Source: Desulfobacteraceae bacterium (GTDB taxonomy: Bacteria > Desulfobacterota > Desulfobacteria > Desulfobacterales > JAABTS01). From it: a stretch of 39,459 bases of DNA. The stretch spans positions 1 to 39,459 of the forward strand of contig JAABTS010000037.1 of assembly GCA_011389735.1 (NCBI GenBank), written 5' to 3'. Positions 1 through 39,459 of the stretch are shown piece by piece. How positions within the stretch are numbered: position 1 is the first letter of the stretch; every line of letters starts with the position of its first letter. Both the position numbers and the translations under genes were made by a program. Below the pieces are notes generated by a model. It did no database searches. It saw only the letters and a program-made list of their open reading frames with translations, and was not told the origin of the DNA.

Positions 1-24
1 ATATAAAAATATATAGCATTTCAA

Positions 25-112
25 GGCATCCTTCATCTGTCAGTTTACACTTTGAAATCCCGATCCCGACTTGGAAATTGTCAACCACTTTCCTGGGTTT
101 ATGAAGGATGCC
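25..112 (+). repeat. MITE-like element, copy 1
   Basis: An 88-bp element with perfect 12-bp terminal inverted repeats, GGCATCCTTCAT at 25-36 and ATGAAGGATGCC at 101-112. Its interior (CTGTCAGTTTACACTTTGAA near the left end, AACCACTTTCCTGGGTTT near the right) matches, in reverse complement, the element at 10940-11077. It has no coding capacity. It is probably a non-autonomous mobile or REP-like repeat, but no transposase is present in the window. Confidence 0.8.
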
Positions 113-114
113 CA

Positions 115-206
115 TTTCAAATATTTAATTTCAGTACATTATCAGCCTGAGATATACGACTTGTATTATCTCCTCCCTCTATCCTTCTGAAATGTAATAT
201 CTGAAA
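115..206. repeat. PAL-B palindromic repeat, copy 1 (imperfect)
   Basis: The left part (TTTCAAATATTTAATTTCAG, 115-134) and right part (AATGTAATATCTGAAA, 191-206) match the arms of the perfect palindrome at 11714-11760. Here the element is longer and the left arm is degenerate. It directly abuts the MITE-like element on its left and a PAL-A half-copy on its right, so 25-252 is a nested or tandem block of repeats. Confidence 0.55.
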
Positions 207-208
207 AC

Positions 209-252
209 CATAGCATTGTCCCGGGCGCGCCGTCTTGTGAAATTCAATTTAT
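209..252 (-). repeat. PAL-A GC-rich intergenic repeat, half copy
   Basis: In reverse complement this reads AAATTGAATTTCACAAGACG followed by a GC-rich CGCGCCCGGG block. It is the same half-element that recurs at 7450-7532, 16371-16452, 31133-31180, 34888-34970 and 39296-39345. Only one arm is recognisable. No gene is seen in 1-386; this interval holds the three repeats and little else. Confidence 0.6.
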
Positions 253-386
253 GAAACCCTGTATCATGTCTCCGGACTTTCCGCATTATGACATTGAATT
301 TCCGGGAGCCCTTATATACCGGCGTTTATCGTTCAACCTTCATCATACTCTCTTTTATGGTTTTGATGCAACCGGTTTTATCACTT

Positions 387-968
387 TTATGATCGATTAT
401 ATGAATGGATCATTTCAACAATTTTGCGAATACCGCTTTTACCTTCTCTGTCCCGGCAAACCATTTCAAATCGTTCCCACTCTTCTTTTTCGATTCCCAT
501 CAGAATAATATCCATTGTTTCGGGTTCTTCATCCTTTTGTTTTTGGTCAGGGAATACTGGATCGACCGGCGTTTGGGATTCGCCCTCGTGTTCAACCGCA
601 GGCGGATCTTCAAAAGAAAAAGACAAGACGGCCGGATCGGAAACCGCCGGATAGGCCGGGAAATCGTTTTGAGATTCTGCTCCAGTCTCCATTTTCAATT
701 CCAATTCTTCGAAGGATTCAAAAAAGGAAAGATACATGTACACAAAATCGCCCTTCTGGATCATGCCGCTTATTTCGGCTCCGGTCATTTTAACCAGGTC
801 GCCTTCCAGCAATTCGATCGTGCCCACCCGGGCCATATCCAGGATCGTCTTATCAAACACCTTTCGGATAAGATTCGTTTTTTCTCTGACTTTATCGATT
901 CTATAAAGTTGTGATCGTCCGAGAGATATAACGGCCTTCCGGATTTGTTTTTCCGCTTTCCGTCTCAT
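387..968 (-). CDS. Hypothetical protein, 193 aa
   Basis: I do not recognise a family. The minus-strand frame is preferred over overlapping plus-strand frames because the ATG at 968 has a GGGAG ribosome-binding site about 8 bases upstream. The N-terminal ~85 residues are basic and mixed helical/strand (IRKAVISLGRSQLYRID at about 9-25), perhaps a small DNA- or protein-binding domain. The middle (about 95-150) is acidic, proline-rich and probably disordered. The C-terminal ~45 residues are charged and helical, ending in IRKIVEMIHSYNRS. There is no signal peptide or membrane segment, so the protein is likely cytoplasmic. It lies downstream of the rnf operon on the same strand but beyond a strong terminator, so it is probably expressed separately. 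A regulatory role would be a guess. Confidence 0.6.
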   Translation of the reverse strand: MRRKAEKQIRKAVISLGRSQLYRIDKVREKTNLIRKVFDKTILDMARVGTIELLEGDLVKMTGAEISGMIQKGDFVYMYLSFFESFEELELKMETGAESQNDFPAYPAVSDPAVLSFSFEDPPAVEHEGESQTPVDPVFPDQKQKDEEPETMDIILMGIEKEEWERFEMVCRDREGKSGIRKIVEMIHSYNRS

Positions 969-1082
969 GCTGACTCCCTAAAATGAAATATTGCGGAATA
1001 TTTCGAGCGGTCAGGCGGTTTTGGCAATAAAAAACCTTACAAGCGAACGCCGCAACACTGCAAAAGCCTTTCCCTTAAAAAC

Positions 1083-1130
1083 AAAAAAAGGCCGCCACTC
1101 GATTTCTCTGAGATTGTGACGGCCTTTAAA
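1083..1130 (-). terminator. Intrinsic terminator of the rnf operon
   Basis: Read on the minus strand, AAAGGCCGTCAC (rc of 1116-1127) and GTGGCGGCCTTT (rc of 1087-1098) form a GC-rich stem of about 12 bp with one G-U pair, followed by a run of seven T residues (rc of 1083-1089). It lies about 70 bases past the rnfB stop. On the plus strand the hairpin is followed by only a short T run, so it is mainly a minus-strand terminator. Confidence 0.85.
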
Positions 1131-1196
1131 AGCTGGAAAACAATTTCGGTTTTAACGTTTCAGATACGAATTTCACTTATTTTCGAAATCAGAGAT

Positions 1197-3263
1197 TTAT
1201 GCAGCAGCGTCCTTATCGTAGCATATGCGACAGCAATTTAGACATCTGTCAGCCTCGTACAAAGCTTCTTCTTCGGTAATCACGTGATCCACCTCAACAA
1301 AAGAGTCCAGCCGTTCATCGACAGGAAGCTCCGGCATTTTCACTCTCGGTTTAGGCCTGACGCCCTCAACACTGTCAAACACAGATTCCGGAATCCGTTT
1401 TTTGAACAGCGATTTCTTCGGAGGTTCCACGGGCTTTCCGGTGAGGTAGCGATGTATTGAACGGGCCGCCTTTCGGCCGTCCCCGATCGCGCTCACAACC
1501 AAAGACGGGCCGGTGGCTGAATCGCCCGCGGTAAAAATATACGGAATAGACGACTGCAATGTTTCAGGCTGATTATCGATGGTGTTCCATCGAGTGATGC
1601 TCAGATCTTTCAGTTTCGGCGATGATTCTTTGAAGGAAACGTCCGGGCGTTGACCGATGGCCGTGATCAGCATGTCGGTTTCGATAAGGGTCTCTGATCC
1701 TTCGATCGGAACAGGCCGGCGTCTTCCGGAAGCGTCCGGTTCCCCAAGTTCCATCTTAAGATATTCAAGATGCGTAATGCGGCCTTCGTCATCGCCGACC
1801 ACACGAACAGGAGCCGCCAGAAAAGTGTACTTGATTCCTTCATGCTCGGCCGCTTCGATCTCGACTTCATTCGCGGGCATTTCCGCCCGGGTGCGCCTGT
1901 ACAACAACGTTACTTCTTCCGCGCCCAGTCTGGCCAGGGTTCTGACACAGTCAATGGCCGTATTCCCGCCGCCGATCACCACAGGCCGTTTTCCCGCCGC
2001 AATATTTTCACCATTGGCGAACCGGGTCAAAAAATCAATTCCAGTGAAACATCCCTCCAATGTTTCACCGTCTACGCCCAAACTATAATCACTCCAGGCC
2101 CCGACACCCAGGAATATAGCGTCATATCCCTCGAACGCCAGCGACCCGAAATCAAAATCTTCTCCGAACCGGACATTGGTAACGGCGTTAATTCCCAGGT
2201 TCAGGATTCCTTCGATTTCCCATTCGAGTGTTTTTTTGGGGAGCCGGTATTCGGGAATTCCATAGCGAATCATCCCTCCCAGCTCGGGCATGGCTTCGTA
2301 AATGGTCACGCCGTGGCCCAATCGTCTTAGAAAAAACGCACAGCTTAGCCCCGCAGGCCCTCCGCCGATAACTGCGACCCGCTTGCCCGTGTCCGGAGCC
2401 CTGGAAATATGATACCGCTTCCCGGAATTCATTTCGAAATCCGCGACAAATCGTTTCAATTGATTGATTGAAACCGATTCGTCTTCTATTCCACGGCGGC
2501 AGTCATCTTCGCAGGGGTGAGGACAAACCCGGCCGCAGGACAGCAATAAGGGATTTCTCTCCCGGATAGTATGAACCGCCCCTTCATAGTCTCCTGACAA
2601 AATTTGCCGTATATATTTCGGAATATCGATCTCTGCGGGACAGGTCTGCCTGCACGGCGCCAGAGCGTCGTCTTCTGAATTGACGTGAAGCAGCCGGTCG
2701 CTCAAGGAAACGACTTCAAGCACATTTTTGGGGCATACGCGTTCACAGGCGCCGCATCCCACGCATCGCTTTTCATCGATTACCGGATACCCTTCCGGGC
2801 CCATGTCAATCGCATCGAACGCACAAACCTTGATACAATCGCCAAACCCAAGGCATCCGATCCGGCATTCCCTTTCGCCGCCGTAAGCAGCATTGACCGC
2901 ATTGCATTGCATGGCGCCGAGATAATAAAATTTGTCTTCTGCGCGAAGACCGCCTTCACACTTATTGAAAGAAACTCTGGATTCCGCGCTTCCCGCTTCT
3001 ATCCCCATGACTGATCCTACATTGGCGGCGGTGTCCGGACCGGCCACAACACACACGCCCGGCCCCGCTTTCCCTTCGACGACAGCCACCGCAGCGGCCG
3101 AACATCCTGCATACCCACAGCCTCCGCAATTGGCTCCCGCCAGAAAACTCTCAATTTTGGCGATTCGGGGATCTTCATATACATAAAAGATTTTGGATGC
3201 TGCGCTCAATATAATCCCGCATACAGCCCCTATTCCCAACATTACAAATATGGCTCCCGTCAC
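1197..3263 (-). CDS. rnfB: RnfB fused to a glutamate-synthase-beta-like NAD(P)H/FAD module
   Basis: Electron-transfer subunit of the ion-translocating Rnf complex. It begins with GTG (GGAAGG upstream) and an N-terminal membrane helix (about 4-28). A four-Cys 4Fe-4S motif follows (CGGCGYAGC, 46-54), then two ferredoxin clusters (C137-C147 region and CVGCGACERVCP, 167-178). Beyond the usual end of RnfB the protein continues with a GltD-like part: CRQTCP (204-209) and CxxxCxxxC cysteines, an FAD Rossmann motif VIGGGPAGLS (about 298-307), an NAD(P)H Rossmann motif VIGGGNTAID (429-438), TAGDSATGPS near 585, and a C-terminal CLNCCRIC. At 688 residues it is more than twice classical RnfB. It is last in the operon, 49 bp after rnfA. 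The added module could let NAD(P)H or a flavin deliver electrons at RnfB; that is inference. Confidence 0.92.
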   Translation of the reverse strand: MTGAIFVMLGIGAVCGIILSAASKIFYVYEDPRIAKIESFLAGANCGGCGYAGCSAAAVAVVEGKAGPGVCVVAGPDTAANVGSVMGIEAGSAESRVSFNKCEGGLRAEDKFYYLGAMQCNAVNAAYGGERECRIGCLGFGDCIKVCAFDAIDMGPEGYPVIDEKRCVGCGACERVCPKNVLEVVSLSDRLLHVNSEDDALAPCRQTCPAEIDIPKYIRQILSGDYEGAVHTIRERNPLLLSCGRVCPHPCEDDCRRGIEDESVSINQLKRFVADFEMNSGKRYHISRAPDTGKRVAVIGGGPAGLSCAFFLRRLGHGVTIYEAMPELGGMIRYGIPEYRLPKKTLEWEIEGILNLGINAVTNVRFGEDFDFGSLAFEGYDAIFLGVGAWSDYSLGVDGETLEGCFTGIDFLTRFANGENIAAGKRPVVIGGGNTAIDCVRTLARLGAEEVTLLYRRTRAEMPANEVEIEAAEHEGIKYTFLAAPVRVVGDDEGRITHLEYLKMELGEPDASGRRRPVPIEGSETLIETDMLITAIGQRPDVSFKESSPKLKDLSITRWNTIDNQPETLQSSIPYIFTAGDSATGPSLVVSAIGDGRKAARSIHRYLTGKPVEPPKKSLFKKRIPESVFDSVEGVRPKPRVKMPELPVDERLDSFVEVDHVITEEEALYEADRCLNCCRICYDKDAAA

Positions 3264-3312
3264 GTCGACCTTCCTTCCTTACAACCTCTTAACGAGGCGT
3301 TTGTTCCTTACT

Positions 3313-3888
3313 TTACACCATCCCCTTGAATGCGAAAAACGTCAATGACAAGACACCGGCCGTCACCAGCGCAATCGACGTGTCCTCCAACGGTTTCGGC
3401 ACCCTCGATAAAAGAATCCGCTCCCTGACGCCGGCGAACAGAATCAGCGCCAGACCGAATCCAACCGCGTAACTGAACGACGACACCAGGGCGGTCATAA
3501 AGGAATAATCCTTATCAACGTTGATGATACATACGCCCATAACGGCGCAATTAGTGGTGATCAAGGGCAGAAAAATGCCCAAGCCCGCGTAAAGAGCGGG
3601 TATGCTTTTCTTTAAAAACATTTCGACAAATTGCACCAGAGAAGCGATCACCAGGATGAAAGCGATGGTTCTGAGGTACTCCAGATCAAATTTCGTCAGC
3701 ACGAAATGGTAAATGATCCAGGTGATCAGGCCCGCCATGACAAGTACGAATATGACAGCCATGGACATGCCCACGGCTGTCTCCATACGCTTGGAAGTTC
3801 CAAGGAAAGGGCAGTTTCCCAAAAACTGGGCCAGCAATATATTGTTAACCAGTATACAGCTTATCGCGAGAATAAAATATTCGCCCAT
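3313..3888 (-). CDS. rnfA: Electron transport complex subunit RnfA
   Basis: Integral membrane subunit of Rnf, 191 residues with about six hydrophobic segments, the normal family length. The conserved cysteines that in Rnf/Nqr form a membrane-embedded 2Fe-2S site with RnfE are present: LGNCPFLG (Cys26) and TNCAVMGVC (about Cys113). The ATG has an AGGAGG site 7 bases upstream, immediately overlapping the end of rnfE, so the two are translationally coupled. RnfA pairs with RnfE as inverted-topology homologues to build the ion channel core. Nothing unusual is visible. Confidence 0.95.
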   Translation of the reverse strand: MGEYFILAISCILVNNILLAQFLGNCPFLGTSKRMETAVGMSMAVIFVLVMAGLITWIIYHFVLTKFDLEYLRTIAFILVIASLVQFVEMFLKKSIPALYAGLGIFLPLITTNCAVMGVCIINVDKDYSFMTALVSSFSYAVGFGLALILFAGVRERILLSRVPKPLEDTSIALVTAGVLSLTFFAFKGMV

Positions 3889-3899
3889 TTAGAATCCTC

Positions 3900-4502
3900 C
3901 TATTTCTTCCCGATAATGTTCATGATACAGAGCATCAGCCCCAAAGCCACGAACGCGCCGGGAGGCGCAACCATAAATTCAAAAGGTTCGAACGAAGGTC
4001 CGAAAACCTGAATTTCATTGATGACGGTGATTGTCCCGTTTCCGATCAATTCCCGGACGGCGCCCAACAGCCCCAATGCAATGGTGAATCCGAGTCCGAT
4101 GCCCATTCCGTCCGCCAGGGAAGGCAGGACGCTGTTCTTGGATGCGAACGCTTCCGACCGGCCCAGCACGACACAGTTGACCACAATCAAGGGAATGAAA
4201 ATACCCAGATTTTGGAAAAGGGTATAAGCGTAAGCCTGCATCACAAGTTCAGTTACAATAACGAAGGTTGCGATGATAATAATAAAGCATGCGATTCTGA
4301 CCTTTGACGGAATGATGTTCCGCATGAGGGACACGAGCAGGTTCGAACACACCAGGACGAATGTTGTGGCGAGCCCCATGCCCACTCCGTTTTTCATCGT
4401 CGTGGTCACCGCCAGCGCCGGGCAGAGGCCAAGGACGAGCCTGAACGGCGGAATTTCATCCCAAAGGCCCTTTACGAATTCCTGAGAAATTGATTTTGCC
4501 AT
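3900..4502 (-). CDS. rnfE: Electron transport complex subunit RnfE
   Basis: Membrane subunit homologous to RnfA, 200 residues with about six transmembrane segments. Key motifs are LGLCPALAVT (Cys27) and VVNCVVLGRSEAFA (Cys about 109), the paired cysteines expected to share the intramembrane 2Fe-2S cluster with RnfA. The ATG follows GGGAG by about 7 bases. It is 11 bp from rnfA and 31 bp from rnfG, in the canonical C-D-G-E-A-B order. The predicted membrane topology and length agree with the family. Confidence 0.95.
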   Translation of the reverse strand: MAKSISQEFVKGLWDEIPPFRLVLGLCPALAVTTTMKNGVGMGLATTFVLVCSNLLVSLMRNIIPSKVRIACFIIIIATFVIVTELVMQAYAYTLFQNLGIFIPLIVVNCVVLGRSEAFASKNSVLPSLADGMGIGLGFTIALGLLGAVRELIGNGTITVINEIQVFGPSFEPFEFMVAPPGAFVALGLMLCIMNIIGKK

Positions 4503-4533
4503 TTGTTTCTCCCTCGTTTATGAAACCGATTGA

Positions 4534-5118
4534 TTATTTTTTAAGGTTTTCGAGAATTTCAGGTTTAATCCGCTCATAAATCCGGCCGGCTCTGGTGACA
4601 GCCTGGGCCACGCCTCTGGATGTAATCGTGGCGCCGCTCAAAACGTCTACATTGCCGCCGTCGGCTTTGACGGCGTATTCATCCGGAATTGCATTGCCTT
4701 TAAACTGGGCGATAAAGGTTTTATCCGTTTTGGCTCTGGCGCCCAGTCCCGGTGTTTCTTTATGAGTCGTCACAGCGACGCCTATCAATTCATCCTTTTC
4801 GATATTCACACCCACAATAACGCCGATATCCCCTCCGTATCCGGAACCGCTGCTGTCAAAGGCGACCGCTTTGGGCTCCCCGTCGTATTTGCCGATAAAA
4901 ACGGTTCTTTCAACGTCTCCGTCCATAACCTTGAACCGGTCTTCCACCGGATCATTGGATACGTTCAGGAAAATGGCGTGTAAGGCGGGCGCCTTTTCGT
5001 TTTGAAGCACCTGATTTTCAATGGCGTCTTTCGTGCCGTCCTTCAGAGCGGCCAGCAGACCTCCGGACGCAGCGCTCAACACCGTCAGAACCACAACCAT
5101 CTTAATCATATCACGCAT
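4534..5118 (-). CDS. rnfG: FMN-binding subunit RnfG
   Basis: Flavoprotein subunit of Rnf, 194 residues, with one N-terminal membrane anchor (about 5-25) and a periplasmic FMN-binding domain. SGATITSRGV (161-170) is the ApbE recognition motif, where Thr164 would carry covalent FMN. The start lies directly behind the rnfD stop (1-base gap) with GGTAGGG upstream, so it is translationally coupled. An apbE gene is encoded at 17954-19036 in the same window and is the likely flavinyl transferase. Everything conserved for function is present. Confidence 0.94.
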   Translation of the reverse strand: MRDMIKMVVVLTVLSAASGGLLAALKDGTKDAIENQVLQNEKAPALHAIFLNVSNDPVEDRFKVMDGDVERTVFIGKYDGEPKAVAFDSSGSGYGGDIGVIVGVNIEKDELIGVAVTTHKETPGLGARAKTDKTFIAQFKGNAIPDEYAVKADGGNVDVLSGATITSRGVAQAVTRAGRIYERIKPEILENLKK

Positions 5119-5119
5119 A

Positions 5120-6079
5120 TTACCCTACCCTTCCCAATGCTTTCGGCCTGATTTTATCCAAAAGCGGATTAATAAGATTAATGATCAAAACGGCGAATAT
5201 GACTCCGTCCACATAAGCGCCTTGATTGCGTATCAAAACCGTCATCAACCCGCCGGCCAGACCGTAAATGATCATGGGAACGAAATTGACCGGCGATGAG
5301 GAATCTTCAGGAACCAGGAAAAATGCAGCTATCAGCGTATACCCGGAGAACAGGTGTATTGCGGGGCCGGCGTAAGTGTCGGGCGCCGCCTGCTGAAAAA
5401 TCAGCGATGTCAAGAGAACGCCGACAATAAATGAAATAACGATCTCCCACCGTATAAAGCCGCGGATCATGAGGTATATCCCGCCAAGGATCAACCCCAG
5501 CCCAAAAGTCGACCCTATACCGCCGATCTGTTTACCCATCAAAAGATCCGCCGCATTGAACGACCAGACTGACGATACGCCGAAAAATTTCAAGGCGGCC
5601 AGCGGATAACGCATGTCGAAATTAAAATCGTAAGCGACCAGCGCCGTATCGAAATCGAAATACCGTTTCCAGGAAATCATCAGGATGGCCATCGCAAGAA
5701 CGGCGGGATTGAAAGGATTTCCACCGATTCCGCCGTATATCTGTTTCCCGATAATCACGGCGAAAAACGTTCCCGTGATCACCACCCACCAGGGCGTTGC
5801 GGCCGGAAGCAGCATGGCGAAGATCAGGCCGATCAGAGCCGCATTACCGTCGCCGATGGTGTCGGGTCGCCGGGCAAGACGGGTAAACGCAAGCTCCCAG
5901 AAAATCGCGCTGCCCATGGACAGCGCAACTACCGCCAGAGCCGGCGCTCCGTATTGAAACACGCCGAACAGAACCGCCGGAAGCGCCGCGAAAATGGTGT
6001 GATAACTTCTTTCCGAAATTTTGCTGCCGTTGTGCCAAAACGGAGCATGCGAGACTGTAAATTTTCTCTGGTTACTCAT
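5120..6079 (-). CDS. rnfD: Electron transport complex subunit RnfD
   Basis: Polytopic membrane subunit of Rnf/NqrB type, 319 residues with about eight to nine hydrophobic segments. GGNPFNPAVLA (about 120) and GSTFGLGLILGGIYLMI are the familiar NqrB/RnfD landmarks, as is the conserved late segment FLVPEDSSSPVNF. It overlaps rnfC by 8 bases. One oddity: I do not see the S/T-G-A-T-P-L stretch that carries covalent FMN in canonical RnfD. Where it should be, ahead of GIGSTFG, the sequence reads GVSSVWSFNAADLL. Either this RnfD lacks covalent flavin or the site is cryptic; an alignment is needed to decide. Confidence 0.92.
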   Translation of the reverse strand: MSNQRKFTVSHAPFWHNGSKISERSYHTIFAALPAVLFGVFQYGAPALAVVALSMGSAIFWELAFTRLARRPDTIGDGNAALIGLIFAMLLPAATPWWVVITGTFFAVIIGKQIYGGIGGNPFNPAVLAMAILMISWKRYFDFDTALVAYDFNFDMRYPLAALKFFGVSSVWSFNAADLLMGKQIGGIGSTFGLGLILGGIYLMIRGFIRWEIVISFIVGVLLTSLIFQQAAPDTYAGPAIHLFSGYTLIAAFFLVPEDSSSPVNFVPMIIYGLAGGLMTVLIRNQGAYVDGVIFAVLIINLINPLLDKIRPKALGRVG

Positions 6080-7376
6080 CGCTCTCCTCCGCTGAAAGTT
6101 CAGCTTCCTTTATTTTTTCCAGCTCGTATTTCGCCAGCCGGATATATTGAAAAACCGGCATTCGCGACACGCACACAAAGCTGCAAAGACCACATTCAAT
6201 ACAGGAATACAGGTCGTACAGATCCGCCGCGTCCTCATATTGGCCGGCCTCACAGAATCGCACCAGCATGTTCACCGGCGTTTTTGTAGGACAGATTCGG
6301 ACACATTCGCCGCAGTTGATACACGGATAATCCGAAACCGGCGATATATCCCCGGCGTCCTGAATCATAATGGAATCCGTGTCCGGTAAAACAGGTTGAC
6401 GCAGGTCGAAAACGGCCGATCCGGTCAGAGGCCCGCCTATAATAATCCGATCCCGGTCGTTTACGGTGACTCCGCAGGCCTGGAAAATATCTTCCAGAGG
6501 CGTACCGATAAGCGTTTCGACCATAACCCGGCTGTTGTCCTTCTTGACCAACCCGACGATCTTTTTGACCGGCGGCCGGCCGGAAATCACGGCCTTTCCG
6601 ATCGCCGCGACCGCCTCGGCCTTAATAAAAAAGACGCCGATATCTTCAAAGCTTTGTCCCGCCGGCGTTTCCCGCCCCAGCACATTCTTTGCGATAAAAT
6701 AAGGGCTGGCCGACGGATATGCAGTATCAACCACTCTGATTTCCACGCCCGACGCGCCTCCGATAGCCCCCGCCTTTTTCATCAAATACTGGGGCAACGC
6801 GATAACGACATGGGCGACGCCGCTTACCTGTTTCAAGAAACTGACGCCTGTATTGAGAGCGTCCGTTTCATGCTGAACCACGTACTGATTGGTCGTCATC
6901 AACAAATCCGCATCCGTTCCCAGAACCACGATGGTGGAAATAGGCCTTTCAGAATCCGCAAGCGCCTTGACATCCGGTTTTCCGGGCAGATAAGCGAAAT
7001 AGTCAATCACGTTCCGCATGTTTAAATCGCCGGACAGGGAAGCGAACGTTTCGTCTTCAGCCTGTTCATCACCCGTTTTAACGGTGACCGCAGCGTACCT
7101 TTGCCCAAAATCACCCGGAAAAGGCGACACCTTTGAAATCAACCCCGCCGCTGACGACACGGCGTAGGCCCCCTCCCCGCCCAGAACGATTTTTTCTCCC
7201 GCCTTGACGCTCTCTCCCTGCTTGGGGAAAATGTCCAGGCCGTCGCCGTTTTTTCTCTCGATCAGAAACGTCAACGATTCGGGGGTCGAGATTTTTTGGA
7301 GTTCAACCTTGTCCCCTTTCAAGGCTTCGTACTCGAATCCTTGTTTTTTCAATCCGAAAAATGGCTTCTTTATCAT
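6072..7376 (-). CDS. rnfC: RnfC-like subunit lacking the NADH-site motif
   Basis: Peripheral iron-sulfur subunit of Rnf, 434 residues. The N-terminal barrel-sandwich part (FPKQGESVKAGEKIVLGG, about 50-67) and a middle SLBB-like part (about 290-330) are recognisable, and two 4Fe-4S motifs stand at the C-terminus: CINCGECVRICPTKTP and CIECGLCSFVCVSRMP. The GxGGAGFPT stretch that forms the FMN/NADH pocket in canonical RnfC and NuoF is absent; the expected region (about 105-145) reads through ordinary sequence. YPSASPYFIAKNVLGRETP matches the later YPQGGE...TGREVP region of RnfC in degraded form. The ATG at 7376 has AAGG about 7 bases upstream. This suggests that NADH does not enter Rnf through RnfC here. 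Confidence 0.88.
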   Translation of the reverse strand: MIKKPFFGLKKQGFEYEALKGDKVELQKISTPESLTFLIERKNGDGLDIFPKQGESVKAGEKIVLGGEGAYAVSSAAGLISKVSPFPGDFGQRYAAVTVKTGDEQAEDETFASLSGDLNMRNVIDYFAYLPGKPDVKALADSERPISTIVVLGTDADLLMTTNQYVVQHETDALNTGVSFLKQVSGVAHVVIALPQYLMKKAGAIGGASGVEIRVVDTAYPSASPYFIAKNVLGRETPAGQSFEDIGVFFIKAEAVAAIGKAVISGRPPVKKIVGLVKKDNSRVMVETLIGTPLEDIFQACGVTVNDRDRIIIGGPLTGSAVFDLRQPVLPDTDSIMIQDAGDISPVSDYPCINCGECVRICPTKTPVNMLVRFCEAGQYEDAADLYDLYSCIECGLCSFVCVSRMPVFQYIRLAKYELEKIKEAELSAEESDE

Positions 7377-7449
7377 ATTTCAACCTTTTCGATAGAATTT
7401 CCGTTTGGCGTTAGAAATCCAAGTTCAAATCACTTTATACAGGTTTTAA

Positions 7450-7532
7450 GAAATTCAATTTCACAAGTCGGCGGGCCCGGGATCATATTGTTAGTATATC
7501 CCCGGCCGGCGACGCGGTGGAATTTGATTTCC
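7450..7532. repeat. PAL-A GC-rich palindrome, full copy
   Basis: The left arm (GAAATTCAATTTCACAAGTC then GGCGGGCCCGGG) and right arm (CCCGGCCGGCGACGCGGTGG then AATTTGATTTCC) are inverted with respect to each other. The element sits inside the operon, between the cytochrome gene and rnfC, where a transcript would fold into a long hairpin. Confidence 0.65.
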
Positions 7533-7538
7533 GTATGG

Positions 7539-7994
7539 CTATATCATATGGCATTCTTTACATTCCACAGGGCCGGCGCCTTCATCCTCATGACATCCGA
7601 TACATTGATCATGAAGGACTTCCGGCGTCTTTTTAATATCTTCGATATAAAAATCGCCTTCTCCATGACATTCCCAGCATTGATCAGGCAGATTATTGAT
7701 TTCGCCTGCGTTATGGCATCGGTCGCAGGACCATATTTTCCCTTCGGTGTCAATATCCACCGGGTCGTCTTCATCCCAGGGATGGGGATGGTGACAGTCG
7801 AGGCATTCATAGCCCAAATCTTCTTCGTGCAACATATGGCTGAAAACAACCTTCCCCCCCTTCGAATCAAAATAAGATACTCTAATCGGCGGCTCAGGCT
7901 TTTGAACGGGAAAAGCCAGATAGCTCAGAACGCCTACGACAAACAAGATAATTGCCAGTCTTAAAGCCAGTCGATATTCTTTTTCTGAAGTCAT
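7539..7994 (-). CDS. Membrane-anchored multihaem cytochrome c, first gene of the rnf operon
   Basis: Electron-transfer cytochrome, 151 residues from the ATG at 7994. A longer reading to 8027 would start at TTG; the ATG was chosen because AAAGGA lies 12 bases upstream. After a signal anchor (LALRLAIILFVVGVLSYLAF) come five CxxCH haem motifs: CLDCH, CDRCH, CWECH, CIGCH and CKECH. Extra histidines (FSHMLH near the first motif, VLHDQC) are likely distal ligands as in cytochrome c3/c7 folds. Five motifs do not match the usual tetrahaem c3. In Desulfovibrio-type and Methanosarcina Rnf operons a multihaem cytochrome likewise precedes rnfC, linking Rnf to the periplasmic cytochrome pool. Export is predicted; the domain faces the periplasm. 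Confidence 0.88.
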   Translation of the reverse strand: MTSEKEYRLALRLAIILFVVGVLSYLAFPVQKPEPPIRVSYFDSKGGKVVFSHMLHEEDLGYECLDCHHPHPWDEDDPVDIDTEGKIWSCDRCHNAGEINNLPDQCWECHGEGDFYIEDIKKTPEVLHDQCIGCHEDEGAGPVECKECHMI

Positions 7995-8154
7995 ATTACG
8001 ATCCATTCCTTTCAAACCCAAAATCAACCTGTATTTTAAAAAAAACGCTATATGTATTTACGGCCGGATGGTTCAGTGTCATCGAAATTCGGTAAGGCCG
8101 TACCATAGTAAAAAAAAAGTTTCAAGCCTTTTTTACCGATCCATTCTATTTATC

Positions 8155-8262
8155 GGCTGAACGAAAACCTCCTCACGCTTCCAGGAGATTTGCAATCCCC
8201 GTCGGCCACAAGAGGAATACGCAGGTTGCAAACCCGCTCAGAACCCTATTTTACGGCTTTTC
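8155..8262 (+). repeat. PAL-C dispersed repeat, copy 1
   Basis: About 105 bp, starting GGCTGAACGAAAACCTCCTC and containing GGTTGCAAACCCGCTCAGA near its right end. A near-identical copy in the same orientation lies at 32471-32575, and shorter related pieces (GGGTTTGCAACCC type) lie in 21350-21626. It fills most of the gap between the kinase gene and the cytochrome gene. No gene is seen in 7995-8290. Confidence 0.7.
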
Positions 8263-8290
8263 GTTCAAGCACTATTTTCAGATATGCTCG

Positions 8291-10783
8291 TCAAAAAATG
8301 GACGACGACAACATTTCTTCAACATAAAACCATCCCAGGGAGGGCATTTCATAAAAAGTATAAATGTAACGTTTTCCGTCCCGCTCCACTTCGGCCACTC
8401 CGGACTCGCTCCTCAAAATGGCGTCCACGACTTCCTTTTCGTGGAATGAGCTCAGGAGCAGTTTACCGGATTTGTCGGTCGGAGCCGTATCCGACGATAT
8501 ATGGGTCGAACTGACAACGACGCGCGCCTTGTTATCCAGGAGAAAACTTTCTTCGATCACGCCGACCTTGGCCTTTCGGGTCAGATTGACGCGAATGATG
8601 TCGCTGAAGGTGACGTCCATGCCGAGTACCCCGAAAAACTGGCCCTTGGAATCAAACAAAGACGTAGCGCACGGCAAAACCAGCCCCTGCCCCTGATTGT
8701 CCATGTACGGATTTCCCCATCGGACGGAATCCTTGTGCGCCCCGAGGGCATACCACGGACGGCGACGCGGATCATACTCGTCCGAATACGTTTCCTTGCC
8801 CGGAAACGAATACATGACGCCCGCCTCCAGACCGATATAGGCCCAGCGAATGGGAACGCCGTGTATTGTCAGCAGCCGTCGAGCTTCCTCTTCGGGCAAG
8901 GGAGCGGTGTTTCCGCGACTGGCCAGAAGCACCTGCTTGAAATGGTAACGCAAAGGAGCCAGACGCTGCATGGTTTCAGCCACCTCTTCGGCTTCAACCC
9001 CGGGCGACAGCTTCACCACCGGATACTCGATACTGACCGGCTTGTCATAAAGCGCCGCATGCACATAGTCTTTGGGCGCTTTGGCCGGATCACGGAATTC
9101 CCAGATCCAATAAAACCGCTCCTCGTTGGGCGGCGCGTATTGAATAAGGTACATGGCGCTTCTAGACAAGTCGGACGCCAGATCTTCCAGGCGCTGAAAT
9201 CGACTGTCGATCATATGGGCCTGGGACGACACTTCGGCCTGGAGCCGTGTCAACTGTTTTTCACGGATCTGGGAGGCGAGCATGGCGGATCGTTCCCGGT
9301 ACAGACTGAAAATGGTGACGAAAGAAAATATCAAAAATATCGCCATCAGGGCGATCACCGTGATCTCCCGGTGTTTGCTCATCCATCGCCAGACCTTCCG
9401 GGGGATGTTGTCGGGATGCTCGGATACTTCGTCCCCCCTCAAAAAGGCGCGCACATCCTCGGCGAGGGCCGACACCTTGGGATACCTGTCCTTCGGAGAA
9501 AAAGCCGTGGCCTTGTAAATAATCGCCTTTAGTTCCTGGGGTATTTTCTGATGCTCAGGGACAATGTGTTCCAGGGTGTTGAGGTATCCTTCTTGAGCCC
9601 ATTGCAGTTTCTGGGCCGGGTTGCCGACTCGAGCCGGTTTCAGAGTCACCAGCTCATACAAAATCGCGCCCATGGAAAAGATATCACTTTTCGTGTTTAC
9701 GTCCGGCAGTCCCTTGGCCTGCTCCGGCGACATATAGCTCAATGTGCCGACGATCCCGCCGATCTGAGTTTCCGGCTGATCAAGAACCTGTCCGTCGTCG
9801 GTAAAAATTTGGGTATGCGGAACCGCCGTCAGATCGTCATCCGCATCATCCTTCATCATTTTGGCGATCCCCCAGTCCATCACATAAACTTCCCCGAAAT
9901 CGCCGATCATGATGTTGGCCGGTTTTAAATCCCGATGCACCACCTGCTTCCTATGCGCATACGCGATCCCTTCGCAGGCCTTTAAAAAATAATCCAGCCG
10001 GGACTTCAAATTGATTTCCTGTTCCAGTTCGGCCTTGGGATTTTGTTTGTAAATCTTCCTGGCTTTGGCGATAATCTCGCCGAAAGTCTTCCCCTTGACC
10101 AGTTTCATGACAAAGGAAACGTTTTGCGTATTTTCATCCGGCTCTTTGACCGTATACAGAGGAACTATGTTGGGATGGTCGAGCTGAGCCGTAATCTGAG
10201 CCTCCCGCAAAAAGTAGCTCAAGGCCGCCGGATTGCCGTCTTTCAGCACCTTGATCGCCACTTTTCTTAAAAGCTGGGTGTCTTTGGCCAGAAGAACTTC
10301 GCCCATGCCGCCCTGGCCGATAGTGCCCATTTCTTCATACCGCTCGGTAATCTCATCGGGGCCGCCGAAGGCCGATTCCATGAAATCGACATTGGTCAAG
10401 GTATTTTCGATAAGATACGTTTCTTCACTCTCATCGTAGTCATCTTCATCGGTCTGGTCGCGCTTTTTGAGATCCGGTTTTTTCGGGGACGGCGGCTTCC
10501 TCTCGGAAACAGGCGCCGGCTCGGACGGGCTTTCGGCTTCCGGCATCGGTTCCGGCTCGATTGTTCGACCAGTAGCTTCCGATACTGGGGGAGCCCCTCC
10601 GGAAGAGACCTGGGGCCGTGTTTTCGACTTTCCGATCGATTCAGACGCCGCGCCGCCGGATTCTTCAGGTTTTACAGTGAAAACATGCTTGCAACTGGCG
10701 CACCTAACCTTCGATCCCCGGGGTTTGATCAACTCATCTTTTATTTTGAAAGCGGTCTGGCAAGCTTCACATTTGATAATCAT
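8291..10783 (-). CDS. Membrane Ser/Thr protein kinase: MJ0042 zinc ribbon, kinase, transmembrane helix, Cache sensor
   Basis: A one-component signalling kinase of 830 residues. The ATG at 10783 (GAGGG 8 bases upstream) is preferred to an in-frame TTG at 10798. Cys5, 8, 28 and 31 form an MJ0042-type zinc ribbon. Residues 40-145 are a proline- and acid-rich linker. The kinase domain (about 150-450) has a glycine loop GQGGMG (156-161), Lys178, HRDLKPAN (283-290) and a DWG in place of DFG (303-305). A single membrane helix (about 474-495) leads to a periplasmic sensor with the dCache landmark YDPRRRPWY. The layout puts the kinase in the cytoplasm and the ligand sensor outside. The gene stands alone, upstream of the rnf operon, beyond PAL-C. 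All catalytic residues are present; the target is unknown. Confidence 0.9.
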   Translation of the reverse strand: MIIKCEACQTAFKIKDELIKPRGSKVRCASCKHVFTVKPEESGGAASESIGKSKTRPQVSSGGAPPVSEATGRTIEPEPMPEAESPSEPAPVSERKPPSPKKPDLKKRDQTDEDDYDESEETYLIENTLTNVDFMESAFGGPDEITERYEEMGTIGQGGMGEVLLAKDTQLLRKVAIKVLKDGNPAALSYFLREAQITAQLDHPNIVPLYTVKEPDENTQNVSFVMKLVKGKTFGEIIAKARKIYKQNPKAELEQEINLKSRLDYFLKACEGIAYAHRKQVVHRDLKPANIMIGDFGEVYVMDWGIAKMMKDDADDDLTAVPHTQIFTDDGQVLDQPETQIGGIVGTLSYMSPEQAKGLPDVNTKSDIFSMGAILYELVTLKPARVGNPAQKLQWAQEGYLNTLEHIVPEHQKIPQELKAIIYKATAFSPKDRYPKVSALAEDVRAFLRGDEVSEHPDNIPRKVWRWMSKHREITVIALMAIFLIFSFVTIFSLYRERSAMLASQIREKQLTRLQAEVSSQAHMIDSRFQRLEDLASDLSRSAMYLIQYAPPNEERFYWIWEFRDPAKAPKDYVHAALYDKPVSIEYPVVKLSPGVEAEEVAETMQRLAPLRYHFKQVLLASRGNTAPLPEEEARRLLTIHGVPIRWAYIGLEAGVMYSFPGKETYSDEYDPRRRPWYALGAHKDSVRWGNPYMDNQGQGLVLPCATSLFDSKGQFFGVLGMDVTFSDIIRVNLTRKAKVGVIEESFLLDNKARVVVSSTHISSDTAPTDKSGKLLLSSFHEKEVVDAILRSESGVAEVERDGKRYIYTFYEMPSLGWFYVEEMLSSSIF

Positions 10784-10939
10784 AGCGGTTTCCCTCAAAA
10801 ATCAGCTATTGGATCGGTTTAGGACACATTCAAAGTTCCATTGCCCGCGCAGTGTAAAGATTTTTTTATGAAATTTCAACAGAAATATTTATACCCATTC
10901 ATTTATTCATGAAACACCAGGAAAATGATGCAGGTTTTC

Positions 10940-11077
10940 GGCATCCTTCATAAACCCAGGAAAGTGGTTGACACTTTCCAAGTCGGGATCGGGATCGCTA
11001 TCGGGATCGAAACAATTCGCTCTCGATAGAGATAGAGATCCCGATTTCAAAGTGTAAACTGACAGATGAAGGATGCC
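10940..11077 (-). repeat. MITE-like element, copy 2 (inverted relative to copy 1)
   Basis: The same 12-bp terminal inverted repeats as 25-112 (GGCATCCTTCAT at 10940-10951 and ATGAAGGATGCC at 11066-11077), with the interior in reverse complement. It is 50 bp longer because the middle carries an extra block of ATCGGG/TAGAGA short repeats that is itself partly palindromic. The 10784-11195 gap otherwise holds a putative promoter for the downstream operon and no gene. Confidence 0.8.
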
Positions 11078-11116
11078 CGGAATTCTGTAAATTCATGATT
11101 TTCCCGAGGGAACTCA

Positions 11117-11147
11117 TTGACATCATTTTATTCTTGTGAAATATGAC
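11117..11147 (+). promoter_or_regulatory. Possible sigma-70-like promoter for the hnd/rnfB2 operon
   Basis: TTGACA at 11117-11122 matches the -35 consensus exactly. About 17-19 bases later come AATATG/TATGAC (11140-11147) as a weak -10. This places a start about 40 bases before the 11196 ATG. The -10 is poor, so confidence is low. Confidence 0.35.
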
Positions 11148-11195
11148 ATTTAAAGATATTAACCTTTATAAGCGTTTAGGTGGGAGATTGAAGTT

Positions 11196-11690
11196 ATGGT
11201 ATCCGTATTACACCCTCAACATCCTGATATTACAAATGATATGTGGAATGAGATTGATGAAGTGATCGACGGCCGGCGATCTCAACCTGGCTCGGTCATC
11301 GCCGTTCTCAGGGAATGTCAAGCCATTGTCGGCTATCTTCCGGTCGAGCTGATCGATCATATCGCCACGGGTTTGAATTTATCGAAAAGCCGGGTGTTTG
11401 GTGTCGTATCGTTTTATTCTCTGTTTTCATTGAAGCCCAAAGGCAGGCACACCGTCAAATGTTGTATCGGCACAGCATGCTATGTAAAAGGGATCAAAGA
11501 AACGCTGTCGCGTATTCAGAACGAATATAAACTGGAAGAGGGCGGTACGACCGAAGACAGGCGTTTTTCGCTCATGAGCGTCAGATGTCTCGGCGCCTGC
11601 GGATTGGCCCCGGTCATGGTGATTGACGATGATGTTCATGGCGATGTGAAGCCTGACAAGGTCGACGCAATTTTGGAACAATACGCCTGA
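11196..11690 (+). CDS. NuoE/HndA-like 2Fe-2S subunit
   Basis: Thioredoxin-like 2Fe-2S protein of 164 residues, similar to the 24-kDa subunit of complex I (NuoE) and to HndA of NADP-reducing hydrogenases. The four cluster ligands are visible as CCIGTACYVKG (C-x4-C) and CLGACGLAP (C-x3-C). The preceding helical domain has the normal SRVFGVVSFYSLFSL motif. The family length is typical. It is first in a five-gene redox operon, 96 bp before the DRTGG gene, with GGGAG upstream of the ATG. Its expected partner is the NuoF/HndC-like protein at 12159, together forming a diaphorase module that passes electrons between NAD(P)H and iron-sulfur clusters. The location is cytoplasmic. Confidence 0.9.
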   Translation: MVSVLHPQHPDITNDMWNEIDEVIDGRRSQPGSVIAVLRECQAIVGYLPVELIDHIATGLNLSKSRVFGVVSFYSLFSLKPKGRHTVKCCIGTACYVKGIKETLSRIQNEYKLEEGGTTEDRRFSLMSVRCLGACGLAPVMVIDDDVHGDVKPDKVDAILEQYA

Positions 11691-11713
11691 TGTTCAACTT
11701 ATTTTTTATAGCC

Positions 11714-11760
11714 TTTCAGATATTAGATTTCAGTGCGCTATCGGAATGTAATATCTGAAA
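11714..11760. repeat. PAL-B palindrome, copy 2 (perfect arms)
   Basis: The inverted arms TTTCAGATATTA (11714-11725) and TAATATCTGAAA (11749-11760) match at all 12 positions around a 23-base centre. The hairpin lies inside the operon between the first two genes. A longer, decayed relative is at 115-206. Confidence 0.7.
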
Positions 11761-11786
11761 ACTTATTGTAACAGAGGCCGGTCAAC

Positions 11787-12140
11787 ATGAAATTATATGA
11801 GGTTCGGGATATTTTGAACGCGGATGTCTTGTCCGGCGTGGAATTTATGGATCAGACCGTTTTCGGGGGAGGGAGCGCCGATTTAATGGATGATATTCTT
11901 TCCGCTGTAGCTAACGGATCGGTTTTATTGACGGGACTGACAACGGAACAGGCCATCCGTACGGCTCAGATCGCCAAAGTCGGCGGGATCGTCTATGTTC
12001 GCGGCAAGCGCCCTGACCAGGACATCGTCACGCTTGCGGAATCCCTGTCCTTGCCGTTAATGACGACTCGTTTTTCCCTGTTTGTCGCAAGCGGTAAGCT
12101 TTATATGAACGGACTTAGAGGGCTTGACGGGTCCTGGTGA
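11787..12140 (+). CDS. DRTGG-domain protein
   Basis: Small cytoplasmic protein of 117 residues that fits the DRTGG domain family: MKLYEVRDILNADVLSG at the start, a GSVLLTGLTTEQAIRTAQIA stretch in the middle, and VTLAESLSLPLMTTRFSLF near the end. Stand-alone DRTGG proteins are commonly encoded in clusters for [FeFe] hydrogenases and Hnd-type complexes, but their role is not established; regulatory nucleotide binding has been suggested for the fold. The ATG follows a GAGG site, and the stop is 18 bp before the NuoF-like gene. It is complete and not obviously degenerate. Confidence 0.8.
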   Translation: MKLYEVRDILNADVLSGVEFMDQTVFGGGSADLMDDILSAVANGSVLLTGLTTEQAIRTAQIAKVGGIVYVRGKRPDQDIVTLAESLSLPLMTTRFSLFVASGKLYMNGLRGLDGSW

Positions 12141-12158
12141 CACCGGAGGAAACAGATT

Positions 12159-14006
12159 ATGGCAAAAACGACCTTAGAAGATCTGAAAAGAATTAAAGAG
12201 AATACTTCAGCGCGGGTTGAATCCAAAAACGCGAAAAGCTTGCTGATTTGCGGCGGCACAGGATGTCACGCCACCGGGAGTATACCTGTCAAGGAAATGC
12301 TCATCGAGGAAATTGCGAATCGGGGCTTAAACGATCAATATAACATTATTGAAACCGGATGCAACGGGTTTTGCGCCATGGGCCCTATCCTGGTCGTGCA
12401 TCCGGACGGCGTTTTTTATGAAAAAGTGTCCAAAAAGAACATCGAGGAGATCGTTGAAAAGCATTTGGTGAACGGAGAGATTGTTGAAAAATGTTTATAC
12501 AAAGATCCCGTCTCCAAAAAGCGGATACCCCTTCAAGACGATATCCCCTTTTTTGCGCACCAGATGCCTCGTGTTCTTAGAAATAAAGGATTGATCAACC
12601 CGGAATCAATAGACGAATATATTGCTCGCGACGGATATCAGGGAGCGCACAAGGCTTTGACCGGCATGCCTCCCGAGGAAATTATCGAGCAGGTGAAAAT
12701 ATCCGGTATGCGGGGAAGAGGCGGCGCCGGATTTCCGACCGGCGTAAAATGGGATTTCGCCGGGAAGAGCGAAGGGAGTGTCAAATATGTGTTGTGCAAT
12801 GCGGATGAGGGCGATCCGGGGGCTTTCATGGACCGGAGTATACTGGAAGCCGACCCTCATGCGGTGATAGAAGGCATGATAATCGCCGCCAAGGCGATCA
12901 ATGCGTCCCAGGGATATATTTACGCCAGAACCGAATATCCGCTCGCCATTCGCAGGCTTCAGACCGCTATCGACCATGCTCGGGAATACGGGCTTTTAGG
13001 CGATGATATTTTCGGCTCCGGATTTTCGTTCGACATCGATATTTATCAGGGCGCCGGCGCGTTTGTTTGTGGCGAAGAAACGGCTTTGATGCGGTCTATC
13101 GAGGGCAAACGCGGCATGCCGAGACCCAGGCCGCCTTTTCCGGCGCAAAAAGGCTTATGGGAAAAACCCACCATTTTGAACAATGTCGAAACCCTGGCCA
13201 ATATTCCTCAAATAATATTGAACGGCGGAGAATGGTACGCAGCCGTGGGTACGGAAACCAGCAAGGGCACCAAGGTGTTCGCCGTTTCCGGGGATGTGAA
13301 CAATATCGGCCTTGTCGAAGTTCCGATGGGGACGAGTTTACGCACCATTATTTTCGATATCGGCGGCGGGATCCCTGGAAAACGGAAGTTCAAGGCCGTT
13401 CAATTGGGAGGTCCGTCCGGAGGTTGTATTCCGGAACAACACCTGGACACGCCGGTGGATTACGAGGAGATCGCCAAAGTGGGCGCGATTATGGGCTCGG
13501 GCGGTGTCATTGTTATGGACGAGGACACCTGCATGGTGGATATGGCGCGGTTCTTCATGGATTTCATCCAGGAGGAATCCTGTGGAAAATGTACGCCCTG
13601 CCGTGAGGGAACACGCCGCCTGCTTCAGATTCTCGATAAAATTTGTGACGGCCGGGGAAAACCTGAAGATCTGGATGCGCTGGAGGAATTGTCCGCCGTC
13701 ATCAAGGATGCGGCTCTTTGCGGACTAGGACAAACCGCGCCAAACCCGGTGCTATCGACAATCCGCTATTTCAAGGACGAATATCTGGCCCATATTAATG
13801 AAAAGCGGTGTCCGGCGAAGCGGTGTGTCGCGCTTTTAAAATTTGAAATTGACCCCGAATTGTGTCAACAATGCGGATTATGTTCCAAACGGTGTCCGGC
13901 TGGAGCCATATCGTGGGAGAAAAAGAAACCGGCCGTCATCGATAAGGAAAAATGCACCAAATGTATGACATGCTTTTCGGTATGCCGATATGACGCCATT
14001 TTCTGA
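12159..14006 (+). CDS. NuoF/HndC-like NAD(P)H-FMN-FeS subunit
   Basis: Large diaphorase subunit, 615 residues, in four parts. A thioredoxin-like 2Fe-2S N-terminus has CGGTGCHATGS (31-41) and GCNGFCAMGP. The FMN/NADH domain has GMRGRGGAGFPTG (about 184-196), CNADEGDPGAFMDR and YQGAGAFVCGEETAL. The SLBB and N3-cluster region has SCGKCTPCREG followed by CGLGQTAPNP. Two C-terminal ferredoxin clusters are CQQCGLCSKRCPAGAI and CTKCMTCFSVCRYDAI; the second has Arg in place of the usual Pro after the last Cys. All cofactor sites look intact. GGAGG precedes the ATG. The arrangement equals HndC or HydB of electron-bifurcating enzymes, but no hydrogenase catalytic subunit is encoded nearby; the next gene is RnfB-like instead. 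Confidence 0.93.
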   Translation: MAKTTLEDLKRIKENTSARVESKNAKSLLICGGTGCHATGSIPVKEMLIEEIANRGLNDQYNIIETGCNGFCAMGPILVVHPDGVFYEKVSKKNIEEIVEKHLVNGEIVEKCLYKDPVSKKRIPLQDDIPFFAHQMPRVLRNKGLINPESIDEYIARDGYQGAHKALTGMPPEEIIEQVKISGMRGRGGAGFPTGVKWDFAGKSEGSVKYVLCNADEGDPGAFMDRSILEADPHAVIEGMIIAAKAINASQGYIYARTEYPLAIRRLQTAIDHAREYGLLGDDIFGSGFSFDIDIYQGAGAFVCGEETALMRSIEGKRGMPRPRPPFPAQKGLWEKPTILNNVETLANIPQIILNGGEWYAAVGTETSKGTKVFAVSGDVNNIGLVEVPMGTSLRTIIFDIGGGIPGKRKFKAVQLGGPSGGCIPEQHLDTPVDYEEIAKVGAIMGSGGVIVMDEDTCMVDMARFFMDFIQEESCGKCTPCREGTRRLLQILDKICDGRGKPEDLDALEELSAVIKDAALCGLGQTAPNPVLSTIRYFKDEYLAHINEKRCPAKRCVALLKFEIDPELCQQCGLCSKRCPAGAISWEKKKPAVIDKEKCTKCMTCFSVCRYDAIF

Positions 14007-14023
14007 ACAGGAAAATATGACCG

Positions 14024-14118
14024 CTTTTCAGAAATTCAATCTCGTGATGGGCGCCCCCCGGATAATACGCCGCTTATATTCCAAGCCGGGAACGTACTGT
14101 AATTCATTGTCTGAAAAG
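14024..14118. repeat. PAL-A palindrome, degenerate copy inside the operon
   Basis: TTTTCAGAAATTCAATCTCG with a GGGCGCCCCCCGG block begins the copy; its inverted partner is AAGCCGGGAACGTACTGTAA with TTCATTGTCTGAAAAG. The arms are more diverged than in other copies. It lies in the 200-bp gap between the NuoF-like gene and the second RnfB-like gene; the rest of the gap shows only the AGGAGAGG ribosome-binding site. Confidence 0.5.
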
Positions 14119-14206
14119 CTATATAAGTCAAAATGTCGCGGTTTTTTAGCCGGCGAAAGAAAAATATGAAAGCGTTACCAGCAAAACCAAACAGGAGAGG
14201 ATAATC

Positions 14207-16327
14207 ATGATCCAGGCGATTTTTATGATGGGAGGGCTCGGTGTGGTCGTAGGTATCGGGCTGGCGGTTGCGTCGAAAATTTTTTATGTATATGTGGATC
14301 CGAAGGTTTTGGCCGTTGACGACGTTCTTCCGGGAGCGAACTGCGGCGGTTGCGGATATCCGGGATGCGGCTCCAATGCGGAAGCCATTGTGGCCGGGAA
14401 ATCGTCTCCCAATTCTTGTGTGGCGGCGGGGGCCGAGGTGGCGGAGGCCATCGCTGCGATTCTGGGCGTTTCCGTCGAGGCGAAAGAGCCGGATATTGCA
14501 AAACCGGGATGCTATTTCGGCCCTGACGACGCCGATTTGAAATATATTTATGACGGTTTGTCGGACTGTAAGGCGGCGGCGCTGCTTGGCGGCGGCATGA
14601 AAGTTTGTGACATCGGATGCCTGGGATTGGGAAGCTGTGCGGCGGCCTGTCCGTTCGGCGCAATCGTTATGGGACCGGACCGTCTTCCCGTTGTCGATCC
14701 GGAAAAATGCACCGGATGCGGCGCATGTGAACGCGTGTGTCCCAAACACATTATAAAACTGTCTTCGGTAACCCGTCGAATTCTCAGGGAATACACCCTT
14801 GAAGACTGCGTCACGCCCTGTCAGCAGGCCTGTCCCGCTGGAATCGATATCCGGGAATATATTCGTCAGATTCTATTGGGCGATTATCATCGGAGCGTTC
14901 AGGTCATCAAAGAACGTAATCCGTTTCCCACCGTTATCGGCCGGATTTGCCCAAGACCCTGCGAATTGAACTGTCGCCGTAACTTATCGGATGAACCGGT
15001 CGCCATTAATTTTCTTAAACGGTTTGCAGCGGATTATGAATTGAAGAGCGGAAACCGGATATTGCCGTATCAGGCTCCTGAAACAGGAAGGCGGATCGCG
15101 GTAGTGGGCGGAGGTGTGGAAGGGCTTTCCACAGCTTATTTCAGCGCCCGTTTAGGACACGATCCGACAGTGTTTGAAGCCACGAACCAGGCCGGCGGTA
15201 TTCTCAGAAAAGCCATTTCACAATACCGGCTGCCGCCTGAAATCCTGGACTGGGATATTCAGGGCGTCATGGAAATGGGAGTCAGTATCGTCACCAATAT
15301 GGCGATAGGAAAGGACATGACGATCAACACGCTGCTCGCTCAAGGATATGATGCGGTTTTCCCGGCCACGGGCGGATGGGACAGCCGGTTGTCGCGAAAA
15401 GCGGATATTGAAGAATTGATACCGGGGATTTATCTCGTGGTCGATTTAATCATGGCCGACACTGGAAGATCCAACAAGATCCCATGCGGCTCCGATGTTG
15501 TGATTACAGGCGGAGGGCCTGCGGTTCTCGACGCGGCCCGCATTTGTCACGACCTCGGATCGGATAATATTACTCTTTTGTTCACGGAACCCGAAGAGCG
15601 TTTGAATCTGGATTCGGAGGCGCTGTCGGAAGCCGAAAACGACGGAATGAAAATTTTTTACGAATGCGGAATCACAAAAGTGTACGGTGAGGAAAACCGG
15701 TTAAAAAGCATTGACTATATCGACAAGCGAACACGCGAAATTCATTCCGTTACGGCTCAAAACATATTCATTGCATCCGGACGATTCCCCGAAATGATTT
15801 TTACGTCGAAACCATCTGAACATGCGGACGACACGCAAGAAACTGAAGATAAAGGCGGCCTCCCCGAGGATACAACAGCCGAAGCTTTAGAGGCCGTCCA
15901 GGAGCCTGTCGAATGGATCGGAATCATGCCGTATAAAAACCCAAGGCGCCATGAAGAAATCGGCGTCGCCGCCGAAGGAGACCCGTTAACGGACTATAGC
16001 GCTGCTATCGAAGCTATAGCCGCGGGACGGCGGTCCGCCGCCTCCATTCATCAAATTCTGTACGGCCTCGAACCGGAATTGCCGGAAAAAGTAATTCACC
16101 CAAATGCGCCGGTTCAAGATGTGGATCATTTGGAAAATGTCGCGCCGGCGCCCCGGAATATCATGCCGCTTTGCAGCCCCGAAGAACTAGACGAGTGCGG
16201 AGAAATCGAGAAAGGATTTTCCGAAGAAGCGGCGCTCGCTGAATCCAAACGATGTTTGCAGTGCGGACTGATCTGCTATGAAAAGCAGCCCGCTCAAATG
16301 ATTTCCGGCGGCGGAACAGCGGCCTGA
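14207..16327 (+). CDS. Second RnfB-like flavoprotein with degenerate pyridine-nucleotide site
   Basis: 706 residues with the same plan as the rnfB product at 1197-3263: N-terminal membrane helix (about 5-25), CGGCGYPGC (46-54), two ferredoxin motifs (GCLGLGSCAAACPFGAI and CTGCGACERVCPKHI), CQQACPAGIDIREYI, a Rossmann FAD motif VVGGGVEGLSTAY, and a C-terminal CLQCGLIC. Two sites differ. The second Rossmann motif reads ITGGGPAVLDAARI instead of GGGNTAID, and the basic YRR that follows is LLFTEPEER. The conserved AGDS motif is EGDPLTDYSA, and an acidic low-complexity insert (about 545-575) precedes it. NAD(P)H use is therefore doubtful, although the iron-sulfur part is intact. AGGAGAGG lies 7 bases before the ATG. 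It probably docks the NuoE/F-like pair to a membrane partner (inference). Confidence 0.88.
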   Translation: MIQAIFMMGGLGVVVGIGLAVASKIFYVYVDPKVLAVDDVLPGANCGGCGYPGCGSNAEAIVAGKSSPNSCVAAGAEVAEAIAAILGVSVEAKEPDIAKPGCYFGPDDADLKYIYDGLSDCKAAALLGGGMKVCDIGCLGLGSCAAACPFGAIVMGPDRLPVVDPEKCTGCGACERVCPKHIIKLSSVTRRILREYTLEDCVTPCQQACPAGIDIREYIRQILLGDYHRSVQVIKERNPFPTVIGRICPRPCELNCRRNLSDEPVAINFLKRFAADYELKSGNRILPYQAPETGRRIAVVGGGVEGLSTAYFSARLGHDPTVFEATNQAGGILRKAISQYRLPPEILDWDIQGVMEMGVSIVTNMAIGKDMTINTLLAQGYDAVFPATGGWDSRLSRKADIEELIPGIYLVVDLIMADTGRSNKIPCGSDVVITGGGPAVLDAARICHDLGSDNITLLFTEPEERLNLDSEALSEAENDGMKIFYECGITKVYGEENRLKSIDYIDKRTREIHSVTAQNIFIASGRFPEMIFTSKPSEHADDTQETEDKGGLPEDTTAEALEAVQEPVEWIGIMPYKNPRRHEEIGVAAEGDPLTDYSAAIEAIAAGRRSAASIHQILYGLEPELPEKVIHPNAPVQDVDHLENVAPAPRNIMPLCSPEELDECGEIEKGFSEEAALAESKRCLQCGLICYEKQPAQMISGGGTAA

Positions 16328-16370
16328 TCGAGCAGGCCGGGGAAAGATGGTTTCGTCGTTATCGTCTTTC

Positions 16371-16452
16371 GGAAATTCAAACACACCTTGTTGCGGGCCC
16401 GGATTGTACGAAGTTCATCCCCGGGCCCGCCGCCTTTTGAAATTCAATTTCA
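16371..16452. repeat. PAL-A palindrome, full copy inside the operon
   Basis: The left arm GGAAATTCAAACACACCTTG then TTGCGGGCCCGG, and the right arm CCGGGCCCGCCGCCTTTTGA then AATTCAATTTC, are inverted. The element fills the gap between the second RnfB-like gene and the RseC-like gene. Confidence 0.65.
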
Positions 16453-16511
16453 AAGACACCCGGGCGTCCGGAACATGGAATTAAAAACCTGTAAAAAACG
16501 AGGAAAATAAT

Positions 16512-17006
16512 TTGGCGATAGAAGAAGGCATTGTGACACGAATCGAAGGCCCCCATGCATGGGTAAAAACGATGAAAAGCAGCGCATGCAAGTCCTGCTC
16601 GGCCAGAGGGGGATGCACAACTCTGGGCGGCGGCAAGGAAATGATCGTTGAAGCGCTGAACAACGCCAACGCCGCAGTGGGAGACCTTGTTGCGGTGGGG
16701 TTTGAAACAGGCCCCTTGTTGAAGCTGACCTTTCTCTTGTATATCTTTCCCATCTGCTGTTTGTTTATCGGCGCGGTCATAGGAGACAAGATTCATACGA
16801 GGATCGGATTCGACCCGTCAATAGCATCCCTGTTATTCGGGATGCTGTTTTTCATTTTCTCGTTTATCGTTATCCGGGTAATCGGGAAAAGGCTCTCGGG
16901 AAAAGCGGAATATAAGGCCAGGGTGGTTCAAATCAGACGACGGTCGCAACCGACGAATGGTTCAACAACGCGTTGTCCGTCGGGCGACGGCTCTTCATCC
17001 GAGTAA
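16512..17006 (+). CDS. RseC/SoxR-reducing-system family protein
   Basis: Small inner-membrane protein of 164 residues. N-terminal cysteines in the family pattern (CKSCSARGGC, about 27-36) precede two transmembrane helices: about 74-96 (TFLLYIFPICCLFIGAVIG) and about 103-124 (FGMLFFIFSFIVIRVIG). The last 30 residues are hydrophilic and variable. RseC-family proteins (PF04246) occur with Rnf/Rsx complexes and are proposed to help assemble or regulate them, which fits this position directly after an RnfB-like gene. The start codon is TTG, chosen because GAGGA lies 8 bases upstream and no ATG is available in the conserved N-terminus. It is last in its operon and converges with the DUF3108 gene. 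Confidence 0.82.
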   Translation: MAIEEGIVTRIEGPHAWVKTMKSSACKSCSARGGCTTLGGGKEMIVEALNNANAAVGDLVAVGFETGPLLKLTFLLYIFPICCLFIGAVIGDKIHTRIGFDPSIASLLFGMLFFIFSFIVIRVIGKRLSGKAEYKARVVQIRRRSQPTNGSTTRCPSGDGSSSE

Positions 17007-17078
17007 CCAGGCGTCTTCCAGGTTCTCGGCAATTATGCGCAGTGAAATTAAATTTTTGAAAACCTCTGCACCTTTTTC

Positions 17079-17954
17079 TTAATCGGCTCCACGTATTTTA
17101 TTCACGGCCGGGGCGTTCGGCGGGGGAACCGGTTGGGGCGGATCGGTCAACCCCGTGGCAGACACCAGCTCGCCGATAAAGCTTCCCACAACCACTTTGC
17201 TTTTGATTTTCACCGGAATTTTGCGATGATCCGCCGTAACCCAGACATGAATGGCGGCGTCTTCGCTCTTTTCGAAAATCCCGCCCACATGTTCCAACTC
17301 CGGTTCAATGATAAACGTATCGTAGGTTCCGGAGCTAATGGTGATCGTTTCCCGGCCGACCACTTTGGCCCGTCCGATGACGCATTTTTTACCGTCGGTG
17401 ATGGGCCGTTCAATCACGGTGTTATCTTTTAGTTCGAAAAAACGGGTGAAATAGAAGGCCGAAAGAGGGTCGAAACTGCCCGGCAGAATAGGGATCGGAG
17501 ATCTGGGACGCCCGAAATTGGTGTATAACGCTTTATTTTCATTCCAGTCAAACCGTACGATGATTTCCCTGTGGGTTTTGCCTTCAAGCTGATTCTTTTT
17601 GTATAGCAACGAATGATTCATTTCCTTGTCCGTGTAGGCGTCGATCCGGTCTCTCACCTTATAGAAGTGATCTATAAACGAACGGCTTCTGGCGGTCATA
17701 ACGAACTTGAAGGCTTGTTCCCCTTCCAACTCTTCCATCGGGGCCACTTCAAGCACAGCCTTTCCGGCTCGAATAAATTCCCATTTAAGCACATATTCCA
17801 GTTTTTCGCCAGGAGCAAAGGGTTTGACGGCCTGTGAAAAAGCTACAGGCGCGCTGAAAACAAGAATAAAAAGAAACATGAACCTTATTGGAAAAGCTAA
17901 AGTTCCGAGAAGCCCGGAAGCGTCAATTTGCCGTATATGTTTGTATTTTCTCAT
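17079..17954 (-). CDS. DUF3108 exported protein
   Basis: Secreted protein of 291 residues. The signal sequence is FMFLFILVFSAPVAFS (about 26-41), with cleavage probably after AFS. The mature part fits DUF3108 (PF11306): FAPGEKLEYVLKWEFIRAGKA at the front, a beta-rich middle and the closing VWVTADHRKIPVKIKSKVVVGSF. The family is periplasmic or outer-membrane associated, resembles lipoprotein-binding folds, and has no agreed function. The ATG at 17954 overlaps the apbE stop (TGATG), so it is translationally coupled to apbE; a GTG three bases earlier is also in frame. It is last in the hypD-hypE-apbE unit. Confidence 0.8.
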   Translation of the reverse strand: MRKYKHIRQIDASGLLGTLAFPIRFMFLFILVFSAPVAFSQAVKPFAPGEKLEYVLKWEFIRAGKAVLEVAPMEELEGEQAFKFVMTARSRSFIDHFYKVRDRIDAYTDKEMNHSLLYKKNQLEGKTHREIIVRFDWNENKALYTNFGRPRSPIPILPGSFDPLSAFYFTRFFELKDNTVIERPITDGKKCVIGRAKVVGRETITISSGTYDTFIIEPELEHVGGIFEKSEDAAIHVWVTADHRKIPVKIKSKVVVGSFIGELVSATGLTDPPQPVPPPNAPAVNKIRGAD

Positions 17955-19036
17955 CACTTATCGCTAACGGCGAACCCTGACGACGCATAGTCGACCGGTT
18001 TGCCGTCCCTGGTTTGAACAATTATTAAACATTCAACGCCGGATAGCTTTTCAACGGCGTCGATTCCGGATTCCGGCCCCATTACCATCAGCGCTGTCGC
18101 CAGCCCGTCGGCGAACATACAATTATCAGCCAGCACGGACACGCTGGCCACGCCGTTCGAAACCGGATATCCCGATTCGGGATCGATAATATGTGAATAG
18201 CTCACGCCGCCGGATTCGATATAGTTTCTATAATCGCCGCTCGTGGCCACCGCTTTGTCGCTCATCTCGACAACTGTGTATACCTGGTAGGGCGAAGCGG
18301 TTTTTTCAGGCGTGTTGATCCCGATCCGCCATTTATCATGGTTTTTGTTCAGGCCGGAGACATACACCTCCCCGCCGATTTCCACTGAAAAATTGAAAAA
18401 CCCGTATCTCTGAATCAAGGCGGCGATCTGATCCACGCCGTATCCTTTGGCGATCGACGCAAAATCCAGAGTCACGCCGGGATGTTTCTTCCGAATTCGC
18501 CTGCTGTCGATAATTTCGATACGATCAAACCCGACATAGCTTAGTGCTGCTTGTATTTCATCGGCGGATGGAATTTTCTTGTTTTCTTTTTTATTTCTGA
18601 ATCCCCAGAGATCGAGGAGCGGGTTTACGGCGCCGTCCCATGCGCCCCCGGTTTCCAGATGCAGGCGGGCCGCTGTTCCGAGAACCCTCGAAAAGTCCGC
18701 TGAAATCGGAAATATGGTGTTCGTATCGTTTATGGCGTTGAAACGGCTGATTTCACTGTCTTTCCGATATGTGGACATGCTCTGGTTGATTTCCTCCAGC
18801 CGGCGGTCGATCTTCCTTTGTAATTCAACGACCGAAACGGGTTTTGAATGGACAATTTTGATGTGATAGACCGTGCCCATCGTTTCGCCGGAAATTCGCA
18901 TCTCCTTGGGACCACACCCGATAACGCAGGCTGTAATAATCAGAGCTGCAAGGAACAGGCAAACGGCCGAATTCGGCGGCACATCCTTTGTGTACCTTGA
19001 TTTAAACCGCTTTTTCATTAAAGGAACCATAATCAT
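17954..19036 (-). CDS. apbE: ApbE FAD:protein FMN transferase, lipoprotein
   Basis: 360 residues. The N-terminal hydrophobic segment ends in a lipobox (ACVIGC, about 37-42), so the enzyme is probably a periplasmic lipoprotein. Family signatures include ISGETMGTVYHIKI, DGAVNPLLDLWGF, GVTLDFASIAKGYGVD (the metal/FAD region), IDPESGYPV and SVLADNCMFADGLATALMVMG. ApbE cleaves FAD and transfers FMN to Thr in D/S-G-A-T motifs such as SGAT of RnfG at 4534-5118, which is the obvious substrate here. The start is uncertain: ATGs at 19036, 19030 and 19018 are all in frame and none has a good ribosome-binding site. It lies 6 bases after hypE. Catalytic motifs are complete. Confidence 0.93.
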   Translation of the reverse strand: MIMVPLMKKRFKSRYTKDVPPNSAVCLFLAALIITACVIGCGPKEMRISGETMGTVYHIKIVHSKPVSVVELQRKIDRRLEEINQSMSTYRKDSEISRFNAINDTNTIFPISADFSRVLGTAARLHLETGGAWDGAVNPLLDLWGFRNKKENKKIPSADEIQAALSYVGFDRIEIIDSRRIRKKHPGVTLDFASIAKGYGVDQIAALIQRYGFFNFSVEIGGEVYVSGLNKNHDKWRIGINTPEKTASPYQVYTVVEMSDKAVATSGDYRNYIESGGVSYSHIIDPESGYPVSNGVASVSVLADNCMFADGLATALMVMGPESGIDAVEKLSGVECLIIVQTRDGKPVDYASSGFAVSDK

Positions 19037-19042
19037 GTCTTT

Positions 19043-20053
19043 TCAGCAAATTCTGGGGAGCTGTTCGCCGGCCAGCATATCCACTATACGAGTCCCCCCG
19101 ATGGTTGTTTTCATATACACTTTGCCGGGACGTTCCGAAACCACCCGGCCGATAACGGCGGCCGATTTTCCGAATTCATCGTTTCGAACGGCCTGGAGAG
19201 CTTTATCCGCATCATCCGGGCTCACAAAGGCGATCAGTTTTCCTTCGTTGGCTACATACAACGGATCGAATCCAAGCAGTTCGCAGGCGCCGGCCGCCTC
19301 CGGGCGAACCGGGATATCGGCCTCGTTTATCTCGACGCCCACTTTGGATTGCAGGGCGATTTCATTGAGGGCCGTACCGAGCCCGCCCCTGGTAGGATCT
19401 CGGAGTACATGCACCCCTCCGACCGATGACAGCAGCCTTTTGACCATATGGTTTAGTGGAGCGGTGTCGCTTTTCAGCGATGATGAAAACGTGAGACCTT
19501 CTCTTAACGTTAAAACAGTCATGCCGTGATCGGCGATAGATCCGCTGAGGATAATCAAATCCCCGGCCCGGGCGTTTCGTGCATCCAAAAAAACATGATC
19601 CGGAACCCAGCCCACTCCGGATGTATTGATATAGATTTTGTCAGCCGCGCCGTTGGGAACCACCTTGGTGTCTCCCGTCACTATGGAAACGCCGGCCCGT
19701 TCCGCGGATCGGGCGATACTCTTGAGAATATCTTCCAGATCGGAAAGCGGAAAGCCTTCCTCGATAATTAGCCCCAGGCTCAAAAACGCCGGCTCGCCTC
19801 CGCACATGGCGATATCGTTCACAGTTCCATTCACCGCCAGCTCGCCGATATCACCGCCGGGGAACCGGATCGGATCAACCGTATAAGAATCAGTTGAAAA
19901 GGCGATCCGTCGCCCGCCCGCATCGAAAACCGCGCCGTCGTTCATGCCCTCCAGATGCGGCGTTTTGAACAAAGGCGCCACCATTTCAGATATCAGGCGG
20001 TGAGACATCTTGCCGCCGCCGCCGTGATCGAGCAATATTTTATCCGTCGTCAT
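19043..20053 (-). CDS. hypE: Hydrogenase maturation protein HypE
   Basis: Carbamoyl-dehydratase that makes the thiocyanate on its C-terminal Cys, supplying the cyanide ligands for the [NiFe] hydrogenase iron. The protein (336 residues) ends in the diagnostic PRIC. Near the N-terminus HGGGGKMSH and later FSTDSYTVDPIRFPGGDIG are the ATP-binding AIRS-type motifs; DPTRGGLGTALNEIA is in the second half. The ATG at 20053 was preferred over an in-frame ATG at 20068 because GAGGAAC is centred 8-14 bases ahead of it. hypD immediately precedes it with a 4-base overlap in the longer reading. Cytoplasmic. Confidence 0.95.
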   Translation of the reverse strand: MTTDKILLDHGGGGKMSHRLISEMVAPLFKTPHLEGMNDGAVFDAGGRRIAFSTDSYTVDPIRFPGGDIGELAVNGTVNDIAMCGGEPAFLSLGLIIEEGFPLSDLEDILKSIARSAERAGVSIVTGDTKVVPNGAADKIYINTSGVGWVPDHVFLDARNARAGDLIILSGSIADHGMTVLTLREGLTFSSSLKSDTAPLNHMVKRLLSSVGGVHVLRDPTRGGLGTALNEIALQSKVGVEINEADIPVRPEAAGACELLGFDPLYVANEGKLIAFVSPDDADKALQAVRNDEFGKSAAVIGRVVSERPGKVYMKTTIGGTRIVDMLAGEQLPRIC

Positions 20054-20064
20054 AAATTCGTTCC

Positions 20065-21147
20065 TCATTCGTCATAATACTTGAAATACGCGGCGCAAGT
20101 TCCTTCGCTCGACACCATGCAAGGCCCCACCGGATTTTCAGGCGAGCAGGATTTTTTATACAAAGGGCATTGCGGCGGCGTAAGAACCCCGGTCAAAATT
20201 TTTCCACAGGCGCATCCTTTGGGTTCCCGGGATTCCGTCTGCGGAATATTGAAACGGACTTCCGCGTCAAAAGATTCAAATGAGTTTCGAATTTTCAGGC
20301 CGCTTCCAGGAATCTCTCCCAACCCACGCCATTCTGAGTCGCGGGGAATGAAAATACGATCCATGACCGTTTGCGCTTTGGTGTTGCCGGTCTTCGTGAC
20401 GGCTCTCGGATAAGCGTTTTCCAGATCCGGCGCTCCGTTCGCGATTTGAACGATCAGCATATAAATCGAATGCGCCAGATCGCCTGGTTCAAAACCGGCG
20501 ATAACGCAAGGGATGGGATGAGCGTCAAAAAACGGCCTGTATGCATCTTCGCCGATAATTACCGATACGTGGCCCGGCAGCAAAAATCCGTCGATATTGA
20601 TATGCTCCGAGGCCATGAGCGTGAACAAGGCCGGTGGAACCAGCTTATGCGCTGAAAAAACGCTGAAGTTGGAAACGTTCTGTTGCGCCGCCGTCAATAT
20701 CGATGCGGCTATTGTCGGCGCGGTGGTTTCGAATCCGACTCCTGCGAAAACAACATCCCGATCAGGATTCTTTTTGGCGATTTCAACAGCGTCAAACGCT
20801 GAATAGACGATTCTAACATCACATCCGCCGGCACGTTCCCGTTGAAGAGAAGTTTCCGTACCCGGCACCCGGATAAGATCTCCGAATGTTGTCAGAATAA
20901 CGCCCATACCCGACAACTCGATAATCGAATCGATCTCCTTCTGAGACGTCACACATACGGGACAGCCGGGACCCGACAGAAGCGAGACGGTTTCAGGTAA
21001 AACGCTCCGGACGCCGCTCCGGAAAATTGCCATGGTGTGCGTGCCGCAAACCTCCATCAAGCGTATTTCCGGCCGGCCCATTTCGTTTATTTTCCTGATC
21101 AGCCCTTTGGTTATTTCAGGGTTTCTATACTCTTCCCGATATTTCAT
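20065..21147 (-). CDS. hypD: Hydrogenase maturation protein HypD
   Basis: Iron-sulfur scaffold on which the Fe(CN)2CO group for [NiFe] hydrogenases is assembled with HypC and HypE. The 360-residue length is normal. Signatures are EVCGTHTMAIFRSGVRSVLP (about 33-52), GPGCPVCVTSQKEID (about 60-74), GFETTAPTIAA, GFLLPGHVSVIIG, and the C-terminal Cys-rich cluster region (CACGKILTGVLTPPQCPLY, then CMVSSEGTCAAY). hypC is not adjacent, and no hydrogenase structural gene is in the window, so the rest of the set must be elsewhere. It is first gene of the hypD-hypE-apbE-DUF3108 unit; its own ribosome-binding site is weak. Confidence 0.95.
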   Translation of the reverse strand: MKYREEYRNPEITKGLIRKINEMGRPEIRLMEVCGTHTMAIFRSGVRSVLPETVSLLSGPGCPVCVTSQKEIDSIIELSGMGVILTTFGDLIRVPGTETSLQRERAGGCDVRIVYSAFDAVEIAKKNPDRDVVFAGVGFETTAPTIAASILTAAQQNVSNFSVFSAHKLVPPALFTLMASEHINIDGFLLPGHVSVIIGEDAYRPFFDAHPIPCVIAGFEPGDLAHSIYMLIVQIANGAPDLENAYPRAVTKTGNTKAQTVMDRIFIPRDSEWRGLGEIPGSGLKIRNSFESFDAEVRFNIPQTESREPKGCACGKILTGVLTPPQCPLYKKSCSPENPVGPCMVSSEGTCAAYFKYYDE

Positions 21148-21820
21148 TTCATATTCTTCGCTTTTTCCGCCCTTTTCGTAATATTCCAGGCCGATAACAC
21201 ACTGAAATTCAATGCCTGAAAAACATAATAACCATTATACTCAAATCAAGGATGCTTTAACAAGATTAAATTTATAATAGAAGCGTTTATTTGATTGGCG
21301 CCAGGCCCAATCCAGTCCCTGTTTTTAGTTTTAAGCTACAATAACAAGCTCTTATGTCAGAGGCGGGCTTGCAACCCCTGCGGTAAGGTTAAAGGATGCA
21401 GGTTTCAGGGGGCGGCGGGCAGGTTAGAAACAGACTTATGAAAAGGCCCCCACAAAAAAACAGGCTACCGCTATAAACCGGGACACTTTTTCAGGGCGCA
21501 TTCCCAATTTCCCGCTCAGAGGGGGTTTGCAACCCCTGGCTTACCGTGTCGCATGAACCGGGGCCCGGGGTGCTTCGTATGGCGCGGATTACAAACTCGC
21601 TCAGAGCATTCAGGCGCGAATTCCGCCGGTTTATGGCGGCAGCCAAAAAACATAACGGCTGCATCTCTAAATTTGACCTTTTCAGAAGATTGAAACTTTG
21701 ATAAGAAGTGAGAGTCGTTTTACATATCCTTGTTAAAAAATTTTTAAAAAAACTATAGGGCGTTCGTCATCCTTGAGATCCAATGTCGATTTTTCAACAT
21801 TTTGAAACAAAGACTGGCTG
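21148..21820. other. 673-bp intergenic region rich in repeat fragments
   Basis: No convincing gene. 21148-21340 is plain AT-leaning sequence holding the divergent upstream region of hypD. 21350-21626 contains at least two fragments of PAL-C type. 21660-21820 is AT-rich and presumably holds the promoter of the histidine kinase gene, but I cannot single out a clear -35/-10 pair. Confidence 0.6.
21350..21626. repeat. PAL-C related repeat fragments
   Basis: GGCGGGCTTGCAACCCCTGC near 21363, CCCGCTCAGAGGGGGTTTGC near 21511 and GGATTACAAACTCGCTCAGA near 21586 resemble the GGTTGCAAACCCGCTCAGA portion of PAL-C at 8155-8262 and 32471-32575. The pieces are diverged and probably represent two or three decayed copies. 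Confidence 0.5.
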
Positions 21821-23449
21821 ATGGAAAATTATAAACTGTCGGATATCCTTGATCTTACACCGCTTCAAACAATGGCGGAATCACATTATAAAGCCGCCGG
21901 TATGCCGATCGGCATTATCGACGCAATTGACGGCGCAATCCTGGTGGGCGCCGGCTGGCAGGACATTTGCGTTCATTTTCATCGTGTGAATCCGGTTTCA
22001 CTCGAACGATGCCGCGAAAGCAACGCCCGGATTCAAGGACAGCTCGGTATCGGAGAACATTTCCAATATAAATGTAAAAACGGCCTGTGGGACATCGGCA
22101 TTCCTATCGTGATCGCCGGCAGGCATCTGGCGTCCTTGTTTCTAGGGCAATTTTTTTATGAAAACGAAATCCCTGATCGGGCGTTTTTTTTAAATCAGGC
22201 CGAAGAATTGGGATTTGATAAAACCGCCTATTTTAATGCGCTGGACCTGGTTCCGGTGTTCAGCCGCCGGAAAGTGGAATATATTCTCGAATATAACAAG
22301 GCGCTGGCCCGATATATCGCCGATCTGGCCGAACAGTCGTTAAAACGGATCAATTCCGACAGGGCGTTGCAAAAAGCCTATCAGGATATGGAGTCTCTGG
22401 TAAAGGAACGTAGCGCCGAATTGGTCGCCTCCGAAGAACTACACCGCCTGGTTCTCAGCAGTATCTCGGAAGCCGTTTTCTTGACGGATCAGGATGGAAA
22501 ACTGGTTTATATTTGCACCAACGTCAGTGTTATTTTCGGGTATTCAATCGAAGAAATCAGCTCTATCAATAATATCACCAAACTATTGGGACAAATGCCG
22601 TTCGGTTTCGAGGAATTGGAAACCACCGGCGAAATTTCAAATATCGATGTCGCTATTGAAGATAAGCAGGGGATTCGCCATGATCTGCTGATCACCGTCA
22701 AAAAAGTATCCATCAAAGGCGGAACCGTGCTTTATTCGTGCCGCGACATTACGGCTCGAAAAGCCGCTGAAAAAAAGCTTCTGGATTATCAACAGCAACT
22801 AAAAACGCTATCTTTGGAGTTATTGCTGGTCGAGGAACAGGAAAGACGAACCCTGGCTTCGGAGCTGCATGACCGGATCGGCCAGAGTCTGGCTCTTTCC
22901 AAAATCAAGATGGGGATCATTCGGGAATCGATTGACCATCCTGATTCTCCGGACCTTTTGGACAGCGCTTATTCACTGCTGGAGCAGGTTATTCAAGATG
23001 TAAGAACTCTTACATTCGAAATCAGCCCTTCCATTTTGTATGAATTGGGCCTTGAAGCGGCCATCGAATGGCTCGTTGACAATTTCCGGAAACAACACGG
23101 ACTGCAAGTTGAATTGAACATCGATCTGCGTTATGTGTTCCTGGATAACCATAAGCTTTATCTGCTGTTCCGGATTTTCCGGGAATTGCTGACCAATAGC
23201 GTCAAGCATTCAGGGAAACCGAATGTACAGGCGAATATAAAAACAAAGGACAACAATGTTCAAATTACCGTTAAAGACAACGGCGTCGGTTTTGATGCAT
23301 CGCAATTTGATCATTTTGTAAGCCGAAATCATAAATACGGGCTTTTCAGCATTCGAGAGCGTGTGGAAAGTCTGGAGGGAACCTTCGAGGTCGAATCGGA
23401 ACCGGGCAATGGATGCCGGGTTATGGTGTCGGTTCCTTTAAAAGGATGA
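21821..23449 (+). CDS. Cytoplasmic PocR-PAS sensor histidine kinase (NarX/HisKA_3 type)
   Basis: 542 residues without membrane segments. Residues 5-170 match the PocR sensory domain: SLERCRESN (Cys64), YKCKNGLWDIGIPIVI and LASLFLGQFF are its typical stretches, with cysteines that may bind a ligand or metal. A coiled coil (about 170-205) leads to a PAS domain (about 207-315, ending CRDITARKAAEKKL). The HisKA_3 dimerisation domain contains the phospho-acceptor His350 in LASELHDRIGQSL. The ATPase has the N box ELLTNSVKH (about 455-463) and DNGVGF (486-491). Its usual partner would be a NarL-type response regulator, but none is adjacent. PocR domains often sense small hydrocarbon derivatives; the ligand here is unknown. 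Confidence 0.9.
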   Translation: MENYKLSDILDLTPLQTMAESHYKAAGMPIGIIDAIDGAILVGAGWQDICVHFHRVNPVSLERCRESNARIQGQLGIGEHFQYKCKNGLWDIGIPIVIAGRHLASLFLGQFFYENEIPDRAFFLNQAEELGFDKTAYFNALDLVPVFSRRKVEYILEYNKALARYIADLAEQSLKRINSDRALQKAYQDMESLVKERSAELVASEELHRLVLSSISEAVFLTDQDGKLVYICTNVSVIFGYSIEEISSINNITKLLGQMPFGFEELETTGEISNIDVAIEDKQGIRHDLLITVKKVSIKGGTVLYSCRDITARKAAEKKLLDYQQQLKTLSLELLLVEEQERRTLASELHDRIGQSLALSKIKMGIIRESIDHPDSPDLLDSAYSLLEQVIQDVRTLTFEISPSILYELGLEAAIEWLVDNFRKQHGLQVELNIDLRYVFLDNHKLYLLFRIFRELLTNSVKHSGKPNVQANIKTKDNNVQITVKDNGVGFDASQFDHFVSRNHKYGLFSIRERVESLEGTFEVESEPGNGCRVMVSVPLKG

Positions 23450-23499
23450 ACCGCCGGAATTCCGCTGGATTCGTATCGGCGTACAATCGATTTTATATC

Positions 23500-23529
23500 T
23501 TGACAAAGGGAAGCCGATTCAAGTATGAA
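23500..23529 (+). promoter_or_regulatory. Promoter of the aro leader
   Basis: TTGACA (23500-23505), an 18-base spacer and TATGAA (23524-23529) form a good sigma-70-type promoter. Transcription would begin near 23536, about 20 bases before the ribosome-binding site of the leader peptide, as expected for an attenuator leader. Confidence 0.6.
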
Positions 23530-23571
23530 TCGGAGAAGAAAACAAAGAAACCAATAGGGGAATAATTTGAC

Positions 23572-23649
23572 ATGAAAAAGGGTATAGCGGTTCGATTTTG
23601 GTATTATTGGCGATTTTTCGGGGGGTGTGTCGTATGGGCCGCATGCTGA
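23572..23649 (+). CDS. Aromatic-amino-acid leader peptide, 25 aa
   Basis: A short open frame, ATG at 23572 and TGA at 23647, with AGGGGAA 9 bases upstream. It begins MKKGIAVR and continues directly with FWYYWRFF, then glycines, cysteine, valines and one more Trp, ending AAC. Nine of 25 residues are Phe, Trp or Tyr, eight of them within 8-9 codons (23596-23619). Such a cluster of regulatory codons, followed by an intrinsic terminator (23676-23716) and then the gene for the first enzyme of the aromatic pathway, is the hallmark of ribosome-mediated transcription attenuation, as for trpL and pheL in E. coli. The mixed F/W/Y content suggests response to all three charged tRNAs. The peptide itself probably has no other function. 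Confidence 0.88.
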   Translation: MKKGIAVRFWYYWRFFGGCVVWAAC

Positions 23650-23699
23650 TTTAATATACTATAAACGACTAAAATAAAAAGACCGTGGCCGATATCGAC
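23629..23699 (+). promoter_or_regulatory. Candidate antiterminator pairing in the aro leader
   Basis: GTCGTATGGGCCGC (23629-23642), lying over the end of the leader peptide, can pair with GTGGCCGATATCGAC (23685-23699), which includes half of the 5' arm of the terminator. There is one mismatch, one G-U pair and one bulge. A ribosome stalled on the FWYYWRFF codons would leave 23629-23642 free and favour this pairing; a ribosome at the stop codon would cover it. Found by eye, not by energy calculation. Confidence 0.5.
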
Positions 23700-23716
23700 C
23701 ACGGTCTTTTTATTTT
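23676..23716 (+). terminator. Attenuator terminator upstream of aroF
   Basis: A perfect 8-bp stem, GACCGTGG (23681-23688) and CCACGGTC (23699-23706), is extended by AAAAA/TTTTT and followed by TTTTTATTTT. It is a textbook intrinsic terminator and stands 75 bases before the aroF start, not after a gene, which is the position of an attenuator. A second small hairpin (CCGGC/GCCGG at about 23730-23742) follows. Confidence 0.9.
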
Positions 23717-23790
23717 GTTAAAACGGCGGCCGGCTACGCCGGTTGTTTTAACAATTGATTTATCATCCTAAACATGAAGGAGGCGACATT

Positions 23791-24804
23791 ATGTTGGTGG
23801 TCATGAACAAAAACGCTACACAGGCTGAAATCGACGCGGTCATCACAGCCGTCGAGTCCCACGGATACACGGCGAGACCTATTCCCGGGGGCGAACGAGT
23901 GTCTATCGGCGTGTTGAACAACGAAGGCGCTGTGGATCATTCCCGTTTTTCGGCGCTGTCAGGAGTTAAAGAAGTCATTCCGGTCACCAAGCCCTATAAG
24001 CTGGTCGGTCGTGAATTCAAGTCCGAGGACACGATCGTTCGCGTGGGGGATGCGTTGATCGGCAACAGCCGTTTAACCATTATAGCGGGCCCATGCGCTG
24101 TGGAAAGTGAAACGCAGGCGTTGACGATCGCCGGGCATGTCAAGGCGGCGGGGGCGCAAATTTTCCGGGGCGGAGCGTTCAAACCGAGGACATCCCCGTA
24201 TTCGTTTCAGGGCCTCGGAGAGGATGGTCTCAAAATTCTCGCAAAGGTTCGCGAAACTACCGGGCTTGCGGTCGTGACCGAAGTTTTGGATCTGGAAACA
24301 TTCGATCTTGTCGAAAAATACGCGGACATGGTTCAGATCGGCGCCAGAAACATGCAGAATTTTAGCCTGCTACGCCGGGCGGGGCGGTCCAAAAAGCCGG
24401 TTTTATTGAAGCGGGGGATGTCCGCCACGGTCGATGAGTGGCTCATGGCCGCCGAGTATATTCTGGAAGGCGGAAACGACCAGGTCGTTTTATGCGAACG
24501 CGGGGTCCGCACGTTTGTTCGCCACAGCCGGAACACTTTGGATATTTCCGCGGTTCCGGTGGTGAGCCGGGAGAGTCATTTGCCGATTATCGTTGATCCA
24601 AGCCATGCGGCTGGATATCGTGATCAGGTGATGGCGTTGAGCCGGGCGTCAGTTGCGGCTCAAGCCCACGGCCTCATTGTCGAAGTCCACCATGATCCGG
24701 GCAACGCCTTGAGCGACGGCGCCCAATCTCTATTGCCGGATCAATTCAAGAAGTTGTGCGCCCAGGTTCGATCTATGCATCAAATGCTAATCGAAACCCT
24801 GTAA
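23791..24804 (+). CDS. aroF: 3-deoxy-7-phosphoheptulonate (DAHP) synthase, type I-beta
   Basis: First enzyme of the shikimate pathway: phosphoenolpyruvate plus erythrose 4-phosphate to DAHP. 337 residues from the ATG at 23791, which has AAGGAGG 7 bases upstream; the frame is open 36 bases further but that start is not supported. The N-terminal ~75 residues (MLVVMNKNATQAEIDAVI...) form the ferredoxin-like regulatory domain of the Thermotoga/Bacillus-type enzymes. The barrel follows with IAGPCAVES, GAQIFRGGAFKPRTSPYSFQ, QIGARNMQNF, VLLKRGMSAT and PIIVDPSHAAGYRD, holding the substrate and metal residues. It is governed by the leader-peptide attenuator directly upstream and followed 37 bp later by aroB. 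Allosteric inhibition by aromatic amino acids through the N-terminal domain is known in the family and likely here. Confidence 0.95.
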   Translation: MLVVMNKNATQAEIDAVITAVESHGYTARPIPGGERVSIGVLNNEGAVDHSRFSALSGVKEVIPVTKPYKLVGREFKSEDTIVRVGDALIGNSRLTIIAGPCAVESETQALTIAGHVKAAGAQIFRGGAFKPRTSPYSFQGLGEDGLKILAKVRETTGLAVVTEVLDLETFDLVEKYADMVQIGARNMQNFSLLRRAGRSKKPVLLKRGMSATVDEWLMAAEYILEGGNDQVVLCERGVRTFVRHSRNTLDISAVPVVSRESHLPIIVDPSHAAGYRDQVMALSRASVAAQAHGLIVEVHHDPGNALSDGAQSLLPDQFKKLCAQVRSMHQMLIETL

Positions 24805-24841
24805 AATACATTTCGAATTCCGCATCAGGAGGTAAACAATT

Positions 24842-25867
24842 GTGAAAAAGATCGACATCAAAGGCGAATCGGGAACGTCGTCCATTCTGGTCGGCGAATC
24901 GGTACAGGCGCTTCCGGCTTACATCCCGGCGGAAGGAACGGTGATGATCACCGATGGTCGAGTAAGATCCCTTTACGGACATGCATTCCCGGATTGTCCG
25001 GTCATCGAAATCGGAGAGGGGGAAGGGATTAAAACATTGGATACGCTTTACGACATTTTTGATCGGTTGATCGATTTGGAGGCGGACAGATCGACGATGA
25101 TCGTGGGCGTTGGAGGCGGAATTGTCTGCGATATTACGGGATTCGCCGCATCGACCTATCTCCGGGGCGTCCGGTTCGGATTCGTATCCACCACCCTTCT
25201 ATCTCAAGTGGACGCCAGTGTCGGAGGAAAAAACGGTGTCAATTTCAAAGGCTACAAAAACATGGTCGGAGTGTTCAACCAGCCGCAATTCGTTATCTGT
25301 GACCCGGAGACGCTGGCGACTCTGCCCCGCAGGGAAATTTTATGCGGTTACGCGGAAATCATCAAACACGCCGCTATCGCGGACGCCGGACTGTTTTCTT
25401 TTCTTGAACGAAATTACAAGCAAGCCCTTGATCTTGAACGGCGTATCGTGGAACGAAGTGTTTACGATTCGGTCGTGATCAAGTCCGGAATCGTGAACCG
25501 GGATGAACGGGAGCAAGGCGAACGGCGAAAGCTTAATTTCGGCCACACCTTCGGCCACGCGGTGGAAAAAACGGCCGGCCTGCCTCATGGGGAGTCGGTT
25601 GCCGTGGGCATGGCGCTGGCGGCCCGTCTTTCCGTTAAACGAGGAATGCTTTCGGATTCCGACGGTAAGCGGATTCAGGATTTGATCAGTCATTTCGAAC
25701 TGCCCGTCAAAACCGACGCGGATCGCGGGATGCTTCTGGACGCTCTCAGAAGGGACAAAAAGCGGGAAGGGGACAAAATTCACTTCGTTCTGCTCGATGC
25801 TATCGGCCGGGCGGTCGTCCAGGATGTCGATATCGCCGAACTCGATGCGGCGATTAACGAGTGGTAG
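24842..25867 (+). CDS. aroB: 3-dehydroquinate synthase
   Basis: Converts DAHP to 3-dehydroquinate, the second shikimate step, using NAD and a divalent metal. 341 residues, starting at GTG with AGGAGG upstream. The NAD site is VGVGGGIVCDITGFAASTYLRGV (about 82-104, split here only in description), with TTLLSQVDASVGGKNGVNF next. EIIKHA and LNFGHTFGHAVE provide metal-binding Glu and His residues. It forms a two-gene operon with aroF, so attenuation of aroF should also control aroB. The family length is slightly short but complete. The other shikimate genes are not here. Confidence 0.95.
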   Translation: MKKIDIKGESGTSSILVGESVQALPAYIPAEGTVMITDGRVRSLYGHAFPDCPVIEIGEGEGIKTLDTLYDIFDRLIDLEADRSTMIVGVGGGIVCDITGFAASTYLRGVRFGFVSTTLLSQVDASVGGKNGVNFKGYKNMVGVFNQPQFVICDPETLATLPRREILCGYAEIIKHAAIADAGLFSFLERNYKQALDLERRIVERSVYDSVVIKSGIVNRDEREQGERRKLNFGHTFGHAVEKTAGLPHGESVAVGMALAARLSVKRGMLSDSDGKRIQDLISHFELPVKTDADRGMLLDALRRDKKREGDKIHFVLLDAIGRAVVQDVDIAELDAAINEW

Positions 25868-25903
25868 CGCAATTTTCAGGATTTTCCATCCATATCGATT
25901 TTG

Positions 25904-25972
25904 TTATGTTGAATGTTGAATGTTGAATGTGAGTCCCCTCATTTAGCATTTAACATTTAGCATTCAACATAA
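25904..25972. repeat. Heptad-repeat hairpin, copy 1
   Basis: Three TGTTGAA heptads (25907-25927) on the left face a right arm of variant heptads (TTTAGCATTTAACATTTAGC then ATTCAACATAA). Both ends read TTATGTTGAATG in opposite directions. The centre, in reverse complement TGAGGGGACTCACA, is shared with copies at 31185-31254 and 39352-39459. It sits between aroB and the Cas7-like operon. It could act as a transcription barrier but has no T run. Confidence 0.75.
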
Positions 25973-25981
25973 ATATGATTG

Positions 25982-26051
25982 TAATTTGGTTATTGAAAAA
26001 AAATGATTTCTATTTTATGACATCCTTTTCTGTTAAATAAAAACCAAATTA
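25982..26051 (+). promoter_or_regulatory. Promoter region of the Cas7-like operon with a 10-bp inverted repeat
   Basis: TTGAAA (25993-25998), 17 bases, TATGAC (26016-26021) is a plausible sigma-70-type promoter. It is enclosed by the perfect inverted repeat TAATTTGGTT (25982-25991) and AACCAAATTA (26042-26051), a possible operator. The ribosome-binding site AAGGAGAG follows at about 26054. The AT-rich context makes a chance palindrome possible. Confidence 0.4.
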
Positions 26052-26069
26052 AAGAAGGAGAGAAACACC

Positions 26070-29000
26070 ATGCTATTAAAAGGCCAAATCATCGCGGAAT
26101 CACCAATTTATCGCGGAAACTCCCGCAAAACCTTGTTTACGAGAGACGGCGACGGCAAACACCGGCTCGTTTCCCTGGCCGGGGAAATAACCGGCACGGC
26201 TCAGAGTTTGATGGACGCCTTTATCGGCAAGTCGAAGAACGGCAAAAACATCGGTCTGATCGATGCGGCTTGGAAACGGTTGTATGGTGATGAAATGCCC
26301 GCCGGCTTGATAAAAAAGGTCGATTGTAAATTGAAAAAGGAATTTTATCCCCGGAACAATTTTTTCGATCTGCGCATGGGAATTCGCCTTGACGAGGATC
26401 GATGGGCCGCGGAATCCAACGCCAACTATAAAATGGAAACCGTCCTTCGAAACGCGGTGTTCGATATGAATATCGACATCAATGACGCCGTTCTTGGAAA
26501 AGGCGACACCAGGGACCGGCTGTTTTACGTGTTGAATGAAATCAAGGAAGGCCGTTTCTGGTTTGGGGCCGGGAAAAGCAAGGGGCTGGGACGTTTGAAG
26601 TTGGAAATGAAGATTCCGTTTTCATCATCCGCGCCGCCGGACAAAATCCAAAAAGGCGTCAACCATCTGACCGTCAATATGGCCCTGTCATCCCAAAACC
26701 CGGTACTGGTCGGGTGGAACTGGGGAAAAATCGATCCTCAGACCACCTCGTTCGCTTCTATCGACGCAAGCCTGCTCCTCGACGCCATGAAAGGGATTCC
26801 CGAAAAAATCCGCAAGCGGCTGGATCTCGCTATCGGCGGCCCTATACTCAACCCCGAGGACTGGAAATCCAAATTAAACCAGTACCTGCCCAAAACCATA
26901 GCGGTCTGGCTGTCCGAAAAATCCGGGGGTGAAGTCGAATCGTTCGTTCTCTCGTCGTCCAGCTTTGAAAAGCTCGGAAAAGGAAAACATGCAGTGTCCG
27001 CCAAAATTCTGGAAAAAGTCAAGCCTTTTGTTGATCAAACGTTCAAAAGTGTGGAAGAGGCCGAGGAAGAATTTAAAAAACGGCTCGGCAAAAAAGCCAA
27101 CATGGCCAAGCGTATTGTCAAGGAGATGGAAAAGAAAGTCGAGGCGAGTCTTGATATCGATAAGGACGCTTACGACAAACTTACGTCCGAACTGGGACTG
27201 GATGTGGATAAGGAAGATCTCGAACAGGCGATCGAAGATGAAACCCGCCTGGAATCACTTCTTTCCACCGCATGTCAAAAAATCACGCCCAATTTATATG
27301 AACAGGTGGATCAACAGATTAAGCTGATTCAGAGCGACGCATGGGTGGACGCTGAAATCAAGAATCGCCAGGAGCATTTGCTGATTAAAAAAATGCTTCG
27401 GGACGGAAAAATCAGCGAATATCAATGGAATGACCCTCAGATGACTCCGGAGGGCGTCAGCACCGGCGTCTGGCGTGAATTTCTGGAGGCTCACAGCAAG
27501 GTTCGGTTTCGCCACATGCTGAACAGTCAGAATTTGCAAAAAAGTATCGTCAACGATGAAAACCAGATTGAGTTTTTAAAGACCTATCGAGACCGGACGC
27601 GTCAGGAACTGGCCCGTACGGAAAATATCGACTTCAGAGCCGGCGGCGTCCAAAACAGCGAGATTTCGAGGAAGTACGGAAAACCATACGATACGGTGTT
27701 CATGCGAATGCTGACCTGGCGCAAATCGTCCGATCAAAAGGACGGTTGGGAGGCTTATATTCCCGGCGGGACCTTGAAAGGCGCATTCAGAAAACGGGCG
27801 TCCCAGGTGTTGAAGACCCTGTGGGGCGAATCGCGGAAAACCCAGGAGATTCTGACATCTTTATTCGGAGAACAAGGTCGCCAGGGCAAGATCCTGTTTT
27901 CGGACGCCTATCTGGTCGATCCCGATAATATGGACAAAAAATGGTGTTCAATGGACGGAATCCGGGTCAATCCCAAAACCGGCGAACCGATTGAAAGCAC
28001 GAAACGGGATTATCTTTACGCCTATGGCGATGACATTAAATTCCAGCTCAGAATGGACATCCAGGATATCCGGCCTTCGGATATGGACGCCGTCACCGTA
28101 TTCAAACATCTGGTGAACGATTTCCGGAGCGGCGATATTCCGATCGGCGGTGAAAAAACGAGCGGATTCGGATGGGTCGAATCCCAATTGAAAAGCATTG
28201 AATGGCTTACTACGGACGTATCCGATCTATCCAGATCCGTTGTCGGAGATTGTAAGATGACGGCTGAAGGCGTCTGGAATCGTTATGAAGCGGTCGGCGC
28301 GGAGGCGGAAAGCGTGTTCGCCGCCGTTGCCCCGATCAAGGCGGAACAGGAAATCAAAGGCCCTCCAAACGCACGGGAAGGATTTATTTCTCATCGCATG
28401 TTCGGCGGATACTGCGGCATGCTTCATGTGGGCCTCGACCCGATGACTCCTCTGACGGTCAAGGAAAGCGGCGAACCCATGATCGAGACCACATTTGAAG
28501 GCCATCCGGTCAATGGATGGGATTTTTACTCCATGTCCCCTCCGGACGCCGAAAACCGAAGTCCGGACAGAAAATACGCGGTTCCCGGCCGGAGCCTCAA
28601 GGGGATGTTGCGTCATATCTATTCCATTGCCACCAACACGAGCGGCGAAAGTCCGAACCTGAACCGGCTGAATCCCGCGGACAGTCTTTTCGGATGGGTC
28701 GGAAACGGGCCCAATCAGGCGATTATGGGCAGATTGTCCTTTACTTTCGCCGGATTTGAATCTCCTGAATTGAAATGGTACAAAGCGCCCTACCCTTACG
28801 GCCAGTGGACTTATGAGAACGGAAACTGGACCAGCAAGGACAAAGGCCCCGCCAAAAAAACCGTTATCGCGGATTCCTGGCGCGTATTTACGCATGCGCC
28901 CCTCGCTCCGATTGTCGAGCAAGTTCCGGAATTCAAACCCGATACATACCAGGCTTCCTATTTCAGGGCTGTTACGCCCGGCGCATCAGCCCGTTTCTCG

Positions 29001-29285
29001 ATCCGCTTCTGGAACCTTACGGAAGAAGAAATGCAGCGGCTCGTATGGTGTGTCGCACTGGAATCCGGGTTGGCTCATAAAATCGGAAACCATCGGCATC
29101 TGGGATTCGGCAGCGTTAAATTGTCGATACTGCCGGAAAGTTATTTGATTCAATGGAACAACCGGTATTCGTCCCAGTCCAAAGATGAATGGCGCGAAAA
29201 ATTGAATCCCGCCGATTTTATGAATCCGTCGGTGGTCAAGAATTATGAGCAGCTAAAAACGGCCTTGAATGCTGACGCCGTTTGA
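26070..29285 (+). CDS. Large multi-RAMP (Cas7-like) fusion protein, 1071 aa
   Basis: A CRISPR-type RAMP protein with at least three Cas7-like regions in one chain. Region 1 (1-185) opens LLKGQIIAESPIYRGN and ends with a glycine loop GAGKSKGLGRLKLEM (166-180). Region 2 starts near 200 (LTVNMALSSQNPVLVGW), is interrupted by about 200 charged, mainly helical residues (about 300-500), and resumes with YIPGGTLKGAFRKRASQVL (563-581) and IPIGGEKTSGFGWVES (690-705). Region 3 (about 770-1020) has YAVPGRSLKGMLRHIYSI (836-853) and HKIGNHRHLGFGSVKLSI (1003-1020), similar to the TIGR03986-like RAMP family. The helical insert recalls the Cas11-like part of type III-E Cas7-11, but this chain is shorter and no array or cas10 is nearby. 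AAGGAGAG precedes the ATG. Expected role: RNA-binding backbone, possibly an RNA endonuclease; specificity unknown. Confidence 0.88.
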   Translation: MLLKGQIIAESPIYRGNSRKTLFTRDGDGKHRLVSLAGEITGTAQSLMDAFIGKSKNGKNIGLIDAAWKRLYGDEMPAGLIKKVDCKLKKEFYPRNNFFDLRMGIRLDEDRWAAESNANYKMETVLRNAVFDMNIDINDAVLGKGDTRDRLFYVLNEIKEGRFWFGAGKSKGLGRLKLEMKIPFSSSAPPDKIQKGVNHLTVNMALSSQNPVLVGWNWGKIDPQTTSFASIDASLLLDAMKGIPEKIRKRLDLAIGGPILNPEDWKSKLNQYLPKTIAVWLSEKSGGEVESFVLSSSSFEKLGKGKHAVSAKILEKVKPFVDQTFKSVEEAEEEFKKRLGKKANMAKRIVKEMEKKVEASLDIDKDAYDKLTSELGLDVDKEDLEQAIEDETRLESLLSTACQKITPNLYEQVDQQIKLIQSDAWVDAEIKNRQEHLLIKKMLRDGKISEYQWNDPQMTPEGVSTGVWREFLEAHSKVRFRHMLNSQNLQKSIVNDENQIEFLKTYRDRTRQELARTENIDFRAGGVQNSEISRKYGKPYDTVFMRMLTWRKSSDQKDGWEAYIPGGTLKGAFRKRASQVLKTLWGESRKTQEILTSLFGEQGRQGKILFSDAYLVDPDNMDKKWCSMDGIRVNPKTGEPIESTKRDYLYAYGDDIKFQLRMDIQDIRPSDMDAVTVFKHLVNDFRSGDIPIGGEKTSGFGWVESQLKSIEWLTTDVSDLSRSVVGDCKMTAEGVWNRYEAVGAEAESVFAAVAPIKAEQEIKGPPNAREGFISHRMFGGYCGMLHVGLDPMTPLTVKESGEPMIETTFEGHPVNGWDFYSMSPPDAENRSPDRKYAVPGRSLKGMLRHIYSIATNTSGESPNLNRLNPADSLFGWVGNGPNQAIMGRLSFTFAGFESPELKWYKAPYPYGQWTYENGNWTSKDKGPAKKTVIADSWRVFTHAPLAPIVEQVPEFKPDTYQASYFRAVTPGASARFSIRFWNLTEEEMQRLVWCVALESGLAHKIGNHRHLGFGSVKLSILPESYLIQWNNRYSSQSKDEWREKLNPADFMNPSVVKNYEQLKTALNADAV

Positions 29286-30144
29286 CTGGATACGCACAGC
29301 CCGGACAGGCGCCGAACTTATTGCGACAATCCAGGAGGTCAATGAAAACAGGGCGTTTTATGAGGAGGCCCCGGGTTCGCTCGGGCCTCCGGTTTCAGCG
29401 CTGAACAGGCCCTGTAAGCGTTGTTGGATTTATCATCGGGAGCCCGGCGATGATTATTGTCTATGCTGCCTGCGTATCATGGCCACTGCTTCCAAACTGA
29501 GAAAAAAATCTTATCAAAGTGTGGTTTTATGGGGATTTGTCGACCGGATTCCTGAGATAATCAGCGGGAGCCGGAGCCTGTATGTCGAAATAGCCGGCGC
29601 TGCATACATTGTGGACGATCAACGGTTTCTGCTCATACTTCCCCGTTTGATGCTGATTTCGTGGTTGAGAGACCTTTTCGTGTATCACGGGGAAGAGATT
29701 CACGGACTGTTTCAACTCTTCCCCACCCTGGGCGACTCAAAACGCGGATGCATGAACGACATCCTCGTGCGGGCGGTTCATCATGAATCACGGTTCCCCA
29801 TGGATAAACTACGGGTTCGGTTTTTCCCGGATCCGTTTGGTTTATTCGCGCCTCATGAAAGAGAACAAAAAGGGCTGTTAACGTTTGAAATCCGTGATTT
29901 TTTCCGGATGATGGAGTCCGCGTCCATTTTTCGGACTCTGTTGCGGCCGGAGGAGCAGCAAATTCTACTGGATCTGGCGTCGATCAAAAATCCGAATGAG
30001 GAAAAATTTTATTGGGGACGGTTTCTCGGCCTTTTGACGCCCGAAGCCAAAGACATGCTCAACGCCTGGAACTTCAGGCAATGGCCGTCGAATCAAATCC
30101 AACTGATGTACGAGCTTCTTTCTTATGTTCCATTTAAAACTTGA
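29269..30144 (+). CDS. Unknown Cys-rich protein in the Cas7-like operon
   Basis: 291 residues, not recognised. It overlaps the RAMP gene by 17 bases and the Cas6-like gene by 20 bases, so the three genes are translationally coupled and the product is almost certainly a partner of the other two. A probable zinc site is formed by CKRC (Cys49, Cys52) and YCLCCLR (Cys64, Cys66, Cys67) in the N-terminal part. The middle (about 85-150) is beta-rich with YVEIAGAAYIVDDQRFLLIL, and the C-terminal ~80 residues are helical with many Trp and Leu (FYWGRFLGLLTPEAKDMLNAW). There is no membrane segment. It carries no HD, GGDD or nuclease motif that I can see, so it is not a Cas10 remnant by motif. It could be a small-subunit or Cas5-like replacement, which is speculation. 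Confidence 0.8.
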   Translation: MLTPFDWIRTARTGAELIATIQEVNENRAFYEEAPGSLGPPVSALNRPCKRCWIYHREPGDDYCLCCLRIMATASKLRKKSYQSVVLWGFVDRIPEIISGSRSLYVEIAGAAYIVDDQRFLLILPRLMLISWLRDLFVYHGEEIHGLFQLFPTLGDSKRGCMNDILVRAVHHESRFPMDKLRVRFFPDPFGLFAPHEREQKGLLTFEIRDFFRMMESASIFRTLLRPEEQQILLDLASIKNPNEEKFYWGRFLGLLTPEAKDMLNAWNFRQWPSNQIQLMYELLSYVPFKT

Positions 30145-31123
30145 TATCCTCAGATATCTGATAGTTATCAAATTCAAAGGAACCCTGGCCAATGTTCCCA
30201 TATCGTTTTCAGGCGAATTTTTAAGCATTGTGGGCAACGCCGTGGCGGATCGTTTACCCACGGTTCAAGCGAGACCCTGGCGAAAATCGCTCGCCGAATG
30301 GAACGAGTCCGGAGGCTTTTTGGGGGCCCATAGGAACAAGGACGCCGAAATCCCTTTGCATCCCTGGCCCATTGAAGCGGTGGCGGTTAAATATCAGCAC
30401 AAGCGGTCTTACGGATATGATGAATTGGTGTTCCTGGAATTGAAATTGATCGGAAACGCCGCGGATCATGGTTTTTTTTTGGAAGTGTTGCTTCCAGCCA
30501 TGGAAGAGGCCGGCCGAACGCCCATCGAGGAGGCTCGCCATTCAAACCGCTTGTGGGGCGCCTATGAAATTTCAGCGGTTTACATCGCAAGCGGCTCGAA
30601 ATGGCGGCCTATCGCCGAAGAAGGAAGTATCGATCTTGACTACAGGCCCAAACCAAATCAATGGATTGAAGATCTGAAGCTCGTAAGAACCGATGGATCC
30701 CGGATGCTCGACAAAATTACATGGCTGACGCCTTTTGATCCTTATCCCCAGGAAGTTGACGGCGAAGATGTTCCGGTCAAACTAGAAAAAGGGCTGCCCC
30801 GGCCGGACGTGATATTCGACCAGTTAATGATACGCCTCAACTCCCTGACTCCCGGAAAGGGCGAATCCCTGGAAAGACTTTTAGACGGCTTCACCGAAGA
30901 AGAAATATTGCTGTTCGAAGGCGCACGGGATGTATCACGCCGTATTCCGGTGCTCCGGACGGACGCACGGCAAACAAACCATTTCGGCCGGCGGCGTATG
31001 ATGGGAACCCAAATTTTCGCCACCTCGATCCCAGGCCATATCATTCCTTTTTTGACGCTGGCGTCCATATTGCATATCGGTAGATATACTCAATATGGAT
31101 TCGGAACTTTCATTATCGAATGA
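30125..31123 (+). CDS. cas6: Cas6-like CRISPR RNA endoribonuclease
   Basis: 332 residues. The C-terminal 60 residues fit the Cas6 C-terminal RAMP domain (PF10040): TDARQTNHFGRRRMMG (the R.S.RQ...M..G region), then FATSIPGHIIPFLTLASILH and IGRYTQYGFGTFIIE with the glycine-rich loop. The N-terminus (LIVIKFKGTLANVPISFSGEF) is the first RAMP-fold strand and helix. Cas6 cuts CRISPR precursor RNA at repeat hairpins and stays bound to the product. The catalytic residue of Cas6 varies and I cannot assign it. The gene is last in the operon, overlapping the unknown gene by 20 bases. A Cas6 implies RNA with repeated hairpins as substrate; no CRISPR array is in the window, so it must act on a remote array or on another RNA. 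Confidence 0.82.
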   Translation: MFHLKLDILRYLIVIKFKGTLANVPISFSGEFLSIVGNAVADRLPTVQARPWRKSLAEWNESGGFLGAHRNKDAEIPLHPWPIEAVAVKYQHKRSYGYDELVFLELKLIGNAADHGFFLEVLLPAMEEAGRTPIEEARHSNRLWGAYEISAVYIASGSKWRPIAEEGSIDLDYRPKPNQWIEDLKLVRTDGSRMLDKITWLTPFDPYPQEVDGEDVPVKLEKGLPRPDVIFDQLMIRLNSLTPGKGESLERLLDGFTEEEILLFEGARDVSRRIPVLRTDARQTNHFGRRRMMGTQIFATSIPGHIIPFLTLASILHIGRYTQYGFGTFIIE

Positions 31124-31132
31124 CCTATAGTT

Positions 31133-31180
31133 TTTTTCAGGAATTAAATTTTATAAGGCGGCAGCCCGAGATTGTTGCAT
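31133..31180 (+). repeat. PAL-A half copy after the cas6-like gene
   Basis: TTTTTCAGGAATTAAATTTT then ATAAGGCGGCAGCCCGAG matches the half-copy at 39296-39345. In both places it is followed within 5-25 bases by a heptad-repeat hairpin, so the two families form a composite block. Confidence 0.65.
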
Positions 31181-31184
31181 TTTG

Positions 31185-31254
31185 TGTTAAATGCTAAATT
31201 ATTTATGTTGAATGTTGAATGTTGAATGTTGAATGGGGATTCACACCCAACATA
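31185..31254. repeat. Heptad-repeat hairpin, copy 2
   Basis: TGTTAAATGCTAAATT is followed by TTATG and four TGTTGAA heptads (31206-31233), the core GGGGATTCACA, then a shortened right arm CCCAACATAA. It has the same core as copies 1 and 3. It lies between the cas6-like gene and the SLOG/AbiGi-like gene. Confidence 0.75.
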
Positions 31255-31295
31255 ATAAAATTCCGCTCAGAAACCTTGAAGTATGATTTACACGG

Positions 31296-32450
31296 ATGAA
31301 TTCGGCCGGCTCCTTACGAAATATTCACACCGGAAAAAATGTTGTTTACACCGGCCCGGTTTTTAACCGGCCTTTTGCAACGATTATCAATTCCCACCAA
31401 TCGCTTTACCCGGAATCCGCCCATTCCTGGGTTAGATCGACAATCCGTGCGGTTGAATCGGCGGCCTCCTTCAACGCAATTCTTATCGGTTCGACCGGGT
31501 TGAGCAGCTACGACCTTGTACTCTGGCGCGCCGGACGCATCGGCGCCGATCAGATTGTCGTCATGCCGGTCGCGGGGCGTGATCGAATGGATAAAATCAT
31601 TGCCGAATGCCTTTTCAATTTCAACCTGGACGAACGAAAAACCGCGTTCTTATGTTTCATTTCAAATGAAAGTCCGGCAAAATCCCCTGAACGAGATCGT
31701 ATGGTCATGGCCGCGGCGGATTTGGTTTATCCTGTGTCCGTCAGAAGAACAGGCCGGATGCGGGCGCTTTTATCCGATCTGCCCGAATCCGGAATCGACC
31801 GAACGTTTGAAATCCCTTTTGAGACGGTAAAACGCCGCCCCGTTAATTGCCGGGTCGATCATCCGGACGCCCTGGAATTGGACGGCGGATACCTGACCCA
31901 TTGGACACGCCGTTCCAAAGGCCCTTTTCCCGGCGAGAAGCCGGCGGATTATTATCAATCCATTCTGTCCATGAACGAAATGTACGGGGGATCGGCATTC
32001 CATGCATTACAGCGCATTTTAACGACAGAACGAATTTATTCGAGTTCGAATAATATCCGGGGAAAACACGCCATTGTATCGTTCACATCGTTGCCTCCGC
32101 ATCAGATGGCCGAATTGATGATTTGGGAACGCGGTCGTGTACGGTACGCATTTGAACCGTTCGGGGTCGCCGTGAAAACATCGGCGATGAAAAAAATCGG
32201 TGCAAGGCCGGTCATCTATGGAGATAAGGCGTTGTACAATCGATTGAAAGAAGCGGATCAGCCGTTTTACCAGTATCACGGAAAAGATGGTAAATGGCGC
32301 CGGGAACGTGAATGGCGGTTCGCCGGAGATTTCCATCTACGCAATATCCCCGTTGACGACATTCGAATCCTTGCACATTCCAAACCTTATGCCGACCTGT
32401 TGCAAAACGGCGGATTCGGGCGTTATAAAATTATATGCCTGCAAAAGTAG
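31296..32450 (+). CDS. SLOG/DprA-like protein with AbiGi/DUF2971-like C-terminal domain
   Basis: 384 residues in two parts. Residues 27-170 look like a SLOG/DprA-type Rossmann domain: FATIINSHQSLYPESAHSWV, then AILIGSTGLSSYDLVLWRAG (61-80) and DQIVVMPVAGRDR, a nucleotide-binding arrangement. Residues about 195-365 resemble the AbiGi/DUF2971 fold: YLTHWTRRSKGPFPGE, AFHALQRILTTERIYSSSNN, HAIVSFTSLP, EPFGVAVKTSAMKKIGARPV and the closing REREWRFAGDFHLRNIP with its conserved EW. AbiGi was named from abortive phage resistance. As far as I recall, the same two-part protein also occurs alone in diverse bacteria. It starts 173 bp after the cas6-like gene, behind repeats, with no strong ribosome-binding site, so linkage to the RAMP operon is positional only. 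Confidence 0.55.
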   Translation: MNSAGSLRNIHTGKNVVYTGPVFNRPFATIINSHQSLYPESAHSWVRSTIRAVESAASFNAILIGSTGLSSYDLVLWRAGRIGADQIVVMPVAGRDRMDKIIAECLFNFNLDERKTAFLCFISNESPAKSPERDRMVMAAADLVYPVSVRRTGRMRALLSDLPESGIDRTFEIPFETVKRRPVNCRVDHPDALELDGGYLTHWTRRSKGPFPGEKPADYYQSILSMNEMYGGSAFHALQRILTTERIYSSSNNIRGKHAIVSFTSLPPHQMAELMIWERGRVRYAFEPFGVAVKTSAMKKIGARPVIYGDKALYNRLKEADQPFYQYHGKDGKWRREREWRFAGDFHLRNIPVDDIRILAHSKPYADLLQNGGFGRYKIICLQK

Positions 32451-32470
32451 GAGCTGATTGTATAGTTAGT

Positions 32471-32575
32471 GGCTGAACGAAAACCTTCTCACGCTCCAAG
32501 GGGATTTGCAATCCTCGTTAGCCAAGAGAGTGGACACGCGGGTTACAAACCCGCTTAGAGCCGTATTTTGCTGAT
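32471..32575 (+). repeat. PAL-C dispersed repeat, copy 2
   Basis: GGCTGAACGAAAACCTTCTC at the left and CGCGGGTTACAAACCCGCTT near the right match 8155-8262 over its length, in the same orientation. The copy overlaps the 3' end of the tatD-like gene and supplies its last codons, a sign of insertion near the gene end. Confidence 0.7.
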
Positions 32576-33382
32576 TACTGACGGCTGATTAAGCGGTTCC
32601 TCCGCCGGAATATTAAAAAGCCGGCAGGTGTTATGCCACAATAATTCGGACAATTGTTCCGGAGGCGTTTGCCGGATTTCGGCGATTTTATAAAGGACGG
32701 ATCTGACGAAAGCCGGTTCATTGCGGCGATATCGGTTTTTTTCAGGCGCCGGGGTTAAATAGGGGGCGTCGGTTTCAATCAACAGGCGTTGGTCGGGAAT
32801 GTCCGCGATCATTTTTCTTAACGGCCCGCCCCTCTTTTTCAAGGTCACAACACCCGTGACGCCTATATACAATCCCATGTCCAGATAAGCTTTCAGCTCG
32901 GAATGAGTTCCGCTGAAACAGTGCACCACGCCGGTCATTCCCGGTTTGAAATGCGTTTCCAGGATTTCCAGTAATCGGCCGCCACTGTCCCGTTCATGAA
33001 GAATTACCGGCGTTCCCAGCGATTCGGCCGTTTCGAGCTGCCTTGCGAACCAATGTTCCTGATCCTTCCGTGGCGAGAACATCCTGTTGAAATCAAGCCC
33101 TATTTCTCCCCAGGCCTTCACTTTGGCGTTTTGGGCCAGGCTCAAAAGCGAATCCAGTATTTCTTCGTTCAATCGTTTTACATCATGAGGATGCACTCCT
33201 ACGGAGGCATAGCATCCGGAATAGCGATTCGCGATGTCCACCGCCGCTTTGGAACTTTTCAGATTAACGCCGACGGTCATCATTCCGTAGACCTCGGACG
33301 CCCTTGCATTATTGACGATATCGCCCAGCTCCCCAGCGTAAGACCGGTCGTCCAGATGGCAATGGCTGTCGAAAATATTCAT
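32555..33382 (-). CDS. TatD-family metal-dependent DNase/hydrolase
   Basis: 275 residues from the ATG at 33382; GGGAG is 11 bases upstream, and an ATG at 33400 is also possible. The longer open frame to 33463 has no support. The TIM-barrel metallohydrolase motifs are all there: MNIFDSHCHLDD (HxH), SVGVHPHDV, AWGEIGLDFNR (Glu), VILHERDSGG, GVVHCFSGTHSELKAYL and LLIETDAPYLTP. TatD enzymes act as 3'-5' DNA exonucleases in repair and DNA fragmentation, in the cytoplasm. The C-terminal PSVISKIRL tail is encoded inside repeat PAL-C and is probably not conserved. It is transcribed away from the ATP-grasp gene. Confidence 0.9.
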   Translation of the reverse strand: MNIFDSHCHLDDRSYAGELGDIVNNARASEVYGMMTVGVNLKSSKAAVDIANRYSGCYASVGVHPHDVKRLNEEILDSLLSLAQNAKVKAWGEIGLDFNRMFSPRKDQEHWFARQLETAESLGTPVILHERDSGGRLLEILETHFKPGMTGVVHCFSGTHSELKAYLDMGLYIGVTGVVTLKKRGGPLRKMIADIPDQRLLIETDAPYLTPAPEKNRYRRNEPAFVRSVLYKIAEIRQTPPEQLSELLWHNTCRLFNIPAEEPLNQPSVISKIRL

Positions 33383-33668
33383 TGAGGTTTTCACTCCCAT
33401 ATCGATTTTTTTGCGCTTTTTAGCAATGACCGTATTTGACAAGATGGTTCTTATTCGGCGCACTATGGCTATAGTTTATCAAAAATCATGGAATATTATA
33501 GCCATTTTTTGTCGCGCTGTCGATGCATTTCCCGGAAAAACTCGAAATTCCGGCGTATTTATTTTGACATCTCGTTGTTCCTTTTTTATAAGGCGTTCAA
33601 CGACTTTTAGTGGAAACCGGCTTTTACCCGCCGGCCGTAATATAGAATTGATCTCTAAGGGGAAAAAA

Positions 33669-34841
33669 ATGATATTGTTGGATAAGCCGTTCGTTTCTGA
33701 TTTTTTGAAATCAACTATACGGGAAAACAATATCCCGGTAGTCATGACCGGAGCCGCTCATAAAATGGGATTTCGCAACGGGAACCACCTGATCACAGAA
33801 CAGGAGGCTGTTGAGGCCGTCGCATCGGGGAACGGCCCCTTGATATACACGAATTCGGAAAACGCTATCGGCTGGATAGCACAACATCTGGCGTTTACCG
33901 AACTTCCTGATAAAATCGGCCTTTTCAAGGATAAGGCGCGGTTCCGGGAAATGCTCAAACCCATGTTTCCGGATTTCTATTTCCGTAAAGTCGCCCTGGC
34001 CGACCTGGCTCGTATAGACTTGGATACGCTTCCTATGCCGTGTTTCGTCAAGCCGGCGGTGGGCTTTTTCAGTATGGGCGTTTTCATGGCCGTGACCCCA
34101 TCGCAGTGGCCGGAAATCGTCCAGGGTGTTCATTCGGAAATACAACGGGCGGAAGAGTTATATCCAAAAGAAGTTCTCGACGGAGCCGAATTTATTATCG
34201 AACAGGCGGTAGAAGGAGATGAATACGCCATTGACGTCTATTTCGACGCAAACGGCAAACCTGTTATCTTGAATATCCTTCATCATCTTTTTTCTTCGGA
34301 TCTCGATGTAGGCGACCGTATGTATATTACATCCAAACAGATTATCGAAACATATTTGAACGAATTTACCGATTTTTTGGCAAAGATCGGAAGGCTGTCC
34401 GGAGTTCGGGGGTTCCCCGCCCATGTCGAGATCCGGCGCCGGGCGGACGGGTTAGTCACGCCGATTGAAATTAATCCAATGCGATTCGGCGGCTGGTGTA
34501 CAACAGCGGATCTGGCGCATGCGGCGTACGGCTTCAACCCATACCTTTACTACTTTTCCCAAAAACGCCCGAATTGGAATCGCATTTTGCAAGATATGGA
34601 CGAATCCCTTTACAGCGTTATCGTACTCGACAACGTCACCGGGGTGGACGCCTCCCGAATCGAGACGTTCGATTATGAAGCACTGGCTTCAACCTTGCAA
34701 CACCCCCTTGAACTGAGAAAAATCGATTATGCGCAATACCCTGTCTTTGGATTCCTGTTCGCCAAAACTCAGGCGGACCGCTTTTACGAACTGGATTATC
34801 TACTCCAATCAGATCTGCGTGAATTCATTAAGGTGAGATGA
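33669..34841 (+). CDS. ATP-grasp domain protein
   Basis: 390 residues from the ATG at 33669, which is preceded by AGGGG 7-8 bases upstream. The frame is open for 86 codons further up, but that stretch is compositionally odd (FFIRRSTTFSGN) and not supported. ATP-grasp features are MPCFVKPAVGFFSMGVF (nucleotide-binding lysine strand), EFIIEQAVEGDEYAIDVYFD (the second strand pair) and VEIRRRADGLVTPIEINPMR (metal-binding Glu and Asn). Such proteins ligate a carboxylate to an amine or thiol using ATP, like carbamoyl-phosphate synthase or D-Ala-D-Ala ligase; the substrates cannot be told. It stands between the divergent tatD-like gene and the DUF3141 gene, 212 bp from the latter. Confidence 0.82.
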   Translation: MILLDKPFVSDFLKSTIRENNIPVVMTGAAHKMGFRNGNHLITEQEAVEAVASGNGPLIYTNSENAIGWIAQHLAFTELPDKIGLFKDKARFREMLKPMFPDFYFRKVALADLARIDLDTLPMPCFVKPAVGFFSMGVFMAVTPSQWPEIVQGVHSEIQRAEELYPKEVLDGAEFIIEQAVEGDEYAIDVYFDANGKPVILNILHHLFSSDLDVGDRMYITSKQIIETYLNEFTDFLAKIGRLSGVRGFPAHVEIRRRADGLVTPIEINPMRFGGWCTTADLAHAAYGFNPYLYYFSQKRPNWNRILQDMDESLYSVIVLDNVTGVDASRIETFDYEALASTLQHPLELRKIDYAQYPVFGFLFAKTQADRFYELDYLLQSDLREFIKVR

Positions 34842-34887
34842 AAGTCAACCCGGCGCTTGATGCTCAATAAAAATCGTGATATAGTCT

Positions 34888-34970
34888 TCTGAAAATTAAA
34901 TTTTAATGTGTCGCCGGCCCGGTATATACGAACAGTATGATTCCAGACCCGCCGCCTTGTGACATTAAAT
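34888..34970. repeat. PAL-A palindrome, full copy
   Basis: TTCTGAAAATTAAATTTTAA with GTGTCGCCGGCCCGG on the left and GACCCGCCGCCTTGTGACAT with TAAATGG on the right are inverted. It lies between the ATP-grasp and DUF3141 genes; the remainder of the gap (34971-35053) shows nothing else clear apart from AGAAGGAA ahead of the start. Confidence 0.55.
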
Positions 34971-35053
34971 GGCCGAAAAGCCCGTATCTTAAACTCCCTG
35001 ATCTGCGATTACCTTTATCAGGCGTAATAACATATTGACAAAGAAGGAAAAAA

Positions 35054-37249
35054 ATGTGGCGCGACGAAAATTATATCACCCCAAAGCCTAAATTGTTCAG
35101 CGATGCATACGACTATTATGTGGATAGCCTGCAACGCGCTTTTATGTTTACGGATATTTTGAGAAAGCGGGGAAATACTTATCTGGAGCATATTCAAAAA
35201 GATCAGCCGCCTGTTCTGGTGTTCAAGTATGACATGATCATGGATGGAAGAACATTCGAAAGGCCGGTTAATTTTGCTCTGGTTCGGATTATAGACCGAA
35301 GGAAGCCCGAAAAAGAAAATGTTCCTTCCGGCCGGGAACGGCGTTCAACTCCGGTTCCGGACAGTCCGGAAAGAAACGAAAGACCTATTGTGGTCATCGA
35401 TCCACGGGCCGGGCATGGCCCCGGAATCGGGGGATCGAAGCTCAATTCCCAGATCGGCGTGGCGCTAAATTTCGGTCATCCGGTTTATTTTATCTTGTTT
35501 TTTACCGAACCGGAACCCGGTCAAACGCTATATGATGTGCAGCAGGCCCAGGTTCGTTTTTTGGAAAAGGTCAACCGGTTGCATCCCGACAGTGATAAAC
35601 CGGCTGTGATCGGTAACTGCCAGGCGGGATGGGCCGCCGCTTTGATCGGCGCGGACCGGCCCGATATCGTCGGCCCCATGGTGTTCAACGGATCTCCGTT
35701 GTCTTACTGGGGAGGTGTCGAAGGAGCAAACCCCATGCGCTATAAAGGCGGACTTTGCGGAGGGGTCTGGTTGACATCGCTCTGGTGCGACCTGGGCGAA
35801 GGCAAGTTTGACGGCGCCAATCTGGTCGCGGGGTTTGAAGATCTCAACCCCGCCAATACATTCTGGACCAAACAATATAACCTCTGGCGCAAAGTGGACA
35901 CCGAAGAGAAACGATATCTGGATTTTGAAAAATGGTGGGGCGGTTTTTTCAAGATGAACCGTGAAGAAATCCATTTTATCGTGGATAGTTTGTTTGTGGG
36001 CAACGAGCTGGAAAGCGGTTTTTTATCACTGCAAAAAGGGAAAACCATCAGCTTGAAAAATTTTCAGGATCCTATCGTTGTGTTCGCTTCCCGGGGCGAC
36101 AATATCACGCCTCCGCAACAGGCTCTGAACTGGATCGTCAAGGTATACGGTTCAGTGGATGAAATCCGGAGAAACGGCCAGGTTATTGTTTATCTGTTGC
36201 ATGAACGGATCGGCCATCTTGGAATTTTCGTTTCCGGAAGCGTCGCCGAAAAAGAGCATAAACAGATCATGACCAGCGTCCGGATGATTGATTATCTGAC
36301 ACCCGGCCTCTACGAAATGATCATTCGTGAAGATCCCAGCAAACCGTGGCTAAACGACCATATAGTCGATTTTGTCGAAAGAGATATGGGAGATATTCTT
36401 GATTTGGACGACGGACTTGAAGATGAAAACGCGTTCCATCCAGCGGCGGCGATTTCAAAATTCAATGATATGGTTTATAAAACCGTTTTGAGCCCTTTTG
36501 TCCGTTTCTGGTCAAATGAATTCACCGCCGAATGGATTCGGCAGATTCATCCGCTTAGAGTTCAACGGTATCTTTTTTCCGATGTCAATCCCTGGCTGTT
36601 TCCTGTCTCCATTGTCGCCGATAATATACGAGAAAACCGTTATCCGGTAGAGGAAGACAATATTTTCCGCAACGCCGAAAAGCAGTTTTCGGATGCAATG
36701 ATAGCAATATTAGATACATATCGCGACATAAGGGATATCGGGCAGGAATACACCTTTAAACTTTTGTATGATAATAGCTGGATGTTGACTCTTCTTGACA
36801 GACCTGCGTCGGCCGTAGCGGATGACCCTGCAAAGCAAATAATGGCGGATGAGCTGATGGAACAGGAACTCTGGCAATTAGCCATGTCAAAAGGCGGTTT
36901 TGCCGAAGGGATCGTCAGAATCATGATTGCGGTCATGGGTTCCAACAGGGTATGGCAGCGGAATCAATTCGGGCTGGCCGGCAGGATCTTGCAAAAAGAC
37001 GACCGGTTGAAATCCGTGGAGCAGGACGATTTAAAGCTAATGATCAAACAACAGGCCATGTTCTTCAACAAAAACCCGGATCTCGCCTTGACAACCTTGA
37101 TTCATTTGTTTCCGGAGGCGGATGATCGGATGAAAGCCTTGGAGATTGCCAAAGAAATCGCAAACAGCGATGAAATCATTGATGACCTTGAAAACGAAAT
37201 GGTCGAAAAAATAAGGACGGCGTTGGATTTCAAGGCCGGCGGCGTCTAA
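35054..37249 (+). CDS. DUF3141 protein, PHA-synthase-like alpha/beta hydrolase
   Basis: 731 residues. The first half is an alpha/beta-hydrolase fold related to class III/DUF3141 polyhydroxyalkanoate synthase-like proteins (PF11339): VVIDPRAGHGPGIGG (113-127), AVIGNCQAGWAAALIGADRP with nucleophile Cys189 in a lipase-box-like GxCxAGW, and the acid Asp in VVFASRGDNITPPQQAL. The His is probably in LLHERIGHLGIFVSG. The C-terminal ~300 residues (from about 430) are helical and typical only of DUF3141. The function in vivo is unproven; polyester synthesis, hydrolysis or acyl transfer are candidates. Length is typical. AAGGAAAAAA precedes the ATG. It is convergent with the chemoreceptor gene. Confidence 0.88.
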   Translation: MWRDENYITPKPKLFSDAYDYYVDSLQRAFMFTDILRKRGNTYLEHIQKDQPPVLVFKYDMIMDGRTFERPVNFALVRIIDRRKPEKENVPSGRERRSTPVPDSPERNERPIVVIDPRAGHGPGIGGSKLNSQIGVALNFGHPVYFILFFTEPEPGQTLYDVQQAQVRFLEKVNRLHPDSDKPAVIGNCQAGWAAALIGADRPDIVGPMVFNGSPLSYWGGVEGANPMRYKGGLCGGVWLTSLWCDLGEGKFDGANLVAGFEDLNPANTFWTKQYNLWRKVDTEEKRYLDFEKWWGGFFKMNREEIHFIVDSLFVGNELESGFLSLQKGKTISLKNFQDPIVVFASRGDNITPPQQALNWIVKVYGSVDEIRRNGQVIVYLLHERIGHLGIFVSGSVAEKEHKQIMTSVRMIDYLTPGLYEMIIREDPSKPWLNDHIVDFVERDMGDILDLDDGLEDENAFHPAAAISKFNDMVYKTVLSPFVRFWSNEFTAEWIRQIHPLRVQRYLFSDVNPWLFPVSIVADNIRENRYPVEEDNIFRNAEKQFSDAMIAILDTYRDIRDIGQEYTFKLLYDNSWMLTLLDRPASAVADDPAKQIMADELMEQELWQLAMSKGGFAEGIVRIMIAVMGSNRVWQRNQFGLAGRILQKDDRLKSVEQDDLKLMIKQQAMFFNKNPDLALTTLIHLFPEADDRMKALEIAKEIANSDEIIDDLENEMVEKIRTALDFKAGGV

Positions 37250-37275
37250 ACGCCCGCCGCCTTGTCATACCCGAA
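37232..37275. repeat. GC-rich hairpin at the convergent gene ends, PAL-A-like fragment
   Basis: AAGGCCGGCGGCG (37232-37244) and CGCCCGCCGCCTT (37251-37263) form a strong stem whose loop holds the DUF3141 stop codon. The right half CCGCCGCCTTGTCATACCCG resembles a PAL-A arm. There is no T run, so it is not a normal intrinsic terminator. Confidence 0.45.
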
Positions 37276-37287
37276 CGTCTGTCGGCT

Positions 37288-39147
37288 CTATGACTGTTTG
37301 CTCCCACCGCTCACCAGTTTGATCAATTCGTCCATAAGCGTCCGCATAACGCCGGTTTGAACGAACAGAACATGGGAACTGGAAGCGGATTCTTCAGCGC
37401 CGGCCGCGGTTTGCTGGGTCACGTTGTCGATCTGCTTGACGGCTTCGCTGATCCGGCGGATTTCTTCCGACTGCTTTTCATTGGCGTTGGTGATCGATAT
37501 CGTTCTTTCCCCCATAATAGTCGCCGATTCAATGATATCTTCAAAATCCGTATTGATTCCTTTGATGGATTGAGCCGCGTGAACGACGCGATGAACGGTC
37601 GAATCCAGTAATTGCTGAGTGCTTTTCGCGGCTTCCGTGGATCGGGTGGCCAGGTTTCGGACCTCTCCGGCGACCACTGCGAACCCGGTTCCGGCGTCTC
37701 CGGCCCGGGCGGCTTCAACCGCAGCGTTCAACGCCAGCAGGTTGGTTTGAAAGGCGATACCGTCGATAGTCTTGATAATATTGCTGATTTTTTCGCTGTC
37801 CTCCTCGATCTGAGACATGTTCCGGTTCAATTCGATCATGGATTTCATGGACTGGCCGGATTTTTCAATGTTTTCATTCATCAATTGTTCGACGCCCTTG
37901 GTGATTTTAAGAGTTTCCCGGCTCATGTCGGAAATTTGTTCAAGAAAATGGGATGCTTCCGATAAAGACGCCGCCTGGGTTGACGCACCCTGGGCCAGGA
38001 TTTTGCTGTTAGCCGATATTTCACCGGAAGCCGTGGATATTTCGTTCACGCTTTCGTTCAGAGAATTCACGATTCGATAAATCGGTTTGGTGAGTGATTT
38101 GGAAAACAGATTGATAAGAATAAACACAATCACAATACAAACCGCGGCGGCGCCCATGAGAATATGCACTATTCGCCAGGTCAAGGCGTTTGTGGCTTTT
38201 TTGGAGTACAGAGCCGATATGGCTCCAATGCATTCGGCGCTAGAATACAAGGGTAATATACCCTGATAAAAGCTTTCGCCGTTGATTGTGCAATCCTTGA
38301 GATAGGCTTCTTGATTTTCGATTTTCCAGTTTTCGGCTGTAGAGGGATATTTTGTGAGATCAATGGTTTCATAAGCCGGCAAATGCCCTGCGCTGAAATT
38401 GGACCCGCTGAATATATTGAGCGACGCCCCGCTCAATTTTGCGATGCGATCCAGAAAATGTTTATCCAGATACTTGACCACTCGTAGAATTCCAACGGGT
38501 CTGGGTTCAAGCTGTTCCGTAGAGGGATTGAATTCCATTGCGGTGATGGGCTTATAAGCTGCCAGGCATACGTTTTGATTGATGATTTCAAACCGAATAA
38601 CATCCTCGCCCGGAATTCCGCCTTCCGGAATGAGCGCAGATGTGTCGAATGAAGCGCTTTCTTCCCATTTATCCACATTCAATTTGCCGGACAGATCCGC
38701 ATGGGCGATATTAAAGGAGTTTTCCGAACCTTTCGCTGGATACCCCAGGATCGCCTCTTCATCATCAATGACGACAAATCCGATCAGGCTCCCGTTTTTG
38801 GAATACACCGCCGTATTACGAAGATCGGCGGTGACGCAGACATTGTAAAACAGCCGCACCACTTCCCGATAGGACTCCCTGGTAAAATCCCCGGCGTCTT
38901 CTTCGTTCAAAAACTGAATTTTGGCCCCCATATCGTCCCCTTGAGCCATCCGCAAGGCGTGCTCATTAAGCCGCCCCCGGATCAGATTGATTTCTTCCCG
39001 AATAATCTCCATAGTCCGCATCAGGTCGCCATTCGTTGTTTCACGATTTTGCTTGTCGACCATAACAGAGGTTATCACCATGGACAGGATCATGGTGAAC
39101 ACCGCAATACACAAGGCTCCGAGCATTAATTTATTTTTAAGTTTCAT
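37288..39147 (-). CDS. Methyl-accepting chemotaxis protein
   Basis: Chemoreceptor of 619 residues from the ATG at 39147 (GGAG at 11 bases). An ATG at 39180 in the same frame has no ribosome-binding site. The N-terminal transmembrane helix (LGALCIAVFTMILSMVITSV) is followed by a periplasmic sensor of about 280 residues with dCache-like stretches (NTAVYSKNGSLIGFVVI, VGILRVVKYLDKHFLDRIA). The second helix (ILMGAAAVCIVIVFILINLF) leads to a HAMP-like linker and the MCP signalling domain. The hairpin tip is DGIAFQTNLLALNAAVEAARAG in pattern, with the universally conserved GEVRNLA after it. It has no visible C-terminal CheR tether. It stands alone without che genes; the ligand is unknown. Confidence 0.93.
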   Translation of the reverse strand: MKLKNKLMLGALCIAVFTMILSMVITSVMVDKQNRETTNGDLMRTMEIIREEINLIRGRLNEHALRMAQGDDMGAKIQFLNEEDAGDFTRESYREVVRLFYNVCVTADLRNTAVYSKNGSLIGFVVIDDEEAILGYPAKGSENSFNIAHADLSGKLNVDKWEESASFDTSALIPEGGIPGEDVIRFEIINQNVCLAAYKPITAMEFNPSTEQLEPRPVGILRVVKYLDKHFLDRIAKLSGASLNIFSGSNFSAGHLPAYETIDLTKYPSTAENWKIENQEAYLKDCTINGESFYQGILPLYSSAECIGAISALYSKKATNALTWRIVHILMGAAAVCIVIVFILINLFSKSLTKPIYRIVNSLNESVNEISTASGEISANSKILAQGASTQAASLSEASHFLEQISDMSRETLKITKGVEQLMNENIEKSGQSMKSMIELNRNMSQIEEDSEKISNIIKTIDGIAFQTNLLALNAAVEAARAGDAGTGFAVVAGEVRNLATRSTEAAKSTQQLLDSTVHRVVHAAQSIKGINTDFEDIIESATIMGERTISITNANEKQSEEIRRISEAVKQIDNVTQQTAAGAEESASSSHVLFVQTGVMRTLMDELIKLVSGGSKQS

Positions 39148-39295
39148 AGGATCCAAGGCTCCGCATTTTTTGATGGTCATTTTTCAAACAATCAAAATAT
39201 GTCATACTTTCCAATAAATCGTCAATAGGGTTATGCCGGTAATCGCTTATCGGTATTTCCCGCCTTGGAATTGTAAATGGGCCGGATCTTATAGC

Positions 39296-39345
39296 TTTTC
39301 AGGAATTAAATTTCATAAGGCGGCGGGCGCGGGTTTGTATTGAAT
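39296..39345 (+). repeat. PAL-A half copy near the window end
   Basis: TTTTCAGGAATTAAATTTCA then TAAGGCGGCGGGCGCGGG. It matches 31133-31180 closely and again precedes a heptad-repeat element. Confidence 0.65.
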
Positions 39346-39351
39346 TCCAAA

Positions 39352-39459
39352 TGTTAAATGTTAAATGTTAAATGGGGGGCTCACATTCAACATTCAACAT
39401 TCAACATTCAACATTCAACATTCAACATTCAACATTCAACATTCAACATTCAACATACA
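39352..39459. repeat. Heptad-repeat hairpin, copy 3 (expanded right arm)
   Basis: Three TGTTAAA heptads (39352-39372), core GGGGGCTCAC (39375-39384), then ten perfect ATTCAAC heptads (39385-39454) and ATACA at the window edge. The right arm is far longer than in copies 1 and 2, pointing to slippage-driven expansion. No gene is seen in 39181-39459. Confidence 0.8.

Follow-up and report, generated by a model that had tools for sequence, protein, structure and literature searches.

The three genes at positions 26070-31123 of the window, the 39,459-base stretch of Desulfobacteraceae DNA analyzed here, are an intact member of the recently named and little-studied CRISPR subtype III-I and not a new system. 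All three predicted proteins pass the curated NCBIfam cut-offs for III-I: Cas7-11i with 1761.5 bits (cut-off 800), Cas10i with 392.2 bits (cut-off 175) and Cas6i with 236.7 bits (cut-off 160). A preliminary description of the locus had presented it as a Cas10-less operon of uncertain affiliation; profile search instead places all three proteins in a named subtype, an outcome that the description itself had listed as grounds for refutation. III-I was first described in Nature Microbiology on 6 November 2025 (PMC12669027), where it is reported from more than 160 genomes, chiefly of Thermodesulfobacteriota and Chloroflexota. The same paper assigns three Cas7 domains and one Cas11 domain to the effector, describes the Cas10 as extremely diverged and devoid of the N-terminal polymerase domain (DALI Z 10.9), and predicts RNA cleavage from aspartates. 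A literature search excluding preprints and most subscription papers returned no second paper on III-I; the literature found treats the subtype through sequence and models in this single paper. Here we add the III-I gene order across loci, the conservation of the first gene overlap, a survey of array absence and a diverged variant from genome G236.

The window comprises the whole of contig C284, one of 477 in an assembly of 6.5 Mb, and therefore anything beyond the contig ends is out of sight. The open reading frames occupy positions 26070-29285 (1071 aa), 29269-30144 (291 aa) and 30125-31123 (332 aa) of the plus strand, and overlap by 17 and 20 nt, exactly as had been described. The 17-nt overlap of cas7-11i and cas10i (29269..29285, plus strand) is kept, with ATG or GTG as the start, in 51 of 60 loci, a recurrence beyond chance. 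When the 20-nt overlap of cas10i and cas6i is extrapolated to 56 loci, the start position reads ATG in 17 and some other codon in the remaining 39, and no conservation is claimed for it. No array-like repeat is present in the 39-kb contig, consistent with the array-less locus of the preliminary description; the 39,459 bases also contain no detectable tRNA and no Rfam match at gathering thresholds. A 384-aa gene downstream (31296-32450) was rejected as a part of the module, as tblastn finds a homologue in none of the 70 other loci; it has no Pfam or NCBIfam match, and the PADLOC model PDC-S31 matches it at E 0.034 only. Several repeats were observed in the contig. On either side of the operon (25904-25973 and 31182-31243) lie seven-base tracts of ATGTTGA and its reverse, partly as inverted repeats, and these occur again near the contig end (39335-39459). 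Two copies of a 68-nt repeat with 82% identity (8147-8214 and 32463-32530) are separated by 24 kb, and an 11-kb segment is enclosed by a 56-nt inverted repeat (57-112 and 10940-10995, 98% complementary), which has additional arms at 20-65 and 11037-11082. A DAHP-synthase-like gene and aroB (23755-25867) precede the module; two open reading frames clustering with window frames of these lengths are found in another locus (L087, 6981-8928), but downstream of its module.

The fused effector, cas7-11i (26070..29285, plus strand), matches the NF049957 model over residues 1-1070. Pfam RAMPs is recognized in two stretches of the protein (66.4 bits, cut-off 22.1), in line with its earlier reading as a multi-Cas7 fusion related to type III. 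The first Cas7-like domain covers residues 1-225 or so (26070..26744), its boundary being approximate and the model confidence low in parts. It is followed by a mostly helical region at about residues 226-515 (26745..27614), defined by model secondary structure and alignment; this is the putative Cas11 part, a label that comes from PMC12669027. The second Cas7-like domain (approximately residues 530-715, 27657..28214) contains the best Pfam RAMPs stretch (562-704), and the third extends over residues 770-1050 or thereabouts (28377..29219). Each Cas7 domain carries an aspartate that is invariant in all 56 Cas7-11i sequences (D28, D541 and D818), while D26 of the first domain is kept in 55 of the 56. 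D28, D541 and D818 are candidate catalytic residues. A structural model built from the 56 sequences (pLDDT 76.8, pTM 0.69) matches III-E Cas7-11 with Z 25.7 over 612 residues, aligning residues 1-1070 to 404-1552 of 8d1v_A, and has a best Foldseek E of 1.4e-22. Parts of the model also match III-D chains: residues 1-760 resemble chain D of 8s9x (Z 16.5), and residues 770-1070, with the third Cas7 domain, resemble chain E (8s9u_E, Z 21.3). The window protein is 47-59% identical to the 55 other aligned Cas7-11i. Profile comparison with the III-E protein of its own genome gave nothing beyond 49 columns.

The middle gene (29269..30144, plus strand), previously left as an unknown protein with cysteine motifs, passes the Cas10i model NF049958 and has a Cas10-like predicted fold, so that the operon is not Cas10-less: its second protein is a Cas10 remnant. 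The earlier statement that the window holds no cas10 stands for ordinary sequence searches and fails against the Cas10i model and the fold; the supposed unknown third subunit does exist, and is now identified as a reduced Cas10. The fold model (55 sequences, pLDDT 92.1, pTM 0.88) finds its best VIA-align match in the III-D Cas10 8s9t_C (Z 10.7; rmsd 5.7 over 277 aligned residues). The 50 structural matches listed are without exception type III entries; Foldseek is weaker, with a best E of 5.5e-3. Against most Csm1 and Cmr2 chains the match starts at around residues 226-261 of those chains; on 8s9t_C it spans residues 8-553, these ranges giving the first and last residue only. Sequence profiles of Cas10i retrieve no significant relative in the PDB, and comparison with two Cas10-like proteins of the same genome yields nothing significant. 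The CxxC...CxxC motif (C49, C52, C64 and C67; 29413..29469, plus strand) is kept in 55 of 55 sequences and is probably a zinc ribbon. The GGDD string is absent from the 291 residues; residues 115-118, between two model strands, read VDDQ, and relatives commonly have H at 115 and D at 116. Two classifications were rejected on these grounds: a Cas10-free system that would found a further class 1 type, in view of the Cas10i model match and the Cas10-like fold, and an ordinary signaling type III system (III-A/B/D) with a full-length GGDD Cas10, in view of the 291-aa length and the missing GGDD.

The last gene, cas6i (30125..31123, plus strand), encodes a predicted pre-crRNA endoribonuclease of 332 aa. 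Its proposed identity as a dedicated Cas6 is upheld by Pfam CRISPR_Cas6 (26.7 bits, cut-off 25) and by NF049959. Pfam recognizes Cas6 in 36 of 42 aligned Cas6i members, and the sequence profile has no significant relative in the PDB. H115 is common to all 42 sequences. At position 323 the window protein has Q, where the other 41 of the 42 rows have H; this residue also sets the window apart from the reference III-I system of Desulfonema magnum (WP_207677910/WP_207677911 in PMC12669027). The reference, our locus L089, is otherwise like the window in its fused Cas7 domains, reduced Cas10 and gene order, and its Cas7-11i is 59% identical to that of the window.

The effector of III-E, Cas7-11 or gRAMP, is likewise a single-chain multi-Cas7 protein, and the structural match to it is extensive. 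The two subtypes are nevertheless distinct, as had been proposed: the window effector scores 58.9 bits against a III-E cut-off of 700, is shorter, and aligns to 8d1v_A only from residue 404, that is, III-I is without the N-terminal Cas7 of III-E. Unlike III-E, the window operon has cas10i as its second gene, as well as cas6i. Membership in III-E was rejected on the score and the presence of a cas10 gene. For DiCas7-11, Asp429 and Asp654 have been put forward as the catalytic residues of target cutting, and crRNA processing relies on His43 as a catalytic residue (PMC9629832); residue 43 falls in the N-terminal part missing from III-I, which would fit the separate Cas6 of III-I. By fold, the Cas10 nearest to Cas10i is that of the III-D complex (PDB 8s9t and related), which, unlike the window operon, is built of separate subunits and has a larger Cas10 (555 residues in 8s9t_C).

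To the Cas7-11i cut-off, 22 of 291 genomes of the order respond, and none of 14 control genomes. An alignment scan of one genome per species in 84,980 species produced 70 loci, a lower bound as the scan used two peptide patterns; the record titles include Desulfobacterota-type bacteria, Chloroflexota, KSB1, Poribacteria and others. Together with the window this makes 71 loci, several of which are gene fragments. The three-gene order, which the preliminary description had proposed to look for in relatives, recurs without exception: all three genes are present in 56 of the 71 loci, and in one order in all 56. Of the 15 loci without cas6i, 11 lie less than 130 nt from the contig end; in the other four (L106, L109, L142 and the fragment L154) the contig is long enough for the gene. 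L142 and L109 show neither cas10i nor cas6i, though the contig continues for more than 2 kb, and in genomes G120 and G130 cas7-11i is split over two frames. On a quick tree of the 56 sequences and the G236 protein the phylum labels need 7 changes against a minimum of 3, where Myxococcota rests on titles saying only 'Deltaproteobacteria' and 9 rows are unlabelled; this pattern is compatible with possible transfer of III-I between phyla. A draft scaffold of the gammaproteobacterium Piscirickettsia salmonis LF-89 (L151, NZ_AMFF02000190.1) contains the first 215 residues of a Cas7-11i at 56% identity, either through transfer or through contamination. Relatives of Cas7-11i and of the G236 fusion protein were found neither in viral contigs nor on plasmids, and phages yielded no relative of Cas7-11i.

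No widely conserved fourth gene accompanies the module. Clustering of open reading frames across the loci groups cas7-11i in 67, cas10i in 55 and cas6i in 54; the most widespread family after these occurs in 12, all counts being lower bounds owing to greedy frame calling. Queries from the window's own genome with cas1, cas2, cas6, cas10 and a TPR-CHAT-like protein (identified by eye and compared for III-E) had no match in the 71 loci at E 1e-4; the first four would miss distant homologues. No convincing array was found in the 71 loci (1.03 Mb; at least 2 kb on both sides in 37 and at least 5 kb in 22) with a finder that detects the arrays of G236 and of contig C53 in the window's own genome. 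Its sole match (L094, 15719-16224) was judged by eye to be leucine-rich-repeat coding sequence, and cruder candidates in L053, L057, L059, L061, L068, L089, L105 and L132 to be tandem or dispersed repeats. In PMC12669027, the subtypes described as mostly array-less in the Extended Data Fig. 2 legend (III-B, III-C, III-E, III-F, IV-B and IV-C) do not include III-I.

The best hint found that the family is crRNA-guided comes from a diverged relative with its own array, in a genome (G236) of the same order as the window's host. Its operon (L072 8386-13674, contig C24) encodes the fusion, a protein with the cysteine motif and Cas6, followed by nine 36-nt repeats about 240 bp after cas6. The fusion protein, 890 aa long, has three Cas7 domains and is without most of residues 223-423 (window numbering), the putative Cas11 region; it scores 641.5 bits to NF049957, under the III-I cut-off of 800, and lysines align with D26 and D28 of the window. 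The second protein (287 aa, with CRRC and CFLC) aligns to Cas10i in hhalign at E 7.4e-4 with a probability of only 26, and its identity as Cas10i is therefore tentative. The third is a Cas6 (hhalign to Cas6i, E 2.4e-12). Comparison of the array with phages gave no match, and the repeat does not fold better than shuffles (z 0.11). At E 1e-30 the fusion protein has matches in 23 of the 388 genomes examined from the class, and G236 alone has a full-length match in one piece; in the family of G236 (86 genomes) there are three other matches, apparently of the ordinary form. Primase-like and RadC proteins nearby indicate that the operon may sit on a mobile element.

Other CRISPR components exist in many of the hosts. 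Cas1 is found in 17 of the 22 III-I genomes of the order and in 134 of the 269 others (151 of 291 overall; Fisher p 0.015, a test that ignores kinship and genome size). It is also found in 29 of 48 further III-I genomes, a set that includes L141, L150 and L151 (partial cas7-11i only) and excludes L132, L153 and L154, and thus in 45 of 69 altogether with D. magnum counted once. The search found no Cas1 in the remaining 24 of the 69, and a guide-supplying system is hence not evident in every host. Pfam Cas6, found in 18 of the 22 genomes, was set aside as evidence, since Pfam misses some cas6i of those same genomes. A repeat-pair pattern ending ATTGAAAC has at least 4 matches in 19 of 68 III-I genomes (the L151 genome left out, D. 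magnum counted once), with matched letters inspected for some of the 19 only; the reversed-pattern control has 0 in all 68. The pattern, which sees that repeat ending only, has no match in 34 of the 68. Genome G031 has 18 repeat-pair matches and no Cas1 match. In the window's own genome, contig C53 carries an array with at least 3 repeats, whose repeat folds weakly better than shuffles (z -1.44), beside a type III locus (TIGR03986, 449.5 bits) that we read as III-D-like; the genome also has Csm1 on C94 (563.9 bits) and a III-E effector on C476 (1393.6 bits). Given Cas1 and the repeat pairs in hosts, and the array and other type III loci of the window's own genome, it is possible that III-I borrows crRNAs in trans from distant arrays of its host. 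In the window's genome, the III-E effector frame ends early beside two frames judged by eye to be transposase-like (L009, 5008-11573), a piece like its C-terminal end lies beyond these (L077, 4641-5051), and a gene that by eye is TPR-CHAT-like lies upstream of the effector, all on C476. On C316, a RAMP domain is fused to an apparent AAA/SMC-type ATPase, so judged by eye, in a single 1016-aa frame (L010, 248-3298).

These observations are best accommodated by a system that most probably cuts RNA under guides made elsewhere in the genome, and we consider it likely that the operon is a III-I effector module working along the following lines. Cas6i would cut precursor crRNA transcribed from distant arrays, and Cas7-11i would bind the mature crRNA stretched out over its fused Cas7 domains; this single chain would take the place of the several Cas7 subunits and the Cas11 subunit that type III complexes ordinarily contain. 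Cas10i, with some 290 residues and no GGDD, would complete the complex as a structural part, giving no cyclic-oligoadenylate signal. Matching RNA would be cut at sites set by the conserved aspartates of the Cas7 domains.

The retention of a dedicated Cas6 with the effector, and the array that follows cas6 in G236, would also agree with a module that keeps its own guides next to the operon in a non-canonical form, such as a single repeat, a degenerate array or a small RNA gene. We regard such a local source as unlikely: a simple word count over 63 upstream regions finds shared words only of Shine-Dalgarno-like and A/T-rich kinds, no Rfam family matches the window, and the 71 loci contain no convincing array. 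The same lack of adjacent arrays and of cas1 or cas2 beside the module (by own-genome queries), together with the 24 of 69 genomes where Cas1 was not found and the lack of a widely conserved fourth gene, would also agree with III-I being an RNA-binding or RNA-processing complex that acts on host RNAs and is no longer a guided defense. The invariance of the candidate catalytic aspartates, the retention of Cas6 and the existence of an array-bearing relative make this very improbable. Some relatives have split (G120 and G130) or incomplete (L142 and L109) modules, as a decayed remnant might, but the window has three intact frames, conserved residues and a conserved junction, and we give scarcely any weight to the idea that its operon is such a remnant.

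Guide supply in trans may be carried one step further. Under this extension, which we put forward tentatively and hold to be possible rather than probable, III-I would depend obligatorily on borrowed guides, as a self-contained effector of three genes that occurs in several phyla, has no array of its own and uses Cas6i to mature the crRNAs of any host arrays. G236 would then be an array-bearing, Cas11-less sister form showing the earlier cis-guide state of the lineage. As a compact complex that combines one large protein with a reduced Cas10 and a dedicated Cas6, and that is predicted to cut RNA, III-I is a possible RNA tool. It also represents a separate case of a multi-subunit complex fused into one chain, and the survey of its loci makes the origin of III-I guides a testable question.
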